Positions 1 to 64,000 of a stretch of 64,000 nt of DNA are shown here, piece by piece. The translations under genes were made by a program, and so were the position numbers. Numbering within the stretch: position 1 is the stretch's first letter; each line of letters begins with the position of its first letter. The notes beneath the pieces are model-generated. The model was not told the origin of the DNA. It was given only the letters and a program-made list of their open reading frames with translations, and did not search any database. The stretch comes from Paracholeplasma vituli (GTDB lineage: Bacteria > Bacillota_I > Bacilli_A > Acholeplasmatales > UBA5453): NCBI RefSeq assembly GCF_025446935.1, contig NZ_JAOEGN010000013.1, forward strand, positions 1 to 64,000, read 5' to 3'.

Positions 1-460
1 ATTCGGTTGTGTGCTTATGAATTTGTTTTGAAACTAATTCAATCTCTTTGGATACTTTCTTGATGAAGTGACTTCTAGGGAGTGTATAGACTTCATTGGA
101 TGGTTTATAGACCATTCGGTCATATAGTGGATAGTAAGTATCTTTCTTCAAATATCTAGGGAGTCTAATAGTTTGTTTAAGTTTAGACTTTAAAGATCCA
201 AAAAATCCTTTCATCGCTTCATCGACTTTACGAATAACCATTTGAGCTTGAGTCGTACTTAAGTAACGATAATGCTCACTATCTTTTAGTAGCTTATAGT
301 TTTCGTTATAGGGTAAGTATTTTTGGGTTAGGATGAAATATTGTCTTACGTTATAAAGTGCTTGATTGTATAAACTTCTAGAAGCACGCATTAGGGATAA
401 GAGAAACTGATGTTGATTAGGATTCAAATAGAGTCTAGTTTTTAGGGCTTTATAAGACAT
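1..460 (-). CDS. tnpB: IS200/IS605-family TnpB endonuclease, N-terminal part (cut by window edge)
   Basis: An open frame starts at ATG 460-458 and runs off the left edge after 153 codons with no stop. The protein begins MSYKALKTRLYLNPNQHQF and continues LMRASRSLYNQALYNVRQYF. This is the usual start of IS605 OrfB/TnpB proteins: a basic strand, then 'ra.r.lYN.al' helices. TnpB is an RNA-guided nuclease of about 370-400 residues whose RuvC and zinc-ribbon parts would lie beyond the edge. A strong ribosome site (AGGAAAGGAGG) lies just upstream, and a TATAAT box reads on the minus strand about 25 bp further up. No tnpA is visible on this side. Family assignment rests on pattern recognition of the N-terminus only. 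Confidence 0.85.
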   Translation of the reverse strand, partial: MSYKALKTRLYLNPNQHQFLLSLMRASRSLYNQALYNVRQYFILTQKYLPYNENYKLLKDSEHYRYLSTTQAQMVIRKVDEAMKGFFGSLKSKLKQTIRLPRYLKKDTYYPLYDRMVYKPSNEVYTLPRSHFIKKVSKEIELVSKQIHKHTTE

Positions 461-504
461 AAATCGTTTCCTCCTTTCCTACTTAAATTATACCATAAAT
501 GACT

Positions 505-526
505 CATAAAATGTATATTTTATATG
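505..526. repeat. AT-rich hairpin upstream of tnpB, candidate left-end structure
   Basis: CATAAAAT, a GTAT loop, then ATTTTATATG form an 8-bp stem with one bulged base about 45 bp upstream of the tnpB start. IS200/IS605 elements carry subterminal hairpins at their ends, so this may be part of the left end. In DNA this AT-rich, a chance hairpin is also possible. The exact element boundary between here and about 600 could not be fixed. Confidence 0.35.
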
Positions 527-651
527 AATATTTAATTATGTATAATTATTAGAAACAAGGTGGTTTATAGAACCAATTAGCATGATTTTTATAAAACTTA
601 TAGAGTCTATATTCGATAAGTGAACAATAAATGACGAACTTTCCTAATAGA

Positions 652-679
652 TAAAAAAATAGCCGAAATCGGCTATTTC
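652..679 (-). terminator. Rho-independent terminator of the GH13 gene
   Basis: Perfect 10-bp inverted repeat (AAATAGCCGA / TCGGCTATTT) with a 2-base spacer, followed on the minus strand by a T tract. The stem includes the GH13 stop codon (673-675). Confidence 0.9.
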
Positions 680-2757
680 TTACTGTTTTTTTGTAGGACA
701 AGGATTTTAACTTCACCGGCACCCATGAAGAAATATGGGTTTTGGTTTTCATCAAATTCATAGAACATACGAGGGCCAGCTTCATGCATCGCATAAAGAA
801 TACGACCTTCATTTTGATTGAGTTCAAAGCGTTTACGAATCGGTCTTAAATCGATTTTTACATGTTGAGCATCAAATGGGTTTGCGTTACCAACGATAAT
901 TAAGATTTCATCCTTTGCTTCATAAGCAAATCCAACTGGATTATACCCTTCTAAGAAGCTGATTGGCATATAATTCTTTTTATCTGTGATGGTATTGAGA
1001 TATTTCTTACGAATTGGTTTGACTCTAGCTAGATTATCCGGGATATCATTGTGCATATGGTTTAAATAGTGTAATGCAAATTTATCGAATAAAGCCAGCT
1101 TCATATAGAATGGATCTTCAGGTGGTAACATGTATAATTCATTTGGTCTTGGGTCAATCCCTGTGTTCATTGGTTGACGTTCATAGACTTCTTGACCAGA
1201 GTTGATAAATGGTACACCATTAGGCATAAACATATTCATAACAGTTAAGAACTTGGATAGATTTTGACCACCATCACGAGCAGCTAGACGTGGGGTATCG
1301 TGGGTTTCACCACAGGCAAATACGGCACAATCTAAATCGACACTCTTATAATAGAAGTGGTGAAGTTTGCCTTCCCAAATATGAGGTTGCATCGAGAATC
1401 CATTACCAATAATCATATTGTAACCTAAGCCACGAGCGAACTTCGCATTATCTACATTGAGCTCTTCAGCGATAAATGCAAAATCAGGGTCAATAGCACG
1501 AGCAGTACTAATAATTTGATTGACCAATTCTTTAGGTAGCGCATGGCCCATATCGATTCTTGCACCATCAATACCATAGGTTTTTTGATAATGAGGAATG
1601 ATGTTTGATAAGGTATCCCATAATTCCTTATTAGGTTTATGACCTGGGTATAAATTTGACTTAATGGTATCAAATAAGATGTAAGGTGCAACATTTTTAT
1701 CTTCTAGATATTTAGAAGTTTCTGCAGGATGGTCTAAATACATTCTGAAGAAGGTGACATCGGTCCATGGTGGTTGGATATCGTTGATGTGGTCTGAGAA
1801 TGCAGGTGCAATCGTAAGTCCAAAGTATTTATCCACTAAATCGAGAATAGAACCACCCTTTTTCGCATATTCTTTTTTCAATTTAGCCCACTGATCTTTA
1901 TTCTGAGTCTTTGGATCAAATTGGAATCGATGGATGTGTTCTAATACTTTCTTATTCTTATAGACGGTTGGCATGTACTTCATTGTAGGTGAAACTGTAC
2001 GGTCGTTGATTTCGTCAACATAAGGCGGATTGTATATAGGTAAATCGGAAGTCTTAATCCAATAGAACCATTCTGGATGGTCAATAATAAGATCACTTTC
2101 AGTCGCGTTTGTACGAGGGATGATATCAATCATCACACGCATACCTAGGGTATGTGCAGCTTCAACCAAGGCTTGAAATTGTTCATCGAGTGATAATGTA
2201 TTTTCTACCATTGGGTCGGATAGACTTGGGTCTAATTCAAAGAAGTTTGAGACCCCATAAGGCGAACCCAGTTCACCTTTTTTGTTTTTAAGTGAAAATT
2301 TAGAAATTGGCAGTAAATAGATCGAGTCTACACCCATTTTGTCTAATAATGGAAGTAGCGCTAAGGTTTTAATGAATGTACCAGTTTCTTTTAAATGATA
2401 AATGTTATTTTCATCGACATAACCATTACGGTCATGGTCCCATGTCGTTGAGGTACGAATCATCATGGAATAAACGGTGGATTTTAAAATCCAGTCACCA
2501 CCCATTTTGTTTTTAGGCACTTTAACGCCTTTAGATTGTGATAAAGATGAAACTTCAGTTGATTCGTAATTTTTAAGTAACACTTGATCAATGAGATCGA
2601 TTAAAAAATCATAGGGATTCACTAACTGTTCCCCGTTATTTAAAATCGAAAGCGATGAATGACCAAACAGATTAAACATTTCCGGAATTGCATAGTTGAG
2701 CGGATAGTTTGGTTTATTCATCACCAACGCTTCGCGTAGTTTTAGTAATTTTGACAT
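673..2757 (-). CDS. GH13 (alpha-amylase family) glycoside hydrolase/transglycosidase
   Basis: A 694-residue cytoplasmic protein (no signal peptide) acting on alpha-glucans; the exact substrate is not known. The GH13 barrel motifs are visible: region I DIIPRTN (about 211-217), nucleophile D402 in GIDGARIDMGHALP, acid/base E431 in FIAEELN, and stabiliser D487 in GETHDTPRL. A roughly 90-residue N-terminal extension precedes the barrel and a beta-rich C-terminal domain follows. The layout resembles maltosyl-transferring or amylase-like enzymes more than secreted amylases. The ATG has a good site (GTGAGGA). It is monocistronic, with its own promoter under two operator-like sites and its own terminator, which suggests control by sugar supply. 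Alternatives: maltogenic amylase or GlgE-like transferase. Confidence 0.85.
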   Translation of the reverse strand: MSKLLKLREALVMNKPNYPLNYAIPEMFNLFGHSSLSILNNGEQLVNPYDFLIDLIDQVLLKNYESTEVSSLSQSKGVKVPKNKMGGDWILKSTVYSMMIRTSTTWDHDRNGYVDENNIYHLKETGTFIKTLALLPLLDKMGVDSIYLLPISKFSLKNKKGELGSPYGVSNFFELDPSLSDPMVENTLSLDEQFQALVEAAHTLGMRVMIDIIPRTNATESDLIIDHPEWFYWIKTSDLPIYNPPYVDEINDRTVSPTMKYMPTVYKNKKVLEHIHRFQFDPKTQNKDQWAKLKKEYAKKGGSILDLVDKYFGLTIAPAFSDHINDIQPPWTDVTFFRMYLDHPAETSKYLEDKNVAPYILFDTIKSNLYPGHKPNKELWDTLSNIIPHYQKTYGIDGARIDMGHALPKELVNQIISTARAIDPDFAFIAEELNVDNAKFARGLGYNMIIGNGFSMQPHIWEGKLHHFYYKSVDLDCAVFACGETHDTPRLAARDGGQNLSKFLTVMNMFMPNGVPFINSGQEVYERQPMNTGIDPRPNELYMLPPEDPFYMKLALFDKFALHYLNHMHNDIPDNLARVKPIRKKYLNTITDKKNYMPISFLEGYNPVGFAYEAKDEILIIVGNANPFDAQHVKIDLRPIRKRFELNQNEGRILYAMHEAGPRMFYEFDENQNPYFFMGAGEVKILVLQKNSKK

Positions 2758-2783
2758 ATAGTATCCTCACTTTACCATAACCT

Positions 2784-2843
2784 ATTATAGCATGGGTAAA
2801 CGTTATTCAGTTGTTTTCTAAGAAAAGAAGTAAGCGTTTACAC
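2784..2843 (-). promoter_or_regulatory. GH13 promoter with two cre/LacI-type operators
   Basis: A TATAAT box (2784-2789, minus strand) lies just upstream of the GH13 start. Two near-palindromes fit the catabolite-responsive or LacI-family operator pattern: GGGTAAACGTTATTC (2794-2808), which sits in the -35/-10 spacer, and AGTAAGCGTTTACAC (2829-2843), centred 34 bp further upstream. The position of the first predicts repression. Which regulator binds is inferred. Confidence 0.7.
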
Positions 2844-2854
2844 ACCGATTGTAA

Positions 2855-2880
2855 GAAAAAAAAGATGGTGGACCATCTTC
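2855..2880 (-). terminator. Rho-independent terminator of gpmI
   Basis: AAGATGGT / ACCATCTT stem with a 2-base spacer, then eight T on the minus strand, directly after the gpmI stop. Confidence 0.9.
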
Positions 2881-4416
2881 TTATTTTTTAATTAAACTAA
2901 CGCCAGTCATTTCGGCAGGTTGTGTTACTCCAAGAAGGTCTAACATGGTTGGAGCGACATCACACAATGCGCCGCCATCACGGAGTTTTAAGCCTTTTTT
3001 AGTAATGACTACTGGAACTAAGTTTGTGGTATGAGCTGTGTGTGGTTTACCAAATTCGTCACGCATTTTTTCAGCGTTTCCGTGGTCGGCTAATACGATA
3101 GCAACACCACCGACAGATTCAATCGCCTTTAAGACTTTACCTAAGCATTCATCGACAGCTTCAACCGCTTTTGTAGTCGCTTCGATTGAACCGGTATGTC
3201 CTACCATATCAGGGTTAGCAAAGTTTAAAACCATTGTGTCATATTCGTTGGTCATGATTGCAGCTACGACTTTATCAGTAAGTTCGTAAGCACTCATTTC
3301 TGGTTTCAAATCGTAAGTTGGTACTTTTGGAGAAGGAACTAAAATACGGGTTGCACCAGCTAATTCATAGTCAGCACCTCCATCAAAGAAGAAGGTGACG
3401 TGTGCATACTTTTCAGTTTCGGCTGCGCGGATTTGTTTTAATCCAGCATTCGCAATCACTTGACCATAAATGTTCTTTAAGTCATTGAGTTCAAAAGCGA
3501 TTGGGCCTTTAACTGTATAAGCATAATGCATCATGGATACAAACAAGAGATTATTTGGAATATGGCTTGCATCAAAGGTAGCTTTACCTTCTGAGTAGTA
3601 TTTGGATACTTCAGCAGGGTTTGAGAATGCGGTTGCAATACGAATGGCACGGTCAGGGCGGAAGTTAGCGAAAATAATCGCATCGTTTTCTTCGATTAAA
3701 CCTTTTTTATTCACGATGAATGGTACAACAAATTCGTCCGTTACACCTTTAGCATAAGATTCTTCAATGCCACAAATAGGGCAATCTTTTTCTTCGCCTT
3801 TACCAATAGTCATCGCATCGACAGATTTTTGGAGTCGATCCCAGTTGTTATCGCGGTCCATCGCATAATAACGACCATGAACAGTTGCGATACGTGCGCC
3901 TGCTTCAATGAGTTCACGAACATACCCTAAACCAGAAGTTTGTGGGGTGTCTCTACCGTCTAAGAATGCATGGTAATACGTTTTGGATTCTAAACCGTGT
4001 TCTTTCGCTAAGTTAATTAAAGCGATGATGTGTTTACTTGAAGCATGAACCCCACCGTCACCAGCTAAACCGAAGATGTGTAATTTTGAATTGTGTTTCT
4101 TCGCATGTTCAATGGCTTGTAAGAAAGCTTGGTTTTGGAAAAAGGAACCGTCTTTGATGGCCACGTTTACACGAGTCAATGATTGATACACAACACGACC
4201 AGCCCCTAAGTTTAAGTGACCGACTTCGCTGTTGCCCATTTGACCTTCAGGAAGGCCAACCGCTTCTTCAGAAGCTTGGAGTTTGCTATTAGGATAATTC
4301 GCAAGAATAGAATCTAAATTTGGTTTTTTCGCAAGCCAAACCGAATTGGAATCACTTGCTGGGGCTAACCCTTGCCCATCGAGAATAATTAATCCGACAA
4401 ATTTTTTTGTACTCAT
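2881..4416 (-). CDS. gpmI: 2,3-bisphosphoglycerate-independent phosphoglycerate mutase
   Basis: Interconverts 3- and 2-phosphoglycerate in glycolysis through a phosphoserine intermediate, using two Mn ions. The sequence shows the alkaline-phosphatase-fold start (GLIILDGQGLAP), the catalytic serine in MGNSEVGHLNLGAGRVV, the DRDNNWDR and FANFRPDRA motifs, and C-terminal metal ligands in NFANPDMVGHTG and LADHGNAEKM. At 511 residues it has the normal family length. I chose ATG 4416 (MSTKKFVG) over an upstream GTG/ATG option because TGAGG lies 8 bp before it and it matches the usual family start. It stands alone on the minus strand with its own terminator. Enolase, the next glycolytic step, lies 3.4 kb away on the other strand. 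Confidence 0.97.
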   Translation of the reverse strand: MSTKKFVGLIILDGQGLAPASDSNSVWLAKKPNLDSILANYPNSKLQASEEAVGLPEGQMGNSEVGHLNLGAGRVVYQSLTRVNVAIKDGSFFQNQAFLQAIEHAKKHNSKLHIFGLAGDGGVHASSKHIIALINLAKEHGLESKTYYHAFLDGRDTPQTSGLGYVRELIEAGARIATVHGRYYAMDRDNNWDRLQKSVDAMTIGKGEEKDCPICGIEESYAKGVTDEFVVPFIVNKKGLIEENDAIIFANFRPDRAIRIATAFSNPAEVSKYYSEGKATFDASHIPNNLLFVSMMHYAYTVKGPIAFELNDLKNIYGQVIANAGLKQIRAAETEKYAHVTFFFDGGADYELAGATRILVPSPKVPTYDLKPEMSAYELTDKVVAAIMTNEYDTMVLNFANPDMVGHTGSIEATTKAVEAVDECLGKVLKAIESVGGVAIVLADHGNAEKMRDEFGKPHTAHTTNLVPVVITKKGLKLRDGGALCDVAPTMLDLLGVTQPAEMTGVSLIKK

Positions 4417-4534
4417 AGTATGCCTCATTTCTATTTTTACCACTGTTATTATATACTAAGTCTTTTCAAACTCATAATTGAAAGTGTTTACGAATATAAA
4501 AAACCATAATATATTCATATTACGCTTTAAGCCA

Positions 4535-4542
4535 CCCCCCCC
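4535..4542. repeat. Homopolymeric C8 tract
   Basis: Eight consecutive C in AT-rich intergenic DNA, about 58 bp upstream of the extended -10 of the DUF3137 gene. Such tracts slip during replication; no effect on a reading frame is possible here because it is non-coding. Confidence 0.9.
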
Positions 4543-4596
4543 ATCGGTTACAAACAGAAATAATTTGAATAAACTATTTATTAGTGTTGTTGTCTA

Positions 4597-4605
4597 TGTT
4601 ATAAT
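4597..4605 (+). promoter_or_regulatory. Extended -10 promoter of the DUF3137 tandem
   Basis: TGTTATAAT (extended -10), 25 bp before the ATG at 4630. No convincing -35 box is present, as is common with extended -10 promoters. Confidence 0.6.
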
Positions 4606-4629
4606 TCGTTTCGTAAAGGATGATGGAAA

Positions 4630-5445
4630 ATGACACTTCAACAGTTTTCAAATTTGCAGTTAAAATATCAATGGATTAGACGTAGTTTTTTAATTTTAGC
4701 CGTCTTATCTTCAATCGGGTTATTCTTTGGACAGTTTTGGGTATTACTCTTTATGATGGTTGCTTTATTTGTAAATTCATTTCTTGTTAACAGATTTAAT
4801 AAAGTTGCTTTTAAGTTCAAAAATGAGTACCTTAAAACCGCTATAGAATCACGATTTCCAACAGTTAAATATGAGATGAACAATGGACTGTCTCAAGCGG
4901 ATGTTTATGGGTCAAAACTCATTGAACGTGGGGATTATTTTCAAAGTGAAGACTTGTTATATGGGAAAATCAATCAAGTCAGATTCCGTACTTCCGATGT
5001 TAAAGTTCAGTTTGATCGGTTATCTAAAAGTGGTCACCAAAGAGTGACCCGTTTTCGTGGAAAATTTTATGAAATTGAATTACCAATGATTGTTAATTCA
5101 CCTGTGTATATTGTCAATAATGGCGCTGAAAAATTTGGGATTAAACAAGGACTTACTAAAGTTGATTTTGAATACATCGAATTTAACAATGAAGTCGATG
5201 TGTATACCAGTAAACCGGATGCTGCCTTCAAGTTATTAAAACCAAAAGCAATGGAGGCTATTTTAAAACTTAGAAAGAAACACGGTTCGATTGCATTCGC
5301 ATTTTCAAACAAAACTATGGCAGTCGCGATGGAAGGACGAAACAGCTTTGAATTTTACATCCATAGACGCGTATCTAAAAAATGGTTTGAACAAATCGAA
5401 CAAGAAATTGAAACGCTCATGGATTTAGCAACTGCGCTACAATAA
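4630..5445 (+). CDS. DUF3137 membrane protein
   Basis: A 271-residue protein of unknown function. Two hydrophobic helices near the N-terminus (about residues 19-34 and 36-53) form a hairpin membrane anchor, followed by a cytoplasmic alpha/beta domain. The signature YFQSEDLLYGKINQVRFRTSDV and the strand RFRGKFYEIELP match DUF3137 (Galactose-binding-like fold not implied). It is followed 13 bp later by a paralogue, so the two were probably an operon and arose by duplication. Ribosome site AAAGGATGATGG. DUF3137 genes often sit near LemA in other bacteria, but no lemA is seen here. The family assignment is from remembered motifs; the function is not known. Confidence 0.75.
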   Translation: MTLQQFSNLQLKYQWIRRSFLILAVLSSIGLFFGQFWVLLFMMVALFVNSFLVNRFNKVAFKFKNEYLKTAIESRFPTVKYEMNNGLSQADVYGSKLIERGDYFQSEDLLYGKINQVRFRTSDVKVQFDRLSKSGHQRVTRFRGKFYEIELPMIVNSPVYIVNNGAEKFGIKQGLTKVDFEYIEFNNEVDVYTSKPDAAFKLLKPKAMEAILKLRKKHGSIAFAFSNKTMAVAMEGRNSFEFYIHRRVSKKWFEQIEQEIETLMDLATALQ

Positions 5446-5458
5446 AGGAAGTACATAG

Positions 5459-6276
5459 ATGAGTCTAGATGAAATTAAGAAGAAAAAATTACTGTATGAA
5501 GCACTAGAATTTATAGCGGTTTTGATCATGATTTTGGGTTTTGTTTCATTCACTTTTGACCCCTTTATTGGCGTATTTGGGTTAGGTACAGGTTTTGGAT
5601 TATCAGTTTATGCCTCCAAAGCTTTTAGAAATATGAGCATAGATTTTAAGAAGACTTATATCAAAAAAGAATTAGAAGCATTGGTCGAAAATGCATTTTA
5701 TGATCCCTTAAGTGGTTTTACAAGCAAAGCTGTTTACGATACTTTATTATTAAAAAGAGAAGACCGTTTTTATTCAGAGGATTTTTTATCAGGGATCGTA
5801 TCAGGTCATGAATTTCGCTCATCCGATATCAAACTTCAAGATGTTAGACGATCCGGAAAAACGACAACTGTCGTCACCGTTTTTCAAGGTCGATTTTATG
5901 AAATCAATTTATCTGAAGCACAACCTCCCCTGTCTATATCGTAAGAAATAATTATATTGGTTTCAGCAGCAGGGTTGGTATGCCAAGAATTGATTTTGAA
6001 TGGATTGAATTCAATAAAACGTTTGATGTCTTCAGTTCAAATGAACTCGAAGCGTTTAAGCTAATCAAACCACGATTTATGGAACAATTGGTCGAACTTA
6101 AGCAAATTTATGGTGCGATAGAAATTGCGTTTATAGATAGCAAACTCTATATTGCAATCAATAATGGTGTCGATTCTTTTGACCTCAGAATGTTTAGAGA
6201 AATCAATGAAAAGTATGTCGAAGCCGTTAAAAAAGAAATATCAGATATTAAACACCTCATCGAAACGCTTACATAG
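5459..6276 (+). pseudogene. Second DUF3137 membrane protein, broken by a frameshift
   Basis: The first part (5459-5944, 161 codons) has the two N-terminal membrane helices and the motif FYSEDFLSGIVSGHEFRSSDI, like its upstream neighbour. It then shifts frame at CAACCTCCCCTGTC (5921-5934) and ends 12 bp later. Reading on from GTC 5932 in another frame gives VYIVRNNYIGF...RIDFEWIEFN, which aligns with VYIVNNGAEKF...KVDFEYIEFN of the intact copy, and runs to 6276. Adding one C to the CCCC run would restore a full protein of about 272 residues. It is a fresh pseudogene, a slippage-switched gene or a sequencing error. ATG 5459 has a GGAAG ribosome site. Confidence 0.85.
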
Positions 6277-6286
6277 TCGAATAAAA

Positions 6287-6315
6287 TTGACATTCATGTT
6301 TAAATTTTTTATAAT
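6287..6315 (+). promoter_or_regulatory. Promoter of the FMN riboswitch-ribU unit
   Basis: A consensus -35 TTGACA (6287-6292), 17-bp spacer and consensus -10 TATAAT (6310-6315). The riboswitch begins about 12 bp downstream. Confidence 0.92.
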
Positions 6316-6326
6316 GAGGCTGAGTT

Positions 6327-6438
6327 AATACTTCGGGGCAAGGTGAAATTCCTTGATCGGCGGTAAAGTCCGCGAACCGTTTTGGTTGAACTGGTGTAAT
6401 TCCAGTACCGACAGTATAGTCTGGATGGGAGAAGAAAG
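6327..6438 (+). promoter_or_regulatory. FMN riboswitch (RFN element)
   Basis: The conserved core is plain: CTTCGGGGCAAGGTGAAATT, then GGCGGTAAAGTCCGCGA, the AACTGGTGTAATTCCAG arm, CCGACAGTATAGTC and GGATGGGAGAAG. CTTC (6331-6334) and GAAG (6432-6435) close the P1 stem. It binds FMN and lowers expression of the downstream riboflavin transporter, here probably through the terminator at 6459. Confidence 0.97.
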
Positions 6439-6458
6439 AGGTTTTTTAGCCTGTTTTT

Positions 6459-6490
6459 TGCCGTCACCCTGGAGTGGCGGCATTTTTGTT
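6459..6490 (+). terminator. Riboswitch-controlled terminator
   Basis: Fully paired 9-bp stem TGCCGTCAC / GTGGCGGCA with a CCTGGA loop and a following TTTTT, between the RFN element and the ribU ribosome site. Confidence 0.9.
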
Positions 6491-6504
6491 CATAGGAGGA
6501 TATT

Positions 6505-7203
6505 ATGAGAACAAATTACAGTATTAAAAAACTCATTTTTATTGCTTCGCTTGCAGCCATTTCAGTCGTTTTCGGTCTAATCGAGATTCCACTCGGTTTA
6601 CCGTGGCTTAAATTGGATGTCAGCGAACTCGCGATTCTAGTCGCAGCAGTCGTAATCGGATATAAGGGCGCATTTACCCTTGTATTAATCCGAGGTTTAT
6701 TTAGACAATTGTTCCAGGGACATTTGTTCATGCCAACAGAGTTAGTTGGAGAAGCCATCGCGATGATTGCTTCAACAGTCATTTTGTTAAGCTATTATTT
6801 CATTTCAAAAGTACTTAAAACGTATCGAAAACCGCTAATTCTTGAAGCCGTTGTCGACCCACAACCGTTATCAAAGAAAGAAGTTATTGGTGTGATTGGT
6901 GGGATTACTGTACTGTTGACAGTGGTCTTAATCACTCTAAATATTTTTATTTTAACACCCATCTTTTTGAGCACGTATGATGCGATGTTTGGACTTTTCG
7001 GATTTGAACGTTTCTATATTACGGTGTTTCCACTATTAAATGATCCAGGGATGGCGAATATCTTTGGCGTAGACTTATCCAATTGGTCATTGTATTTAAC
7101 CTATATCATCAGTAATTACGCTGTTTTAAACCTTGCAAAAGGGTTTATCACAAGTGTGTTATTTTTAACAATTAAATCGACATTGGAAAAAGTTGAGTTA
7201 TAA
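6505..7203 (+). CDS. ribU: Riboflavin ECF transporter substrate-binding subunit
   Basis: The S component of an energy-coupling-factor transporter, which binds riboflavin in the membrane and works with the shared EcfT/EcfA units (not in this window). The 232-residue protein has about six hydrophobic segments. It shows the S-component start (IFIASLAAISVVFGL), the substrate-facing LKLDVSELAILVAAVVIGYKGAF stretch, and the loop RGLFRQLFQGHLFMPTELVGEAIA, all typical of RibU. The ATG follows an AGGAGG site. Placement directly under an FMN riboswitch with a terminator makes riboflavin the very likely substrate and shows repression by FMN. No rib biosynthesis genes are adjacent, so the cell may rely on uptake. 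Confidence 0.93.
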   Translation: MRTNYSIKKLIFIASLAAISVVFGLIEIPLGLPWLKLDVSELAILVAAVVIGYKGAFTLVLIRGLFRQLFQGHLFMPTELVGEAIAMIASTVILLSYYFISKVLKTYRKPLILEAVVDPQPLSKKEVIGVIGGITVLLTVVLITLNIFILTPIFLSTYDAMFGLFGFERFYITVFPLLNDPGMANIFGVDLSNWSLYLTYIISNYAVLNLAKGFITSVLFLTIKSTLEKVEL

Positions 7204-7226
7204 TAAAGTGTAAAGCGAGGTAAATT

Positions 7227-7721
7227 ATGAAAAGATTGTTATATGCATTAAAAGAACCATTCATCCCAGCTGATATGAAACGCTTTTTATTAGAAGGTTT
7301 CTTAGCAAGTATTGTCTTTGGTGGGTTTATTGGGGCTTTAGATTTCTACCTAGAAAATTACTTTAACTCAATCTTAGCGATTTTTACCTACTTGATTTTG
7401 TATTTTTTCTTATCCAATCGTTTGTATAGAAGCTTTAGTCAATACCATATAGCATATTCGATACTGGCTATTTTCTTCCTACTATTGAGTGAGTACATGA
7501 TGGGTTTGACAGCTAATTTGTTGATCATCCAATTGATCACAGGCAACGCAACCACCGTCTTCAGCAACTTTTGGTCAGCAATCGCTATCTTAAACCCATT
7601 GATTTATTTCAGTTATTTTTGGGTTTGGTTGCCTAATTTCGATGTCATCCTCAATAATATTTTACAAATCCTATTCACCATTTATTTTAGCTATAGCATC
7701 TATCAAATGATGAAACGCTGA
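7227..7721 (+). CDS. Unrecognised integral membrane protein
   Basis: I do not recognise this 164-residue protein. It has about four hydrophobic segments (roughly residues 26-42, 46-62, 72-100 and 115-160), a short basic N-terminus (MKRLLYALKEPF) and ends in MMKR, so both ends may face the cytoplasm. It begins 23 bp after ribU behind a weak GCGAGG site, with no promoter or terminator between, so it is probably cotranscribed with ribU under the FMN riboswitch. Codon use resembles the neighbours. No catalytic motif can be seen. A role in vitamin uptake would only be a guess from position. Confidence 0.6.
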   Translation: MKRLLYALKEPFIPADMKRFLLEGFLASIVFGGFIGALDFYLENYFNSILAIFTYLILYFFLSNRLYRSFSQYHIAYSILAIFFLLLSEYMMGLTANLLIIQLITGNATTVFSNFWSAIAILNPLIYFSYFWVWLPNFDVILNNILQILFTIYFSYSIYQMMKR

Positions 7722-9116
<1,395 letters not shown>

Positions 9117-9121
9117 TAACG

Positions 9122-9157
9122 AAAAACGCTCAGCTTAACTAGCCGAGCGTTTTTTTG
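9122..9157 (+). terminator. Rho-independent terminator of eno
   Basis: AAACGCTC...GCT / AGC...GAGCGTTT stem with a following run of T. It lies only a few bases from the 3' end of the opposing gene remnant at 9160. Confidence 0.9.
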
Positions 9158-9159
9158 CT

Positions 9160-9879
9160 TTAAAGTGCGATGACGATTCGTTTTACTTGATTGTTTTCAA
9201 GAAAGTAATACATAAAATCCTCTCTTGTCCAATCGAGATAGAGTTGAGCACCTAGATAGGTGATATCTGGGTGTTTATCTAGTGTCATCTTCAGAATAGA
9301 GTCCTTTAAAACATAATAGTGTTTGGGCGTCTCAATGACGTATGGTCCGTAATAATCGGATTTGATGGCACATGAGAAATCACCATCTAATGTAAATGAA
9401 TGTATCGAAATCCAAGCGTCATTATATATTGAAACTGCATTATCCTGTGAGATGACTACACTAGTTTGGTTGGTATTGGTGTAGCTCGCGAATTGATAGT
9501 CCACCTCAATCAAAGTTGAATCATAGACCAAGGTATCATCTAGAAGCCTAACCGTAATGTGATAAAGGTCGCCTTGATATTCTGCCAAAACTGAGTAGAC
9601 TCGTTGTCCTGTTTCGATTATAACCCATTGATCACCATATAAAGGGAGTCCTAATTGAGGTTCTTAAAAGTCGTTAAAAACTGGATCCATATGGTGCTTT
9701 TTTTCATGTATATTCATCGACTTTTTAACCGTTATATTAACACTAACTAAACTAAATGTCATTTCATTTTTAGTAAATATAACGAGGTAATCTTGACGAT
9801 TTAAATTGTTTGCTTGGTTTTGTGAATGAACCGATATACCATATGGTATAATTAAAATGAAGTTGGTGACGCTATGAAA
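9160..9879 (-). pseudogene. Decayed gene of unknown function
   Basis: One minus-strand frame stays open from 9879 to the stop at 9160 apart from a single TAA at 9664-9666. Before the stop it reads NFILIIPYGISVHSQNQ, like the tail of a signal peptide, then RQDYLVIFTKNEMTFSLVSVNITVKK. After it comes EPQLGLPLYGDQW and VIIETGQRVYSV, and on to the C-terminus VKRIVIAL. Downstream of the TAA the first start is a TTG at 9588 (142 codons) without a ribosome site. Upstream no ATG with a site exists, and the frame is cut where rnr begins on the other strand. I read it as an exported protein gene that lost its start and gained a nonsense codon. Family unknown. Confidence 0.6.
9835..9852 (+). promoter_or_regulatory. 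rnr promoter with a 16-bp perfect palindrome
   Basis: TATACCAT/ATGGTATA (9835-9850) is a perfect 16-bp palindrome that overlaps the extended -10 TGGTATAAT (9844-9852). The rnr ATG follows at 9874. It may be an operator. Confidence 0.65.
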
Positions 9880-11937
9880 TTAATCACTTTGTTTCAAAAT
9901 GGAACATCCTATACATTTGATGAACTCCTTGAACAAACCCATTTAGACCCTAAAACCTTATCGAGTCAACTCGATTTATTGGTAAGCGAGAAGAAACTTG
10001 TTAAAAAAGAAGCTTTGTACGCTTTAAGAACGACTTATGCAATTGGATTATTAGACATTAAGAACCAAGGGTTTGGTTTTTTATTACAAAAAGAAGAAGA
10101 CCTCTATATTTACGAAGAGGATTTGGGGTTTGCTTTAGATGGTGACCTCGTTTTAGTCCATGTAGGTAGACGTAATAAAATCGTTGAGGTATTGGAACAC
10201 AATACCCTTGAACTGGTGGTTCATGTTAAGAAAATCAATACTCAAGTACTGTTTTTACCGATTAAACCGTTAAGATTAAAAATTGAAGTTGAAACCCAAC
10301 AAACCTTTTTAGGGGGTGAAGTTTTACTTGTTAGACTTGAAAAATACGAAGGTAAAACCGTATATTCAACCATTATAAAATCACTAGGATTTGAAACAGA
10401 CCCAGGTATGGATATCCTTGAACTGGTCTATCAAGCTAATTGGCCTTATGAATTTTCAAAAGAAGCAATCGATGAGGCAGAATCTGTAAATCCAGTCGAC
10501 ATCGCACCACGTCGTGAAGTCACAGATGAACTCATCGTGACGATTGACGGTACGGATGCGAAAGACTTAGATGATGCTGTCGCGCTTAAAAAAGAAGACG
10601 ACACCTATAAACTATCGGTTCATATCGCCGATGTCTCAGCGTATGTTACTACTGATTCATTCATCGACCGTGACGCCATCCAAAGAACCACATCGGTGTA
10701 TTTAGCCGATCGTGTGATTCCGATGTTACCACGAAAACTATCCAATGACTTATGTAGTTTGAATGCGGGAACGCGTAAAAAATGTTTATCGGTTACGATG
10801 TGGTTGGACTTAGATGCGAATGTCATTGACCATAAGATTGAACAAACTTGGATTACTGTGGATAAGCGCCTAAACTACGATGAAGTTAACCTTTTCTTAG
10901 ATGGAGAAACCACACTTTATACCAAAGAAATCGAACAAATGATTACGGATATGGCATACATCTCCGATATTTTAGAAGAGAAACGCAGAGCCCGTGGGGC
11001 TTTAGAGTTCAAATCCCTTGAATTCAAATACGAAACCGATGACTTAGGTAATATCATCGATATCCATCCGTATGTATCTGGTCGTGGACAAAAACTCATT
11101 GAATCGTTCATGGTCTTAGCCAATGAAACCGTATCGATGCATCTATCCTCGATGGAATTACCATGTATTTATCGTATCCATGATAAACCAACAGAAGAAA
11201 AATTAATGAATGTGATGAATATGTTAAAAGAAATGGGCATTAAGATACCTAAACTACATCATATCACACCGAAAACACTTCAAAATATTCTCGATAAAGT
11301 CGAAGGTCATCCACTCGAAATCGTGATTCATACCATGTTATTAAGAGCGATGCAAAAAGCAGAATACAGTGGAAAAAATATTGGACACTATGGCCTAGCA
11401 TCGACATTCTATTCACACTTTACGTCTCCAATTAGACGTTATCCAGACTTACTTTTACATAGACTAATTAGAGCATTCTTAATTGAAACCGACAATTTTG
11501 ATCAAAACTATCGTTACTACGAATCGGTCATTGTAACGATTGCGGAAAAATGTTCAATGATGGAACGTAAAGCGGATGAACTCGAAAGAGAAACCGACAA
11601 ATTGAAGACCACTCAATTCATGGCGAATAAGAAGAACCAAGTCTTTGATGCGATGATTTCTAACATCACTAAAGCCGGTATTTTCATTCGCTTAGAAAAT
11701 GGTATTGAAGGGTTAGCACCGGTTCGTTTGATGAAGGATTACTACTATTTTGATGATGTTCATTTGACCCTAAAAGGTAAAAACAATAAAAATACATACT
11801 CCATTGGAAACCCAATCCGAGTTAAACTGATCGATTGTGATGTCGTTTTAAGACAACTCACATTCACTGTATTAGAGGAAAAAAACTATGAAAGAAAAGA
11901 TTTCAATCGTAACACAAAACAAAAAGGCAAGGCATGA
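9874..11937 (+). CDS. rnr: Ribonuclease R
   Basis: Processive 3'-5' exoribonuclease that degrades structured RNA and, with tmRNA-SmpB, the defective mRNAs of stalled ribosomes. The 687 residues run: winged-helix start, two cold-shock-like strands regions, then the RNB catalytic domain and a C-terminal S1 domain. The RNB acidic cluster is seen in TIDGTDAKDLDDAV (about 223-236), with the later signatures HYGLASTFYSHFTSPIRRYPDLLLHRLI. S1 is in AGIFIRLENGIEGLAPV. A basic tail ends KQKGKA, overlapping smpB by 50 bp. The rnr-smpB pairing is conserved across Firmicutes and ties the enzyme to trans-translation. The ATG has a weak GTTGGTGA site. Confidence 0.97.
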   Translation: MKLITLFQNGTSYTFDELLEQTHLDPKTLSSQLDLLVSEKKLVKKEALYALRTTYAIGLLDIKNQGFGFLLQKEEDLYIYEEDLGFALDGDLVLVHVGRRNKIVEVLEHNTLELVVHVKKINTQVLFLPIKPLRLKIEVETQQTFLGGEVLLVRLEKYEGKTVYSTIIKSLGFETDPGMDILELVYQANWPYEFSKEAIDEAESVNPVDIAPRREVTDELIVTIDGTDAKDLDDAVALKKEDDTYKLSVHIADVSAYVTTDSFIDRDAIQRTTSVYLADRVIPMLPRKLSNDLCSLNAGTRKKCLSVTMWLDLDANVIDHKIEQTWITVDKRLNYDEVNLFLDGETTLYTKEIEQMITDMAYISDILEEKRRARGALEFKSLEFKYETDDLGNIIDIHPYVSGRGQKLIESFMVLANETVSMHLSSMELPCIYRIHDKPTEEKLMNVMNMLKEMGIKIPKLHHITPKTLQNILDKVEGHPLEIVIHTMLLRAMQKAEYSGKNIGHYGLASTFYSHFTSPIRRYPDLLLHRLIRAFLIETDNFDQNYRYYESVIVTIAEKCSMMERKADELERETDKLKTTQFMANKKNQVFDAMISNITKAGIFIRLENGIEGLAPVRLMKDYYYFDDVHLTLKGKNNKNTYSIGNPIRVKLIDCDVVLRQLTFTVLEEKNYERKDFNRNTKQKGKA

Positions 11938-12358
11938 TTATTTTATAGAACAATCCTATGAAGCTGGACTCCATTTAAAGGGTACGGAAGTTAAATCGAT
12001 TCGCGATGGAAAAGTCTCTGTAAACGATGCCTATGTTCAAATCAAACAAGGTGAGATTTTCATCATTAATATGCACATTTCACCCTACACATTCGGTAAT
12101 TTATTCAATCACGAGGAAACCCGTACTCGTAAACTTTTGATGCATAAAAAAGAAATCCTCAAGATTGAAGCCAAGATCAAAGAAGACGGTTATACTGTAA
12201 TCCCTTTAAAAGTGTATTTTGTAGAGGGATTAGCGAAAGTCGAAATCGCGATTGCGAAAGGTAAAAAACTATTCGATAAACGCGAATCTTTAAAAGAAGA
12301 AGATGCGAAACAACACATGAAGAAAACACTCAAGGAGGCTTTCCGACGTGAAAGTTAA
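11888..12358 (+). CDS. smpB: SsrA-binding protein
   Basis: Binds tmRNA and brings it to stalled ribosomes for rescue. The 156-residue protein has the family start KARHDYFIEQSYEAGLHLKGTEVKSIRDGKVSVNDAYVQI, the HISPYTFGNLFNHEETRTRKLLMHK segment, and the C-terminal basic tail (KGKKLFDKRESLKEEDAKQ) that enters the mRNA channel. Its start lies inside the last 50 bp of rnr, after TTAGAGGAAA, so the two are translationally linked; its end overlaps the patatin gene by 11 bp. The tmRNA gene (ssrA) itself was not seen in the window. Confidence 0.97.
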   Translation: MKEKISIVTQNKKARHDYFIEQSYEAGLHLKGTEVKSIRDGKVSVNDAYVQIKQGEIFIINMHISPYTFGNLFNHEETRTRKLLMHKKEILKIEAKIKEDGYTVIPLKVYFVEGLAKVEIAIAKGKKLFDKRESLKEEDAKQHMKKTLKEAFRRES

Positions 12359-13337
12359 AGTTGGATTGATGTTGGGTGGCGGTGGTGCTAAAGGTGGATA
12401 CCAATTAGGCGTCATAAGAGCCCTTCAAGAAGCTAATTTAATCGACAAAATCGATTGTATTGCTGGTACCTCAATCGGTGCAATCAATGGTTTTTTGTTG
12501 ATGACTTTAAACGATGCGAATAAAATGAGTGAAGTTTGGCATTTAGCACAAGCTAAGAACCCCATTAAACAAAAGGCGTTTAGGATCAATCAAGACCGTG
12601 AAGGTCTATACAGTTTAGAAATTCTTAGAGAAGTGTTCGAACACTATATTGATGATAAAAAAGTTAAAAATGCGAAAGCAGATACCTATGCTGTTGCAGC
12701 CAAAATTATAGATACCAAGAAAGTTGCTTCTCAAATTCGTACAGGTAATCATGAGAAAACCGTATTTCATTTAAATTCGAATCCCAACGCGTTTGATGCG
12801 GTTATTGCTTCTGCATCCATTCCACTCTTTTTTGGGGCTACCTATATTGATGGCGAAGCGTATGTGGATGGTGGACTCATCGACAACAATCCTATTGATA
12901 TCCTTTTAGAACAAGGATGCAATGTGATCTTAAGTGTGCCACTAGATCAAGGATTTAACTATAAGCAATTTGCGAACAACAAAGTCTTATTCATCAATTT
13001 TACAGACTTCAATGTATTCAGTTCATTACCGTTATTTGATGCTTATGATATCATCCGCTTCACGGAAGAATCCATTGAAGAACGTAACAACTATGGGTAC
13101 TTAGTTGCAACTGACATCATTGAAAAACTCCGTGCTCAAAACATCTTAAAACGTAGTTTATTTGGAATGAATGAACAGTTCGTTAAAGTAGATAAGTTTA
13201 CGTACTTTGAAGCTCCAGAAGAAACCTATCAAAAAATAAAACAATTGAAAAAAGAACGACGCATTACCCGTAAAGAATATAGAAAACGTAAATCTATACA
13301 AGAAAAAATCATTAAGAAGGTCACACGAGGTGAATAA
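12348..13337 (+). CDS. Patatin-like phospholipase
   Basis: A cytoplasmic serine lipase-type hydrolase with a Ser-Asp dyad. The 329-residue protein shows the oxyanion loop LMLGGGGAKGGYQLG, nucleophile S42 in AGTSIGAINGF and D174 in YVDGGLIDNNP. These are complete patatin motifs, so it should be active. A highly basic tail (KKERRITRKEYRKRKSIQ) could bind anionic lipid. No signal peptide. GTG start at 12348 after AAGGAGG, overlapping smpB by 11 bp and abutting the PAP2 gene by zero spacing, so rnr-smpB-patatin-PAP2-CotH looks like one operon. The true lipid substrate cannot be told from sequence. Confidence 0.9.
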   Translation: MKVKVGLMLGGGGAKGGYQLGVIRALQEANLIDKIDCIAGTSIGAINGFLLMTLNDANKMSEVWHLAQAKNPIKQKAFRINQDREGLYSLEILREVFEHYIDDKKVKNAKADTYAVAAKIIDTKKVASQIRTGNHEKTVFHLNSNPNAFDAVIASASIPLFFGATYIDGEAYVDGGLIDNNPIDILLEQGCNVILSVPLDQGFNYKQFANNKVLFINFTDFNVFSSLPLFDAYDIIRFTEESIEERNNYGYLVATDIIEKLRAQNILKRSLFGMNEQFVKVDKFTYFEAPEETYQKIKQLKKERRITRKEYRKRKSIQEKIIKKVTRGE

Positions 13338-14207
13338 ATGCAAATCATTGAATTTTTACAATCCTTATCCAATCCAGTACTAGACTGGACCATGCGCATC
13401 ATCACAGAGGTAGGCGATCAATATTTCTTCATCCTATTGGGCGCGATTTTGTACTGGACCGTCGACAAGAAATTCGCTTTTAAATTGATGGTTTCTTATC
13501 TCGGGTCTGCATTTATCAATGGTGGACTTAAGGCAATCACGAATAAACCACGTCCTTACCAAGAGGGTGCTAGAGCAATCCTTCAAGAAACCACTGGTTC
13601 GTCCATGCCAAGTGGACATGCTCAAGCCTCAGGTGCTTTAGCCATCAACCTATGGAATGAGTATTACTATGCTAAGTGGGTTAGAGTATTGATGATCGCT
13701 ATGATTATCCTAGTTCCACTATCAAGAATGTACTTAGGACAACACTATTTAGAAGACGTTTTGGTCGGTTTGGTGCTGGGGTTGATTTTAGGTTCAACTT
13801 TCATGTTCTTACTTGGGGTAGGAAACTTTGATAGAGAACACATCCGTGCTTTATATCCAATACCTGTTCTCCTCATTTTGATGGTATTTTTCCACGAAGA
13901 ACCCCTGTTTGTTGCAGGCGGTGCTTACATTGGATTAGCAGTTGGTTATTATTTTGAAAAACTTTATGTCAAATATAAGGTTGCCGCACCATTAAAAATC
14001 CAGATTATAAAAGTAATCCTCGGCCTAGTGATTGCGTTAGCACTCAAAGAAGGACTCAAATTCGTACTACCTTACAGCTTATTTGAATCAGACCCACAAT
14101 CCATTTGGGTTCTCATTCTTGATTTCGTTCGTTACTTACTCATCGGTTTATGGGCGAGCCTTGGGTTTATGTGGGTAGCGAAAAAATTATTTAAGAGAGT
14201 GAAATGA
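13338..14207 (+). CDS. PAP2-family membrane phosphatase
   Basis: An integral membrane acid phosphatase related to phosphatidate and undecaprenyl-diphosphate phosphatases. The 289 residues carry all three active-site motifs: KAITNKPRP (K-x6-RP), PSGH in SSMPSGHAQASG, and SRMYLGQHYLEDV (SR-x5-H-x3-D). About seven hydrophobic helices follow and surround these. ATG 13338 lies directly after the patatin stop with a CGAGGTG site. Its place after a patatin lipase suggests lipid turnover or remodelling. A wall-less cell would have little use for undecaprenyl-diphosphate recycling, so a phosphatidate or phosphatidylglycerophosphate role seems likelier, but this is inference. Confidence 0.9.
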   Translation: MQIIEFLQSLSNPVLDWTMRIITEVGDQYFFILLGAILYWTVDKKFAFKLMVSYLGSAFINGGLKAITNKPRPYQEGARAILQETTGSSMPSGHAQASGALAINLWNEYYYAKWVRVLMIAMIILVPLSRMYLGQHYLEDVLVGLVLGLILGSTFMFLLGVGNFDREHIRALYPIPVLLILMVFFHEEPLFVAGGAYIGLAVGYYFEKLYVKYKVAAPLKIQIIKVILGLVIALALKEGLKFVLPYSLFESDPQSIWVLILDFVRYLLIGLWASLGFMWVAKKLFKRVK

Positions 14208-15631
14208 AATCTAAACTAATCGCACTTTTGCTCACCCTACTGACAGTTTTGAGTGCCTGTGATGCTAAGCCCTTAACTCCAATTGAAAAAGATCCAAATA
14301 TAGTAGCTTATGAGCGCTTGTTTGATGACTCAAAAGAAAAATCATTTACCATTGAAATCACACAAAGTGAATGGAAGAAATTAGATCAGTATATGGTGGA
14401 GTACTTCAACCGATATGGTAACTATAAGACCGACGCAGTTGTGGAAGCGAAAATGATTTATGAAGACAAAGAAGGTCAAATCATTGCAGATAACATTGCT
14501 TTTCGTAGTCGTGGTAACACTTCACGAACCCGTTTAATCAACGATGAAGGGCAATTGAATACCGCGAGTTATAAAATCTATTTTGACAAAGCAGTTTACG
14601 CTGATAAAGGTTCAGCACTTGAACAATCGATCAAAAATCGTCAAATATTTGGTATGACAGAACTGAGTTTCAAGTTCAATAAAAATTGGGACTCTACCCA
14701 TGTAACCGAAAAGTTTTCGTATGATTTATTCAGAGAATTTAGCGTATTTTCACCAAAGATGACCCACTCAAAACTTTATTTGAAGATTGGAAACACAACA
14801 CATTTTTTGGGATTATTTAGTGTGTTAGAATCCATCGATCAAGCCTTTTTAGATAAACGTTTTCCAAATGAATCCGAAGGCAATCTCTATAAAGTCCTTT
14901 GGCAACAATTTGGTTCAGCTACACTAGAAACTGGGTATGACCCACGTGCTATTGGGATAAAGAATGAAGACTTAAATTATTTCCCAAGTTATGATTTAAA
15001 AACAAACAAAAAAGCGTTTGATAACAGTGAATTAATTTCGTTTATTCAAAATATTAATACCCTTGAGGGAGAAGCATTTAAAACCTATTTAGACGAACAT
15101 TTTGATGTTGAACGTTTACTTAGACTACTCGCTGTGGGTGTTTTATTGGGCAATCCCGATGACTACCGTGCGATGGGTAATAATTATTATCTATACTATA
15201 ATACTGCCCAAGAAAAATGGACGATGATACCTTATGATTACGACCATGGTATGGGCCAAGGTTGGGATGGTAACCCTGTATTTTCTAATTGGTCAATTGG
15301 TATGGATATCTACGCTTGGGGAGATTTAAGTAGTGTTTTACAAGGTAGACAAGTCAGCCATGTCCTAACCGATAAACTCTTTCAGATAGAAGCATATCAA
15401 CTAAAATACGAGATTTACTTACAAGATTTGATCATATCCGATTTATTTAGTGTAGAAGCTTATAGAGAAAAGTATGAAACTGTAAAGCAACTTTATGAAG
15501 ATGATATCTCACAATCCACATGGCCGTTTTATTTTGGTCAACGAAATGTCTTCACCTACATCCACGATAAACGTGAAGACGTATTAGACCAATTGAATTA
15601 TTACCGAAGTAACCCATCGAAAAGACCCTAA
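14204..15631 (+). CDS. CotH-family lipoprotein (atypical kinase fold)
   Basis: A 475-residue exported lipoprotein: signal peptide MKSKLIALLLTLLTVLSAC with lipobox LSAC and lipidated C19. The mature part is a CotH domain, related to spore-coat kinase CotH, which phosphorylates serines of partner proteins. Motifs include the ELSFKFNKNWDST strand, the GLFSVLESIDQAFLDKRF segment, and the metal/catalytic DYDHGMGQGWDGNP stretch. It overlaps the PAP2 gene by 4 bp (ATGA) and ends the operon; a T-box leader follows. CotH outside spore formers is common in wall-less and anaerobic bacteria, but its targets are mostly unknown. Whether it is an active kinase here cannot be told. Confidence 0.85.
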   Translation: MKSKLIALLLTLLTVLSACDAKPLTPIEKDPNIVAYERLFDDSKEKSFTIEITQSEWKKLDQYMVEYFNRYGNYKTDAVVEAKMIYEDKEGQIIADNIAFRSRGNTSRTRLINDEGQLNTASYKIYFDKAVYADKGSALEQSIKNRQIFGMTELSFKFNKNWDSTHVTEKFSYDLFREFSVFSPKMTHSKLYLKIGNTTHFLGLFSVLESIDQAFLDKRFPNESEGNLYKVLWQQFGSATLETGYDPRAIGIKNEDLNYFPSYDLKTNKKAFDNSELISFIQNINTLEGEAFKTYLDEHFDVERLLRLLAVGVLLGNPDDYRAMGNNYYLYYNTAQEKWTMIPYDYDHGMGQGWDGNPVFSNWSIGMDIYAWGDLSSVLQGRQVSHVLTDKLFQIEAYQLKYEIYLQDLIISDLFSVEAYREKYETVKQLYEDDISQSTWPFYFGQRNVFTYIHDKREDVLDQLNYYRSNPSKRP

Positions 15632-15648
15632 TTTCTGAATGATTTTGC

Positions 15649-15676
15649 TTGAATAATAGGGGTTTTGTGATAAAAT
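15649..15676 (+). promoter_or_regulatory. alaS promoter
   Basis: TTGAAT (15649-15654), 16-bp spacer, TAAAAT (15671-15676); the T-box leader begins directly after. Confidence 0.7.
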
Positions 15677-15681
15677 ACCTA

Positions 15682-15893
15682 TAGAGCGAAGAACAAGACA
15701 AGTATAAATATCCAAATAATAGAGAGATCAGACTAGGTGAAAGTGATCACGGGCATTTAGAAGCTACTTGGGAGCGAATGGTAAACTGGCCTTAACAGTG
15801 TAAAGAGGGCTAATCCAAAACTGGGTTAGAACTAAGGTGGTACCGCGATATTGATCGTCCTTAGAATGTGAATTCTATGGACTTTTTTTTTGG
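15682..15893 (+). promoter_or_regulatory. T-box leader, tRNA-Ala specific
   Basis: The T-box sequence AAGGTGGTACCGCG (15834-15847) is unmistakable. Its TGGT bulge fits the ACCA end of tRNA-Ala. In Stem I, GAAGCTACT carries a GCT alanine triplet (15763-15765) where the specifier is expected. The terminator is GTCC-TAGAAT / ATTCTA-GGAC (15857-15882) plus nine T. Uncharged tRNA-Ala should pair with both sites and let transcription proceed into alaS. Confidence 0.95.
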
Positions 15894-15903
15894 AGGAAAC
15901 GAC

Positions 15904-18507
15904 ATGAGATACATGACAGCAGACGAAATTAGACAAACCTGGCTTAGATTCTTTGAATCGAAAGGCCACAAGATTGAACCATCCGCATCCTTAGTGCCGA
16001 TGGGGGATAAAACCTTACTGTGGATTAACGCAGGGGTTGCACCACTGAAGAAGTACTTTGATGGGTCCGCAATGCCGGTCAACCCAAGATTAACCAATAT
16101 TCAAAAGTGTATTCGTACCAACGACATTGATAACGTCGGAAAAACCGCGAGACACCATACATTTTTTGAAATGCTTGGGAATTTTTCCATTGGTGACTAT
16201 TTTAAACCCGAAGCGATTGAATTCGGTTTTGAACTGTTAACCAGTGAAGAATACTTCGGATTCCCAATTGAAAAACTCTATATGACTTACTATCCAGATG
16301 ATTTTGTTGCGCGAGACAAATGGATTTCGTTAGGGGTAGACCCAAGTCACCTAATCCCACTTGAATCCAACTTCTGGGAAATCGGTGAAGGCCCTTCAGG
16401 ACCAGATACTGAAATCTACTTTGACCGTGGTGAAGAATACGACCTCCGTGGATCTGAATTGATTGCAAATGACATTGAAAACGAACGTTTCATTGAAATT
16501 TGGAACATCGTATTCTCGCAGTACAATGCGAAACCTGGCACACCTCGTAAAGATTATAAAGAACTTCCAAACAAAAACATCGATACAGGTGCAGGTCTAG
16601 AACGCTTCGCTTGTGTTATTCAAGGTACCAAAACCAACTTTGAAACCGACCTATTTATGCCAATTATCGAACACACTGAAAGATTATCAGGAGTCAAATA
16701 TGAAGGACAAATGGCATTCAAAGTCATCGCTGATCACATTAAAACGTTATCTATGGCGATTGCGGATGGTGCGATTCTATCCAATGAAGGTCGAGGCTAT
16801 GTATTAAGAAGACTCTTAAGACGTGCGACCAAATATGGTAAGAAACTTGGGTTACAAGAAGCATTCTTACACTTATTAGTCGATGATGTCATCCAAATCA
16901 TGGGGCATTTCTATACCAATGTTAAAGAAAATGAAAAAATGGTTAAACGCGTCATTCTTGCAGAAGAAAACAAGTTCTTAGAAACTTTAGCATCCGGTGA
17001 AAAACACTTACTTGAAGCACTAGAAGGCGTTAATGAACTTAAAAAAGAAGACGCATTTAAACTATACGATACTTATGGATTCCCAATTGAATTAACCTTA
17101 GAACTTTCTGAAGAACTTGGTAAAACTGTAGACATCGAAGGTTTCAAAGCGCTCATGGAACGTCAAAAAGAACTTTCTAGAGCGAGCCGTAACGCAGAAA
17201 ACTCGATGAAGTCACAAGAAGCTGCATTCTTATCATTCAAAACCCCAAGCGTATTTATTGGGTATGATACTTTAACTTCCCGTTCTACAGTCATCAAGAC
17301 ATTTGATCAAGGCATTGTCTTAGACCAAACCCCATTCTACGCAACCATGGGTGGACAAGTAGCCGATTCAGGTACAATCAATGGTTATCCAGTTAAAGAT
17401 GTTGTAAAATTACCGAATGGGCAAACTTTACACGTCATCGATGAATCCTTTGATGAAGGTGAAGTCGTGTACTGCGAAGTGGATTCCGAAAATCGTACAC
17501 GTATTCTAAAAAACCACTCTGCAGCACATTTATTCCATAAAGCACTTAAACTGACTTTAGGCAACCATTCTAACCAACAAGGTTCACAAGTTAACGCTGC
17601 TACGATGCGCTTTGACTTTAACAACTATGAAGCGTTAACTGTGGATGAACTCTTAAAGATTGAATCCCTTGTCAATGAAGCCATTCAAAAAGACTATCCA
17701 GTTGATACTGTTGAAATGCCTTTAGAAGAAGCAAAAGCAATGGGTGCGATGGCTTTATTCGGTGAAAAATACCATGACCTCGTTAGAGTTGTAAATATGG
17801 GTAATTACTCTATAGAACTGTGCGGGGGCACGCACGTGAAGCGCACAAGTGACATTGAACGCTTCGCAATCACTTCCTACGAATCGATTGGTTCTGGAAT
17901 TTACCGTGTAGAAGCTGTCACTGGGAAGTTCTTAGAAAACGATATGAAGAACGCTTTAAAACCATTTGAAGCTGAAATTGAAACCCTAGAATCTAAAGAA
18001 ACTCGTTTGGTTTCTGAACTCAAACAAATGGATCCAAAATTCAGTGTCAATGCACCTTCAAGAGGTCGTCTAATTGGTTCGTATAACGACATTATCGCAG
18101 TTAGAAAATACATTGAAACCTTAAAAGAACACAACAAGCAACTGGAAAAACACATCTTGAATTTAAAACAAAAACAAGCCCTATCCAATATTGATCAATA
18201 CATCACACCTGATACACCGTATCAAATTGTCATTGAAAAAAATCTGGATAAAGACATTCAGAAGCAACTCGTTGATGCAATCTATGATAAAATAAAAGCA
18301 GAAGTTGTATGTCTCATCAATGAAACCGATGAAAAACTGCTATTCCTATGCAAAACACGTAGTATGGATGCGAAAGCCATCATTCAAAAAGCCGCTTCAA
18401 TATCCAATGGTTCAGGTGGCGGAAAAATGGATTTTGCACAAGGTGGGACAGCAGATAAATCGAAATTAGATGAGATTGTAAAATCTTTCAAGGAGTGGTT
18501 TAATTGA
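15904..18507 (+). CDS. alaS: Alanyl-tRNA synthetase
   Basis: Charges tRNA-Ala with alanine in the cytoplasm. The 867 residues run: class II catalytic core (MTADEIRQTWLRFFESKGH; MVPxGD-like LVPMGDKTLLWINAGVAPLKKYF; GAGLERF), tRNA recognition, editing domain with zinc-type ligands NHSAAHLFHKAL and ELCGGTHVKRTSDIERF, coiled linker and C-Ala domain with a SGGGKMDFAQGG glycine motif. I start at ATG 15904 (MRYMTADEI) after GGAGGAAAC. An earlier in-frame ATG at 15868 lies inside the T-box terminator and cannot be used when the leader folds. It is controlled by the T-box and overlaps ruvX by 4 bp. Confidence 0.98.
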   Translation: MRYMTADEIRQTWLRFFESKGHKIEPSASLVPMGDKTLLWINAGVAPLKKYFDGSAMPVNPRLTNIQKCIRTNDIDNVGKTARHHTFFEMLGNFSIGDYFKPEAIEFGFELLTSEEYFGFPIEKLYMTYYPDDFVARDKWISLGVDPSHLIPLESNFWEIGEGPSGPDTEIYFDRGEEYDLRGSELIANDIENERFIEIWNIVFSQYNAKPGTPRKDYKELPNKNIDTGAGLERFACVIQGTKTNFETDLFMPIIEHTERLSGVKYEGQMAFKVIADHIKTLSMAIADGAILSNEGRGYVLRRLLRRATKYGKKLGLQEAFLHLLVDDVIQIMGHFYTNVKENEKMVKRVILAEENKFLETLASGEKHLLEALEGVNELKKEDAFKLYDTYGFPIELTLELSEELGKTVDIEGFKALMERQKELSRASRNAENSMKSQEAAFLSFKTPSVFIGYDTLTSRSTVIKTFDQGIVLDQTPFYATMGGQVADSGTINGYPVKDVVKLPNGQTLHVIDESFDEGEVVYCEVDSENRTRILKNHSAAHLFHKALKLTLGNHSNQQGSQVNAATMRFDFNNYEALTVDELLKIESLVNEAIQKDYPVDTVEMPLEEAKAMGAMALFGEKYHDLVRVVNMGNYSIELCGGTHVKRTSDIERFAITSYESIGSGIYRVEAVTGKFLENDMKNALKPFEAEIETLESKETRLVSELKQMDPKFSVNAPSRGRLIGSYNDIIAVRKYIETLKEHNKQLEKHILNLKQKQALSNIDQYITPDTPYQIVIEKNLDKDIQKQLVDAIYDKIKAEVVCLINETDEKLLFLCKTRSMDAKAIIQKAASISNGSGGGKMDFAQGGTADKSKLDEIVKSFKEWFN

Positions 18508-18932
18508 TTTACTTGGGCTTAGATTTAGGTGAAAAGACTTTAGGTATCGCAAGAAGCGATTCTGGTATCTTTTCAACACCAGTCAGTACATTTAGGTTTT
18601 ACGAAAACCACTACGAAGACGCAGCCAAATACATCAACAAATATATCCTAGATGAAGGTGTAGATGTGGTCGTTTTAGGGTATCCTAAACACATGAATGA
18701 TGACATTGGGATTCGTGCCCAAATCAGTGAAGCATTTAAAGTGATGATTGAACAAGCAACCCAAGCAACAGTTGTTCTTTGGGATGAACGATTATCCACG
18801 TATGAAGCCTTAAGCTTAATGACCGAAATGGGCATTAATAAAGATAAACAGCGACAAAAGAAGGATGAACTTGCAGCGATGATCATCTTGCAAAGTTATT
18901 TAAACCGAAAAGGAGACTATAATGGAAGATAA
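18504..18932 (+). CDS. ruvX: YqgF/RuvX-family putative Holliday junction resolvase / rRNA nuclease
   Basis: An RNase H-fold protein of 142 residues, implicated in pre-16S rRNA end processing in E. coli and annotated as a Holliday junction resolvase. The first acidic residue lies in YLGLDLGEKTLGIA; other motifs are VVVLGYPKHMND, VVLWDERLSTYEA and KKDELAAMIILQSYL. The start is a TTG (18504) that overlaps the alaS stop as TTGA, with AGGAGTGG before it. The gene order alaS-ruvX-DUF1292 is conserved in Bacilli, where yrzL lies between alaS and ruvX; no yrzL is present here. Confidence 0.93.
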   Translation: MIYLGLDLGEKTLGIARSDSGIFSTPVSTFRFYENHYEDAAKYINKYILDEGVDVVVLGYPKHMNDDIGIRAQISEAFKVMIEQATQATVVLWDERLSTYEALSLMTEMGINKDKQRQKKDELAAMIILQSYLNRKGDYNGR

Positions 18933-19209
18933 CAAACTAACCATCATTTACGATGGTGAAGAGGTAATTGCGGATATATTATTCACACATTACTCTGAAG
19001 TAACCGAAAAGAATTATGTTGTATTTCAATTTTCCGACCGCGATGAAATCAGCGCGGCTGTATTCGTTGAGACCGAGGGTGGCGAAGGCTACTTCGAGGA
19101 TGTGCAAACTGACGAAGAATGGGAAATGCTTGATGAGTTATTAGAAAACTACTTAGGTGATGACCAGGATGACGAAGAAGCACAGGATGACGAATCTGAC
19201 GAAGATTAA
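18922..19209 (+). CDS. DUF1292 protein (YrzB family)
   Basis: A small acidic protein of 95 residues with unknown function, normally encoded right after ruvX in Firmicutes. The conserved pattern is seen in KLTIIYDGEEVIADILFTH and YVVFQFSDRDEISAAVF, ending in WEMLDELLENYL and a tail made almost only of D and E (GDDQDDEEAQDDESDED). It overlaps ruvX by 11 bp with AAGGAG in front. Its acidic 3' end overlaps the next gene in another frame, so the tail sequence is shared coding space. Family call is firm; role unknown. Confidence 0.88.
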   Translation: MEDNKLTIIYDGEEVIADILFTHYSEVTEKNYVVFQFSDRDEISAAVFVETEGGEGYFEDVQTDEEWEMLDELLENYLGDDQDDEEAQDDESDED

Positions 19210-19774
19210 CGAACTCAAACTAAAAGCCCAATCTCTAAAAGTACCTATCCTATCTGACGATGGGCTTTTATTTTTGATAAAGACTTTGAATGAGAATAAC
19301 GTCAAATCCGTTCTCGAAATTGGCTCTGCTGTCGGGTACAGTGCTATCGCGTTGGCGCTCCACACAGGGGCTAAAGTGACGACCATTGAACGTGAAGAAG
19401 ATTTAGTTCAAATGGCGAAAAAACACATTCAAGAAAATAATTTAGAAGATACCATCACCCTCATCCACGCAGACGCACTGGACGTAGAACTCGATAAAAA
19501 CCTAAAGTTTGATGCGATATTTATCGATGCAGCGAAAGCACAGTACGAAAAATTCTTTAACAAATATGAACCTTACCTATCGGATTTTGGCATCATCATT
19601 ACCGATAATCTCAATTTTCACAACGTCGATATCGAAACGGTATCACGTGGGACTAGAAACCTAGTCAAACGCTTAGAAGCTTTTAAAACATTCTTACAGA
19701 CCCATCCAACCTATGAAAGTGAATTGTTCGATATCGGTGACGGTATGAGCATTTCAAAGAGGATTAAACCATGA
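19169..19774 (+). CDS. trmR: tRNA 5-hydroxyuridine O-methyltransferase
   Basis: Methylates ho5U34 to mo5U34 in tRNA wobble positions with S-adenosylmethionine. It is an O-methyltransferase-3 protein (YrrM type) of 201 residues: VLEIGSAVGYSAIALAL (SAM motif I), TTIEREEDLVQMA (acidic ribose binder), DALDV, FDAIFIDAAKAQYEKFF (metal motif) and IIITDNLNFHNVD. I prefer ATG 19169 because AGGTGAT (19156-19162) is well spaced before it; GTG 19157 and ATG 19187 are alternatives. It overlaps DUF1292 by 41 bp. The next two genes make its substrate, so the three form one modification unit. Confidence 0.9.
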   Translation: MTKKHRMTNLTKINELKLKAQSLKVPILSDDGLLFLIKTLNENNVKSVLEIGSAVGYSAIALALHTGAKVTTIEREEDLVQMAKKHIQENNLEDTITLIHADALDVELDKNLKFDAIFIDAAKAQYEKFFNKYEPYLSDFGIIITDNLNFHNVDIETVSRGTRNLVKRLEAFKTFLQTHPTYESELFDIGDGMSISKRIKP

Positions 19775-20652
19775 AAAAACTAGTCACCCTATTTGATATA
19801 GATTCGATTACAAAACTATCTCAATACGCAGATGGCTTCATCTTAGGACATGAAGGAGTCGCAACCCGTCTTACCAGAAGTTTTACAGAAACTGAAATCA
19901 TCACAGCTTCAAAACACGCACAAAAGTTGAATAAACTGATTTATATTACGATGAACCGCATCCTACACGATCAAGATGCTAAACGCTATGAAGACTTCAT
20001 TAAAACAGTCGATTCTGACGCGATTACTGGCTATATTGTTGGCGACATCGGTGTCTTATCGATTGCGAAAAAACTTGGATTATCTCACAAAATCGTATAC
20101 AATCCAGAAACCTTAATCGCCAATGTCTTTGACGCTCATTTTTATCATACATTAGGCATTCAAGGCGTCTACTTAGCCAAGGAAATCACCTTAGATGATA
20201 TCCTTTTAATTGGTAAAGACAGACCTTATAGTCTATTTGCTTATGGACATGGCTTCTTAAATATGTTCTACTCTAAACGTCAATTGATTGAAGCTTACTT
20301 TGAGAATAAACATCAAGAGAATTTGGTTCATAATGCTAGAAATTTAACTGTAGTAGAAGAAAAAAGACCACAGTACCGTTATCCAATTCTAGAGGATGAA
20401 GGTGGAACGCATGTATTTAGAAATAACGTATATGCCTCTATTAATCATATAGATGAGCTAAAACAAGCCATTGACTTTTTAGTCATTGATACGATATTTC
20501 ATGATGATAACTACGCGCTTAGAGTACTATCATTATATGAAAACCCAAATCCAGAGGAAGCCCGTTCGATTTCTCTAGCTTACAACGAAGTATGGGATGA
20601 AGGGTTCTTATTTAAGAAGACCGTCTACAAACCAAAGAAGGTGGAACTATGA
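19771..20652 (+). CDS. trhP1: U32-family protein, tRNA hydroxylation subunit 1 (TrhP1/YrrN type)
   Basis: A 293-residue protein of the collagenase-like U32 fold, shorter than its partner and without the cysteine cluster. In Bacillus the pair YrrN/YrrO (TrhP1/TrhP2) carries out prephenate-dependent hydroxylation of tRNA U34. Visible features: the TIM-barrel start LVTLFDIDSITKLSQYADGFILG, YNPETLIANVFDAHFYHTLGIQGVYLAKEITLDDI and SLFAYGHGFLNMFYSKRQL. ATG 19771 overlaps trmR by 4 bp, and its stop overlaps the next gene by 4 bp. The subunit assignment rests on order and length, not on a unique motif. Confidence 0.85.
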   Translation: MKKLVTLFDIDSITKLSQYADGFILGHEGVATRLTRSFTETEIITASKHAQKLNKLIYITMNRILHDQDAKRYEDFIKTVDSDAITGYIVGDIGVLSIAKKLGLSHKIVYNPETLIANVFDAHFYHTLGIQGVYLAKEITLDDILLIGKDRPYSLFAYGHGFLNMFYSKRQLIEAYFENKHQENLVHNARNLTVVEEKRPQYRYPILEDEGGTHVFRNNVYASINHIDELKQAIDFLVIDTIFHDDNYALRVLSLYENPNPEEARSISLAYNEVWDEGFLFKKTVYKPKKVEL

Positions 20653-21845
20653 CTGAACTACTCGCCCCTGCTGGGGATTTAGAAAAACTCAAGATTGCCA
20701 TCCTTTATGGCGCAGATGCTGTATTCATTGGTGGAATGGAGTTTAGTCTTCGTGCTAGAGCGTCTAACTTCACTCTTGAAAATATCAAAGAAGGCGCAGA
20801 TTTTTGTCATAAATATGGTAAAAAACTCTACGTAACGACTAATATTATCCCACATAATGACAATATGAATGCTTTGATTGAATACTTAAAGAGCCTTGAA
20901 AGTGCTGGTGTTGACGCCATCATCGCAGCCTCACCTTATATCGTTGAAACTGCTAAAAAACATACCAAAATCCCTGTTCACATATCTACACAGCAATCGG
21001 TTGTTAATGCACCTGCCGTTGCATTTTGGAAGGATTTAGGGGCTGAGAGAGTCGTATTGGGTCGAGAACTCGATATTGATGAAATCACCTCAATCACACA
21101 ACAATCGGATGTCGAAATCGAAGTCTTTATTCATGGCGGTATGTGTGCTTCCTATTCTGGACGTTGTACCTTATCTAACAACATGACTGACCGTGACGCA
21201 AACCGCGGTGGGTGTGCCCATAGTTGTCGTTGGAATTACGATTTATATGAAGGTGAAACTTTAATTTCTGATGAACAAATGCCGTTTTCAATGAGTTCAA
21301 AAGACCTTCAAACACTCGCATATATTCCTAAATTGATTGATGCGAATGTAGCTTCACTCAAAATTGAAGGTCGTATGAAATCGATTCACTATATCGCAAC
21401 TGTTGTGAGAAGCTACCGTTTACTCATCGACGAATATGTTGAAACGGGCAGGATCAAAGACATATCAATCTATGAAAAAGAGATTCGTAAAGCCGAAAAT
21501 CGTTTAACCTCATTCGGATTTCTTGGTGGGATTCCCAAAGCCGAACAGCAACTGTATAACTTAAGAAGCGAAGAACCTACAAAAGAATTCTTAGGACTTG
21601 TTGTCGACTACGACAAAGAAACCCAAATCGCAACCATCGAACAACGCAACCATTTTGTTAAAGGTGAAACCGTTGAAATGGTGGGGCCAAGAGTGTCACA
21701 TACGTTTACGATGGGCGATATTAGAGATGCCGAAGGTAACCTTTTAGATGCAGCAAGACACCCTAAACAAATCTTAAAAATCGCTTTACCTTTTGAAGTA
21801 CAACCTTACGATATGTTAAGAAAGGTTTTGTCAAATGATAATTGA
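20649..21845 (+). CDS. trhP2: U32-family tRNA hydroxylation protein (TrhP2/YrrO type)
   Basis: A 398-residue U32 protein thought to make 5-hydroxyuridine at tRNA position 34 from prephenate, upstream of TrmR. The start MTELLAPAGDLEKLKIAILYGADAVFIGG is diagnostic, as is the Fe-S type cysteine set in HGGMCASYSGRCTLSN and RGGCAHSCRWNYDLYE, then the U32 signature SLKIEGRMKSIHYIATVVRSYR. A C-terminal domain (from about residue 310) completes the long form of the family. GAAGGTGG precedes ATG 20649. Older databases call it a collagenase or protease, which is not supported by this context. Confidence 0.92.
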   Translation: MTELLAPAGDLEKLKIAILYGADAVFIGGMEFSLRARASNFTLENIKEGADFCHKYGKKLYVTTNIIPHNDNMNALIEYLKSLESAGVDAIIAASPYIVETAKKHTKIPVHISTQQSVVNAPAVAFWKDLGAERVVLGRELDIDEITSITQQSDVEIEVFIHGGMCASYSGRCTLSNNMTDRDANRGGCAHSCRWNYDLYEGETLISDEQMPFSMSSKDLQTLAYIPKLIDANVASLKIEGRMKSIHYIATVVRSYRLLIDEYVETGRIKDISIYEKEIRKAENRLTSFGFLGGIPKAEQQLYNLRSEEPTKEFLGLVVDYDKETQIATIEQRNHFVKGETVEMVGPRVSHTFTMGDIRDAEGNLLDAARHPKQILKIALPFEVQPYDMLRKVLSNDN

Positions 21846-22488
21846 GAAGGATGGTAAGCAATTACCGTACATCATCATTTCAAAACCGATTAAGAATGCC
21901 TATTTTAGGGTAAAAAATAATCAAATTGTCGTAACTAAAGGCCCGAGAATTCCGCTTCAAGTGATAGAAAAACGATTAGATGATTACTTTGATCACTTCT
22001 ATAAACTCATTGAAGGAAAAAAAGTCGATGATCAACAAATCGCACTATTTGGTCAACACTATGATCTCGAATGGGTTATTGGACATCCATTTAACTACGA
22101 AGTTAAAGACACAATACGAATTTGGATACCGAACCAGGAACTAAAGGAAAAAGCATTACAAACCTTTTATGGACAACAACTGAAAAACCTTTTAGATTCG
22201 TTAGATTCTTGGCTAGTAGAAGCGTTAAAACCGTTTAACTTATCGCCACTCCCCACCAAGATTAAATACTTAAAATCGAAGTTTGGAAGCTGTCATACTC
22301 GTAAGAAAGAAATCACGATGAATGCGTACTTAGCTAAACTCGAACCGATTTATACTAAATACGTTTTATTACACGAGTACGCACACTTGATTGTCCCTAA
22401 TCATCAAAAACCGTTTTACGATGTCTTAGACCTTATGATGCCTGGTCACAAGACCATTCAAAAGGCCCTTAGAAAACACCATATTTAA
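21835..22488 (+). CDS. YgjP-like metal-dependent hydrolase (M48/DUF45)
   Basis: A 217-residue cytoplasmic zinc protein of the YgjP (WLM/DUF45) group. The zinc site is HEYAH in KYVLLHEYAHLIVPNHQKPFYDVL, with the second histidine in PNH and a conserved FGSCHTRKKEITMN strand before it. The N-terminal half (RVKNNQIVVTKGPRIPLQVIEKRL) is the usual beta-rich part. ATG 21835 overlaps trhP2 by 11 bp after AAAGG. It ends the alaS-to-YgjP run. YgjP proteins have been linked to nucleotide or RNA handling, but no reaction is firmly known, so I give no gene symbol. Confidence 0.85.
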   Translation: MIIEKDGKQLPYIIISKPIKNAYFRVKNNQIVVTKGPRIPLQVIEKRLDDYFDHFYKLIEGKKVDDQQIALFGQHYDLEWVIGHPFNYEVKDTIRIWIPNQELKEKALQTFYGQQLKNLLDSLDSWLVEALKPFNLSPLPTKIKYLKSKFGSCHTRKKEITMNAYLAKLEPIYTKYVLLHEYAHLIVPNHQKPFYDVLDLMMPGHKTIQKALRKHHI

Positions 22489-22547
22489 CTATCAAAATAT
22501 TGAAAACTAGTGTATAATTATACAATGTAAAAACAAGGAGTGATTTT
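22489..22547 (+). promoter_or_regulatory. greA promoter region
   Basis: A TATAAT (22512-22517) sits between YgjP and greA, with a second near-match TACAAT 10 bp later. Neither has a well-spaced -35, so the exact start is uncertain. Confidence 0.45.
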
Positions 22548-23024
22548 ATGGCAAAAAATAAACAAGTCTTTGAACTAACTCAAGAAGGGGTAGACCAACT
22601 TAGAAGTGAATTAAACTACCTAAAAGACGTAAAAAGACCTGAAAACGTCATCGCTTTACAAGAAGCACGTGCTCAAGGTGACCTTTCTGAAAACGCCGAT
22701 TATGACGCTGCAAGAGATGAACAAGCGCGTATTGAAGCCCGTATTAAAGAAATTGAAAATATCTTAGAAAACTTCAAGCTCATCAAAGCTTCCAATGATA
22801 ACCGTGTAACTACTGGTAAAACTGTAGTATTACACTTTGTTGAGAAAAATAAAACCGCTGAATACCAATTGGTTGGTACAATTGAAGCCAATCCAATGCT
22901 CAATAAGATTTCCACAGATTCCCCAGTGGGCAAAGCTATTCAAGGTACCATTGAAGGCGACACCGTTGAAGTACATTTAGAAACAGGAAAGACCTTCCAC
23001 ATACAAATTGTTGAAGTTAAATAA
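22548..23024 (+). CDS. greA: Transcription elongation factor GreA
   Basis: Enters the RNA polymerase secondary channel and stimulates cleavage of backtracked RNA. The 158 residues show the N-terminal coiled coil with the acidic tip: LTQEGVDQLRSELNYLKDVKRPE, then EARAQGDLSENADYDAARDEQARIEARIKEIE; D and E of GDLSENADYDAA are the catalytic acidic pair. The C-terminal FKBP-like domain ends SPVGKAIQGTIEGDTVEV. ATG 22548 follows AAGGAGTG. It is the first gene of the yqe/com cluster here and is followed 1 bp later by the yqeG start. Confidence 0.97.
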   Translation: MAKNKQVFELTQEGVDQLRSELNYLKDVKRPENVIALQEARAQGDLSENADYDAARDEQARIEARIKEIENILENFKLIKASNDNRVTTGKTVVLHFVEKNKTAEYQLVGTIEANPMLNKISTDSPVGKAIQGTIEGDTVEVHLETGKTFHIQIVEVK

Positions 23025-23025
23025 C

Positions 23026-23586
23026 ATGAAAAAGGGAAGATACATCCATTTTGTCCCAAGCGAATATCAAAAATCGGTGAAAAACATCGATTTTTTACAC
23101 TTATATCAAGAGGGGTTTCGCGTCATTTTTATCGATATCGACAATACGCTTGTATCCTATAAAGAGCACCATCTTACCGAGGACTTAATTGGATTTCTAA
23201 ATCAACTTGAACAAACCGGTTTTAAAATTGTTTTAATATCGAACAATAAGCAAGCACGTGTAGAAACTTTTGTTGGAGATCATGCATATAAGTTTGTTTA
23301 TAGTGCTAAAAAACCATTAAAAAGAGGTTTTCGTAAAGGCTTAAAATTAGTCAATGAAACCAATACTAGAAAGGTAGTACACATTGGAGATCAAGTGATG
23401 ACCGATATCCTTGGTGGCAATCGTATGGGCTTTTACACCATTTTAGTCTCCGCGATTGAACGTAAGTCGGATATTCTACCGACACGCATCAACCGTAAAA
23501 TGGAAGCTTTCTTCATCAAAAAAGTGAAAAAGCACCAACCCGAATTATACGAAAAGAGGTTATTGCCTTATGTTGAAACGCTGTAG
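23026..23586 (+). CDS. yqeG: YqeG family HAD phosphatase
   Basis: A HAD-IIIA phosphatase of 186 residues. Motif I is FIDIDNTLVSY (two aspartates), motif II in IVLISNNKQ, a lysine in KKPLKRGFRKG, and motif IV in VVHIGDQVMTDILGGNRMGFYTILV. Its physiological substrate is unknown. I start at ATG 23026; a TTG at 23008 would overlap greA but adds residues foreign to the family. No clear ribosome site exists, so it is probably translationally coupled to greA. It overlaps yqeH by 17 bp. In Bacillus it also heads the yqeG-yqeH run. Confidence 0.9.
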   Translation: MKKGRYIHFVPSEYQKSVKNIDFLHLYQEGFRVIFIDIDNTLVSYKEHHLTEDLIGFLNQLEQTGFKIVLISNNKQARVETFVGDHAYKFVYSAKKPLKRGFRKGLKLVNETNTRKVVHIGDQVMTDILGGNRMGFYTILVSAIERKSDILPTRINRKMEAFFIKKVKKHQPELYEKRLLPYVETL

Positions 23587-24616
23587 CGGTTGTGGAGTGA
23601 TACTCCAAACCGAAGACGATACCAAAGCAGGCTTTGTTAAAGACTTAAGTCATGAACTTTGTTTGGATTGTTTTAATTTAAAGAACTATTCCAAAGTGAA
23701 TTCGGTTACCATTCATCCAGGTGAAATGCCTGTAATAAAAGAAGAAGCCTTAATCCTTTATGTATTATCCATTAATCATTTATCCCTAAGACTTAAATAT
23801 CGTCTTGACCGTCATTTTCCAAATTCACCCGTCATTCTCGTATTGAACCATATCGATACGCTTGACAGTTCCGTGAATTTAAACAAAATGATTCAAAAAA
23901 TCCGTCAAGAAGCCAACAAACTTCAAATGAAGTTTGTTGACATCGTGCCAATTTCAGCGCTACAAAACAAATACATTGACGTACTCATGGAATCGATGGA
24001 ATACCATCAAAAAAACCGTAATGTCTATTTGGTTGGCTTTCAAAATAGTGGAAAGTCACTGTTATTTAAACGAATTGCGAATCGTTTAGCGATTGAAACA
24101 ACGGTCTTATCAGGCAAAAAACCTGGTTTGACACTCGCTGACTTTAGTATTCCATTTCATGGTGCTAAACTTACCGATACCCCAGGCATCTATTTACCAG
24201 GTTCCATCGCATCCTTCTTACCATTTGACGCTTACAAAGACCTGTTGATAGAGTCTAGAGTAAAACCAAAAATCTATCAATTGAATGAACAACAAAGCCT
24301 ATTCTTTGGCGGGTTGTGTGCTGTATCATATCTCGAAGGTGGCTTTAAGGGGATTGCGTGCTACGCCTCGAATGCCTTAGAAATTCATCGTACCAAATAC
24401 GACGAAACATATGAAAAGTTCAAGAGTCAACAAGATACATTTAAACATCAAATAAAAGATCAAAAATTTGTTAAGAAACTCTTTAAACTCAATCCAGATA
24501 TAGCCTATGAACTCGCTATTTCTGATTTCGCAATGGTCCATCTAAAAGGTAAAGCCGTAATTGAGGTCTATTTACCTGATACTATGCGCGTTGTGTTAGA
24601 GGAGGCGCTCTATTGA
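23570..24616 (+). CDS. yqeH: Circularly permuted ribosome biogenesis GTPase YqeH
   Basis: A GTPase needed for 30S subunit assembly. The 348 residues start with a zinc finger (CSGCGVILQ...ELCLDCFNLKNY), followed by motifs in permuted order: G4 as LNHIDTL, G5 near VPISALQ, then G1 VGFQNSGKSLLFKRIA and G3 LTDTPGI, with a C-terminal RNA-binding part. This G4-G5-G1-G3 order is diagnostic. The gene starts at ATG 23570 after AAGAGGTTATTGCC and overlaps yqeK by 4 bp. aroE, yhbY and nadD, which separate it from yqeK in Bacillus, are absent. Confidence 0.95.
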   Translation: MLKRCSGCGVILQTEDDTKAGFVKDLSHELCLDCFNLKNYSKVNSVTIHPGEMPVIKEEALILYVLSINHLSLRLKYRLDRHFPNSPVILVLNHIDTLDSSVNLNKMIQKIRQEANKLQMKFVDIVPISALQNKYIDVLMESMEYHQKNRNVYLVGFQNSGKSLLFKRIANRLAIETTVLSGKKPGLTLADFSIPFHGAKLTDTPGIYLPGSIASFLPFDAYKDLLIESRVKPKIYQLNEQQSLFFGGLCAVSYLEGGFKGIACYASNALEIHRTKYDETYEKFKSQQDTFKHQIKDQKFVKKLFKLNPDIAYELAISDFAMVHLKGKAVIEVYLPDTMRVVLEEALY

Positions 24617-25173
24617 GCCTAGTCGACTTAGTTACAGAAAAACTAAAGCCTTATCCAAAACGTCTTGAACATGTCTTAGGCGTTAAAGAACGCGCTTTAG
24701 AATTTCAAAAAATCTATGGCGGAAACGCCGAAGCCATTGAAACGGCAGCCTTACTTCATGATTACTTTAAATACGATTCTATCGAGGTTCAAAAGCGCTA
24801 TATTCCAGCAAATGAAATCGAAAAATATCAAAGTGTTCCAGTTGCTTACCACGCGCTTTCTGCTGCGTATTATGCGAAAGACCACTTAGGGATCAATGAC
24901 CCTATTGTATTTGAAGCAATTTACTACCATATTTGGGGTAAAACCGAAATGAAGTTAGAAACGATGATTCTCGCAACTGCTGATTTTTGTGAGAAAAACC
25001 GAACTTTTAGTGGTGCTAAAAAAGTGTATGAACTCGCATTAAAAGACTTACAACAAGCCTTTATACTCAGTTTAGAATACACCATTGAATATTTAAAGAA
25101 AGATGGGATTAACCCATTTTATGAACAAATCGAAGTCTTAAACTATTACAAGGAGAACACATGGAATTACTAG
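24613..25173 (+). CDS. yqeK: YqeK-type HD-domain Ap4A hydrolase
   Basis: Symmetrical diadenosine tetraphosphate hydrolase, HD superfamily, 186 residues. Metal ligands: H in RLEHVLGVKERA, the HD pair in AALLHDYFKYD, H in AYHALSAAYYA, and D in LATADFCEKNR. It cleaves Ap4A to two ADP, a stress nucleotide arising from aminoacyl-tRNA synthetases. The start is TTG 24613, overlapping the yqeH stop (TTGA) with GGAGGCG upstream. It overlaps rsfS by 13 bp. In many Firmicutes it is adjacent or fused to nadD, which is missing here. Confidence 0.92.
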   Translation: MSLVDLVTEKLKPYPKRLEHVLGVKERALEFQKIYGGNAEAIETAALLHDYFKYDSIEVQKRYIPANEIEKYQSVPVAYHALSAAYYAKDHLGINDPIVFEAIYYHIWGKTEMKLETMILATADFCEKNRTFSGAKKVYELALKDLQQAFILSLEYTIEYLKKDGINPFYEQIEVLNYYKENTWNY

Positions 25174-25484
25174 AGAAAATAATTAAAACCATTGACATCG
25201 TCAAAGTATCTGATGTCAAAATTTATGATATGGAAAAAAGCTCACCGTTTTTTGATTATGTCGTTGTAGCAACCGCGAATGAACGTCAATCTATCGCACT
25301 CATTACCTATTTAAAAGAATCCGTTGGGACGGATCAAATTCGTGGATTTGAAGGAAAAACCGGAGGCTGGTTATTGGTTGACTTAGGGGATGTAGTCCTT
25401 CATTTATTCTCAAAAGAAATGCGCGAATACTACGGTTTTGACAAGCGCTTGATGACATTAAAACAAATCGAGATTAAAGCTTAA
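25161..25484 (+). CDS. rsfS: Ribosomal silencing factor RsfS
   Basis: Binds ribosomal protein uL14 and blocks subunit joining when nutrients are low. The 107 residues match the family closely: DIVKVSDVKIYDMEKSSPFFDYVVVATANERQSIAL, GFEGKTGGWLLVDLGDVVLHLFSKEMREYYGFDKRL. ATG 25161 is preceded by AAGGAG and overlaps yqeK by 13 bp. Length is normal. The next gene starts 3 bp after its stop, so it sits inside a tightly coupled operon. Confidence 0.96.
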   Translation: MELLEKIIKTIDIVKVSDVKIYDMEKSSPFFDYVVVATANERQSIALITYLKESVGTDQIRGFEGKTGGWLLVDLGDVVLHLFSKEMREYYGFDKRLMTLKQIEIKA

Positions 25485-25486
25485 TC

Positions 25487-26122
25487 ATGAGCTTTTCAGA
25501 TTTATATGTCCGCTTGATTGAGGACATTGATTACATCGAAATCATCGATTTTATCACAAAACAACTAAAACCGTCAGATGTCATCTTGGACGCTGGGTGT
25601 GGATCTGGTGTAATTTTATCACCGCTCATTCAAAAAGGTTTTGATGTTACTGGTATAGATATCGATGAAGAGATGTTATCCTATGCTCAAAAAGCCTTAG
25701 GACATCAGGGGAAACTCTTTATTCACGATCTCAGAGAACCGCTCGGATTAACCTTTGATGTCATTTTGATGTTCAACGATGTCATCAATTACTTTAAAGG
25801 GGCCAAGACAGTCTTAATGAACTTAAAACGAGCTTTAAAACCGGGTGGTATGTTGTTGTTTGATTTTTATAAGGTTGATTATTTAACCGAAATGGATGGT
25901 TATGTCGAATCTGAGAATAACCCTGTGGTCTACACTTGGAAAACCAAAACAAGTCATAACAAACTCATTCATCAAATTGAAACCGAACAAGAAGACTACC
26001 AAGTTATTCAGTATGTATACGAACCGGGTTATTATATCGGGATACTGAAATCCCTGGGTTTAAAAGTGACGATACTTGAAGGTCCAGACGAACGAAAACT
26101 GTATATTAAAGCGACAAAATAG
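25487..26122 (+). CDS. yqeM: Class I SAM methyltransferase (YqeM type)
   Basis: A 211-residue small-molecule-type methyltransferase. Motif I is VILDAGCGSGVILSPL, motif II VTGIDIDEEMLSYA, and LIMFNDVINYF with the later ALKPGGMLLFDFYKVDYL completing the Rossmann core. Order after rsfS equals Bacillus yqeM, whose substrate is not known. It begins 3 bp after the rsfS stop without a strong ribosome site and is followed by a hairpin, so it probably ends the greA-yqe operon. Confidence 0.85.
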   Translation: MSFSDLYVRLIEDIDYIEIIDFITKQLKPSDVILDAGCGSGVILSPLIQKGFDVTGIDIDEEMLSYAQKALGHQGKLFIHDLREPLGLTFDVILMFNDVINYFKGAKTVLMNLKRALKPGGMLLFDFYKVDYLTEMDGYVESENNPVVYTWKTKTSHNKLIHQIETEQEDYQVIQYVYEPGYYIGILKSLGLKVTILEGPDERKLYIKATK

Positions 26123-26128
26123 ATTTTT

Positions 26129-26183
26129 AGAATAAAACCACTAGCTTTAGGGTGATGTTATTCTGAGAATCTTTTTTCTTTTT
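26129..26183 (+). terminator. Probable terminator after yqeM
   Basis: AGAATAA (26129-26135) pairs with TTATTCT (26158-26164), with an inner CAC/GTG pairing; T-rich TCTTTTTTCTTTTT follows after a short gap. The gap makes it weaker than the others. Confidence 0.55.
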
Positions 26184-26224
26184 ATTCTTAACACATCGGT
26201 ATCATCTATATGAGGTGATTATAG

Positions 26225-26722
26225 ATGATTAAACGAATGTTACCCTTATTAGGCTTACTTACTGTATTGACTATTCTCTTGATTTGGCCAAATATCCCAA
26301 AAACCCAAACTAAAGCTGTCGAAGAACCTATTTATATCGAAGTTGAGATTACAGGTGCAGTTCATATCCCTGGGGTATATAGGGTCATTTCAGGCACCAA
26401 CTTAGGTGACTTGATTCAATACGCTTTAGGGACCAAAGCGACAGCAGACTTGAGTCAAATTGAAAACGCAACTTTATTACTACCAAATGTAAGATATACC
26501 ATACCATTTAAAGAAGAAAGTAAAGATGAGACCAAAATTAACATCAATAAAGCTACCCTAATTGAATTGATGTCTTTACCTGGAATTGGTCAAGTCACTG
26601 CACAAAAAATCATCGATTACCGAGTCAAACAAGGTCCGTTCATGAGAATTGAAGACATTCAAGAAGTCTCAGGGATTGGAGCTCAAACCTTTGAACAAAT
26701 TAAAGCGTTTATTACCCTCTAG
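26225..26722 (+). CDS. comEA: ComEA, DNA receptor for uptake
   Basis: Membrane-anchored double-stranded DNA binder of natural transformation. The 165 residues: one N-terminal membrane helix (MLPLLGLLTVLTILLIWP), a SLBB-like domain (VEITGAVHIPGVYRVISGTNLGDLI) and a helix-hairpin-helix domain (INKATLIELMSLPGIGQVTAQKIIDYRVKQG and VSGIGAQTFEQIKAF). ATG 26225 follows GAGGTGAT. Length and layout match Bacillus ComEA, shortened in the linker. Its 3' end overlaps comEC. Together they form half of the uptake machine; pilus and ComFA parts are not in the window. Confidence 0.95.
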   Translation: MIKRMLPLLGLLTVLTILLIWPNIPKTQTKAVEEPIYIEVEITGAVHIPGVYRVISGTNLGDLIQYALGTKATADLSQIENATLLLPNVRYTIPFKEESKDETKININKATLIELMSLPGIGQVTAQKIIDYRVKQGPFMRIEDIQEVSGIGAQTFEQIKAFITL

Positions 26723-28778
26723 TCACATCCATTTATATCTATTCGGTATTGTACTATTTGAATTGAGTATAATTCATTATTGGATCAGTATTCTTGGGGT
26801 TGTCTATTTAATATGGATTCGAAAACTGAAATGTTCTAAAGCAATTTATATCATTTTAATCATTTACGCATCCGTATCACTGGTGTATAAAGCGATACCA
26901 AAATATCACGGGAATGAAGGTGTAATTATTCGCATCGAAACTGTGAAATCTGGGTATCGATATACTTTAAAAGATGGTTTGTTCAATGTGCATTTATATA
27001 CGAAAGAGACTCTAAAAGTTGGGGATGTGGTTTTGTTAGAAGGTAGACTTGAAACCTACGAAACGAGTCAGTTTAAGGGGGATTTTTCACCGAATACCTA
27101 CTTTAAATCACGATTCATTGAAGGTGTATATTATCAACCAAAAATAGAAGTCATTGACCACATTTGGGCCCCTCATGAAATTCATAATGATTTGAATAGA
27201 CACATCGAAACCCTACCTGAACAGACTCAAATATTCGTTAAAAGCTTGTTTCTTGGGGTGTTTGAAACAGATCAAAAAGAGGGTATCTCTAAAGTCGGAA
27301 TTACCCATCTATTTGTTTTGTCAGGGTTACATGTAACGGTTTTAATCGGGTTATTGAACAAACTATTGTTTTTTATACCGAAACGCTATAGACTCATTAT
27401 TGAATCGATTGTGTTATTCAGTTATTTGGTAATTACACTCTTTCCAATATCGCTCATTAGAGCGGTTTTACAGTATGTGATTTGTGAAGTATTGAACTAT
27501 AAAAAGTTCCAGTATACCCGATTAGACGCATTTAGTTTTACGGGGATAATGATGTTAATCATCAACCCTTACTTTATCCATAATATGGGGTTTCAACTGA
27601 CATTTATTGTGAGTTTTATCTTTTTAATAAGTACATATAAGTCAGACTTTGTGGGACAGTGGTGTTCAACTTTCTTCGCACAAACCGCGGTTTTACCCAT
27701 TACCTCTAAAATAACCAATCAAGTCTATCCCATCGGTTTTTTTGTTTCCCCCTTTTTTATTCCTTTATTCACCTATGTGTTGATGCCGCTATCTTGGGTA
27801 TCGTTATATCGTCCAATAGGTGAAGCTTTAAACCCTGTTTTTTCATCAGTAATGACGTTAATTCAACTTTTGGAAACAAATGCTTTAGGCTTTTCTATAC
27901 CACGGATTACTGGGGTTTTTGCCCTCATTTACTTTGGGTTATGGATCTACTTAAAATTAAGTGACTCTCTTGAAAAAGGAGTCTATCGATTTACCATACT
28001 TGTGATTTTTATATTGATTTTCCCCTATTATAAGGCTTTTGACCCAACAGGATCTGTGACATTTCTATCGGTCGGACAAGGGGACACCACGATTATTAGG
28101 CGACCTTACGGGTCTTGTACGGTGGTGATTGATACGTTTGGAGATGTCGTAGATTATTTGAATCAAAACCATATTAGAGAAATTGATTATCTTGTCCTTA
28201 CGCATGGGGATTATGATCACGATAAAGAAGCGAATGCAATCTTAGAAGCGTTTGAAGTAAGACACTTAGTCGTCTCACTTTATCACGATGTTTCACCGTA
28301 TAAACTAAATTATCGTAAATTGTTACGTGCTGATAAAGGAGATGAACTTTCGTGTGGGGATATTGAGTTGAGTGTGTTGGCTCCTATAAGGAGGTATCAA
28401 AGCTCAAATGATCAATCAATCGTCCTTCAAACGAACATCGAAGGGACTAGGTATTTATTCACAGGCGATGTCGAGTTTGAAGCTGAACAAGATTTAGTTC
28501 AAATCTTTGGTCAAAGTCTTCAAAGTGACATTCTAAAAGTAGGGCACCACGGTTCAAAGTCTTCGACCAATGTCGCCTTTCTAAAATCTGTGAATCCGAA
28601 GATAGCGGTTGTGTCGGTTGGAAATCAAAACTACTTTGGTCATCCCCATAAAGAAGTCATAAATCGATTGAATAAAAATGGTGTAAAAATCTATCAAACG
28701 AATGTGAATCAGACCATCACGTTTTGGAATCTCCCATTTTATCGACGTTATCTCATTTTAGTGCACAAACCTGGTTAA
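26691..28778 (+). CDS. comEC: ComEC/Rec2 DNA translocation channel
   Basis: Polytopic membrane protein that carries single-stranded DNA into the cell. About 695 residues: N-terminal helices, an OB-type domain (VGDVVLLEGRLETYE), the competence channel (LFVLSGLHVTVLIGLL, many helices), then a C-terminal metallo-beta-lactamase domain with FLSVGQGDTTII, LTHGDYDHD, GDVEFEAEQ and LKVGHHGSKSS, whose metal ligands look intact. The start is uncertain: TTG 26691 has GGAG 9 bp before it and leads quickly to the first helix, while ATG 26649 would give 709 residues inside the comEA reading region. Either way it overlaps comEA. Confidence 0.93.
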   Translation: MNKLKRLLPSSHIHLYLFGIVLFELSIIHYWISILGVVYLIWIRKLKCSKAIYIILIIYASVSLVYKAIPKYHGNEGVIIRIETVKSGYRYTLKDGLFNVHLYTKETLKVGDVVLLEGRLETYETSQFKGDFSPNTYFKSRFIEGVYYQPKIEVIDHIWAPHEIHNDLNRHIETLPEQTQIFVKSLFLGVFETDQKEGISKVGITHLFVLSGLHVTVLIGLLNKLLFFIPKRYRLIIESIVLFSYLVITLFPISLIRAVLQYVICEVLNYKKFQYTRLDAFSFTGIMMLIINPYFIHNMGFQLTFIVSFIFLISTYKSDFVGQWCSTFFAQTAVLPITSKITNQVYPIGFFVSPFFIPLFTYVLMPLSWVSLYRPIGEALNPVFSSVMTLIQLLETNALGFSIPRITGVFALIYFGLWIYLKLSDSLEKGVYRFTILVIFILIFPYYKAFDPTGSVTFLSVGQGDTTIIRRPYGSCTVVIDTFGDVVDYLNQNHIREIDYLVLTHGDYDHDKEANAILEAFEVRHLVVSLYHDVSPYKLNYRKLLRADKGDELSCGDIELSVLAPIRRYQSSNDQSIVLQTNIEGTRYLFTGDVEFEAEQDLVQIFGQSLQSDILKVGHHGSKSSTNVAFLKSVNPKIAVVSVGNQNYFGHPHKEVINRLNKNGVKIYQTNVNQTITFWNLPFYRRYLILVHKPG

Positions 28779-28816
28779 AATATAGTATAATATTGAGTAA
28801 GAAAGAGGGAGATTTC

Positions 28817-29767
28817 ATGCCTGATTTAATGTATCTATATATAGGTAATGATGCGTTCTTAGTTGAAAATGCTGTAGAACAGTTGGTAAGAAAATTGGAT
28901 GTCGATCCATTCAACGTTCTCACCTATGATTTAGATGAACATGGCCTAGATGAATTACTACAGGAAATGAATACCATTTCTTTTTTTGCGGATAAGAAAA
29001 TCATCAAAGTCAAACACCCATGGTTTTTTTATGAAGAAAGAAATGACGACTACTTGCCAGATTTAATCAAATACTTTCACAACTCAAACGAAGATACGAC
29101 GATTATTTTCTTGTTAGAACGAGGTATGGACTCTAGTCTACCAGCAACCAAAGAAGCGAAGAAGTATGTCCGAATTGAAACCGTTGCGGATATGGCGAAG
29201 GAAGACTTTAAACCGTATGTTAAAAAAGCATTTGAATCCCTGAAGTATACGATTGAAGATTTAGCCGTTGATGAACTCTTAGAACGTACAAACTACGATA
29301 TATCTATGCTTAATAATGAAATTGCCAAACTTAAATTATTTGCTTTTGACGATAAAAAAATTGCATTAAAGGATATTAAGCAACTGGTTGCGAGAAACTT
29401 AGAAGAAAACATCTTCGAACTCACTAATGCGGTATTAGCTAAGAACAAGAAGCGTATCCTTGAAGTCTATTATGATTTATTAGAGAAGAATGAAGACCCC
29501 ATTCGAATCATTTTTAATATCGCATCGAAACTTAAAGAAACCATTCAAACCAAACAGTTATTAGAAAAAGGTTATAATCAAGAAGCGATTTCATCCTACT
29601 TCAACGTGAAGTCCTCTAAAGCGTATTATATGGTTAAGAATGCTCAACAATTATCTAAAGCAAGTTTAGAAGGTTTATATGAAAAATTATCGAATTTAGA
29701 CTATGATATTAAGTCTGGTCGAATGGATAAAAAACTAGGATTAGAATTATTTTTATTGGAGATTTAG
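28817..29767 (+). CDS. holA: DNA polymerase III delta subunit
   Basis: Part of the clamp loader; opens the sliding clamp ring. The 316 residues show the delta start (DLMYLYIGNDAFLVENAVEQL), a divergent AAA-type body (FADKKIIKVKHPWFF) and the C-terminal collar domain (NIFELTNAVLAKNKKRILEVYYDLLEKNEDPIRIIFNIASKL). I start at ATG 28817, behind GAGGGAG; an upstream in-frame start would lie inside comEC. A TATAAT (28785-28790) after the comEC stop may give it its own promoter. comEC-holA-rpsT is the Bacillus order. Confidence 0.93.
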   Translation: MPDLMYLYIGNDAFLVENAVEQLVRKLDVDPFNVLTYDLDEHGLDELLQEMNTISFFADKKIIKVKHPWFFYEERNDDYLPDLIKYFHNSNEDTTIIFLLERGMDSSLPATKEAKKYVRIETVADMAKEDFKPYVKKAFESLKYTIEDLAVDELLERTNYDISMLNNEIAKLKLFAFDDKKIALKDIKQLVARNLEENIFELTNAVLAKNKKRILEVYYDLLEKNEDPIRIIFNIASKLKETIQTKQLLEKGYNQEAISSYFNVKSSKAYYMVKNAQQLSKASLEGLYEKLSNLDYDIKSGRMDKKLGLELFLLEI

Positions 29768-29768
29768 G

Positions 29769-30437
29769 ATGTTAGTTGAGAAATATGAACACATTTTGGT
29801 TTTTGACTTCGAAACCACAGGTTTGTCAGCAAAAACCGATAACGTCATCGAAATTGGGGCGGTCTTATTAAAAAGAGATCCCATTTTAATGCAATACCGT
29901 CAAGAAAGTGAACTATCCGTACTCATTAGACAGGATAGACCACTGCCAGATAAGATTGTAGAAATCACCCACATTACTGATGAAATGTTACTACGTGAAG
30001 GTATTGAAGAATCGGAAGCGTTTGAAAAGTTGAAAGCTATGGTGCGTCCAAATACGCTATTAGTCGCTTACAATATCGCATTTGATTATGGATTTTTAAA
30101 GGCACTTTATCGTAAATACGAAGACCCGTTTTATTCGATAGAAGAGGATTTATTAGATGTTATGGCGGTTTTCAAAGACCGTCATCCATTCCCACATCGT
30201 CTTGATAATTTGGTACAAACCTACCAAATCATTCACAAGAATACACACCGCGCTATAGATGACGTCAAAGCAACTTTATTAGGGTTAACTGCGATGATCA
30301 AAGAACGCGATACGATTGATCAATATATCAACGTGGTTGGGTACAATCCAAAGTATCCACCCGCATCTGCTTTAAATGGAAAAGTTAGAATGGTACCTCA
30401 ATACGGTAACCGTCTCGAAATCGAAAAACTAAAATAA
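29769..30437 (+). CDS. DnaQ-like 3'-5' exonuclease (DEDDh)
   Basis: A 222-residue exonuclease of the epsilon/PolC proofreading type. Exo I VFDFETTGLSAKTDNVIEIGAVLL, Exo II in VAYNIAFDYGFLKALY, Exo III HRAIDDVKATLLGL (the H marks DEDDh) are all complete. It begins 1 bp after the holA stop, after TTGGAGATTTAGG, so it is cotranscribed with the clamp-loader gene. This coupling fits a role in replication proofreading or repair, but a stand-alone nuclease is as likely. Its last 30 residues (YNPKYPPASALNGKVRMVPQ) lie outside the nuclease fold. Confidence 0.88.
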   Translation: MLVEKYEHILVFDFETTGLSAKTDNVIEIGAVLLKRDPILMQYRQESELSVLIRQDRPLPDKIVEITHITDEMLLREGIEESEAFEKLKAMVRPNTLLVAYNIAFDYGFLKALYRKYEDPFYSIEEDLLDVMAVFKDRHPFPHRLDNLVQTYQIIHKNTHRAIDDVKATLLGLTAMIKERDTIDQYINVVGYNPKYPPASALNGKVRMVPQYGNRLEIEKLK

Positions 30438-30470
30438 TAAAAAAGGTCGTTCTCGAAAGAGACGACCTAA
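30438..30470. terminator. Hairpin between the exonuclease gene and rpsT
   Basis: AGGTCGTTCTC / GAGACGACCT with a GAAA loop and one bulge. A long A run precedes it on the plus strand, giving a T tract on the minus strand, so it can stop rpsT read-through as well as the plus-strand operon. Confidence 0.75.
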
Positions 30471-30481
30471 GCTTTATTAAA

Positions 30482-30505
30482 TAAAAAACACATCCGAGAT
30501 GTGCT
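30482..30505 (-). terminator. Rho-independent terminator of rpsT
   Basis: CACATC / GATGTG stem with CGA loop and TTTTTT on the minus strand, immediately after the rpsT stop. Confidence 0.85.
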
Positions 30506-30768
30506 TATTGTAGTTTGTTAACTAAAACTGCTAATTGAGACTTGTGGTTGGCAACAAAGTTTTTGTGGAAAATACCTTTGGCTTGTCCCTTATCCAATTT
30601 CTTGCTTGCAAATGCTAAGTTCACTAATGCTTTTTCTTTATCTCCAGCAGCTACTGCTTTCTCAACTGCTTTAATAGCGGTTTTGGTAGAAGATTTGAAT
30701 GATGCATTGATTAATCTACGCTTTTCGTTAGTCTTGATACGTTTGATTTGTTGTTTGATGTTAGCCAT
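30505..30768 (-). CDS. rpsT: 30S ribosomal protein S20
   Basis: Primary 16S rRNA-binding protein of the small subunit, here 87 residues. The helical, lysine-rich sequence is typical: MANIKQQIKRIKTNEKRRLINASFKSSTKTAIKAVEKAV, then LDKGQAKGIFHKNFVANHKSQLAVLVNKL. I start at ATG 30768, which has GGGAGGTGAC before it; the longer frame from 30792 runs through that ribosome site. It is monocistronic, convergent with the holA operon and divergent from pgsA. Confidence 0.97.
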   Translation of the reverse strand: MANIKQQIKRIKTNEKRRLINASFKSSTKTAIKAVEKAVAAGDKEKALVNLAFASKKLDKGQAKGIFHKNFVANHKSQLAVLVNKLQ

Positions 30769-30872
30769 GATGTCACCTCCCGTGATAAGCAACTCAAATT
30801 ATACCAAATGGTATTTTAAAAAGCAACTATTAAAGGAAAAATATGTTAAAATAAGTTGAAAGAGAGAGATGA

Positions 30873-31445
30873 ATGATGACATTACCAAATAAACTCACTT
30901 TAAGCCGATTCGTCGCGATTCCGGTGATGGTGATTATCAGTTTTTTACAACCGCTTCAAAGTGTCGATGACGTGCTATTTGGGCTCGATTTAGCACAGTT
31001 ATTATTCGCAATTTTATTTGTACTTGCAAGCTTCACAGATTTTCTAGATGGGTACTTAGCCAGAAAGCACAATCAAGTGACAACGTTTGGCAAGTTTACC
31101 GACCCGATTGCCGATAAATTATTGGTTCTAACTGCCTTTTTATATTTACAAGCAACCACAGTTAGAGTCTTTTGGTGGATGACACTTATTGTCGTTGCAA
31201 GAGAGTTCATTGTTACGGGTGTACGCTTACTCGCAGTCGAAAAAGGTAAAGTGATTGCAGCGAGTCCTTTTGGAAAACTCAAAATGGTAACAACCGTACT
31301 TGCATTAGTGGTTTTATTATTCAATGACTTTAATTTGACACCATGGATTGGAGACATTCTACTTTGGTTAGCACTATTATTCACAGTACTATCCGGAGCG
31401 GACTATTTCTGGAAAAATCGCCATATGGTGTTCGAATCTATCTAA
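30873..31445 (+). CDS. pgsA: CDP-diacylglycerol-glycerol-3-phosphate 3-phosphatidyltransferase
   Basis: Makes phosphatidylglycerophosphate, the precursor of phosphatidylglycerol and cardiolipin. The 190-residue membrane protein has the CDP-alcohol transferase motif in full: DFLDGYLARKHNQVTTFGKFTDPIADK (D-G-x2-A-R-x8-G-x3-D-x3-D). About five membrane helices surround it; the start is LPNKLTLSRFVAIPVMVI. ATG at 30873 or 30876, after GAGAGAGATG. Its product feeds the cls enzyme encoded at 61519. In Bacillus cinA lies between pgsA and recA; here it is absent. Confidence 0.95.
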   Translation: MMTLPNKLTLSRFVAIPVMVIISFLQPLQSVDDVLFGLDLAQLLFAILFVLASFTDFLDGYLARKHNQVTTFGKFTDPIADKLLVLTAFLYLQATTVRVFWWMTLIVVAREFIVTGVRLLAVEKGKVIAASPFGKLKMVTTVLALVVLLFNDFNLTPWIGDILLWLALLFTVLSGADYFWKNRHMVFESI

Positions 31446-31496
31446 AAAAAGTAAAAAAATCCGATTCTCGGTATTTATATAATAGGAGGTTAAGAA

Positions 31497-32486
31497 ATGG
31501 ACGTAAAAAAACAAGAAGCATTGCTGAATGCGATGAAGCAAATAGAAAAACAATACGGGAAAGGCGCTGTCATGAAACTTGGTGACGAAGCGGATCGTCA
31601 TATTGAATCATCGCCATCTGGATCGATTGCACTCGATGTTGCACTCGGTATCGGAGGTTATCCTAAAGGGCGTATCGTTGAAATATACGGACCAGAATCT
31701 TCGGGTAAAACCACATTCGCATTAACAGCGATTGCAGAAGTACAAAAAGCAGGTGGATTCGCTGCATTTATTGATGCCGAACACGCATTAGACCCACAAT
31801 ATGCAAGAGCATTAGGGGTTGATGTCGATAACCTAATCTTGTCACAACCAGATACTGGTGAACAAGCATTAGAAATCGCAGAAGCTTTAATCCGTAGTGG
31901 TGCCATCGGTATTGTTGTAGTAGACTCGGTTGCTGCCCTTGTACCTGAAGCTGAAATCTATGGCGACATGGGGGATTCACACGTCGGGTTACAAGCACGT
32001 TTGATGAGCCAAGCGATGCGTAAACTATCAGGGATCATTAACAAGACCAATACCATCGCGATTTTCATTAACCAAATTCGTGAAAAAGTTGGGGTCATGT
32101 TTGGTAACCCTGAAACCACATCTGGTGGTAGAGCCCTTAAGTTCTATGCATCTGTTAGACTTGAAGTTAGAAGAAGCGAACAGATTAAAGCAGGTAATGA
32201 TGTGGTCGGTAATAAAGTCAACATCAAAGTTGTTAAGAATAAAGTTGCACCTCCATTCAAACAAGCGAGTGTGGATATTGTCTACGGTAAAGGGGTCTCC
32301 AAAATGGGCGAACTTGTGGACTTAGCGGTTGAACTTGAAATCATTAAGAAGAGCGGTGCTTGGTATGCATATGAAGGGGAAAAGATTGGTCAAGGTCGTG
32401 AAAACGCAAAAGACTATTTAGACACTCACGCAGGCATGGCTAAGGACATCGAAGTGAAAGTAAGACAAGCTTATCAATTAAAATAA
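31497..32486 (+). CDS. recA: Recombinase RecA
   Basis: Forms filaments on single-stranded DNA for strand exchange and SOS induction. The 329 residues include the Walker A loop [12 protein letters not shown], catalytic EIYGPESS region, [35 protein letters not shown] (Walker B), the mobile loops [20 protein letters not shown] and [38 protein letters not shown] 31497 follows AGGAGG. The C-terminus is shorter than in E. coli and less acidic. No LexA-box was noticed upstream. An efficient bidirectional terminator follows. Confidence 0.99.
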
Positions 32487-32528
32487 AAAAAATCGCTGGC
32501 ATTTTAAATGCCGGCGATTTCTGTTTTT
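32484..32528. terminator. Bidirectional terminator between recA and the opposing gene
   Basis: AAATCGCTGGCATTT / AAATGCCGGCGATTT (one wobble pair) with flanking A and T runs on both sides, so it serves recA and the minus-strand gene at 32527. Confidence 0.85.
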
Positions 32529-33114
32529 AGGCTGGAATAATTTGTGTGTTATCTCTGACCAAATTGTATGGTAAATGAACATAAACGACGCGCGCATACG
32601 AAGTTCCAAGAATCACTTCATCGTAAGAAATCTTCGCATAAAGGTAAGGTCCCTTAGCTTCTACAAACGGTAGAATAGGTGTATCCATATCGTAGTTAAA
32701 ATTCATTTGAACAGTTTTAGTTTGGTTCAGTGTTGCGGCTTGTTCCGTTGAAACTTCAGTGTATTTTGCCCAACGTGTAGAAAGTTGAAATTGAATCTTA
32801 ATATTGTTGATTGGATTGACACTTTCAAGTTTAGTCAATTCGTAATTGAAACGATAATATCCGCCTGTTGATTCGGTATTTGGGAGACGCACATGGGTGA
32901 TGGTGTAATCAATATCGAACAATTTCAAATCCTCAAGACTTATTACGTCGGCCTTCTTATCATCGAATAGAACTGGTTTGCTATCTGCATACTTTAGAAT
33001 GTAGATGCTTGGAATGAAAATAACCGGTAATACGATGAAGAATAGCACAATAAATATTTTCAAACGGTTTTGATAAAGCCATGTCGATTTACTGACTTTT
33101 TTAGCTTTTTTCAT
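32527..33114 (-). CDS. Unrecognised membrane-anchored protein
   Basis: I do not recognise this 195-residue protein. A basic start (MKKAKKVSKSTWLYQNRLK) leads into one strong membrane helix (IFIVLFFIVLPVIFIPSIYIL), and the remaining roughly 150 residues are beta-rich and probably outside the cell. Aromatic and hydrophilic strands such as GYYRFNYELTKLESV and PYLYAKISYDEVILGTSYARVVYVHLPY suggest an Ig-like or sandwich fold. I chose ATG 33114, which follows GAGGGATTC, over an ATG 39 bases upstream. It is monocistronic, with housekeeping genes on both sides running the other way. No catalytic motif is visible. Confidence 0.7.
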   Translation of the reverse strand: MKKAKKVSKSTWLYQNRLKIFIVLFFIVLPVIFIPSIYILKYADSKPVLFDDKKADVISLEDLKLFDIDYTITHVRLPNTESTGGYYRFNYELTKLESVNPINNIKIQFQLSTRWAKYTEVSTEQAATLNQTKTVQMNFNYDMDTPILPFVEAKGPYLYAKISYDEVILGTSYARVVYVHLPYNLVRDNTQIIPA

Positions 33115-33184
33115 AGAATCCCTCATTTCACGTAATCTTATTATACTACACACGAAAGTAAAAAAAAAGTCGGATTGTAATGCG

Positions 33185-33213
33185 TTGACTAAAAGCCCTT
33201 TCTCCTATATAAT
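33185..33213 (+). promoter_or_regulatory. rny promoter
   Basis: TTGACT (33185-33190), 17-bp spacer, TATAAT (33208-33213). It leaves an untranslated leader of about 120 bases before the rny ATG, AT-rich and without a clear fold. Confidence 0.85.
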
Positions 33214-33337
33214 TAAATAGTAGTACTGTGGTTTAAAACCCTAAAATTAAGTATATCAATTTTGATAATGTTGTTTAATATATTTAACGCTCAAGTAAAG
33301 AAATTGTAACGAAAATAAAAAATGGAGGATTATAACG

Positions 33338-34900
33338 ATGGAACATTTAGTATGGGCAATCGTCTCCATTTTGCTACTAGCTTTAGGCCTAGTTGGAGGC
33401 TTTATTTTCCGTGTAAGACAACACGAAAAGAATCTCCAAACTAGCCGTGAACAAGCAAAGAAAATTGTTGAAGAGGGCCAAAAAGAAGCCGAAAAACTCA
33501 AAAAGGAAGCCATTCTAGAAGCACGTCAAAATATTTTTGATCAAAAACGTGAATTCGAACGTGATATGAAGGAAAGAAAACAAGTCGTCATCGATTTGGA
33601 AACCAAAATATCACAAAGAGACGAAATGCTCAATAGAAGAGCTGCTAATTTGGACAAAAGAGAAGAATTTCTTGGACAAAAAGAAATTAAATTGGACGAA
33701 AAGAAGCAAGAACTTGAACAATTGAATAGCAAAGTGGAAGACATTTTGAAGCAACAAGAAGCGAAATTAATGGAGATTTCAGGTATTTCTACGGAACAAG
33801 CACAAGCGATCATTATGGAACGTGTTCGCATGAGTATGTCTGAAGAGATTTCAAACTTCATTAAGGAAGAAGAAGAAAAAGCAAAATCAGAAGTAGATCA
33901 AAGAGCGAAGAATCTATTAACACTGGCAATTCAAAAATACGCTAGTGAAACAACAAGTGAAAGAACGGTATCCGTTGTTTCCCTTCCAACTGATGAAATG
34001 AAGGGACGAATTATTGGCCGCGAAGGTCGTAACATTCGCACCATAGAAGCATTAACCGGTGTTGATCTCATCATCGATGATACCCCAGAAGCGGTCGTAT
34101 TATCGGGATTTGATCCAATCCGTAGAGAAGTAGCAAAACGCGCCTTAACAGCGTTGGTCGAAGATGGTAGAATCCACCCAGGACGTATCGAAGAAGTCGT
34201 TGAACGTGCACAACAAGAAGTGGACATGTTCATTCGTGAAGCCGGTGAAAACGCCGTTTTCCAAACTGGAATCGGTAAGTTACACCCAGATTTAGTTAAA
34301 CTTTTAGGACGTATGAGTTTCAGAACCTCTTACGGACAAAACGTATTAAAACACTCAATCGAAACTGCTTTCCTAGCTGGTAAATTAGCAGCCGAAATCG
34401 GTGAAAATGAAGTACTTGCAAAACGTGCAGGTTTACTCCATGACATCGGTAAAGCCGTTGACCACGAAGTTGAAGGGTCACACGTCGAAATTGGTGTTCA
34501 AATTGTATCGAAGTATCACGAACCTAAAGAAGTTATTGATGCGATTGCATCTCACCACGGTGATAAAGAACCACAATCCATCATTGCTGTTTTAGTAGCT
34601 GCAGCGGATGCGCTCAGTGCTGCAAGACCTGGAGCACGTAGCGAATCTATTGATAACTACATCAAACGCCTTGAACAATTAGAAACCATTTCTAACAAGG
34701 TTGCAGGGGTTGAACGTTCGTTTGCGATTCAAGCCGGTCGTGAAATTAGAGTCATCGTTAAACCCGATGAAGTGGATGATCTATCCACATTTAAAGTTGC
34801 ACGTGAAATCAAAGAACAAATTGAAGCGAACCTTCAATATCCAGGAACCATTAAGGTTACCGTTGTTAGAGAAACACGCGCTACAGACATTGCGAAATAA
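33338..34900 (+). CDS. rny: Ribonuclease Y
   Basis: Membrane-bound endoribonuclease that starts mRNA decay in Firmicutes. The 520 residues run: N-terminal membrane helix ([19 protein letters not shown]), a long coiled coil rich in E and K (about 30-180), a KH domain ([34 protein letters not shown]), and the HD domain ([40 protein letters not shown]). ATG 33338 is preceded by ATGGAGG. The helix and coiled coil position it at the membrane. A YmcA-like partner is encoded 4 kb downstream. Confidence 0.98.
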
Positions 34901-34922
34901 AAGGGGCTTGTCCCCTTTTTCC
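34899..34922 (+). terminator. Terminator after rny
   Basis: AAGGGG-CTTGT-CCCCTT stem followed by TTT. It lies 20 bp before the ymdB start, so ymdB may rely on read-through. Confidence 0.75.
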
Positions 34923-34942
34923 GTTTATTGAGGAAGGTGTAT

Positions 34943-35698
34943 ATGAGAATATTATTTATCGGAGATATATACGGTGAACCAGGACGTAAAATTCTTTTAT
35001 CGAATTTAGACGAACTTAAAGCGACTTATAAACCCAATATTATCATTGTAAACGCTGAAAACAGTGCGAATAATGGACGTGGGATTACATTTCGTTTCTA
35101 TAAAGAACTCATGGCTGCTGGGGTACATGTTATCACGATGGGAAACCATGTATGGGGACAAAATGACCTTGTTGAGTATATTGACGATTCCCGTATTGTC
35201 AGACCCCTCAATTTTCCAAAAGCACCTGGCAAAGGGTATGATGTCATTCAATATAATCAAACGACCCTTTTAGTCATAAACGCACTAGGGAGAACCTTTA
35301 TGAATGCCAACCTAGAGTCCCCTTTCTTTGAAATAGACCATTTATTAGAAACAGTGAAAACCGATTATGTATTCGTCGATTTCCATGCCGAAGCTACCTC
35401 TGAAAAAGTCGCTTTAGGACACTATTTAGATGGCCGAGTGGATGCGGTGATAGGGACTCATACTCACGTTCCTACTGCAGATAATCGTGTATTACCAAAA
35501 GGTACACTTTATATGACCGATGTTGGTATGACAGGGCCTCTAGATGGCATCATTGGTGTCGATAAAGATATCGTAGTTAACCGATTCTTATATGGACATT
35601 CCCCAGCCAATGTGGTTGCGATGACAAAAAACCAATTGAATGGTGTCATTTTAGATTTAAAGAAAAAAACCATAGAACGAATTCATATCGAAGATTAG
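34943..35698 (+). CDS. ymdB: YmdB-type metallophosphoesterase
   Basis: A cyclic nucleotide phosphodiesterase (cNMP activity shown for Bacillus YmdB) that influences biofilm and motility decisions and is found next to rny. The 251 residues show the di-metal site: GDIYGEPGR, NAENSANNGRGIT, GNHVWGQND, VDFHAEATSEKVALGHYLDGRVDAVIGTHTHVPTAD. I start at ATG 34943 behind GGAAGGTG; a start 15 bases upstream lies in the ribosome site region. The sequence is complete and a terminator follows. Confidence 0.93.
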   Translation: MRILFIGDIYGEPGRKILLSNLDELKATYKPNIIIVNAENSANNGRGITFRFYKELMAAGVHVITMGNHVWGQNDLVEYIDDSRIVRPLNFPKAPGKGYDVIQYNQTTLLVINALGRTFMNANLESPFFEIDHLLETVKTDYVFVDFHAEATSEKVALGHYLDGRVDAVIGTHTHVPTADNRVLPKGTLYMTDVGMTGPLDGIIGVDKDIVVNRFLYGHSPANVVAMTKNQLNGVILDLKKKTIERIHIED

Positions 35699-35720
35699 CA
35701 CACCTTAGGGTGTGTTTTTC
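35699..35720 (+). terminator. Terminator after ymdB
   Basis: CACACC / GGTGTG stem with a TTAG loop and TTTTT directly after the ymdB stop. Confidence 0.88.
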
Positions 35721-35819
35721 TTATTATTTTTCGTATTAAGCGGTTTATGCACAAGCCTCTCCTACCCTTTTTATTGAAATGACTGGGTAATGCGTGTATA
35801 CTTATCATAGGTGATTAAA

Positions 35820-37256
35820 TTGATAGATATTGACAAGTATTTTAAACCTAATTTAAAACAAGCAAGAAAGCGTACTAAAGCTGACATTGAACATAAGGAT
35901 TACCAATTAGACGAACGTTTACAAAAACTAGGTACAGGTAAGTTTTATAAGATTCAAACCTACGGTTGCCAAGGGAATGAAGCGGACGGCGAAACGATGG
36001 CAGGCATCTTAAATCAAATGGGTTATCGACCAACTGAAGAAGAGTCATCTGCCGACATCATCTTGATTAATACCTGTGCGATTCGTGAAAATGCAGAAAA
36101 TCGTATTTGGGGTGAACTCGGACGCTTAAAAAAACTAAAGTACCGCAATCCAGATTTGTTAATTGGGTTGTGTGGTTGTATGGCTCAGGAAGAGAATGTT
36201 GTGAACCGTGTTCTTGAAAAATACGAACACGTTGACCTTGTTTTTGGTACACATAACATCCACTTATTACCAGAATACATCGAAACCGCACACTTTAATA
36301 AAGAGCGCGTTATTGAAGTATTCTCAGAAGAAGGACACATCGTTGAAAATCTTCCGAAAGTAAGAACCAATCCTTACAAAGCATGGGTCAACATCATGTT
36401 TGGGTGCGATGAATTTTGCACCTACTGTATTGTTCCATATACACGCGGAAAAGAACGCTCAAGACAAAAATCTGAGATCATTGCTGAAGTAGAGGAACTT
36501 AAAGCTCAAGGTTATCAAGAAGTTACGCTACTTGGTCAAAACGTGAATGCCTACGGTAAAGACTTTAAAGATATCGATTATACCTTTGGTGATTTACTGA
36601 TGGATTTAGATAAGATTGGCATTCCTCGTATTCGCTTTACAACAAGCCATCCTCACGATTTAGATGATAAGACGATTGAAGCATTTAGATCCTGTAAATC
36701 AGTAATGCCACACTTACACCTACCAGTTCAATCTGGAAGTAATGCGGTTTTGAAAAAGATGAATCGTCACTATACCAAAGAGCTTTATCTAGAAGTTATT
36801 CAAAAACTTAAAAAAGCGAAACCGGATATCGCATTAACGACAGATATCATCGTCGCCTTTCCAACCGAAACTGAGGCCGATTTCCAAATGACTTTAGACC
36901 TCGTAAGAGAAATTGACTTTGAAGGTGCATACACATTTATATTCTCTAAGCGCGCTGGTACACCTGCTTATAGTTTCGAAGATAATATTCCAGAAAAAGA
37001 GAAGAAAGAACGTCTTCAAAGATTGATTGAAGTGGTCAATGAAGGGTATTATCGTGCAAGTCAAAAGTATAAAGATCAAGTGGTAGAAGTCCTAGTAGAA
37101 GGCACATCGAAACAGGATGAACACACACTTGCAGGCTACTCAGAACATAATAAACTTGTGAACTTTAAAGGGGATAAATCTCTTATTGGGAAGATTGTTA
37201 AGGTTAAAATTACTGAACCTAGAACATGGTTTTTAAATGGTGAAGCCTGTGAGTAA
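35820..37256 (+). CDS. miaB: tRNA-2-methylthio-N6-dimethylallyladenosine synthase
   Basis: Radical SAM enzyme that adds the 2-methylthio group to i6A37 of tRNA; MiaA, encoded at 43750, makes its substrate. About 478 residues: the UPF0004 domain with three cluster cysteines (TYGCQGNEADGE, INTCAIRENAE, LCGCMAQEE), radical SAM loop FGCDEFCTYCIVPYTRGKERSR, LLGQNVNAYG, and a C-terminal TRAM domain (VEVLVEGTSK...LVNFKG). The usual TYGCQMN reads TYGCQGN here, not a catalytic change. Start: TTG 35820 has AGGTGAT well spaced before it; GTG 35811 has none. Confidence 0.95.
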   Translation: MIDIDKYFKPNLKQARKRTKADIEHKDYQLDERLQKLGTGKFYKIQTYGCQGNEADGETMAGILNQMGYRPTEEESSADIILINTCAIRENAENRIWGELGRLKKLKYRNPDLLIGLCGCMAQEENVVNRVLEKYEHVDLVFGTHNIHLLPEYIETAHFNKERVIEVFSEEGHIVENLPKVRTNPYKAWVNIMFGCDEFCTYCIVPYTRGKERSRQKSEIIAEVEELKAQGYQEVTLLGQNVNAYGKDFKDIDYTFGDLLMDLDKIGIPRIRFTTSHPHDLDDKTIEAFRSCKSVMPHLHLPVQSGSNAVLKKMNRHYTKELYLEVIQKLKKAKPDIALTTDIIVAFPTETEADFQMTLDLVREIDFEGAYTFIFSKRAGTPAYSFEDNIPEKEKKERLQRLIEVVNEGYYRASQKYKDQVVEVLVEGTSKQDEHTLAGYSEHNKLVNFKGDKSLIGKIVKVKITEPRTWFLNGEACE

Positions 37257-37602
37257 ACGCGATGAATTAATCGAAATGATTGAGTCTTTAGACATCTTAA
37301 AACGTTATCAAAAGTTTGAACAAGTCATCAATGGGGATAAAGATTTAAAAAGGCGATTTAGTGAGATGAAGGCACTCCAAAAACAGTTAGTGAATGCGAA
37401 AACCATTCAAAAACCAAAGGCGATTGATCAGTTTCAAGCAGCCTATGATGAGGTTCGTCAATCGATTGAAACGGACCCTATGATTGAGACTTATTTGGAC
37501 CTTCAACAAGAACTAAACGATTTATTAAAAGAGATAAAAGAAATCATTGAGACAGAGATTAATCAAGCAATTTCTAACCAATCTGTAATAAGTGGGAAAT
37601 AG
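37237..37602 (+). CDS. ymcA: YlbF/YmcA family protein
   Basis: A 121-residue all-helical protein of the Com_YlbF family. In Bacillus, YmcA, YlbF and YaaT form a complex that modulates RNase Y; YmcA is encoded right after miaB, as here. The pattern LIEMIESLDILKRYQKFEQVINGDKDLKRRFSEMKALQKQLVNAKTI fits the family, with a second helix pair ETYLDLQQELNDLLKEIKEII. ATG 37237 or the GTG-type alternatives overlap miaB by 20 bp. Neither YlbF nor YaaT is in the window. Its terminator includes the stop codon. Confidence 0.88.
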   Translation: MVKPVSKRDELIEMIESLDILKRYQKFEQVINGDKDLKRRFSEMKALQKQLVNAKTIQKPKAIDQFQAAYDEVRQSIETDPMIETYLDLQQELNDLLKEIKEIIETEINQAISNQSVISGK

Positions 37603-37631
37603 CCGTAATAACGGCCCATCCCACTTTTTAT
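37590..37631 (+). terminator. Terminator of miaB-ymcA
   Basis: Long hairpin: AAGTGGGA...GCCGT-AATA-ACGGC...TCCCACTT followed by TTTT, with the ymcA stop inside the 5' arm. Confidence 0.9.
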
Positions 37632-37644
37632 TATGGGGTCGTAC

Positions 37645-37673
37645 TTGTAAAATATATAAATTTAAGGTATGAT
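37645..37673 (+). promoter_or_regulatory. Promoter of the SAP-like membrane protein gene
   Basis: TTGTAA (37645-37650), 17-bp spacer, TATGAT (37668-37673). Confidence 0.75.
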
Positions 37674-37705
37674 AAGGGTAAGCAAACACTAATGGGGGGA
37701 TTATT

Positions 37706-39466
37706 ATGGCAATTCTAACGATGTTTAGCGAAGTCAAGATTGGTGACAAGAAAGTCAAAATAGAAGAATTGGTAGGCACACTGATTCTATATCCTGCTGA
37801 CAAGGTAGTCAGATTTTTTGAGTTGATTGGCTTAACCGTGCCTCGCAAGCTCAGAATGGCCTCACTCAGACGTGAATTGGATCCATATGTGACCAGTAAG
37901 AAAATTGTACTTCAAACCCTTTCAGATGAAGTGAACTACCGCTTATCTTGGTATGATCATTTTAGTGAATCTCAACTCGTTAATTTGGTTCCACAATTTA
38001 AAGATGCGGACCTTGACCGTAAAGCTAGGGAAACATTATGGGTAAACTTATTGTCGTATTTATTTGACAAACAAGTACCTGAAAATGAACTAATGGGATT
38101 TATCAAAGCGGCGAAAGAACACCAAAAAGGTGCTGTATTAGAAGATTTTATTCAATACAATGACAAGTTAAATTCACTCTTTTTTGATGAACAAAATCAA
38201 ATCGACGGCTTAACACCTGAAGTATTTAGACCCGTATTATTTAAGAGTTCTACACTCGTTGAATTACGTGAAATCGGTAAGAAATTTGGTGTCGATGTCC
38301 CACGTCGTTTGAAGAAAAACGAACTCGTCGATATTATTATTAAAGAACTCAAGAATCAAGATAAATATACCAAAGAACTCGAAGATAAAGTCAGTGGATT
38401 GGCGGTTATTCAACTTCAAAGATTCGCAATAGAACACAATATCAAAGCATCCATTGAACTTAAGAAAGAAGAAATTATTGAATACATTCTTTCTAATGCT
38501 TCTGAAACCAAAGAAAAATATTATGTCCCTTCAACACCGGGTGTTTACGAAGAGATAAAACCATCTGTTCGTGTGTATGTCGATGAAGAACCAGAAATTC
38601 AAGTCACACCAGAACCAGAACCAGTGATTGAAAAAGTGGTTGAAGTGGAACCTGAACCAGTCATCGAAGTTAAGCCAGAACCAGTGGTCGAAGTTGAACC
38701 GGAACCAATGATTACGGTGCTTCCTGTAGATGAAGAAGTGGAAGCCCTTAAACCTGAACCAAAAGCAGTTGAACCTGTTGAAGAACCGGTAAAGGTAGAG
38801 CCAAAAACACCTGAAAGCCCTCGTCCAGTTCAAAAAGAAGAACAACCTAGTGCTCTTGGGGGCGCTTATATCTCTAAAGAAGCGTTTGAAGGTATCGTGG
38901 CTGAACTTCGTGCTTTACGCATGGATTTAAACCAATACCATCAAGCCATGCTCGATAAGGCTTATGAAAAAGCCCATCGACCAATCCTTACCCCAACCTT
39001 TATGATGGGTTATGAAACAACACTCTCCGCTAAGGAATGGGATAAAGTAGAAAAATCAGAAGCGAAGCAAATTGAAGAGATGAATACCGTGAAATCGGAA
39101 TTAACTTCCTCAACTACTTCCGTGATTGAAACCATCAAAGAAGAGGATAACCTCGCGAATCCTTCTGTTTCAGACAAGAAAAAAGGCAAAAAGAAAGAAA
39201 AGAAACCAATCGGTAAAGTAAGAAAGACCCTTCGTATCGTTTTCTGGTCAGTTTTATTATTGGGTATTATTTACTTAGCTGCTGCCTTCTTAAGAGCTAA
39301 TAATGTCTTTGATTTCTGGGCAACATATGGCAATACCGATATATATAATACCATCATGAATCCAGGTTACGAATTCGCATCTCACGCTACAGAATGGATC
39401 AACACAACCATTCGATTCATTGGTAACTGGGAAGCATTCATGAACTGGTTTAATAACGTATTTTAA
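37706..39466 (+). CDS. Unrecognised protein with SAP/Rho-N-like modules, EP-rich linker and C-terminal membrane helix
   Basis: A 586-residue protein I do not recognise as a named family. Two modules resemble SAP or Rho-N helix-extended-helix motifs, which usually bind nucleic acid: STLVELREIGKKFGVDVPRRLKKNELVDIIIKEL (about 182-215) and a second at about 231-263 (LQRFAIEHNIKASIELKKEEIIEYIL). A weaker copy is near 36-58 (FFELIGLTVPRKLRMASLRREL). Next is a Glu-Pro-Val repeat stretch (about 294-380), then a helical part, a KKKGKKKEKK patch (491-500), one membrane helix (about 508-530) and a tail. The layout suggests a membrane anchor for nucleic acid; this is inference. ATG 37706 follows GGGGGGA. 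It has its own promoter, upstream of mutS. Confidence 0.75.
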   Translation: MAILTMFSEVKIGDKKVKIEELVGTLILYPADKVVRFFELIGLTVPRKLRMASLRRELDPYVTSKKIVLQTLSDEVNYRLSWYDHFSESQLVNLVPQFKDADLDRKARETLWVNLLSYLFDKQVPENELMGFIKAAKEHQKGAVLEDFIQYNDKLNSLFFDEQNQIDGLTPEVFRPVLFKSSTLVELREIGKKFGVDVPRRLKKNELVDIIIKELKNQDKYTKELEDKVSGLAVIQLQRFAIEHNIKASIELKKEEIIEYILSNASETKEKYYVPSTPGVYEEIKPSVRVYVDEEPEIQVTPEPEPVIEKVVEVEPEPVIEVKPEPVVEVEPEPMITVLPVDEEVEALKPEPKAVEPVEEPVKVEPKTPESPRPVQKEEQPSALGGAYISKEAFEGIVAELRALRMDLNQYHQAMLDKAYEKAHRPILTPTFMMGYETTLSAKEWDKVEKSEAKQIEEMNTVKSELTSSTTSVIETIKEEDNLANPSVSDKKKGKKKEKKPIGKVRKTLRIVFWSVLLLGIIYLAAAFLRANNVFDFWATYGNTDIYNTIMNPGYEFASHATEWINTTIRFIGNWEAFMNWFNNVF

Positions 39467-39496
39467 GGATTAGATTTACTGTAGAAAGGTGATTGT

Positions 39497-42022
39497 ATGG
39501 GCAAAAAAGACATTACATACACCCCGATGATGCAACAATATTTAGACATTAAAAAGGACTACGCTGACGCGATAGTCTTTTTTAGATTAGGCGACTTCTA
39601 TGAAATGTTTTTTGAGGACGCAATCCTCGCATCCAAAGAATTAGAGATTGCTTTAACAGGTAGAGATGCAGGGGTTAAAGAACGCGTACCAATGTGTGGA
39701 GTACCTTACCACGCAATGATTCCGTATGCACAAAGATTGATTCAAAAAGGTTATAAAATCGCGATAGTTGAGCAGGTTACAGAACCTGGTAATGGACTTG
39801 TAAAACGTGAAGTCGTTAAACTGATTACCCCAGGCATGATTATGGATGAAGGCATTTTAGATGCTTCAAATTATAACTATATTGGCGCATTAGTCCAAGA
39901 CAAATTAAAATACCATTTAGCCTATGCGGATTTATCAACAGGGGATCTTTCATTAATGACCGATTTAGCGGAAGCGGATGTCATTAAGCAAATCCTCGTT
40001 TTAAACATTAAAGAGATCGTATTGGAAAAAGACCAAAAACGATTAGAAGATAAAATCAGACCCTATGCTTTAATATCCTATACACATGGCACATTAGAAC
40101 TTTCGATGGTTGAAGGGTTAGAACCCTATTCAAAACTCGCTGTTTCAAGATTATTACACTATTTGAGTGATACACAAAGAAGCGATATCAAACAGTTTAA
40201 TAAATTGAATCTTATCGAGCCAGAGGCGTTCCTTAAAGTCGATTACCAAAGCCGTTTAAGTCTAGAAATTTCTGAAAGTATCGGTAAACGTAATACACAA
40301 ACCTTATTGTCAACGATGGATCATACCATCACAGCTTTAGGGTCACGTCGATTACGTAAAATGGTCGATGAACCGAGCCGAGATCAAGCAGTCTTAAATG
40401 AACGTTACGATACAATTGATGCCTTACAAAAAAACATCATTCTTTTAAATGAACTGCGTGAATCCTTAAAAGGGGTCTATGACCTAAGACGTATTACCTC
40501 TAGAATCGCCACCAAAAATGCATCTGGTAAAGATCTCGCTCAACTCAGACAAACCCTATCGAAACTCCCAGCGATAAAGACAGTGCTCAGGGATTATCAA
40601 CAACTGATCACAGATGGATTGAACCAAAATATTCAAGATTTTGGTGAACTGTACGAGCTTTTAGACCGTGCTGTTGAATTAGACCCACCACTAACTTTAA
40701 AAGAAGGTGGACTCATCAAATATGGGTATAACCCTGAACTCGACGAACTCAAACGGGCTTCTACCGATGGTAAATCTTGGATGATGGCGTTTGAGACCAG
40801 TGAAAAAGAACGTACTGGCATCAAAAATCTTAAAGTCGGATATAACCGTGTATTTGGTTATTATATTGAGATATCTAAAGGTAGCTTAGAAATGGTTTTA
40901 CCTGAATTTGGATACGAACGTAAACAAACCTTATCAACAGGCGAACGCTATGTTACCCCACTCCTAAAAGAAAAAGAAGCCTACTTACTCTCTGCTGGAG
41001 AAAAAGAACTCGCCTTAGAATACGAGTTATTCGTCGCTTTGCGTGAGACAGTATCACACTATACTAAAGACCTACAAATACTATCAGATCATATTAGTTT
41101 CATCGATGTGATGGCGAATTTCGCTTTCATCGCGAAAAAGTACCGTTATGTAAGACCACAGCTTCAAGATACCCAAACTGTCCGTATCATAAATGGTAGA
41201 CACCCTGTTGTTGAAAGAGCCCTTGAAGGCAATTTCGTTGAAAACAATATCGAGATTAACGAATCTGGCATTTTACTGATTACGGGTCCAAATATGAGTG
41301 GTAAATCGACTTATATGCGTATGCTTGCCCAAATAGTTGTTTTAGCACAAATTGGTTCATTCGTTCCGGCTGATTTGGCTGAATTGCCAATCTTTGATGC
41401 GATTTACACCCGTATTGGAGCGAGCAATGATTTAAGTGCTGGGCAATCGACTTTTATGGTTGAAATGTTAGAAGCGAATGAAGCGATTCGTAACGCCACT
41501 AAGCAAAGTTTACTCATCTTTGATGAAATCGGACGTGGCACAGCCACTTACGATGGGATGGCACTTGCACAAGCCATCATCGAATATGTACATGAAAAAA
41601 TCAAAGCAATTACTTTATTTTCAACCCACTACCATGAACTTACGGTGTTAGAACAAACCTTAAAACGCCTTAAGAATATCCATGTGTCTGCAGTTGAAGA
41701 AAAACATAGTATTGTGTTCTTACATAAAATCAAAGAAGGTCCAACCGATAAATCTTACGGGATTAATGTTGCTGAACTGGCAAAACTACCTAAAACTTTG
41801 ATTTATCGTGCAGATGAAATATTGAAACATCTCGAAGCCGATAAGAAAAAAACGGCTTTATTAAACTTATTTAACTTCGACAGTTTGGATGAAATGACAA
41901 CAAATTACGTATCCAAATCAGAAGAACACGTCGTGGAAACCATTAAAGAAACAGATATCAATAGTCTATCTCCAATTGACGCGTTATTACTTATTAAGAA
42001 ACTTCAAGATGAATTGAAGTAG
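39497..42022 (+). CDS. mutS: DNA mismatch repair protein MutS
   Basis: Recognises mismatches and small loops and recruits MutL. The 841 residues contain the mismatch-reading motif in FFRLGDFYEMFFEDA (Phe-x-Glu), core and lever domains, and the ABC-type ATPase: Walker A GPNMSGKSTYMRMLAQIVVLAQIGSFVPA, DAIYTRIGASNDLSAGQSTFMVEM, LLIFDEIGRGTATYDGMALAQAI (Walker B) and STHYHELT. ATG 39497 follows AAAGGTGATT. mutL begins 15 bp downstream, so the two are cotranscribed. Length is normal. Confidence 0.99.
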   Translation: MGKKDITYTPMMQQYLDIKKDYADAIVFFRLGDFYEMFFEDAILASKELEIALTGRDAGVKERVPMCGVPYHAMIPYAQRLIQKGYKIAIVEQVTEPGNGLVKREVVKLITPGMIMDEGILDASNYNYIGALVQDKLKYHLAYADLSTGDLSLMTDLAEADVIKQILVLNIKEIVLEKDQKRLEDKIRPYALISYTHGTLELSMVEGLEPYSKLAVSRLLHYLSDTQRSDIKQFNKLNLIEPEAFLKVDYQSRLSLEISESIGKRNTQTLLSTMDHTITALGSRRLRKMVDEPSRDQAVLNERYDTIDALQKNIILLNELRESLKGVYDLRRITSRIATKNASGKDLAQLRQTLSKLPAIKTVLRDYQQLITDGLNQNIQDFGELYELLDRAVELDPPLTLKEGGLIKYGYNPELDELKRASTDGKSWMMAFETSEKERTGIKNLKVGYNRVFGYYIEISKGSLEMVLPEFGYERKQTLSTGERYVTPLLKEKEAYLLSAGEKELALEYELFVALRETVSHYTKDLQILSDHISFIDVMANFAFIAKKYRYVRPQLQDTQTVRIINGRHPVVERALEGNFVENNIEINESGILLITGPNMSGKSTYMRMLAQIVVLAQIGSFVPADLAELPIFDAIYTRIGASNDLSAGQSTFMVEMLEANEAIRNATKQSLLIFDEIGRGTATYDGMALAQAIIEYVHEKIKAITLFSTHYHELTVLEQTLKRLKNIHVSAVEEKHSIVFLHKIKEGPTDKSYGINVAELAKLPKTLIYRADEILKHLEADKKKTALLNLFNFDSLDEMTTNYVSKSEEHVVETIKETDINSLSPIDALLLIKKLQDELK

Positions 42023-42037
42023 AAAGGACACATTCTC

Positions 42038-43753
42038 ATGGCAAAAATCATAAAACTCGATGAACGACTCTCTAACATGATTGCTGCTGGAGAAGTTGTC
42101 ACAAGACCAGCCTCGGCATTGAAAGAATTGATTGAAAACGCAATCGATGCGAAAGCGACTAAGATTGAAATTCATCTAAAGAATCATGGATTAGATGAGA
42201 TCAAAGTCGTTGATAATGGGATTGGTATGGAAGCGACCGATTTGCATTTAGCCTTCTTAAGACATGCGACCTCAAAGATTAAGAACGAATATGACCTTGC
42301 CCATATCGTCAGTTTAGGGTTCCGTGGCGAAGCCGTTCCGGCCATCGCCTCGGTATCCAAAATGACGATTTCATCTAAAACTTTAGAAACCGACCCCTAC
42401 ACTGTCACCTATGAAGGCGGTGTATTGGTTCATGAAGGTAGAATTGCTTTAAATCAAGGGACAGAAGTCAAAGTTAGAGACTTATTTTATAATGTACCAG
42501 CACGTTTAAAATACATCAAATCCCCTCAAACCGAACTCGCGTATATGCTTGAAGTGATCGATGAGATGATGCTTGCCAACCCGAAAATTGCTTTTGTGGT
42601 ATCGCACGATCAAAAAGTTTTAAGAACCACTTCAGGCAGTGCAGACTATTTAGAAATATTTGCTAATATCTATGGAAACGACATCGCGAAATCTTTAAAG
42701 ATTCACGATATCGAACAAAACGATATTCGAATTAAAGCCTATTTGGTTAGCCCTCAAATCACACGAGCGCGCAAAAATGACGTGATTGTTTCGGTGAACG
42801 GTAGAACCATTCAAAACTATGTGCTCGTTAATAGCGTGGTGGAAGGCTATCATACCCATTTAATGGTTGGACGCTATCCGATTGCATATATCGATATTCA
42901 CTTAGATGTCTCCTTAGTGGACGTGAATGTCCATCCTCAAAAGAAGGAAATCAAATTCTCCAATGAATATGTAGTTGCGAACCTCATCAGAACGTGTGTT
43001 GGAGACGCATTCAAAGTCCATAATGAATCCATTCCAGATAGTCTAAAAACGCCATCACCAACTGTGAAGTATACCGGTTTTGAACTCTGGGAAAGTGGCG
43101 ATAACGTTGAGGTTATTAAACCTAATCGTATTGAAGAAACACCTTTGGAAATTAAAACAGAACAACCGAAACCTAAACTCCCTGAAATGAGTTATATCGG
43201 GGCTTATGCAGGTACATATCTATTATTTCAAAACCCACAAGGTTTATACTTAGTTGACCAACATGCAGCTGCAGAACGAATTCGCTATGAAATAATATTT
43301 GAACGTCTTGGTGATCATAAAACAGAACGTAAACAATTGTTGACCCCGATTTTGTATCATTTTAGACCAACTGAACAAGATATTGTTGAACACAATCGAA
43401 TGCTGCTCGCATCATACGGATTGGATTTTGAAGTGATTCAAGATGCTTACGCATTAAGAGAATTACCACTATGGTTAGATGAAAAAGACATCGACTATAT
43501 GGTTTATAGCCTTCTTGAACAACTCAGAACCTATCAATCGATTGATATCAAAAAACTGCGTGACCAATTGGCTAAGGATGTTGCTTGTAAAGGCGCCATA
43601 AAGGCCAATAAGGCATTAAATACCCATGAAATTGAACACCTCATGGAAGCTTTAAAAGCCTGTGACAATCCGTATTACTGTCCACATGGTAGACCGATTG
43701 TCATTTCATTTACACAGTACGAAATTGAAAAGTTGTTTAAACGTATTGTATGA
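42038..43753 (+). CDS. mutL: DNA mismatch repair protein MutL
   Basis: Couples MutS recognition to strand nicking. The 571 residues have the GHKL ATPase: IAAGEVVTRPASALKELIENAIDAKAT, DNGIGM, HATSKI, GFRGEAVPAIASV. The C-terminal domain keeps the metal endonuclease signature DQHAAAERIRYE plus ACKGAIKANKAL and CPHGRPIV, so it should nick DNA itself, as in organisms without MutH. ATG 42038 after AGAAAGGAC. It overlaps miaA by 4 bp (ATGA), and this TGA stop is one of the points showing the standard code. Confidence 0.98.
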   Translation: MAKIIKLDERLSNMIAAGEVVTRPASALKELIENAIDAKATKIEIHLKNHGLDEIKVVDNGIGMEATDLHLAFLRHATSKIKNEYDLAHIVSLGFRGEAVPAIASVSKMTISSKTLETDPYTVTYEGGVLVHEGRIALNQGTEVKVRDLFYNVPARLKYIKSPQTELAYMLEVIDEMMLANPKIAFVVSHDQKVLRTTSGSADYLEIFANIYGNDIAKSLKIHDIEQNDIRIKAYLVSPQITRARKNDVIVSVNGRTIQNYVLVNSVVEGYHTHLMVGRYPIAYIDIHLDVSLVDVNVHPQKKEIKFSNEYVVANLIRTCVGDAFKVHNESIPDSLKTPSPTVKYTGFELWESGDNVEVIKPNRIEETPLEIKTEQPKPKLPEMSYIGAYAGTYLLFQNPQGLYLVDQHAAAERIRYEIIFERLGDHKTERKQLLTPILYHFRPTEQDIVEHNRMLLASYGLDFEVIQDAYALRELPLWLDEKDIDYMVYSLLEQLRTYQSIDIKKLRDQLAKDVACKGAIKANKALNTHEIEHLMEALKACDNPYYCPHGRPIVISFTQYEIEKLFKRIV

Positions 43754-44625
43754 AAAAAGTGGTTGTTATTTGCGGTCCAACTGCAGTCGGCAAAACGAAA
43801 TTATCCATCGATTTGGCGACCTATTTCGATGCCGAAATCATTTCAGGTGACTCTGTTCAAGTCTATCAGTCTTTAGATATTGGGTCTGCTAAAATCAAGC
43901 AAGAAGAAATGCGTGGAATCAAGCATCATATGCTCGATATCCTTAAACCGAGCGAATCCTTTGATGTCGCAACTTTTCAACGTCTAGTCCGTTCACATAT
44001 CGAAACTATAGAACGCCCTTTTATCGTAGGTGGCACTGGACTTTACATTAAAGCTGCCTTATACGACTATGAATTTAATAATCCAAAACGGGATCTCGAT
44101 GAAGAAAAAATGTACGATAATCTTTCTAATGAGGCATTACATGATTTATTAAAAGATATTGATCCAGACACTGCAACGATTCTTCACCCAAATAATCGTA
44201 GAAGAGTCCTAAGAGCACTTTCGTTAGCAAAAGAAACCAAACGCAGTAGCCTTCAGAAAAAGGATGTTCTGATTTATGACGCCTTAATCCTTTACGCTTC
44301 GATGGACCGTGAGATTCTGTATGAGCGAATCAATAAGCGGGTGGATATGATGATGGATGAAAGTTTTTTAGAAGAAACCATAAAACTAAAAAAGGAAGGT
44401 TTAAAACTAGACATTCTGGGGTATCGCGAGTTGATGCAATACTTAGAAAATGAACTTTCCCTCGAAGATGCACTTATTGAAATTAAAAAGAAGACCAGAC
44501 ACTTAGCGAAAAGACAAGAAACCTGGTTTAAGAATCAAATGCATGCTGAAATCATTGATATGAAAGACTACGATTCTGCCTTAGCATTAGCCATTGAAAA
44601 AATAAAGAAATTTTACGAGGTTTAA
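43750..44625 (+). CDS. miaA: tRNA dimethylallyltransferase
   Basis: Adds a dimethylallyl group from DMAPP to A37 of tRNAs reading UNN codons; MiaB (35820) then methylthiolates it. The 291 residues contain P-loop ICGPTAVGKTKLSIDLA, SGDSVQVYQSLDIGSAK, HHMLDILKPSESFDVATFQ, FIVGGTGLYIKAALYDY and LHPNNRRRVLRALSLA. It starts inside the mutL stop, a conserved mutL-miaA link. aroK follows after 1 bp. Slightly short at the C-terminus compared with E. coli, as in other Firmicutes. Confidence 0.97.
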   Translation: MKKVVVICGPTAVGKTKLSIDLATYFDAEIISGDSVQVYQSLDIGSAKIKQEEMRGIKHHMLDILKPSESFDVATFQRLVRSHIETIERPFIVGGTGLYIKAALYDYEFNNPKRDLDEEKMYDNLSNEALHDLLKDIDPDTATILHPNNRRRVLRALSLAKETKRSSLQKKDVLIYDALILYASMDREILYERINKRVDMMMDESFLEETIKLKKEGLKLDILGYRELMQYLENELSLEDALIEIKKKTRHLAKRQETWFKNQMHAEIIDMKDYDSALALAIEKIKKFYEV

Positions 44626-44626
44626 T

Positions 44627-45121
44627 ATGAACATTTACTTAATCGGCATGCCGGGGGCAGGTAAAACCACCATCGGCAAGCGTTTAGCACAAATACTCAA
44701 CTATACTTTCATCGACTTAGACCATAGGATTGAAAAAAACGCCTTAATGTTCATCGATGAAATTTTTGAAAAATATGGAGAAGAAACATTCCGTATTCAA
44801 GAAAAACAAGCTTTATCCGAAATTGAAGGCGACAATCTCGTCATTTCAACCGGTGGTGGCATCGTCAAAGACCGCACCAATAAGGCTTTAATGAACGGTA
44901 TAAAGGTATACATCGATACCGATATTTCGATTATCGAAGACCGTATCGGAAAAGACTTTCAACCACGTCCCGTATTAAAGAAAAAATCTTTACACACGCT
45001 TTATGACGAACGTATGCTCAACTATGTGTTCTTCGCAGATTTAATCGTTTCTAACGATGGTGACCTCGAAGTGACCACTCAAAAACTACGTGCATTACTC
45101 AAGGAGAAGTTCAATTTATGA
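44627..45121 (+). CDS. aroK: Shikimate kinase
   Basis: Phosphorylates shikimate in the pathway to chorismate. The 164 residues have the P-loop LIGMPGAGKTTIGKRLAQILNYTFIDLDHRIE, substrate residues in FRIQEKQAL, the glycine motif VISTGGGIV and the lid RPVL. ATG 44627 follows ACGAGGTTTA right after the miaA stop, and its end overlaps aroQ by 4 bp. Shikimate genes are unusual in Mollicutes; the pair here implies at least part of the pathway. Prephenate, a product further on, is used by the TrhP proteins at 19771-21845. Confidence 0.95.
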   Translation: MNIYLIGMPGAGKTTIGKRLAQILNYTFIDLDHRIEKNALMFIDEIFEKYGEETFRIQEKQALSEIEGDNLVISTGGGIVKDRTNKALMNGIKVYIDTDISIIEDRIGKDFQPRPVLKKKSLHTLYDERMLNYVFFADLIVSNDGDLEVTTQKLRALLKEKFNL

Positions 45122-45543
45122 AATGCTTAGTTATCCACGGACCTAACCTCAACATGCTAGGTAAACGTAATCAAAGTTTATATGGATCACTCACGATGCA
45201 AGATATCAACGCATTATTATCCAATACCTATCCAGAAGTAGACTTCACTTTTTTCCAATCTAACCATGAAGGGCTTATAATTGATCTCTTGCAAAACACA
45301 GAAGAATATGACGCCTTAATGATTAATCCCGGTGGGTTAGCACACCATTCGGTCATTTTACGAGATGCATTTGAACTCGTAACTTGTAAAAAAGCCGTTG
45401 TCCATTTAAGTGACATTGAACATCGTGAGTACTTTAGACGATTTGATATCCTAAAGCCACTCGCGGATGTTTATGTGATCGGACAAAAAGAGCAGAGTTA
45501 CGTGCTCGCAATGAAGGAATTAATCGAAAAACATTTACAATAA
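45118..45543 (+). CDS. aroQ: 3-dehydroquinate dehydratase, type II
   Basis: Removes water from 3-dehydroquinate to give 3-dehydroshikimate; works as a dodecamer. The 141 residues hold the whole signature: IHGPNLNMLGKRNQSLYG (catalytic Arg and Tyr loop), FFQSNHEGLIIDLLQ, MINPGGLAHHSVILRDAFEL (base-assisting Asn and His), VHLSDIEHREYFRRF. ATG 45118 overlaps aroK by 4 bp. It ends the mutS-mutL-miaA-aroK-aroQ operon, though an efp-specific promoter follows and no strong terminator separates them. Confidence 0.96.
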   Translation: MKCLVIHGPNLNMLGKRNQSLYGSLTMQDINALLSNTYPEVDFTFFQSNHEGLIIDLLQNTEEYDALMINPGGLAHHSVILRDAFELVTCKKAVVHLSDIEHREYFRRFDILKPLADVYVIGQKEQSYVLAMKELIEKHLQ

Positions 45544-45547
45544 TGAT

Positions 45548-45563
45548 ATCTATGTTATAATAT
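45548..45563 (+). promoter_or_regulatory. efp promoter, extended -10
   Basis: TATGTTATAAT sits 30 bp before the efp ATG; the TG one base before TATAAT gives an extended -10. No strong -35. Confidence 0.6.
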
Positions 45564-45591
45564 ATAAGGATTTTTTACAGGAGGTAAAGAC

Positions 45592-46155
45592 ATGTATACA
45601 ACCAGTGATTTTAAGACCGGTCTTACCATTGGCTATAAAGGTAATATCTACACGGTTATGGAGTTCATGCACGTAAAATCTGCAAACTCAATGGCATTCG
45701 TTCGTACTAAAGTTAGAAACTTAAGAACAGGTGCAATTACCGAAATGGCATTCAATGCGCAAGAAAAATTTGAAAGAGCTCAAATCGATAAGATTCCGAT
45801 GCAATACTTGTATGCTTCTGATGGCGTTCACGTATTTATGAATTTAGAAAACTATGAGCAAATCGAACTTCAACACGAGCAAATCAAAGACGAAGCAAGA
45901 TTCATCGTGGATGGCATGACCGTCGAAGTTCTATCCTATAACGATACTGAAATTTTAGGAATCAATCTCCCGGATAAAGTTGCGTTAACTGTCAAAGAAA
46001 CTGTCCCAGGTGTTAAAGGGGATACCAAAACCACTGCAATGAAAGATGCAATCCTTGAAACCGGCATTTTAGTCAAGGTTCCAATGTTCATTGAAGAAGG
46101 CGAACGTATTGTCGTAAGCACTTCAGACGCTTCTTATGTATCACGCGAAAAGTAA
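45592..46155 (+). CDS. efp: Elongation factor P
   Basis: Helps ribosomes through polyproline stretches. The 187 residues have the three-barrel layout: KOW-like start with TTSDFKTGLTIGYKGNIYTVMEFMHVKSANSMAFVRTKVRNL, middle OB domain, and C-terminal OB domain ending EGERIVVSTSDASYVSREK. The tip residues in the loop MHVKSANSM carry the usual modifiable lysine position, but no modification enzyme is adjacent. ATG 45592 follows CAGGAGGTA. A terminator follows. A likely client is the Glu-Pro-rich protein encoded at 37706, although PPP runs are not prominent there. Confidence 0.97.
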   Translation: MYTTSDFKTGLTIGYKGNIYTVMEFMHVKSANSMAFVRTKVRNLRTGAITEMAFNAQEKFERAQIDKIPMQYLYASDGVHVFMNLENYEQIELQHEQIKDEARFIVDGMTVEVLSYNDTEILGINLPDKVALTVKETVPGVKGDTKTTAMKDAILETGILVKVPMFIEEGERIVVSTSDASYVSREK

Positions 46156-46161
46156 GAAATG

Positions 46162-46189
46162 AAAAGGGGTTTTTGAATGCCCTTTTTTC
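46162..46189 (+). terminator. Terminator of efp
   Basis: AAAAGGG / CCCTTTT stem with a long loop and following T run. Confidence 0.8.
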
Positions 46190-46243
46190 TTTTATGGAAT
46201 GATTTGTATTTGAATGATTTTAGACGCGACAACAGCGCATGTT

Positions 46244-46256
46244 GATGGTATAATTT
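46244..46256 (+). promoter_or_regulatory. Extended -10 promoter of the pseudouridine synthase gene
   Basis: TGATGGTATAAT, with TG one base before TATAAT, about 27 bp before the ATG at 46280. Confidence 0.6.
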
Positions 46257-46279
46257 AGATTGAAGTGAGGGTAAATAAT

Positions 46280-47008
46280 ATGATCAGATTACAAAAAAAA
46301 TTAGCAGAAGCAGGTGTATCCTCGAGACGTGGTGCGGTTGAAATCATCGAAGCCGGCCGTGTTAAGGTCAATGGTGTCGTTATTAAACAACCTGGACATT
46401 CAGTCGGTAGTGACGATAAAGTCACTGTTGATGACCGTGTGATTGAAAAAGAAGAACACGTTTACTATTTATTGAATAAGCCAACAGGGTACGTCACGAC
46501 TGTAAAAGACGACTTAAAACGTCGTACAGTCATGAGTCTATTTGAGGAAGTCGATAAAGCACAACGTATTTTTCCAATTGGTAGACTCGATTACGATACA
46601 GCAGGCATCCTCTTATTTACAAATGATGGCGATTTAGCCTATTATTTAACCCGCCCTGAATTTGAAGTGCCTAAAACCTATCTTGCAAGAGTTGAAGGAA
46701 TGCTTACGAAAGTAGCCATTAAAGCTTTAAAAACTGGGGTAAAAATTGATAATTATCTCACTCGACCAGCACGTGTAAAAGCGGTAGAATACGATACAAA
46801 AAACAATTCGACATTGGTAGAAATCATCATCTCTGAAGGTAAGAACCAACAAGTTAGAAAGATGATGGAAACCGTGGGCTTCCCAGTCAAGAATTTAACC
46901 CGTGTGGGCTATGCATTCTTAACCCTTGATGGGGTAGAGCGTGGTGGCTATCGACCACTCAAGATTCACGAGGTTAAAAAATTGTACGGAGAGTTCAAAA
47001 AAATCTAA
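46280..47008 (+). CDS. rluB: RluB/RsuA-family pseudouridine synthase
   Basis: Isomerises a uridine in large-subunit rRNA. The 242 residues start with an S4 RNA-binding domain (IRLQKKLAEAGVSSRRGAVEIIEAGRVKVNGVVI), then the catalytic part with the aspartate in FPIGRLDYDTAGILLFTNDGDLAYYLTRP, and the conserved EGKNQQVRKMMETVGFPVKNLTRVGYAFL. I start at ATG 46280, with GTGAGGG in front, rather than the GTG 15 bases upstream, which is part of that site. RluB versus RsuA specificity is judged from length and from being a lone Firmicute copy, so the symbol is provisional. Confidence 0.88.
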   Translation: MIRLQKKLAEAGVSSRRGAVEIIEAGRVKVNGVVIKQPGHSVGSDDKVTVDDRVIEKEEHVYYLLNKPTGYVTTVKDDLKRRTVMSLFEEVDKAQRIFPIGRLDYDTAGILLFTNDGDLAYYLTRPEFEVPKTYLARVEGMLTKVAIKALKTGVKIDNYLTRPARVKAVEYDTKNNSTLVEIIISEGKNQQVRKMMETVGFPVKNLTRVGYAFLTLDGVERGGYRPLKIHEVKKLYGEFKKI

Positions 47009-47064
47009 TAAATATAGAAATTATCACGTTTGAGTGATATAATTAAAGGGTGTGGAGGTTAATC

Positions 47065-47751
47065 ATGCCGGGATTTAAAGTTGCGATTGATGGGCCAGCA
47101 GGAAGCGGCAAATCGACCATCAGCAAACGCATTGCTGAACAATTGAATTTAACACATATCGATACTGGTGCAATGTACCGTGCGATTACCTACATAGCGT
47201 TACAAAAAAACATCGATTTAAACGATGAAGCTAGCTATGTATTCATGCAAGATTTAAAAGTGAGATATGAGAAGAACCGCATTTATGTAAATGATCTCGA
47301 TGTAACGGATAAAATCCGCACAGACGCTGTCACAAGAAATGTTTCAAAGGTATCTTCATTCCCATATGTCAGAAGAATATTGGTTCAAATCCAAAAAGAC
47401 GCAGCCCAAAACATCGATGTTATCATGGATGGTAGAGACATTGGGTCTGTGGTATTACCAGACGCTGATTTAAAAATCTTCCTAACTGCAAACGTTAAGG
47501 AACGTGCTAAACGACGTCAAAAAGATAAGGAAGTACTGGGAATCAAACAAGAATTGGACGCACTCGAAAATGAAATTCTCGAACGCGATCATAAGGATTC
47601 GACACGAAAAGAATCCCCACTCGTTTGCCCACCCGATGCCATAGTGATTGATACGACGCATTATTCCATTGAGGACACGACGAAACGTATCACAGAAGAA
47701 ATATTGAAAAAGGAGAAATACCATGGAAGAACTACAAATGAAGGACGTTAA
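47065..47751 (+). CDS. cmk: Cytidylate kinase
   Basis: Phosphorylates CMP and dCMP with ATP. The 228 residues contain the P-loop VAIDGPAGSGKSTISKRIAEQL, the NMP-binding HIDTGAMYRAITYIAL, the VIMDGRDIGSVVLPDADLKIFLTA segment and the lid RAKRRQKDK. I start at ATG 47065 (MPGFKV), behind GGAGGTTAATC. It overlaps the next gene by 29 bp. cmk followed by an S1-domain gene and der is the Bacillus order. The gene is short in the insert domain, as is normal for Gram-positives. Confidence 0.97.
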   Translation: MPGFKVAIDGPAGSGKSTISKRIAEQLNLTHIDTGAMYRAITYIALQKNIDLNDEASYVFMQDLKVRYEKNRIYVNDLDVTDKIRTDAVTRNVSKVSSFPYVRRILVQIQKDAAQNIDVIMDGRDIGSVVLPDADLKIFLTANVKERAKRRQKDKEVLGIKQELDALENEILERDHKDSTRKESPLVCPPDAIVIDTTHYSIEDTTKRITEEILKKEKYHGRTTNEGR

Positions 47752-49141
47752 TCTAGATTCAGTCAAAGTAAGAGACAAGGTCGAGGGTGTCGTTTTTAAA
47801 GTTGAAGAAAAATGCATTTATTTGACCCTAGAAAACCACGCAGAAGCTCGTATGTTTGTCGAATACTTTGGTAAAAACATCACCTCATTCGAAGGCGTTG
47901 TTAAAGAAGGGGATCATATCAAAGCCGTTGTTAGCAAAATCAACGACGAACCATCCTATATTCTTTTAAACAGACTGCCACTTATGAAAGAGGAAGCGTT
48001 TGATGAAATTGAAGCGGCTTACAAAGAAAACCGCACAATTGTTACCAAAGTCACTAAGGTTGATGAAAAGGGGCTTCATTTAAAGTTCGCTGGTTTTGAT
48101 ATATTTTTACCATTCGGTTTATTAGACCGCGAATTAGTTGAACAAAAAGACACCTTAAAAGGTCAATCCCTTGAAGTTCATTTAATCGAAGTTAAAGGCG
48201 GTAACCGCCCACGTCTAATCGCTTCTAGAAAGCAAATTTTCGAAGCAAAGCGTCAAGCCGATCTCGATTTAAGACAACAACAACGCAAAGAAGAAATTGA
48301 CACCATTAAAACGGGTGATGTACTCAAAGGTACCGTTGAACGCTTAGATCCTCACGCAGCTACAGTGAGATTCCAACATGTGGCTGGTTTATTACGCATT
48401 AGCCAAATTTCTCATAACCGTATTGAAAACATCGCAGATGCTTTACAAGTCGGACAAGAAATTGAAGTTAAGATCATTAAAAAAGAAGGTATGCGTTTAG
48501 ACCTATCTCACAAAGCCTTACTACCTACCCCATTCGAAGCATTCGCAGAAACGCATAAGAAGGGTTCTAACATCACAGGTGTTGTCGTTCAAAAATTACC
48601 ATTTGGTATCATCTTAGAATTTGAAGAAGGTGTTAGAGGCTTACTCCATGCTTCTGAATATTCTTGGAATCCAAATGACAATTTTGCAAACTTTGTAAAG
48701 ATTGGCGACTCTGTTGAAGTGGCTATTCTATCCATCGATGTGAAACAAAAGAAAATCAGCTTATCCAAAAAAGCAATGATTGATAACCCATGGCGTAATG
48801 TATCTTTCAAAAAAGGCGAAGATGTCAGTGTTAAGGTATTAGAAATCATTACCGATAAAGGTATGAATGTCGAAGCTAAAGGCGTTAACGGATTCATTCC
48901 GGTATCTGAATTATCAACAGAACGTGTCAATAAGATTGAAGACCTATATGCAGTAGGCGATGAAGTCGTTGCGAGAGTATTAGAAGTCAATCCAAAAGAA
49001 TGGCACTTAAAACTATCCATTAAACAAGTCAAAGAAGAATCTCTAAGAAGTGAGTATGAACCTTATCTAAACCAAGAAGAAACCACTACAACCTTAGGAG
49101 ACCTCTTTGAGAATGTATTAAAAGATTCCAAGAAAAAATAA
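47723..49141 (+). CDS. rpsA: S1-domain RNA-binding protein (ribosomal protein S1 homologue)
   Basis: An RNA-binding protein of 472 residues with at least four S1 folds: VRDKVEGVVFKVEEKCIYLTL (about 16-80), RTIVTKVTKVDEKGLHLKFAGFDIFLP (about 98-165), GDVLKGTVERLDPHAATVRFQHVAGLLRISQIS (about 192-255), GSNITGVVVQKLPFGIILEFEEGVRGLLHASEYS (about 275-345), and GEDVSVKVLEIITDKGMNVEAKGVNGFIPVSELS (about 361-430). It corresponds to Bacillus YpfD. In low-GC bacteria it is not always ribosome-bound, so the symbol follows family custom. ATG 47723 has AAAGGAG and overlaps cmk. der follows after 17 bp. Confidence 0.9.
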   Translation: MEELQMKDVNLDSVKVRDKVEGVVFKVEEKCIYLTLENHAEARMFVEYFGKNITSFEGVVKEGDHIKAVVSKINDEPSYILLNRLPLMKEEAFDEIEAAYKENRTIVTKVTKVDEKGLHLKFAGFDIFLPFGLLDRELVEQKDTLKGQSLEVHLIEVKGGNRPRLIASRKQIFEAKRQADLDLRQQQRKEEIDTIKTGDVLKGTVERLDPHAATVRFQHVAGLLRISQISHNRIENIADALQVGQEIEVKIIKKEGMRLDLSHKALLPTPFEAFAETHKKGSNITGVVVQKLPFGIILEFEEGVRGLLHASEYSWNPNDNFANFVKIGDSVEVAILSIDVKQKKISLSKKAMIDNPWRNVSFKKGEDVSVKVLEIITDKGMNVEAKGVNGFIPVSELSTERVNKIEDLYAVGDEVVARVLEVNPKEWHLKLSIKQVKEESLRSEYEPYLNQEETTTTLGDLFENVLKDSKKK

Positions 49142-49158
49142 AAACGAGGTGATGGTTA

Positions 49159-50472
49159 ATGCCATTTAAGGTAGCAATTGTGGGCCGTCCCAACGTAGGG
49201 AAATCGAGCTTATTCAATCGTATGATTGGATCCAGACTATCGATTACCGATGACGCCCCAGGCGTAACGCGAGATCGCATTTACGCTAAGACTGAGTGGT
49301 TAACCAAAAGTTTCGCGGTGATTGATACCGGGGGCATCGAAATCAGCGATGCCCCTTTTTTAGAACAAATAAAACAACAAGCTGACGTCGCTATTCAAGA
49401 AGCCGACCTCATCATTTTTGTTGTAGATTCTAGAAGCGGGTTAACCGATGACGACTTATTTATCGCGAAGAGACTCTATCCAACGGATAAGAAAGTCATC
49501 GTGGTCGTAAATAAAGTCGATAACGTTGATTTAAAACAAAGTATTTATGAATTTTACGCCCTTGGCTTTGGTGATCCGATTGCGGTTTCAGCCAACCACG
49601 GGATTGGTGTCGGGGAATTAATGGACCAAATCGTCCAATCCATGCCAGAAGATTTCGTTGATGACGAACACGAAGAGGCCATCAGACTCGCTGTTATTGG
49701 CTATCCAAATGTGGGTAAGTCTAGTTTAACGAACGCTATTTTAGGACAAGAACGCGTCATCGTATCTGATATCGCCGGGACAACCCGTGATGCGATTGAT
49801 ACGCCATTTACTAAAGACGGTGTTGAATATGTCATCATCGATACTGCGGGTATACGTAAACGTGGTCAAGTCTATGAAAACACTGAAAAATACAGTGTTT
49901 TACGTGCGCTTCAAGCGATTGAACGCTGCGATGTGGCATTGATTGTTGTCGATGGCACTCGCGATGTCATTGCTCAAGATATGCACGTAGCGGGATACAT
50001 CCAAGACTATGCGAAAGCTTCTGTAGTTGTCGTTAATAAATGGGATATTGTTCAAAAAGACGAAAAAACCATGGGTGTCATGAAACAATCTATTTACGAT
50101 ACCTTTAAGTTCTTAGCGTATACAGAAGTATGTTTCGTATCTGCGAAAGAAAACAAACGTATTGATACCTTATTCCCAGCCATCAATAAAGCCTATGAAT
50201 CTTATAATCGCCGTATTCCAACATCCGTTATGAATGACGTCTTGTTAGATAGCGTCGCGATGAATCCACCGGCTCAATTTAATCATGGTAAAGCGAAGTT
50301 CTCGTATATGACCCAAGTATCGACCAAACCGCCGACATTTGTCATTTTCGTGAATGATCCAAGCTTTGTCCACTTCTCTTATTTACGCTATTTAGAAAAC
50401 CAATTAAGAAAAGCCTTTGATTTTACAGGCTCTCCACTAAAACTCATACTTAGAAAGAAGGAACAAGAATGA
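49159..50472 (+). CDS. der: GTPase Der (EngA)
   Basis: Double-G-domain GTPase needed for 50S subunit assembly. The 437 residues contain two full sets: GRPNVGKSSLFNRMIG, GVTRDR, DTGGI, NKVD for the first and GYPNVGKSSLTNAILGQ, TTRDAID, DTAGIRKRG, NKWD for the second. A KH-like C-terminal domain follows (PTSVMNDVLLDSVAMNPP, FVIFVNDP). ATG 49159 after AACGAGGTGAT. It overlaps gpsA by 4 bp. Complete and typical. Confidence 0.99.
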   Translation: MPFKVAIVGRPNVGKSSLFNRMIGSRLSITDDAPGVTRDRIYAKTEWLTKSFAVIDTGGIEISDAPFLEQIKQQADVAIQEADLIIFVVDSRSGLTDDDLFIAKRLYPTDKKVIVVVNKVDNVDLKQSIYEFYALGFGDPIAVSANHGIGVGELMDQIVQSMPEDFVDDEHEEAIRLAVIGYPNVGKSSLTNAILGQERVIVSDIAGTTRDAIDTPFTKDGVEYVIIDTAGIRKRGQVYENTEKYSVLRALQAIERCDVALIVVDGTRDVIAQDMHVAGYIQDYAKASVVVVNKWDIVQKDEKTMGVMKQSIYDTFKFLAYTEVCFVSAKENKRIDTLFPAINKAYESYNRRIPTSVMNDVLLDSVAMNPPAQFNHGKAKFSYMTQVSTKPPTFVIFVNDPSFVHFSYLRYLENQLRKAFDFTGSPLKLILRKKEQE

Positions 50473-51470
50473 AACTATCGATCATCGGCGGTGGCGCTTG
50501 GGGAGCGACACTCGGACAACTCTTAGTCGATAACGGACACGATGTCATCATTTACGATATCAATGAACAATTTGTTCAAACCATCAATGAGAAGCATATC
50601 CACCCTTTCTTTGATTTACCTTTACCACAAACCTTATTCGCAACCAAATCCTTATCAGAAGCCTTAGCTTTTTCGGATTATCTAGTGCTTGCAGTACCTA
50701 CTAAAGTGATGCGAGGTTTATTGAATACCATCAATAACTCGATTACGACACCAAAATTCTTCATCAACGTCTCTAAGGGGATTGAACCAGATACGTCTAA
50801 ACGTGTATCGGAAATTGTTGAAGAAGTGATTCGTCCTGAATATATGGCTGGATTCGCAGTACTTACTGGGCCAAGCCATGCTGAAGAAGTCATTCGTCGT
50901 AAACTAACATTACTTACTGTAGCATCTAAAAAAGAGTCCCTTGCGAAAACACTACAAACCGTATTCTCAAATGATACTTACATGCGTGTTTATACTTCTG
51001 ATGATCTCATTGGTTGTGAAGTCGGTGGTGCTGTTAAAAACGCTATCGCTGTCGTAAGTGGTATGGCAACTGGGTTAGACATGGGCGAAAACGCGCGTGC
51101 GGCCTTAATTACTAGAGGTATCGTTGAAATCGTGCGTGTAGTTGAAGCATACGGCGGAAAACGTGAGACAGCCTTCGGATTAACCGGTGTTGGTGACCTC
51201 ATCGTTACTGCCTCTTCTGAAAACTCACGTAACTTTAAAGCAGGTAAGCAAATTGGTGCTGGTAAGACCATGGCACAAATTTATGCTGAAGAAAGACAAA
51301 CAATTGAAGGCGTTAGAGCCATTGAAGCACTTCATCAATTGGCGTTAAAAAAGGGTCTATCCCTGCCGATTATTGAAGTAGCATACCACGTCATTTTCGA
51401 AGAAATGCCACTAACTGAAGCCATCACAAAATTACTCACTCGTACATTGAAGAGCGAAAAAATCGACTAA
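50469..51470 (+). CDS. gpsA: Glycerol-3-phosphate dehydrogenase [NAD(P)+]
   Basis: Reduces dihydroxyacetone phosphate to glycerol-3-phosphate for phospholipids, feeding PgsA and others. The 333 residues show the Rossmann start SIIGGGAWGATLGQLL, ISKGIEPDT-like NVSKGIEPDTSKRVSE, GPSHAEEV, the catalytic lysine segment GCEVGGAVKNAIAVVSGMATGLDMGENARAALITRG, and GLTGVGDLIVTASSENSRNFKAG. ATG 50469 lies in the der stop. In Bacillus the next gene is spoIVA, here absent, then hup, here present with its own promoter. Confidence 0.98.
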   Translation: MKLSIIGGGAWGATLGQLLVDNGHDVIIYDINEQFVQTINEKHIHPFFDLPLPQTLFATKSLSEALAFSDYLVLAVPTKVMRGLLNTINNSITTPKFFINVSKGIEPDTSKRVSEIVEEVIRPEYMAGFAVLTGPSHAEEVIRRKLTLLTVASKKESLAKTLQTVFSNDTYMRVYTSDDLIGCEVGGAVKNAIAVVSGMATGLDMGENARAALITRGIVEIVRVVEAYGGKRETAFGLTGVGDLIVTASSENSRNFKAGKQIGAGKTMAQIYAEERQTIEGVRAIEALHQLALKKGLSLPIIEVAYHVIFEEMPLTEAITKLLTRTLKSEKID

Positions 51471-51538
51471 TTTACGCCTTTAATTGCCTTATAACCGCTA
51501 TTTAATGCAATTATCTCAATATAAAAATGTTAAAAAGA

Positions 51539-51567
51539 TTGCTAATACAAATAAATAGTGATATAAT
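51539..51567 (+). promoter_or_regulatory. hup promoter
   Basis: TTGCTA (51539-51544), 17-bp spacer, TATAAT (51562-51567). Confidence 0.8.
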
Positions 51568-51596
51568 GGCGATAGAAAGACAAAAGGAGGTTCAAT

Positions 51597-51872
51597 ATGA
51601 ACAAAACAGAATTAATCGCTGTAGTAGCAGAAAAATCTCAAGTAACTAAGAAAGTTGCTGAAGAAGTATTAAATGCATTTGTTGATAGTGTTGCTGAAAG
51701 TCTTGGCAAACATGGCGAAAAAGTGGTACTAACTGGTTTTGGTACATTCGAAGTTCGTAACCGTGCAAAAAGAGAAGGCCGTGACCCACGTTCCGGTGAA
51801 ACCATTCAAATTCCTGCACAAAAAACTCCTGCCTTCAAAGCTGGTAAAGTATTAAAAGACGCAGTCAAATAA
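51597..51872 (+). CDS. hup: HU-type DNA-binding protein
   Basis: Histone-like dimer that bends DNA and compacts the nucleoid. The 91 residues are a textbook HU: MNKTELIAVVAEKSQVTKKVAEEVLNAFVDSV, then VVLTGFGTFEVRNRAKREGRDPRSGETIQIPAQKTPAFKAGK, where the arm inserts at PAQKTP. ATG 51597 follows AAAGGAGG. Strong promoter, strong ribosome site and terminator suggest high expression. Confidence 0.98.
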   Translation: MNKTELIAVVAEKSQVTKKVAEEVLNAFVDSVAESLGKHGEKVVLTGFGTFEVRNRAKREGRDPRSGETIQIPAQKTPAFKAGKVLKDAVK

Positions 51873-51880
51873 TTTAATGA

Positions 51881-51905
51881 AAAACCCAGAGATTGGGTTT
51901 TTTTT
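51881..51905 (+). terminator. Terminator of hup
   Basis: AAACCCA-GAGAT-TGGGTTT stem with eight T. Confidence 0.9.
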
Positions 51906-51938
51906 CTGCCATTTCGTCCTCTAATTATTAAGTGCCTT

Positions 51939-51949
51939 ATGTTATAATA
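51939..51949 (+). promoter_or_regulatory. Extended -10 promoter of the ankyrin gene
   Basis: TATGTTATAAT about 20 bp before the ATG at 51964, giving a short leader with AAGGATGGTGA. Confidence 0.55.
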
Positions 51950-51963
51950 AGGATGGTGAGAAT

Positions 51964-52914
51964 ATGAAAGAAATGTTTTTAAAGGCAGCTGCGGACGATG
52001 TCCTTTATTTTTTTCAAACACAATTGAATTTAAGTGAAACTGATGAACGTGGACAAACTTTATTGCACTATGCAGTACGTACCTCTGCCCGACAAGTCAT
52101 CGCTTATTTACTGGATAATGATATCGATATCAACGTTCAAGATCAAACCGGTGAATCAGTTTTATTTGATTGTTGTAAAAAAGGAAAGCTTCAAATAGCC
52201 AAACAACTTATTCGAAAATTCGCGAATGTGAATCTCAAAAATCATAAAGGGGAACAACCCATCCATATCGCCTCGATGAAAGCAGATTATGATATGGTCA
52301 AATTGCTTTTAGAAGCAGGTGCGAGTTTGAATGAAAAGACGAGAGATGGTCATAGTGTCATTCATTACGCCATTAAGAGCCGTCAAATCCCTTTTTTAGA
52401 ATTTATTTTAAAACATTCCAGTCAGAAATCTAAAGACTTAGATGTCTTTAAAAATACGTGTTTGCATATTGCCTGTGAAACTGGTGCATTGAACATGGTT
52501 GAATACTTACTGGATAATGGACACAATCCTAATCTCAAAAACAGTTCAAAAGAAACCCCGCTATTTCCTGCGATCAAGAGTGGACAAACAGAAATCGTTC
52601 AACGCTTATTATCTAGTGAGGCGGAAATAGAAGTTAAGAATCGATTTGGAGAAACCCCATTAGAGTACGCAATACAACTGGGTCAAATTGACATTCAAGG
52701 TATGCTTGAAACCCATCAAGCGAGTAGTTTTTACAAACAAATGATTAAAAAAAATCCCCTTCGGCACGCAGTGCTGATCGAGGATTTGGATTTATTGCTT
52801 AAAAATATTCATGTCGGGGTACGCGATCTAAAAGATACCTTCCAGATGACCGCGTATGATTACGCAAATAAAGTAGGATTAAAAGCCTTTAAAGAAGTGC
52901 TTGAAATAAAATAA
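51964..52914 (+). CDS. Ankyrin-repeat protein
   Basis: A 316-residue cytoplasmic protein built of about seven ankyrin repeats of 33 residues. Clear units: DERGQTLLHYAVRTSARQVIAYLLDNDIDINVQ, DQTGESVLFDCCKKGKLQIAKQLIRKFANVNLK, NHKGEQPIHIASMKADYDMVKLLLEAGASLNEK, then further units to about residue 250. No signal peptide or catalytic domain is visible. The last 60 residues (ASSFYKQMIKKNPLRHAVLIEDLDLLLKNI) look like degenerate repeats. Such proteins bind other proteins; in a wall-less bacterium a housekeeping or host-related role cannot be told apart. Its 3' end overlaps the opposing protease gene by 26 bp. Confidence 0.9.
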   Translation: MKEMFLKAAADDVLYFFQTQLNLSETDERGQTLLHYAVRTSARQVIAYLLDNDIDINVQDQTGESVLFDCCKKGKLQIAKQLIRKFANVNLKNHKGEQPIHIASMKADYDMVKLLLEAGASLNEKTRDGHSVIHYAIKSRQIPFLEFILKHSSQKSKDLDVFKNTCLHIACETGALNMVEYLLDNGHNPNLKNSSKETPLFPAIKSGQTEIVQRLLSSEAEIEVKNRFGETPLEYAIQLGQIDIQGMLETHQASSFYKQMIKKNPLRHAVLIEDLDLLLKNIHVGVRDLKDTFQMTAYDYANKVGLKAFKEVLEIK

Positions 52915-54037
52915 GCATTACCGATACAGCGTTTGCTACAGCATGCACAAAGATGCTAGACCAAACGTTGTTTTTATTTTTAATATAGACATAACCGAGT
53001 GCAAACCCACTGGCTGAATAGGTAATTAAATTCGTAACAATCGCTAATACTTCGGTTTCTTGACTCACGTGAATGAATCCGAACACAACAGAACTGATAA
53101 CTAAAGCGACTGTTTGATTTCTGAAGAAACCAAAGAATGCTTTTCTAAAGATAAGTTCTTCTAAGACTGGAGCGAAGACAACCGTCATTAAAACAATCAA
53201 TATCCCATTGGATGAGAACAAGGCTCGTTCAATCGCTTGTTGGTTCAAGGACACTGGTGCTGCGTAATCGAAAAGATAGCCAATAACCATAACTAAAACC
53301 TGTGCAGCGAGACTTGCGAGTATCATATATACATAACCCATCGCAGCGTCCACACCTAAGTGTTTTATGGGTTTATTGAAATAGATTATTTCATCCTTAA
53401 GGAATTTCCATCCAAATGGTAATATCGTGAAAGCGAGGAAAATGTATACCACAAAGTTCAGTAATGCAGAAGCAGCTTCTGTGATAAGGACAAACGATTG
53501 AGGGTGTCTTACGAGCGCGTCTTCACGATTTTCAAATCCATATTTTACAATAAATGGTCCATCCCACTTGATTGTGTAAAGTTCTACTGGGACGGTTGGT
53601 CTATCTGTATTCCAGGTTGCATTTTCGTCCTCAAAGTAAACTTGAAGCATTTCAATGGTATAATTCGCCTTTAAATAAGGGTTTGCTGAGTGACCGAAGA
53701 AGACGAAATCATCATCCTGATACATAATTTCAATGTCTGGATATAAATGAATCAATTCTTCGAAATCAGCTTTCGGTAAATACCCAATCGAATAGGGATT
53801 GCTATCTACTTTATAAAGCATCGCTTCTTCACGGGTATATTGATGAACTAGGTTTTCGTAATCATAAAACAATAATAAAAAGATACTAGAGACCACGCCC
53901 ATGATCAAGAAATAAGTGATGACCATGAGGACGCCTTTAGGTAGCGGCATATTGGGATATTTAGGTTCTTTTTTAGTCTCTTCTTTCCTAAAAAGGGATT
54001 CGAAATCTATAATTTCGTTTTCTTCGTTGTTATGCAT
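52889..54037 (-). CDS. CPBP-family intramembrane metalloprotease
   Basis: A 382-residue membrane protein. After a soluble stretch (NEENEIIDFESLFRKEE) and one helix (MVITYFLIMGVVSSIFLLLFY), an extracytoplasmic domain of about 120 residues follows, then the CPBP (Abi/Rce1) core with LEELIFRKAFFGFF (EExxxR), VVFGFIHVSQET (FxxxH) and SSIFVHAVANAVSVM (HxxxN). These are the complete catalytic motifs. Its substrates are unknown; related proteins process peptides or CAAX-like ends. The ATG at 54037 has a weak GGGTCA site. It converges on the ankyrin gene with overlapping 3' ends and no terminator between. Confidence 0.88.
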   Translation of the reverse strand: MHNNEENEIIDFESLFRKEETKKEPKYPNMPLPKGVLMVITYFLIMGVVSSIFLLLFYDYENLVHQYTREEAMLYKVDSNPYSIGYLPKADFEELIHLYPDIEIMYQDDDFVFFGHSANPYLKANYTIEMLQVYFEDENATWNTDRPTVPVELYTIKWDGPFIVKYGFENREDALVRHPQSFVLITEAASALLNFVVYIFLAFTILPFGWKFLKDEIIYFNKPIKHLGVDAAMGYVYMILASLAAQVLVMVIGYLFDYAAPVSLNQQAIERALFSSNGILIVLMTVVFAPVLEELIFRKAFFGFFRNQTVALVISSVVFGFIHVSQETEVLAIVTNLITYSASGFALGYVYIKNKNNVWSSIFVHAVANAVSVMLILFQALL

Positions 54038-54146
54038 GCAGATGACCCTTTCGCTTTATAAAATCATAAATCTATTATACAACATCTTCCATCATGTTTT
54101 GTAAAAAAAGTGAAGATGTGATAATATGTTATCGGATGTGATAAAA

Positions 54147-54800
54147 ATGAAAAAAACGTATTTAGTAATTGGAATGGACACCTTCGGGATTGCACTCTGT
54201 GAAGAACTCACCACACTCGGAGCGGATGTCATCGCTTTAGATAAAAAAGAAGAAGCTATTAACCGTGTAACAGGGATTGTTGAAAATGCGGTCATTGGGG
54301 ATTCAACCGATATCAACGTTTTAAGAGAAATCGGTGCACAACACGCAGACCATGTGATTGTTTCGATTCCAGGAAATGTTGAAAATAGCATTTTGACCAC
54401 CATGATTCTGTCGGAAATGAAGGTTCCAAAGATTACTGTAAAAGTCGATAATGACTACCATGCAAAAGTAGCTGAGAAAGTAGGAGCCACAGAAGTGGTT
54501 TCATCTGAAAAGTCAGCTGGTCGTCGTCTTGCAAGAAGATTACTGTCAGATAACGTTCTAGACTATTATAATATCACGGATGATTATGGTGTCTATGAAA
54601 TATTCATTGGAGAAGACTTCAAATCTGTAAAAATTGTCGATTTGGATATTCGTAATCGTTTTGATGTCAATATTTTGTTAATTAAGCGTGGTAAAAATGT
54701 CATTTTACCGAAAGCAGACAGTGAACTACGCAGTAAGGATATTGTCATTGTATTAGGTAAACACGACCGTATGTCGAAGTTTCAAAGTATCTTACACTAA
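54147..54800 (+). CDS. TrkA/KtrA-type potassium channel regulatory subunit
   Basis: A cytoplasmic RCK protein that gates potassium transporters on nucleotide binding. The 218 residues: RCK-N Rossmann domain (YLVIGMDTFGIALCEELTTLGADVIALDKKEEAINRV; TDINVLREIGAQHADHVIVSIP) and TrkA-C domain (YEIFIGEDFKSVKIVDLDIRNRFDVNILLIKRGKNVILP). The glycine loop reads GMDTFG where KtrA has GLGRFG, so two usual positions differ. I start at ATG 54147, after GGATGTGAT; ATG 54126 lacks a site. No membrane partner (KtrB) is adjacent, so it would act with one encoded elsewhere. It has its own terminator. Confidence 0.87.
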   Translation: MKKTYLVIGMDTFGIALCEELTTLGADVIALDKKEEAINRVTGIVENAVIGDSTDINVLREIGAQHADHVIVSIPGNVENSILTTMILSEMKVPKITVKVDNDYHAKVAEKVGATEVVSSEKSAGRRLARRLLSDNVLDYYNITDDYGVYEIFIGEDFKSVKIVDLDIRNRFDVNILLIKRGKNVILPKADSELRSKDIVIVLGKHDRMSKFQSILH

Positions 54801-54831
54801 AAAATCAGGAAAACCCTGATTTTTCTTTTTT
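54799..54831 (+). terminator. Terminator of the KtrA-like gene
   Basis: AAAATCAGG / CCTGATTTT stem with an AAAAC loop and a T-rich tail. Confidence 0.9.
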
Positions 54832-54873
54832 CCGATTACGGATTACCTATCTAAAAAATGCGATTAAATGTGT

Positions 54874-54879
54874 TATAAT
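54874..54879 (+). promoter_or_regulatory. rdgB-operon promoter (-10)
   Basis: TATAAT in GTGTTATAATAC, about 20 bp before the rdgB ATG at 54899; TG one base upstream gives an extended -10. Confidence 0.6.
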
Positions 54880-54898
54880 ACAAGAAAAAGGAGAACCT

Positions 54899-55468
54899 AT
54901 GAAACTGTTGGTAGCGACTCAAAACAAGCATAAAAAAGAAGAGATTGAAGCGATTTTGAACCCCTCTTTTGAAGTGGTAACTCTCTCCGATTTAAACGAT
55001 TTCGATGAAGTCGAAGAAACCGGTGATTCGTTTTTTGAGAATGCACTCTTAAAAGCATCCTATTATGCCAAGAAACACCAAATGTTAACACTCGCCGATG
55101 ATTCAGGCTTGTGTATTGATGCATTAAATGGTGAACCAGGTATTTATAGTGCCAGATATTCTGGAGGGTCAGATCAAGAGAACATTCAATTGGTCTTAGA
55201 CAAATTAAGAGATACACAAGACCGTGGTGCTCACTTTACCTGTGTACTCGTTTTGTATGACCCATCCACCAATGCCCATCAATCCTTTCAAGGTGACCTA
55301 TATGGTATCATCGAATCCAAGCCAAAAGGCTCTAATGGATTTGGGTATGACCCAATTTTCTTCGTTCCTGAATACAAACAAACACTCGCAGAAATGCATT
55401 CAAAACATAAAAACCTAATCTCACATCGAGCGATTGCCTTACAAGCGCTCAAGGAGGCTTTAATATGA
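54899..55468 (+). CDS. rdgB: XTP/dITP diphosphatase (RdgB/HAM1)
   Basis: Clears non-canonical purine nucleotides such as dITP and XTP from the pool. The 189 residues contain LLVATQNKHKKEEIEAIL, TGDSFFENALLKASYYAKKHQMLTLADDSGLCIDAL, EPGIYSARYSG, GSNGFGYDPIFFVPEYKQTLAEM and KNLISHRAIALQAL, all diagnostic. ATG 54899 has AAAGGAG. It overlaps the phosphodiesterase gene by 4 bp, the conserved rdgB-ysnB pair of Firmicutes. Confidence 0.98.
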   Translation: MKLLVATQNKHKKEEIEAILNPSFEVVTLSDLNDFDEVEETGDSFFENALLKASYYAKKHQMLTLADDSGLCIDALNGEPGIYSARYSGGSDQENIQLVLDKLRDTQDRGAHFTCVLVLYDPSTNAHQSFQGDLYGIIESKPKGSNGFGYDPIFFVPEYKQTLAEMHSKHKNLISHRAIALQALKEALI

Positions 55469-55908
55469 AAGTACTGATCACCTCGGATACCCATGGTCGT
55501 TATGACCGCTTACGCGCAATCAGTCTAAAACACGCTGACAAAGATTACCATCTGGATGCCGGCGATTTAGTTTTGACTCAAGCTGAAATGGAATCTCTGC
55601 ATTTGAAAGCAGTCAAAGGCAATGGTGATTTGTATTTAGATTTACCGCTCCAACAAATTGTGATCATCGATCATAAAAAGTTCTTATTGGTCCACGGACA
55701 CATTCAAGAAGTTAAATATGGCTTAGACAAACTCATCAAATTAGCTGAATACATCCAAGTCGATTACGTCATTTACGGTCATACCCATGAGCGTAAATTA
55801 TTAGAATACAACGGCATAACCTACATCAATCCGGGTGCGATTTCCAACATTATCCCGTCTTATGCCATTTATGAAAATGGAAAGATAACTTTCCATCAAG
55901 GAGTTTAA
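55465..55908 (+). CDS. ysnB: YfcE/MJ0936-family metallophosphoesterase
   Basis: A small di-metal phosphodiesterase, 147 residues. Ligands: D and H in LITSDTHGRYDRL, D in YHLDAGDLV, N in VKGNGDLYL, H in LLVHGHIQEVKYG and YGHTHERKL, then INPGAIS. Related enzymes cleave artificial phosphodiesters; the natural substrate is unknown. ATG 55465 overlaps rdgB, after CAAGGAGG. The next gene begins 2 bp after its stop. Confidence 0.92.
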   Translation: MKVLITSDTHGRYDRLRAISLKHADKDYHLDAGDLVLTQAEMESLHLKAVKGNGDLYLDLPLQQIVIIDHKKFLLVHGHIQEVKYGLDKLIKLAEYIQVDYVIYGHTHERKLLEYNGITYINPGAISNIIPSYAIYENGKITFHQGV

Positions 55909-55910
55909 TT

Positions 55911-56765
55911 ATGGAACAAGAAATCATCAAATTAGCAAGTCAAATCTTAAAAAAAGACGTCCAAGTTGTCGAACGCCTCATGGGTGGTATGAGCAATTAT
56001 ACGTATATCATCGAAGCAGAAGGGAAGAAGTACACATTTCGTAAACCTGGAGATAAAGCAGAAAACTTTGTTTCTAGAACCATTGAACGTAAGAACATTG
56101 ATTTGGTTGAGTCCCTAGGTATTACCAACCATACTGTATACCTCAATCTAGAAAATGGTTTAAAAATCGCGGAATATGTTAACGGAACTGTACTGTCATC
56201 GATGCCACGTCAACCTCATTTAGAAGCGGTTGCGAAAACGTTAAAGAAGATTCATCAATCGGGCTTAAAGGCTGAAAATGACTATGACCATTTGGGCAGA
56301 CTTGCTAAGTATGAATCTTATAACCATACCCTATCCCCACGCTATGTTGAGTTAAAAAATATATGGCTAACTTGGTTTGAACAATATAAAAAACTGCCAA
56401 TGGTATTTTGCCATGGAGATGCTCAACCTTCGAACTTCATCATCACTAAATATAATGAAGCCTTGGTTGTAGACTTTGAATTCAGCGGCAATAATGACCC
56501 ATATTATGATATTGCACAGTTTGGTAACATTGATTTTCACGATGCGTTAGCTCTACTCGATGTGTACTGTAACCATCAAGCTACTAAAGAAGATAAGAAA
56601 CGTGTGATTTTCTACCGTATGTTCTTAACCCTTCAATGGCACCAAGTAGCCACATTTAAGCATGAAATTGGGTTATCTGAAAAACTCCATATTCCATTTG
56701 ATAAAGTCGCAATAGCGTACTTGGATAAAGCAGAAGCTTTGAAAAATATGCACCTTGAGGTTTAA
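55911..56765 (+). CDS. Choline/aminoglycoside kinase-like phosphotransferase
   Basis: A 284-residue protein of the APH/choline-kinase fold. Catalytic loop MVFCHGDAQPSNFII (HGDxxxxN) and metal motif VVDFEFSGNNDPYYDIAQF (D-F-E) are complete, and the N-lobe MGGMSNYTYIIEAEGKKYTFRKPG holds the nucleotide-binding glycine and lysine positions. Closest in look to LicA-type choline or thiamine kinases; the substrate cannot be assigned. ATG 55911 follows AAGGAGTTTAATT. It lies between ysnB and the 1003-residue protein, 3 bp before the latter, so it belongs to the same operon. Confidence 0.88.
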   Translation: MEQEIIKLASQILKKDVQVVERLMGGMSNYTYIIEAEGKKYTFRKPGDKAENFVSRTIERKNIDLVESLGITNHTVYLNLENGLKIAEYVNGTVLSSMPRQPHLEAVAKTLKKIHQSGLKAENDYDHLGRLAKYESYNHTLSPRYVELKNIWLTWFEQYKKLPMVFCHGDAQPSNFIITKYNEALVVDFEFSGNNDPYYDIAQFGNIDFHDALALLDVYCNHQATKEDKKRVIFYRMFLTLQWHQVATFKHEIGLSEKLHIPFDKVAIAYLDKAEALKNMHLEV

Positions 56766-56768
56766 TTT

Positions 56769-59700
56769 ATGACACTCGAAGCGTTGTTAAAACAGCCTAA
56801 AACCCACGAAACGATTCAACTCATTGAATCGTTTTTAAACACGTCTTCGAATGAATCAGAACATACTCAAGCAAAATTCTTTTATGCAAGTCTTTTAACC
56901 CATTTAGGACAGTATGAACTATCTAATCAACTCTGTGAAACACTCTTAGAAGAGCTTAAACACAAAGAAGATGATGACCTCTATGTTGAAGTCTTATTCG
57001 TAATGAGCGAAAACTACATCGAACTTAAAGATTACAGTGAAGCGAAGAAGCGAATTGAACAACGTAGACGGGCATTACCGATATTGAAACAATACATGTA
57101 TTACATGGACTTAATCCGTCTGGCCAAAGCAGAAAACGAACCCTATGATCAGTTTGTGAATAAAGCGTTAGAGGATGCGATACCCGAACAAATCCGTCAA
57201 ACCCTTCAATTAGATAAACTCGATGGGTATGTGAATTCTGGAGCGTATGATCTCGCTATGGATATGATCAAGCAGCTTAGAATGAGACAGTTGTCACCAG
57301 AAACTGCACAAAAGCTTCAACTGATTGAACTCGATATTCTCACAAAATCGAATCATTATGAAGCCATTTTAACTATCACCCAAAATCAACATCACCCAAG
57401 ACTTTATAAATACCATCTTTCAGCCTTAATTGGTCTAAAGAAAACACACCAAGTCTCAATTTTTGAAGTTGAACACGAAAAAGAATTCGAAACCTTAAGT
57501 GTCGAAGATCAAAAGGCCATTTACACGTGTCTAGTCGATTTTTACGATAAAGAAAAAGATACACTTTCAGCTGAAACCTATTCGAAGAAACTGAAACAAC
57601 TTAAAAAAATCGAATCTAGTTTAAGTAAACCAATCGAAAGAACTGAAGTAGAGATACCAATAGAACCAGTCATAAAAAAAGACATCATGATTGAAAAAAC
57701 AGTCATTCCTTTGGTTGAAAAACGCTATATAGACCGCTCCAAAGACTTTGAAGCGATTCACACGTTATTAAAAACGGGACTTACGTTACCAGAAACTGTA
57801 TCTGGTAGAGAACAAGCACGTTTTTTACTCGAACAAGCACTTGATCAAAAACCATTTAGTACCGTATTAATTTATTTAAACGGGACTTTGAAAATGTATC
57901 GTAAAGGTCGTTTATACGACAAAATGATTGAAAAAGAAGATCTTCTAAAAAGCGTTTTTCATGCTGCTTTCTTAAAACAGGAAGACATCATTGAAGAGAC
58001 CGACATCATCCGTTGGAATTACGATGTGATAACGAGAAAGCCCTACGATATAGAAACTGTTAAACGGCTCTATACATACGCCATAAAAAATGGGGCACTA
58101 TCTTATTATCAAACAGATGATTCAACGCCTACGATTTATGATGACTATTTAAAACTATTAACCACACTCATTGAAAAAACCTTCACTCAAGAAGATAAAC
58201 ATGCTACAGTGTCTCAAAAACTAGAATTCTATCAAACGATACTTGATTCAAACCTCATCGCTTTAAAAATAGAAACTGAAGATGGTGTGCATCTCAATTT
58301 AAAAGCATCTAATCTTTTAGAGTTGAAGCAGAATCTATCGAGCGCTGAATACACCTCATCCATTAAAGGCGAAGACCAAATTAAGTACCAGCAATTTAAA
58401 CAAAAACTCACAACAAGCCCAACACCTTCTGTAATCAGATATGAAATCCGTAACAAGATGTTTGAAGAACAAGTAATCAAATTCAATTCTATAAAAGATT
58501 ATGCGATTGTTTCAATTTTAACCGATGTTACAAATACACTCATTGAACACGAATTACTTTCACAACAAGCGAAAATTGATGGCATTACAGGGCATTTAAA
58601 CACGTATGCATTCTCGATTGATTTTGAGGATTATATAGATAAGAAATCGACCTTTGTTTTAATCCAACTACATGGTGTGGATGCGATTGAATCTCTCTAT
58701 GGAAAAATGAAGACCGATGCGTTTTTTAAAGAATTTGCCGATTACTCGCTCAAACAGTTAGAAAATTCAGTGGTGTATACACTCGATAATCATCAAGTGT
58801 TGATGGTACTACCTTATAACGATGTTCGAACGGTCGAAAAAGCCCTCCAAAACTATTTCAAGGCACTTAAAGAAAACACATCAGTAATACTGGCTAAGCA
58901 ACCATTTTTAGCTCATGCAGGTGTTATTCGTTATCCAGTGAATACGACGGAAACCAAACTTGAAAAAGTCATGCGTTTCTTACAGTTATCGCTTGAAAAA
59001 GCGAAACGCCGTTACAGCCATGTCCCATTCCAATACTTTGACTTCCAGGATTATCAAGAAGAACAATTTGAAGTGTCGATTATCGAACAAATGGACGATG
59101 CCATCACCCAAGAACAGCTTAAGTTGGTATTCTCACCGATTATTCATTTACAGACCAACAAAGTATTCTTGTATCAAGTGAACCCTATATTAGACACCTT
59201 AAGTGTTGACCCTAACTATTACTATTTGATAGCGAAAAGAAGACTTCAAATTGATAAACTCGACAAATATGTTTTAAAAACCGCTTTCCATTTTTTGAGT
59301 CAGCTCGCGGTGAAAACAGATAAATATATCCGACTTTCAATATCGATTGATGAAGACACATTCAGACAAAAAGATTTTAATGCCTACGTCATTGGTCTAA
59401 TTAAACAGTATGATTTACCATATTCTGTAATTGAGTTATCGATAAAGTCCACAAGTTTAAGTGGAGTTGAATGGATGAAAACACAAGAACTCGCTGATTT
59501 AGGTATTCATATCGGTGCATCTGAATGGTTTTATTCAACGATGCCATCGGTTCATTTCATTCATCGCCGTGAACCCATAAAACTCGATCAGCTCAAAACA
59601 CTAGATTTCATTTTGAGTTTTAAAGACTATCTTCAAAACCACCAAATGGGACTGATTTTAGAATCGATTGAAGATACAGATAAGAAGAAACTTAAAGATT

Positions 59701-59780
59701 ATCCAGCCATTTATGTTAAAGAATCCAAAATGACTTATAGTGAAGAAAAACTCATTCAAATGATTGAGGGGGCTAAATAA
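56769..59780 (+). CDS. Large TPR/PAS protein with degenerate GGDEF and EAL domains
   Basis: A 1003-residue cytoplasmic protein. Residues 1-270 are helical TPR-like repeats; a linker (about 280-320) is followed by a second helical part, a PAS-like part (about 480-590, ending IVSILTDVTNTLIEHELLSQQ), a GGDEF-like domain (about 600-760, opening KIDGITGHLNTYAF) and an EAL-like domain (about 770-1000, opening QLKLVFSPIIHLQTNKVF). The GGDEF site reads LDNHQVL (about 672-678). The EAL site reads YQVNP (about 802-806), and the DFG-type motif reads LGIHIGAS. Key glutamate and aspartates are therefore lost, while IKLD (937-940) and LILESIE (962-968) remain. It is probably a non-catalytic sensor. It overlaps the next gene by 1 bp. 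Confidence 0.75.
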   Translation: MTLEALLKQPKTHETIQLIESFLNTSSNESEHTQAKFFYASLLTHLGQYELSNQLCETLLEELKHKEDDDLYVEVLFVMSENYIELKDYSEAKKRIEQRRRALPILKQYMYYMDLIRLAKAENEPYDQFVNKALEDAIPEQIRQTLQLDKLDGYVNSGAYDLAMDMIKQLRMRQLSPETAQKLQLIELDILTKSNHYEAILTITQNQHHPRLYKYHLSALIGLKKTHQVSIFEVEHEKEFETLSVEDQKAIYTCLVDFYDKEKDTLSAETYSKKLKQLKKIESSLSKPIERTEVEIPIEPVIKKDIMIEKTVIPLVEKRYIDRSKDFEAIHTLLKTGLTLPETVSGREQARFLLEQALDQKPFSTVLIYLNGTLKMYRKGRLYDKMIEKEDLLKSVFHAAFLKQEDIIEETDIIRWNYDVITRKPYDIETVKRLYTYAIKNGALSYYQTDDSTPTIYDDYLKLLTTLIEKTFTQEDKHATVSQKLEFYQTILDSNLIALKIETEDGVHLNLKASNLLELKQNLSSAEYTSSIKGEDQIKYQQFKQKLTTSPTPSVIRYEIRNKMFEEQVIKFNSIKDYAIVSILTDVTNTLIEHELLSQQAKIDGITGHLNTYAFSIDFEDYIDKKSTFVLIQLHGVDAIESLYGKMKTDAFFKEFADYSLKQLENSVVYTLDNHQVLMVLPYNDVRTVEKALQNYFKALKENTSVILAKQPFLAHAGVIRYPVNTTETKLEKVMRFLQLSLEKAKRRYSHVPFQYFDFQDYQEEQFEVSIIEQMDDAITQEQLKLVFSPIIHLQTNKVFLYQVNPILDTLSVDPNYYYLIAKRRLQIDKLDKYVLKTAFHFLSQLAVKTDKYIRLSISIDEDTFRQKDFNAYVIGLIKQYDLPYSVIELSIKSTSLSGVEWMKTQELADLGIHIGASEWFYSTMPSVHFIHRREPIKLDQLKTLDFILSFKDYLQNHQMGLILESIEDTDKKKLKDYPAIYVKESKMTYSEEKLIQMIEGAK

Positions 59781-60874
59781 TGGTCACAGAATCTCTAGAT
59801 CAGATTGAATCGTTGGTATTAAACCACGATCTCAACCAAACACATTTTAAAATTAAATCCTGTATTCATGTTTTAAGACAATCTGAAGGCATTATTGAAG
59901 CATTTTTAGCTAAAAGTGAGATTGAAAATACCTCTGAGGTACTCATCCATATTTACGGACTTTTACAAAACATGTTCGTCTCAATTGACGCCCTTTATGA
60001 TTTAACCAAATTAACCATGAGCAATAAATATGCAGTTAACGTCAACCAAAACAAGAACTTACGTGAACTTAAGTACATTCGTAATGACATTGTCGGTCAC
60101 CCAACCCATCGTACCTATTCGACGGGTGGTGTTGGATTCTCATTGTTTTCCATTCCAGAAACTTCAATGATGACCATTACCTATGAAACACACTTTTTTA
60201 AACAAAAGGCCCATGAGGTATTCAAACATCATATTTCGACACAAGAGTTGATTGAAGATTACCATCAAGAATCCAGAATGATCATCGATGAAATCGCGAT
60301 GCACCTCCGTAAAGATACATTTAAACCTGAATTATCGATATTGGCAAAACAGTTCATGGATGGGATTTTACTTCAATCATTTGATGGGAATTTATTGGAT
60401 CGTATCCAATCTAGTTTTTTACAGAATAGAGATATCCCAAGGGATTCTCATAACCGCTTAATATGGCGTATTGAGCTTCTAAATCTACTTAACAAATGGC
60501 GTGAATCTGATGAAGAGAAGCGTGAATTTGTGGAATATATGAAAGCTGAACAAGCTTATAAAATCTATGAAATGACTTCCCACATCGAATCGATTGAACC
60601 TCAATATGTTAAAATCGAACATCCAGCATTATTGGTTAGTTTTTTCAAATTTATCCGTGAAAATGGGACCCGCGAAAAGTATTTAAAGTATTTAAAATCG
60701 TTTGACCACCCGTACCACTATGAAGACTTAAAAGAACTCCTAGAGGATGCGAAGAACAACCTTAGAGTTAGAAAACTATTGACGTGGCTTCAAAAACAAA
60801 CCTCAGAACAGCGTATATTTTTAATTGGAAGTGCCTTAGAAAAATATAAACGTACCGAATCAATTTCGGATTAA
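59780..60874 (+). CDS. HEPN-like protein of unknown function
   Basis: A 364-residue, almost wholly helical protein with no signal or membrane segment. Its N-terminal 120 residues carry NLRELKYIRNDIVGHPTHR, whose R101-x5-H107 fits the Rx4-6H motif of HEPN domains, many of which are RNases, preceded by long helices as in that fold. I cannot assign the rest (LIEDYHQESRMIIDEIAMHL; PEEKREF-like helices). The start overlaps the previous stop (TAATG), so the two proteins are made together and may bind each other. A strong hairpin ends the operon. The HEPN assignment is a motif-level inference and the domain may be non-catalytic. Confidence 0.6.
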   Translation: MVTESLDQIESLVLNHDLNQTHFKIKSCIHVLRQSEGIIEAFLAKSEIENTSEVLIHIYGLLQNMFVSIDALYDLTKLTMSNKYAVNVNQNKNLRELKYIRNDIVGHPTHRTYSTGGVGFSLFSIPETSMMTITYETHFFKQKAHEVFKHHISTQELIEDYHQESRMIIDEIAMHLRKDTFKPELSILAKQFMDGILLQSFDGNLLDRIQSSFLQNRDIPRDSHNRLIWRIELLNLLNKWRESDEEKREFVEYMKAEQAYKIYEMTSHIESIEPQYVKIEHPALLVSFFKFIRENGTREKYLKYLKSFDHPYHYEDLKELLEDAKNNLRVRKLLTWLQKQTSEQRIFLIGSALEKYKRTESISD

Positions 60875-60890
60875 CAACTACAAAAATGAT

Positions 60891-60918
60891 AAAAGCACTC
60901 ATTCCTGAGTGCTTTTTG
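60891..60918. terminator. Bidirectional terminator
   Basis: AAAGCACTCA / TGAGTGCTTT with a TTCC loop, flanked by A and T runs; ends the plus-strand operon and contains the stop of the minus-strand gene (60899-60901). Confidence 0.9.
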
Positions 60919-61438
60919 ACTTTTTCTTTCTTTCTTTGTGTGGTGTTGGATCACTTGATAGAATCATATGAGCGAAATAAGCCTTTACTGAAGCTTCAAT
61001 TGCGAATTCTAAGGCAACTTTTCTTACGGTTTCATCTGAGGTCAATGAAGCTTCAATACCTAACATGGATTGAATAACTCGATCTAAGTTTATTTGGTAA
61101 ACTGAATAGAGTGCTTCGACGTCGTTTGGGTCAGATAGAATACTCTTGATGTCTTGAATTGGTAAGACCCGTTTTAGATTCGCAACCATAATCAAAGAAG
61201 CAATTGCTTCTTTATCGTATTTCTTATCAACTGGATTCTTAACAACATTGTCTTTGACATAGTTATTGATCATCGATGCTGTAATGATGTCTTTGTCGGA
61301 ATCTTTAAATGGGGGTAAATTCTTTTTGATGTAAGTCAAAACTTGGTCCATATAAAGATCGATTTCAGGTAATTTGTCATAACTTGGGGTTTTAAACACA
61401 TGTAATAATTTGATTAGTTCATTGAGTTCATTCATCAT
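60899..61438 (-). CDS. DUF1836 protein
   Basis: A 179-residue helical protein of the DUF1836 family, function unknown. The motifs ELNELIKLLHVFKTPSYDKLPEIDLYMDQVLTYIKKNL, ITASMINNYVKDNVV, and KKYDKEAIASLIMVANLKRVLPIQDIKSIL are typical; the middle resembles a winged helix or MerR-like DNA-binding part with MINNYVK as the recognition segment. ATG 61438 (or the next ATG) follows TTGGTGAT. The tail KERKKKSKSTQE is strongly basic. It stands alone between the HEPN operon and cls. Confidence 0.83.
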   Translation of the reverse strand: MMNELNELIKLLHVFKTPSYDKLPEIDLYMDQVLTYIKKNLPPFKDSDKDIITASMINNYVKDNVVKNPVDKKYDKEAIASLIMVANLKRVLPIQDIKSILSDPNDVEALYSVYQINLDRVIQSMLGIEASLTSDETVRKVALEFAIEASVKAYFAHMILSSDPTPHKERKKKSKSTQE

Positions 61439-61518
61439 ATCACCAAAATCAGTATATCATATTTGAGTGCGTTTATGTCGTTTTTGTTATAACTTTACCT
61501 CATAACCGAAACAAGGTT

Positions 61519-63030
61519 CTAGAACAAATACGAAAATCCGACTAAAATCCCTTGATACAGTTTATAAAATAGATTACGTTTTTTTAGAGACTCGAGTGTC
61601 AACAACGTTGAGTTTTCTAAGGTTTCATCTAAATAGGATTTGATGTCAACCAAACTACTCGTTTTATAAAGCCATACTGTGTTTTCAAAGTGCAAGTAAA
61701 GGCTTCTAAAGTCAAAGTTAGTAGTACCTACTGTAGCTTGAACATCATCAATGTACACAATTTTCGAATGAATAAAGCCGTTGTTATACTTATGGATTCT
61801 CACATTAGGTAGCTGCAATAACTGTTTATAATAGTATTCTGATACGGTAGCGATATATTTTTTATCGGGTATACCTGGAATAAATAAATCGATTTCTACC
61901 CCTGAAGTCGCTTGTAAATAGAGTGCTGTCTGAAGTTCTTGGTCTATAATGAAATACGGTGTCGTAATCCAAATATGCTTTTTAGCAGATTGAATCATCA
62001 GCATATAGGTATGTTTTGTGATTAAGTTACGATCGAGTGGACTATCTGAAAATGGGATAACATAGCCATCTGATGGCATTTTAATAAAGTGGTGATCGTC
62101 GACTTTTTCAAATTGTTTTGTTTTATGTTCCCAGTTGGTTAAAAATATCCTAGAAAGGCTTTTAACCGCATCCCCTTCAATCAAAATTGAAGCGTCTTTC
62201 CAATGACCAAATCGTTCAATCACATTGAAATACTCATCCGCAAGGTTCATACCACCTGTAATGGCTTTTTGATGGTCAACGATGACGATTTTACGGTGAT
62301 CTCGATAGTTCATCGATAGATTTAGTCGCGGTCTAACAGGGTTAAAGTTATAGACTTGAATACCTGCTTTACGAAGTCTTTTATCAAAGTCGTTAGGTAA
62401 ATTCATTGATGAACCGAAGTCGTCATATATAATTCGGACATCCAGACCAGCGGCTGCTTTTTCTTTTAGGATGGGAAAAATTTGATCGAATGCTTTACCC
62501 GTATTGATGATGAAATATTCGATATATATGCAGGTTTTAGCTGCTTTAAAAAGTTCGAGTAAATAGTTAAATTTGGCCTCACCTGTTGGTATAAAGGTAG
62601 TTTTAGTATTCTCATAGATTGGCCAGACATCCATTTGTAAATGGTGTACGATTTTCTTTATTTGGGGGTCTTCGAATTCGATTTGAATCCCTTCATTCTT
62701 TAGATTCATGATCCGGTAGCTTTGTATCTTGGACATTTGCGCGGTCACTTTTTTGGTTAGATTATGGTTTTTAAAGAATAAGTAGAAGAATCCACCGAAT
62801 ATTGGAGCGATTAAAATCGGAATAATCCAGGCAATTTTATAGATTAAGGGTTCATCAGAAATTAAGACATAAAACACAACAAAATACGATAGGAATTCAA
62901 GGCTATAAAGTACCCACTGGCTTAGCTTAGAAGCCGAAAGAACCAACCATCCGAATATGAAGAGTTGGACCAAAATGAGTATACCAATGATTGTAATTCG
63001 ATGTGTAATGAACCTTAATAATCTTGTCAT
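61519..63030 (-). CDS. cls: Cardiolipin synthase
   Basis: Joins two phosphatidylglycerols (or PG with another lipid) into cardiolipin at the membrane. The 503 residues have two N-terminal membrane helices (ITIIGILILVQLFIFGWLVL and YFVVFYVLISDEPLIYKIAWIIPILIAPIFGGFFYLFF) and two HKD phospholipase-D motifs: NYRDHRKIVIVDHQKAITGGMNLADEYF and FIHSKIVYIDDVQATVGTTNFDFRS. ATG 63030 after GAGGTGGCGAT; a TATAAT box reads on the minus strand at 63048-63053. It is divergent from the DsbA gene. Its substrate comes from the pgsA product. Confidence 0.96.
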   Translation of the reverse strand: MTRLLRFITHRITIIGILILVQLFIFGWLVLSASKLSQWVLYSLEFLSYFVVFYVLISDEPLIYKIAWIIPILIAPIFGGFFYLFFKNHNLTKKVTAQMSKIQSYRIMNLKNEGIQIEFEDPQIKKIVHHLQMDVWPIYENTKTTFIPTGEAKFNYLLELFKAAKTCIYIEYFIINTGKAFDQIFPILKEKAAAGLDVRIIYDDFGSSMNLPNDFDKRLRKAGIQVYNFNPVRPRLNLSMNYRDHRKIVIVDHQKAITGGMNLADEYFNVIERFGHWKDASILIEGDAVKSLSRIFLTNWEHKTKQFEKVDDHHFIKMPSDGYVIPFSDSPLDRNLITKHTYMLMIQSAKKHIWITTPYFIIDQELQTALYLQATSGVEIDLFIPGIPDKKYIATVSEYYYKQLLQLPNVRIHKYNNGFIHSKIVYIDDVQATVGTTNFDFRSLYLHFENTVWLYKTSSLVDIKSYLDETLENSTLLTLESLKKRNLFYKLYQGILVGFSYLF

Positions 63031-63047
63031 ATCGCCACCTCACTCTA

Positions 63048-63110
63048 ATTATACTAAAAAAGCGTATTTTGGGTATATCTTTTGAGATTTCATCTCCAAA
63101 AGTCTATAAT
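63048..63110. promoter_or_regulatory. Divergent promoters of cls and the DsbA-family gene
   Basis: Minus strand: TATAAT at 63048-63053 for cls. Plus strand: TTGAGA (63082-63087), 17-bp spacer, TATAAT (63105-63110) for the DsbA-family gene. Confidence 0.75.
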
Positions 63111-63131
63111 GAATTTACGGAGGGGATTGTT

Positions 63132-63830
63132 ATGAATATAGAAATATGGATCGATTTTACATGTCCATTTTGCTATCTCGGCAAAAACCGTTTATTTAAG
63201 GCTTTAGATCGCTTTAAACATAAACAAGATGTGAACATAACCTATCGCAGTTACTTGTTGTCACCAAATGAAGATAATCGCGAAAACTTGAATAGTCACG
63301 ACTGGTTAGCCAAACATAAAGACATCAGTATAGAAGAAGCTAAGCGCTTGAATCACACGGTTGAGATGATGGCATTTGAGGATGGCATACCACTTGATTT
63401 CGAACGCGTTATACCCAAAAACACCCTATTTGCTCATCAATTGATGCAACATCTAAGTGGTGAGTTACAGCTTAAGTTTGTCGACCTTGTGTATGAGGCT
63501 CAATTTCAACAGTATTTGGATATCTCAAATTTAGAAGTTCTCCTTCAAATCGCGAAAGAAGTTGGTATGGATAACCAAATGGTCACTCAAATACTCAAGG
63601 ATAAAATCTATTTGAATCAAATTCAACAAGACATAGAACAGTCCAATCGATTTGGATTAAGAGGAGTTCCGTTTTTCATCTTGAATCGCAAATATAGTAT
63701 TTCAGGTGCTCAAAATGAACTCTATTTCTTTGATACACTTGAGGAACTCTATTATGAAACCAGACCGAAGAAGACGACCAAGACCACCTATTGTGTGGGC
63801 GAACACTGTGAGCGTCAACCTAAGAAATGA
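63132..63830 (+). CDS. DsbA/FrnE-family thioredoxin-fold oxidoreductase
   Basis: A 232-residue cytoplasmic thiol protein of the DsbA-FrnE (2-hydroxychromene isomerase-like) group. It has the CxxC site CPFC in IWIDFTCPFCYLGKNRLFKAL, the inserted helical domain (SHDWLAKHKDISIEEAKRLN), the cis-proline segment RGVPFFILNRKYSISGAQ, and a C-terminal YCVGEHCERQPKK with two more cysteines. No signal peptide, so it is not a periplasmic type. I start at ATG 63132 after GGAGGGGATTGTT. It is monocistronic, with promoter and terminator. Confidence 0.92.
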   Translation: MNIEIWIDFTCPFCYLGKNRLFKALDRFKHKQDVNITYRSYLLSPNEDNRENLNSHDWLAKHKDISIEEAKRLNHTVEMMAFEDGIPLDFERVIPKNTLFAHQLMQHLSGELQLKFVDLVYEAQFQQYLDISNLEVLLQIAKEVGMDNQMVTQILKDKIYLNQIQQDIEQSNRFGLRGVPFFILNRKYSISGAQNELYFFDTLEELYYETRPKKTTKTTYCVGEHCERQPKK

Positions 63831-63850
63831 GTGCTCAGGCACTTTTTTTT
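63830..63850 (+). terminator. Terminator of the DsbA-family gene
   Basis: AGTGC-TCAG-GCACT followed by eight T, starting at the stop codon. Confidence 0.9.
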
Positions 63851-63869
63851 CGCGTTAACCATTCTCTTG

Positions 63870-64000
63870 TGAACTACCCACCACTTAATAGAAGTGAGGG
63901 CTTCCTATCCAAACCAGTGTACCCACCAGTGACTCAATAGGCTATCCCCGTAGTCCCTACGGTTCTTAGTTCTTTTATATCTCTAAAGCTAATTTGTACT
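63870..64000 (-). ncRNA. Right end and probable omega-RNA (reRNA) tail of a tnpB element
   Basis: Downstream of the tnpB stop (minus strand) lies GAAGCCCTCACTT...AAGTGGTGGG TAGTTCAC: a stem formed by 63877-63886 with 63892-63900 (CCC, CACTT pairs) that is the typical right-end hairpin of IS200/IS605 elements. In these elements the 3' tnpB region is also transcribed as the guide RNA, ending at the element border, followed by a guide from flanking DNA. I place the border near 63869/63870. The RNA start lies beyond the window. Confidence 0.55.
63934..64000 (-). CDS. tnpB: TnpB C-terminal end (cut by window edge)
   Basis: Reading the minus strand from the right edge gives VQISFRDIKELRTVGTTGIAY and a TGA stop at 63934-63936. 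The RTVGTTGIAY ending is typical of IS605 OrfB/TnpB tails that follow the zinc-ribbon. The rest of the gene lies outside the window. With the first fragment at 1-460, it shows at least two copies of this element type in the same orientation about 63.5 kb apart. Joining both edges would not keep the frame, so they are separate copies. Confidence 0.7.
   Translation of the reverse strand, partial: VQISFRDIKELRTVGTTGIAY

Follow-up and report, generated by a model that had tools for sequence, protein, structure and literature searches.

Two overlapping genes, P1 and P2, were analysed in a 64,000-nucleotide stretch of Paracholeplasma vituli DNA (the window), where they follow three genes of a conserved operon. 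Both open reading frames lie exactly where the preliminary description had placed them, as does the TAATG junction between them, in which the last base of the P1 stop codon (TAA, 59778-59780) is also the first base of the P2 ATG, an overlap of 1 base. The features of the locus are as follows:

54899-55468, + strand: RdgB-like gene of the conserved upstream operon (54899..56765)
55465-55908, + strand: YfcE-like phosphoesterase gene of the same operon
55911-56765, + strand: APH/choline-kinase-like gene of the same operon
56769-59780, + strand: P1, 1003 aa, with TPR, GAF-like, PAS, pseudo-GGDEF and pseudo-EAL parts
59766-59772, + strand: Shine-Dalgarno-like GAGGGGG, read from the sequence, within the 3' end of P1 and 5' of the P2 start
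59780-60874, + strand: P2, 364 aa, HEPN-like
60891-60916, strand not assigned: terminator-like hairpin closing the P1-P2 operon, a consensus match only, found on both strands

P2 had been described as a helical protein with the motif R101-x5-H107, and both traits are seen in its sequence and AlphaFold model (pLDDT 91.9). The model consists of helices at residues 20-44, 51-80, 92-106 and 154-177, with beta strands at 118-153, followed by a second helical domain:

59837-60310, + strand: P2 HEPN-like region, aa 20-177, in the AlphaFold model (pLDDT mostly >90)
60080-60100, + strand: R101-N-D-I-V-G-H107, candidate RNase active site, with D70 at 59987-59989
60332-60841, + strand: P2 C-terminal helical domain, aa 185-354, in the model, with no family or fold match

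HEPN RNases carry an R-x4-6-H motif ending helix 3, a polar residue after the arginine and an acidic residue in helix 2 (PMC3710099). In the P2 model the motif R101-N-D-x-V-G-H107, which has this spacing, ends helix 3 (92-106), the polar N102 follows R101, and the invariant D70 lies in helix 2 (51-80). R101, N102, G106 and H107 were found in 58/58 P2 homologues, at identities down to 22%, and the D and V of the motif in 57/58; because the four residues are invariant, the motif is not a chance occurrence. All 13 invariant residues of the 58 homologues fall within aa 63-135, a clustering with a chance value of (73/364)^13 = 8e-10. The conservation of R101 and H107 asked for in the preliminary description was thus confirmed. 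Its assignment of P2 to HEPN held in part: the invariant motif and a HEPN-compatible helical fold speak for it, and motif and topology suggest membership, but no profile or fold search showed homology. There was no HEPN profile match in Pfam (40 members), NCBIfam, PADLOC or PHROGs, no match to known HEPN among PDB sequences and nothing below E 0.17 in Foldseek against PDB and BFVD. An hhalign comparison with DUF4145, whose R-x6-H pattern resembles that of P2, gave 0.3%. The HepT-like family was represented within the phylum by 2 loci only, too few to build a profile. HEPN families are very divergent, and the absence of a match for P2 is not decisive. A "GNAT acetyltransferase" label (E 0.0075) was discarded, being below the cut-off and present in 2/40 members only.

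It is conceivable, though in our judgement unlikely, that P2 is an inactive HEPN-like or other helical binder of RNA, a nucleotide or P1, its conserved site serving as a ligand site in a sensory or ribosome-associated complex. The lack of detectable homology to any HEPN RNase agrees with such a role, and so do the further invariant polar residues (Q63, Y73, N89, N91, R111 and Y135), which exceed a minimal HEPN site and could bind a ligand. Neighbouring genes, among them relA-dtd in family f19 and typA/bipA in family f3, hint at translation. Against an inactive P2, R-N-x4-H is the exact RNase form, and domains retaining it have been argued to be RNases (PMC3710099).

P1 and P2 are adjacent in 39 loci of two orders, 38 of them measured and one (G006) placed by coordinates. 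The gaps in the 38 measured loci ranged from -80 to +22, mostly -1 or -4, and an overlapping ATGA/TAATG junction recurs among them. The context in the window's order is rdgB-yfcE-kinase-P1-P2, with the whole operon conserved, and that in f19 is apt-relA-dtd-P1-P2-nusB-xseA. Family f3 keeps both genes unlinked; because family f2, in which they are linked, splits off before f3 in the P2 tree (support 0.97), the f3 split is read as derived and P1-P2 adjacency looks ancestral. Co-occurrence, which the preliminary description had made a condition, was borne out across the two orders in that P2 was found without P1 in only 1 genome (G057) of about 60. Constant adjacency was not: besides the unlinked genes of f3, P1 occurs without P2 in 5 members of the window's order and in most of f19, where the loci of about 13 such genomes are contiguous. 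Since P1 is kept alone in so many genomes, it must have another role. Of the proposed scaffold holding a HEPN effector, the gene coupling in two orders thus stands, but P1 cannot exist only to hold P2. In one genome (G005, a single-contig assembly) both genes are frameshifted at homopolymers, which may be true decay or sequencing error.

The same distribution bears on a toxin-antitoxin or abortive-infection function, with P1 keeping P2, a toxic RNase, neutralised until their complex is broken by stress or phage. RNase toxins such as HepT typically have the HEPN motif (PMC3710099, PMC7641770), the genes overlap with the presumed antitoxin (P1) first, and P2 is dispensable and almost never found without P1. 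Such modules are mobile and patchy, with partners that always occur together. P1-P2, in contrast, is present in one copy per genome in a housekeeping operon context, with a P2 tree that mostly tracks family groupings, and P2 matched nothing in plasmid and phage collections or among PADLOC defence profiles. P2 is also better conserved than P1 (75% vs. 62% to G004), unlike fast-evolving toxins, and P1 is far bigger than an antitoxin requires. With P1 so commonly alone and no PADLOC, plasmid or phage match, toxin-antitoxin or defence was rejected as the main explanation and is considered distinctly unlikely.

P1 was examined by Pfam, AlphaFold and Foldseek, which together supported the TPR-like, PAS-like, GGDEF and EAL parts of the preliminary description and added a GAF-like domain that it had overlooked:

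56769-57623, + strand: TPR-like helical solenoid, aa 1-285; the model shows helices throughout (pLDDT 80-94)
57741-58244, + strand: GAF-like domain, aa ~325-492, from the strand/helix order of the AlphaFold model
58251-58529, + strand: PAS-like domain, aa ~495-587, from the AlphaFold model, the Foldseek matches being PAS-GGDEF-EAL
58575-59012, + strand: pseudo-GGDEF, aa 603-748, with the GGDEF loop replaced by D673-N-H-Q-V
59076-59723, + strand: pseudo-EAL, aa ~770-985, with metal and catalytic residues lost

Pfam detected EAL clearly (PF00563, E 1.3e-11), GGDEF below the cut-off (E 3e-4) and TPR weakly (TPR_12, E 0.0015); the AlphaFold model agrees with the TPR at 1-285, supports the GGDEF and EAL folds, and has no evident membrane part. 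PAS_3 and PAS matches were obtained in P1 homologues. The best Foldseek matches of the C-terminal 500 residues were DosP (E 2.7e-21) and PA0861 (E 2.1e-18). The region at ~325-492 is probably GAF-like, judging by its modelled secondary structure; it matches a GAF-PAS-GGDEF-EAL protein from another family and carries the most conserved motif of the P1 family, Y377-K/R-K-x-R381-x-Y383-x-K385, with R381 aligned in 54/56 and Y383 in 56/56 homologues.

The replacement of the GGDEF and EAL catalytic signatures, already noted for this protein, extends across all 56 P1 homologues, whose alignment columns contained no conserved GGDEF or EAL catalytic residue. In place of the GG[DE]EF loop and metal aspartates of a cyclase, P1 has D-N-H-Q-V in unconserved columns, and D685-x-R687 is conserved instead. 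The columns of an EAL phosphodiesterase (EAL, N, E, DDFG, K, E) are likewise unconserved: the E of EAL is retained in 29/56 homologues and the R of LxR in 1/56, DDFG is gone from nearly all, and the catalytic-lysine column holds H932 in P1, with H in 28/56 and K in 2/56. Because that column falls on H932, IKLD (936-939) does not align with it, and just 5/56 and 7/56 homologues retain the glutamates of LILESIE; the two strings, previously taken as remnants of EAL, are local coincidences. P1 thus combines a GGDEF-EAL fold with the absence of catalytic residues inside a multidomain sensor, as in degenerate GGDEF-EAL scaffolds and receptors.

P1 might alternatively be a receptor of the FimX/LapD type, its pseudo-EAL domain still binding c-di-GMP and relaying the level of the messenger to P2. 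A search for active GGDEF enzymes in the genome found many canonical ones (there are 19 GGDEF domains besides that of P1, and several of these were seen to be canonical), so c-di-GMP signalling is probably present in this bacterium. Foldseek also retrieved LapD and FimX modules, including c-di-GMP-bound structures, and the E of EAL in 29/56 homologues would fit too. However, the ligand contacts given above (LxR, DDFG, lysine) are not conserved, Pfam recognises the f19 module barely or not at all, and the GAF-like motif is conserved better than any EAL catalytic residue, which makes this role highly improbable. It is just as improbable that the genes merely share an operon and have separate functions, their adjacency being inherited in slowly rearranging small genomes: the conserved operon of the window's order and the unlinked genes of f3 would fit, but f19 keeps the adjacency although the flanking genes on either side differ, P2 hardly ever lacks P1 even where the two genes are apart, and the overlapping junction recurs.

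We favour, at somewhat less than even confidence, a chromosomal regulator-effector pair in which a dead sensor/adaptor gates or aims a HEPN-like RNase. P1 would be a cytosolic sensor/adaptor derived from a GAF-PAS-GGDEF-EAL enzyme ancestor by loss of both enzyme activities, with the TPR array making protein contacts, and P2 a HEPN-like, probably metal-independent RNase with a putative active site of R101, N102 and H107 plus D70. P1 may bind P2, and a signal sensed by its GAF-like or PAS domain would be relayed via the dead GGDEF-EAL module, gating P2 or directing it to an RNA target. Co-translation is not required, since the genes are unlinked in f3. The conserved linkage across two orders suggests an undescribed sensor controlling RNA cutting, and a literature search returned no paper combining "HEPN domain", GGDEF and EAL, or degenerate GGDEF, TPR and ribonuclease. 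More tentatively still, the dead GGDEF-EAL/TPR/GAF/PAS protein might directly gate a new HEPN RNase family in the core physiology of two Bacilli orders, including wall-less bacteria, possibly as RNase signalling with ties to translation or to the stringent response. P2 would then be a new HEPN-like family in chromosomal housekeeping rather than a mobile toxin.

Among known systems, DosP and PA0861, the closest solved folds to the P1 C-terminal 500 residues, are PAS-GGDEF-EAL c-di-GMP enzymes, whereas in P1 neither active site survives and a TPR array is present. FimX and LapD share the degenerate GGDEF-EAL make-up of P1 and serve as receptors or scaffolds that work through a partner protein, but they keep the ligand-binding EAL residues that P1 has lost, and their partners are PilZ and LapG, with which PDB titles agree, not a HEPN-like protein. 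HEPN-MNT (HepT/MntA) and other HEPN RNases resemble the pair in the R-x4-6-H motif ending helix 3, the polar residue after R, the acidic residue in helix 2 and the coupling to a regulator in a module of two genes (PMC3710099, PMC7641770). P2 differs from them in its long C-terminal helical domain, in that no profile or fold homology was found, and in that its partner is not a nucleotidyltransferase and it was not seen on mobile elements. The proposed regulator-effector pair is supported by the precedent of E. coli CsrD, which also has degenerate GGDEF and EAL domains, does not turn over c-di-GMP, binds the protein partner EIIA-Glc through its EAL domain, and is required, non-enzymatically, for RNase E cutting of CsrB/C by making the RNA susceptible (PMC5876332). 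CsrD is membrane-bound, whereas the P1 model shows TPR, GAF-like and PAS parts and no evident membrane part. Dead GGDEF-EAL proteins are common and their known outputs few, CsrD showing that one can steer an RNase. CsrD works with the housekeeping RNase E, which is encoded away from it, whereas P1 is encoded beside a HEPN-like candidate nuclease of its own; with a neighbour of P1 that bears an invariant RNase-type site in dozens of species of two orders, the role of a dead GGDEF-EAL protein becomes testable on one gene pair.

The pair closes an operon-like run encoding RdgB-like, YfcE-like phosphoesterase and APH/choline-kinase-like proteins, P1 (the TPR, GAF-like, PAS, pseudo-GGDEF and pseudo-EAL protein) and P2 (the HEPN-like protein). 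The run is bounded by terminator-like hairpins, both consensus matches only:

54800-54824, terminator-like hairpin
56769-59780, plus strand, P1, 1003 aa
59780-60874, plus strand, P2, 364 aa
60891-60916, terminator-like hairpin

The genes overlap by a single base, common to the TAA stop of P1 and the ATG of P2; GAGGGGG precedes that ATG by 7 bases. A gene for a 316-aa ankyrin-repeat protein (51964-52914) adjoins genes for HU and for a CPBP-type protease-like membrane protein, and the block is kept upstream of this operon in the Acholeplasmatales.

Pfam matches of P1 were EAL (E 1.3e-11), GGDEF (3e-4, sub-threshold) and TPR (0.0015), and EAL was matched in all 33 aligned members. Top Foldseek matches were DosP and PA0861. 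The AlphaFold model (pLDDT 86.7), in which the domain arrangement is uncertain because of a pTM of 0.39, comprised:

aa 1-285, helical solenoid
aa 286-323, disordered linker
aa ~325-492, alpha/beta domain with a GAF-like order of elements
aa ~495-587, PAS, followed by GGDEF and then EAL

The preliminary description had read the GGDEF and EAL signatures as replaced, and this was borne out: with the canonical GGDEF-EAL protein at locus L189 as alignment reference, 22 catalytic or signature positions were examined in 56 P1 homologues, and not one was conserved throughout the set. Conserved instead were Y377-K-x2-R381-x-Y383 in the GAF-like domain, together with Y540, Y644, Y670, D685-x-R687, R721 and Y802. 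Judged from this alignment, the loss is old and family-wide and P1 is not in decay. Its GAF/PAS part is matched by a GAF-PAS-GGDEF-EAL protein that has a GDEF motif, from a genome of another family (G117), and by a shorter protein, itself degenerate, in G062; these matches suggest that P1 had an active enzyme as ancestor. The 570-aa G062 protein (L221:2912-4621; another family, without P2) has the GAF motif RYKSGRLYEK, as in P1, and a degenerate GGDEF-EAL, and is possibly a P1 cousin.

Of 61 relatives, 51 carry a P2 homologue; sampling across the class and the phylum gave homologues only in the order and in one family outside it (f19). Both residues of the previously noted HEPN-type motif, R101-x5-H107, proved invariant in 58 sequences, as were Q63, F66, D70, Y73, N89, N91, N102, G106, P108, R111 and Y135, all confined to one 73-residue stretch; D103 and V105 were kept in 57. 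The AlphaFold model (pLDDT 91.9, pTM 0.89) showed:

residues 20-44, 51-80 and 92-106, helices, the last closed by the motif
residues 118-153, three strands
residues 154-177, helix, followed by a helical C-terminal domain

In HEPN proteins the R-x4-6-H motif ends helix 3, a polar residue follows the R, and helix 2 often carries an acidic residue (PMC3710099); the predicted P2 agrees in every point. The predicted fold is compatible with HEPN, but profile, sequence and fold searches gave no known HEPN relative, and because of this P2 is termed 'HEPN-like'.

In the genomes surveyed, P1 and P2 stood side by side in the same orientation at 38 measured loci (families f1, f2 and f4 of the order, and f19) and, by coordinates, in genome G006, most commonly with an ATGA or TAATG overlap. 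An rdgB context was common to f1, f2 and f4; in f19 the order was apt-relA/spoT-dtd-P1-P2-(DUF1189-like)-nusB-xseA. The proposed coupling was thus matched by adjacency in these loci, but not in family f3, where about 20 genomes carry both genes far apart (P1 still with rdgB-yfcE, P2 in most beside typA/bipA or pyruvate kinase), nor where P1 stands alone. Because the linked f2 branches off before f3 in the P2 tree (f19 as outgroup; support 0.97), linkage appears to be the older state and to have been lost in f3. In f19 (L172, L175, L176, L201, L208), P1 has a fixed place in a core operon, directly after relA/spoT and dtd and ahead of nusB-xseA, and is near-universal although Pfam barely or not at all detects its GGDEF-EAL part. 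In G344, the only such case seen, P2 is followed at once by a canonical CHASE4-GGDEF-EAL gene (L189:3263-5623; EAL intact, E 4.5e-65).

P1 occurred without P2 in G007, G008, G010, G016, G039 and the majority of f19; in that family the DUF1189-like gene comes directly after P1 in at least 13 contiguous loci. P2 occurred without P1 once, in G057 (assembly 91% complete). Both were absent from the small genomes (group g20, 0.7–0.9 Mb) searched for both genes. In the one-contig genome G005 (L074, ~6561-10752), each gene has a single frameshift at a homopolymer run, either joint decay or sequencing error. The unequal presence says that P2 depends on P1 and that P1 has a further role, a pattern better suited to a hub and its effector than to a toxin whose antitoxin serves it alone. 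The absence of P2 from the plasmid and phage collections searched, its single copy, its housekeeping context and its slower evolution relative to P1 argue for core physiology.

The genome has 20 GGDEF matches, P1 included; seven of the eight strongest loci have canonical GGDEF/GGEEF loops, so c-di-GMP is probably made. A receptor role for P1 is possible but unlikely, since its own c-di-GMP-binding residues are not conserved. We propose that P1 would respond to a small molecule sensed by its GAF-like or PAS domain, and that the dead GGDEF-EAL module, together with the TPR array, would gate P2 or direct it to RNA; we infer P1–P2 contact, P2 RNase activity, the signal and the target alike.

Scaffolds with dead GGDEF-EAL modules are a known kind, as are HEPN proteins; in the libraries and literature searched, neither a conserved chromosomal pairing of the two nor an earlier description of the P2 family was found. 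The nearest precedent for the proposed mechanism is CsrD of Escherichia coli, whose GGDEF and EAL domains are likewise degenerate and which is needed for degradation of CsrB/C by RNase E (PMC5876332).
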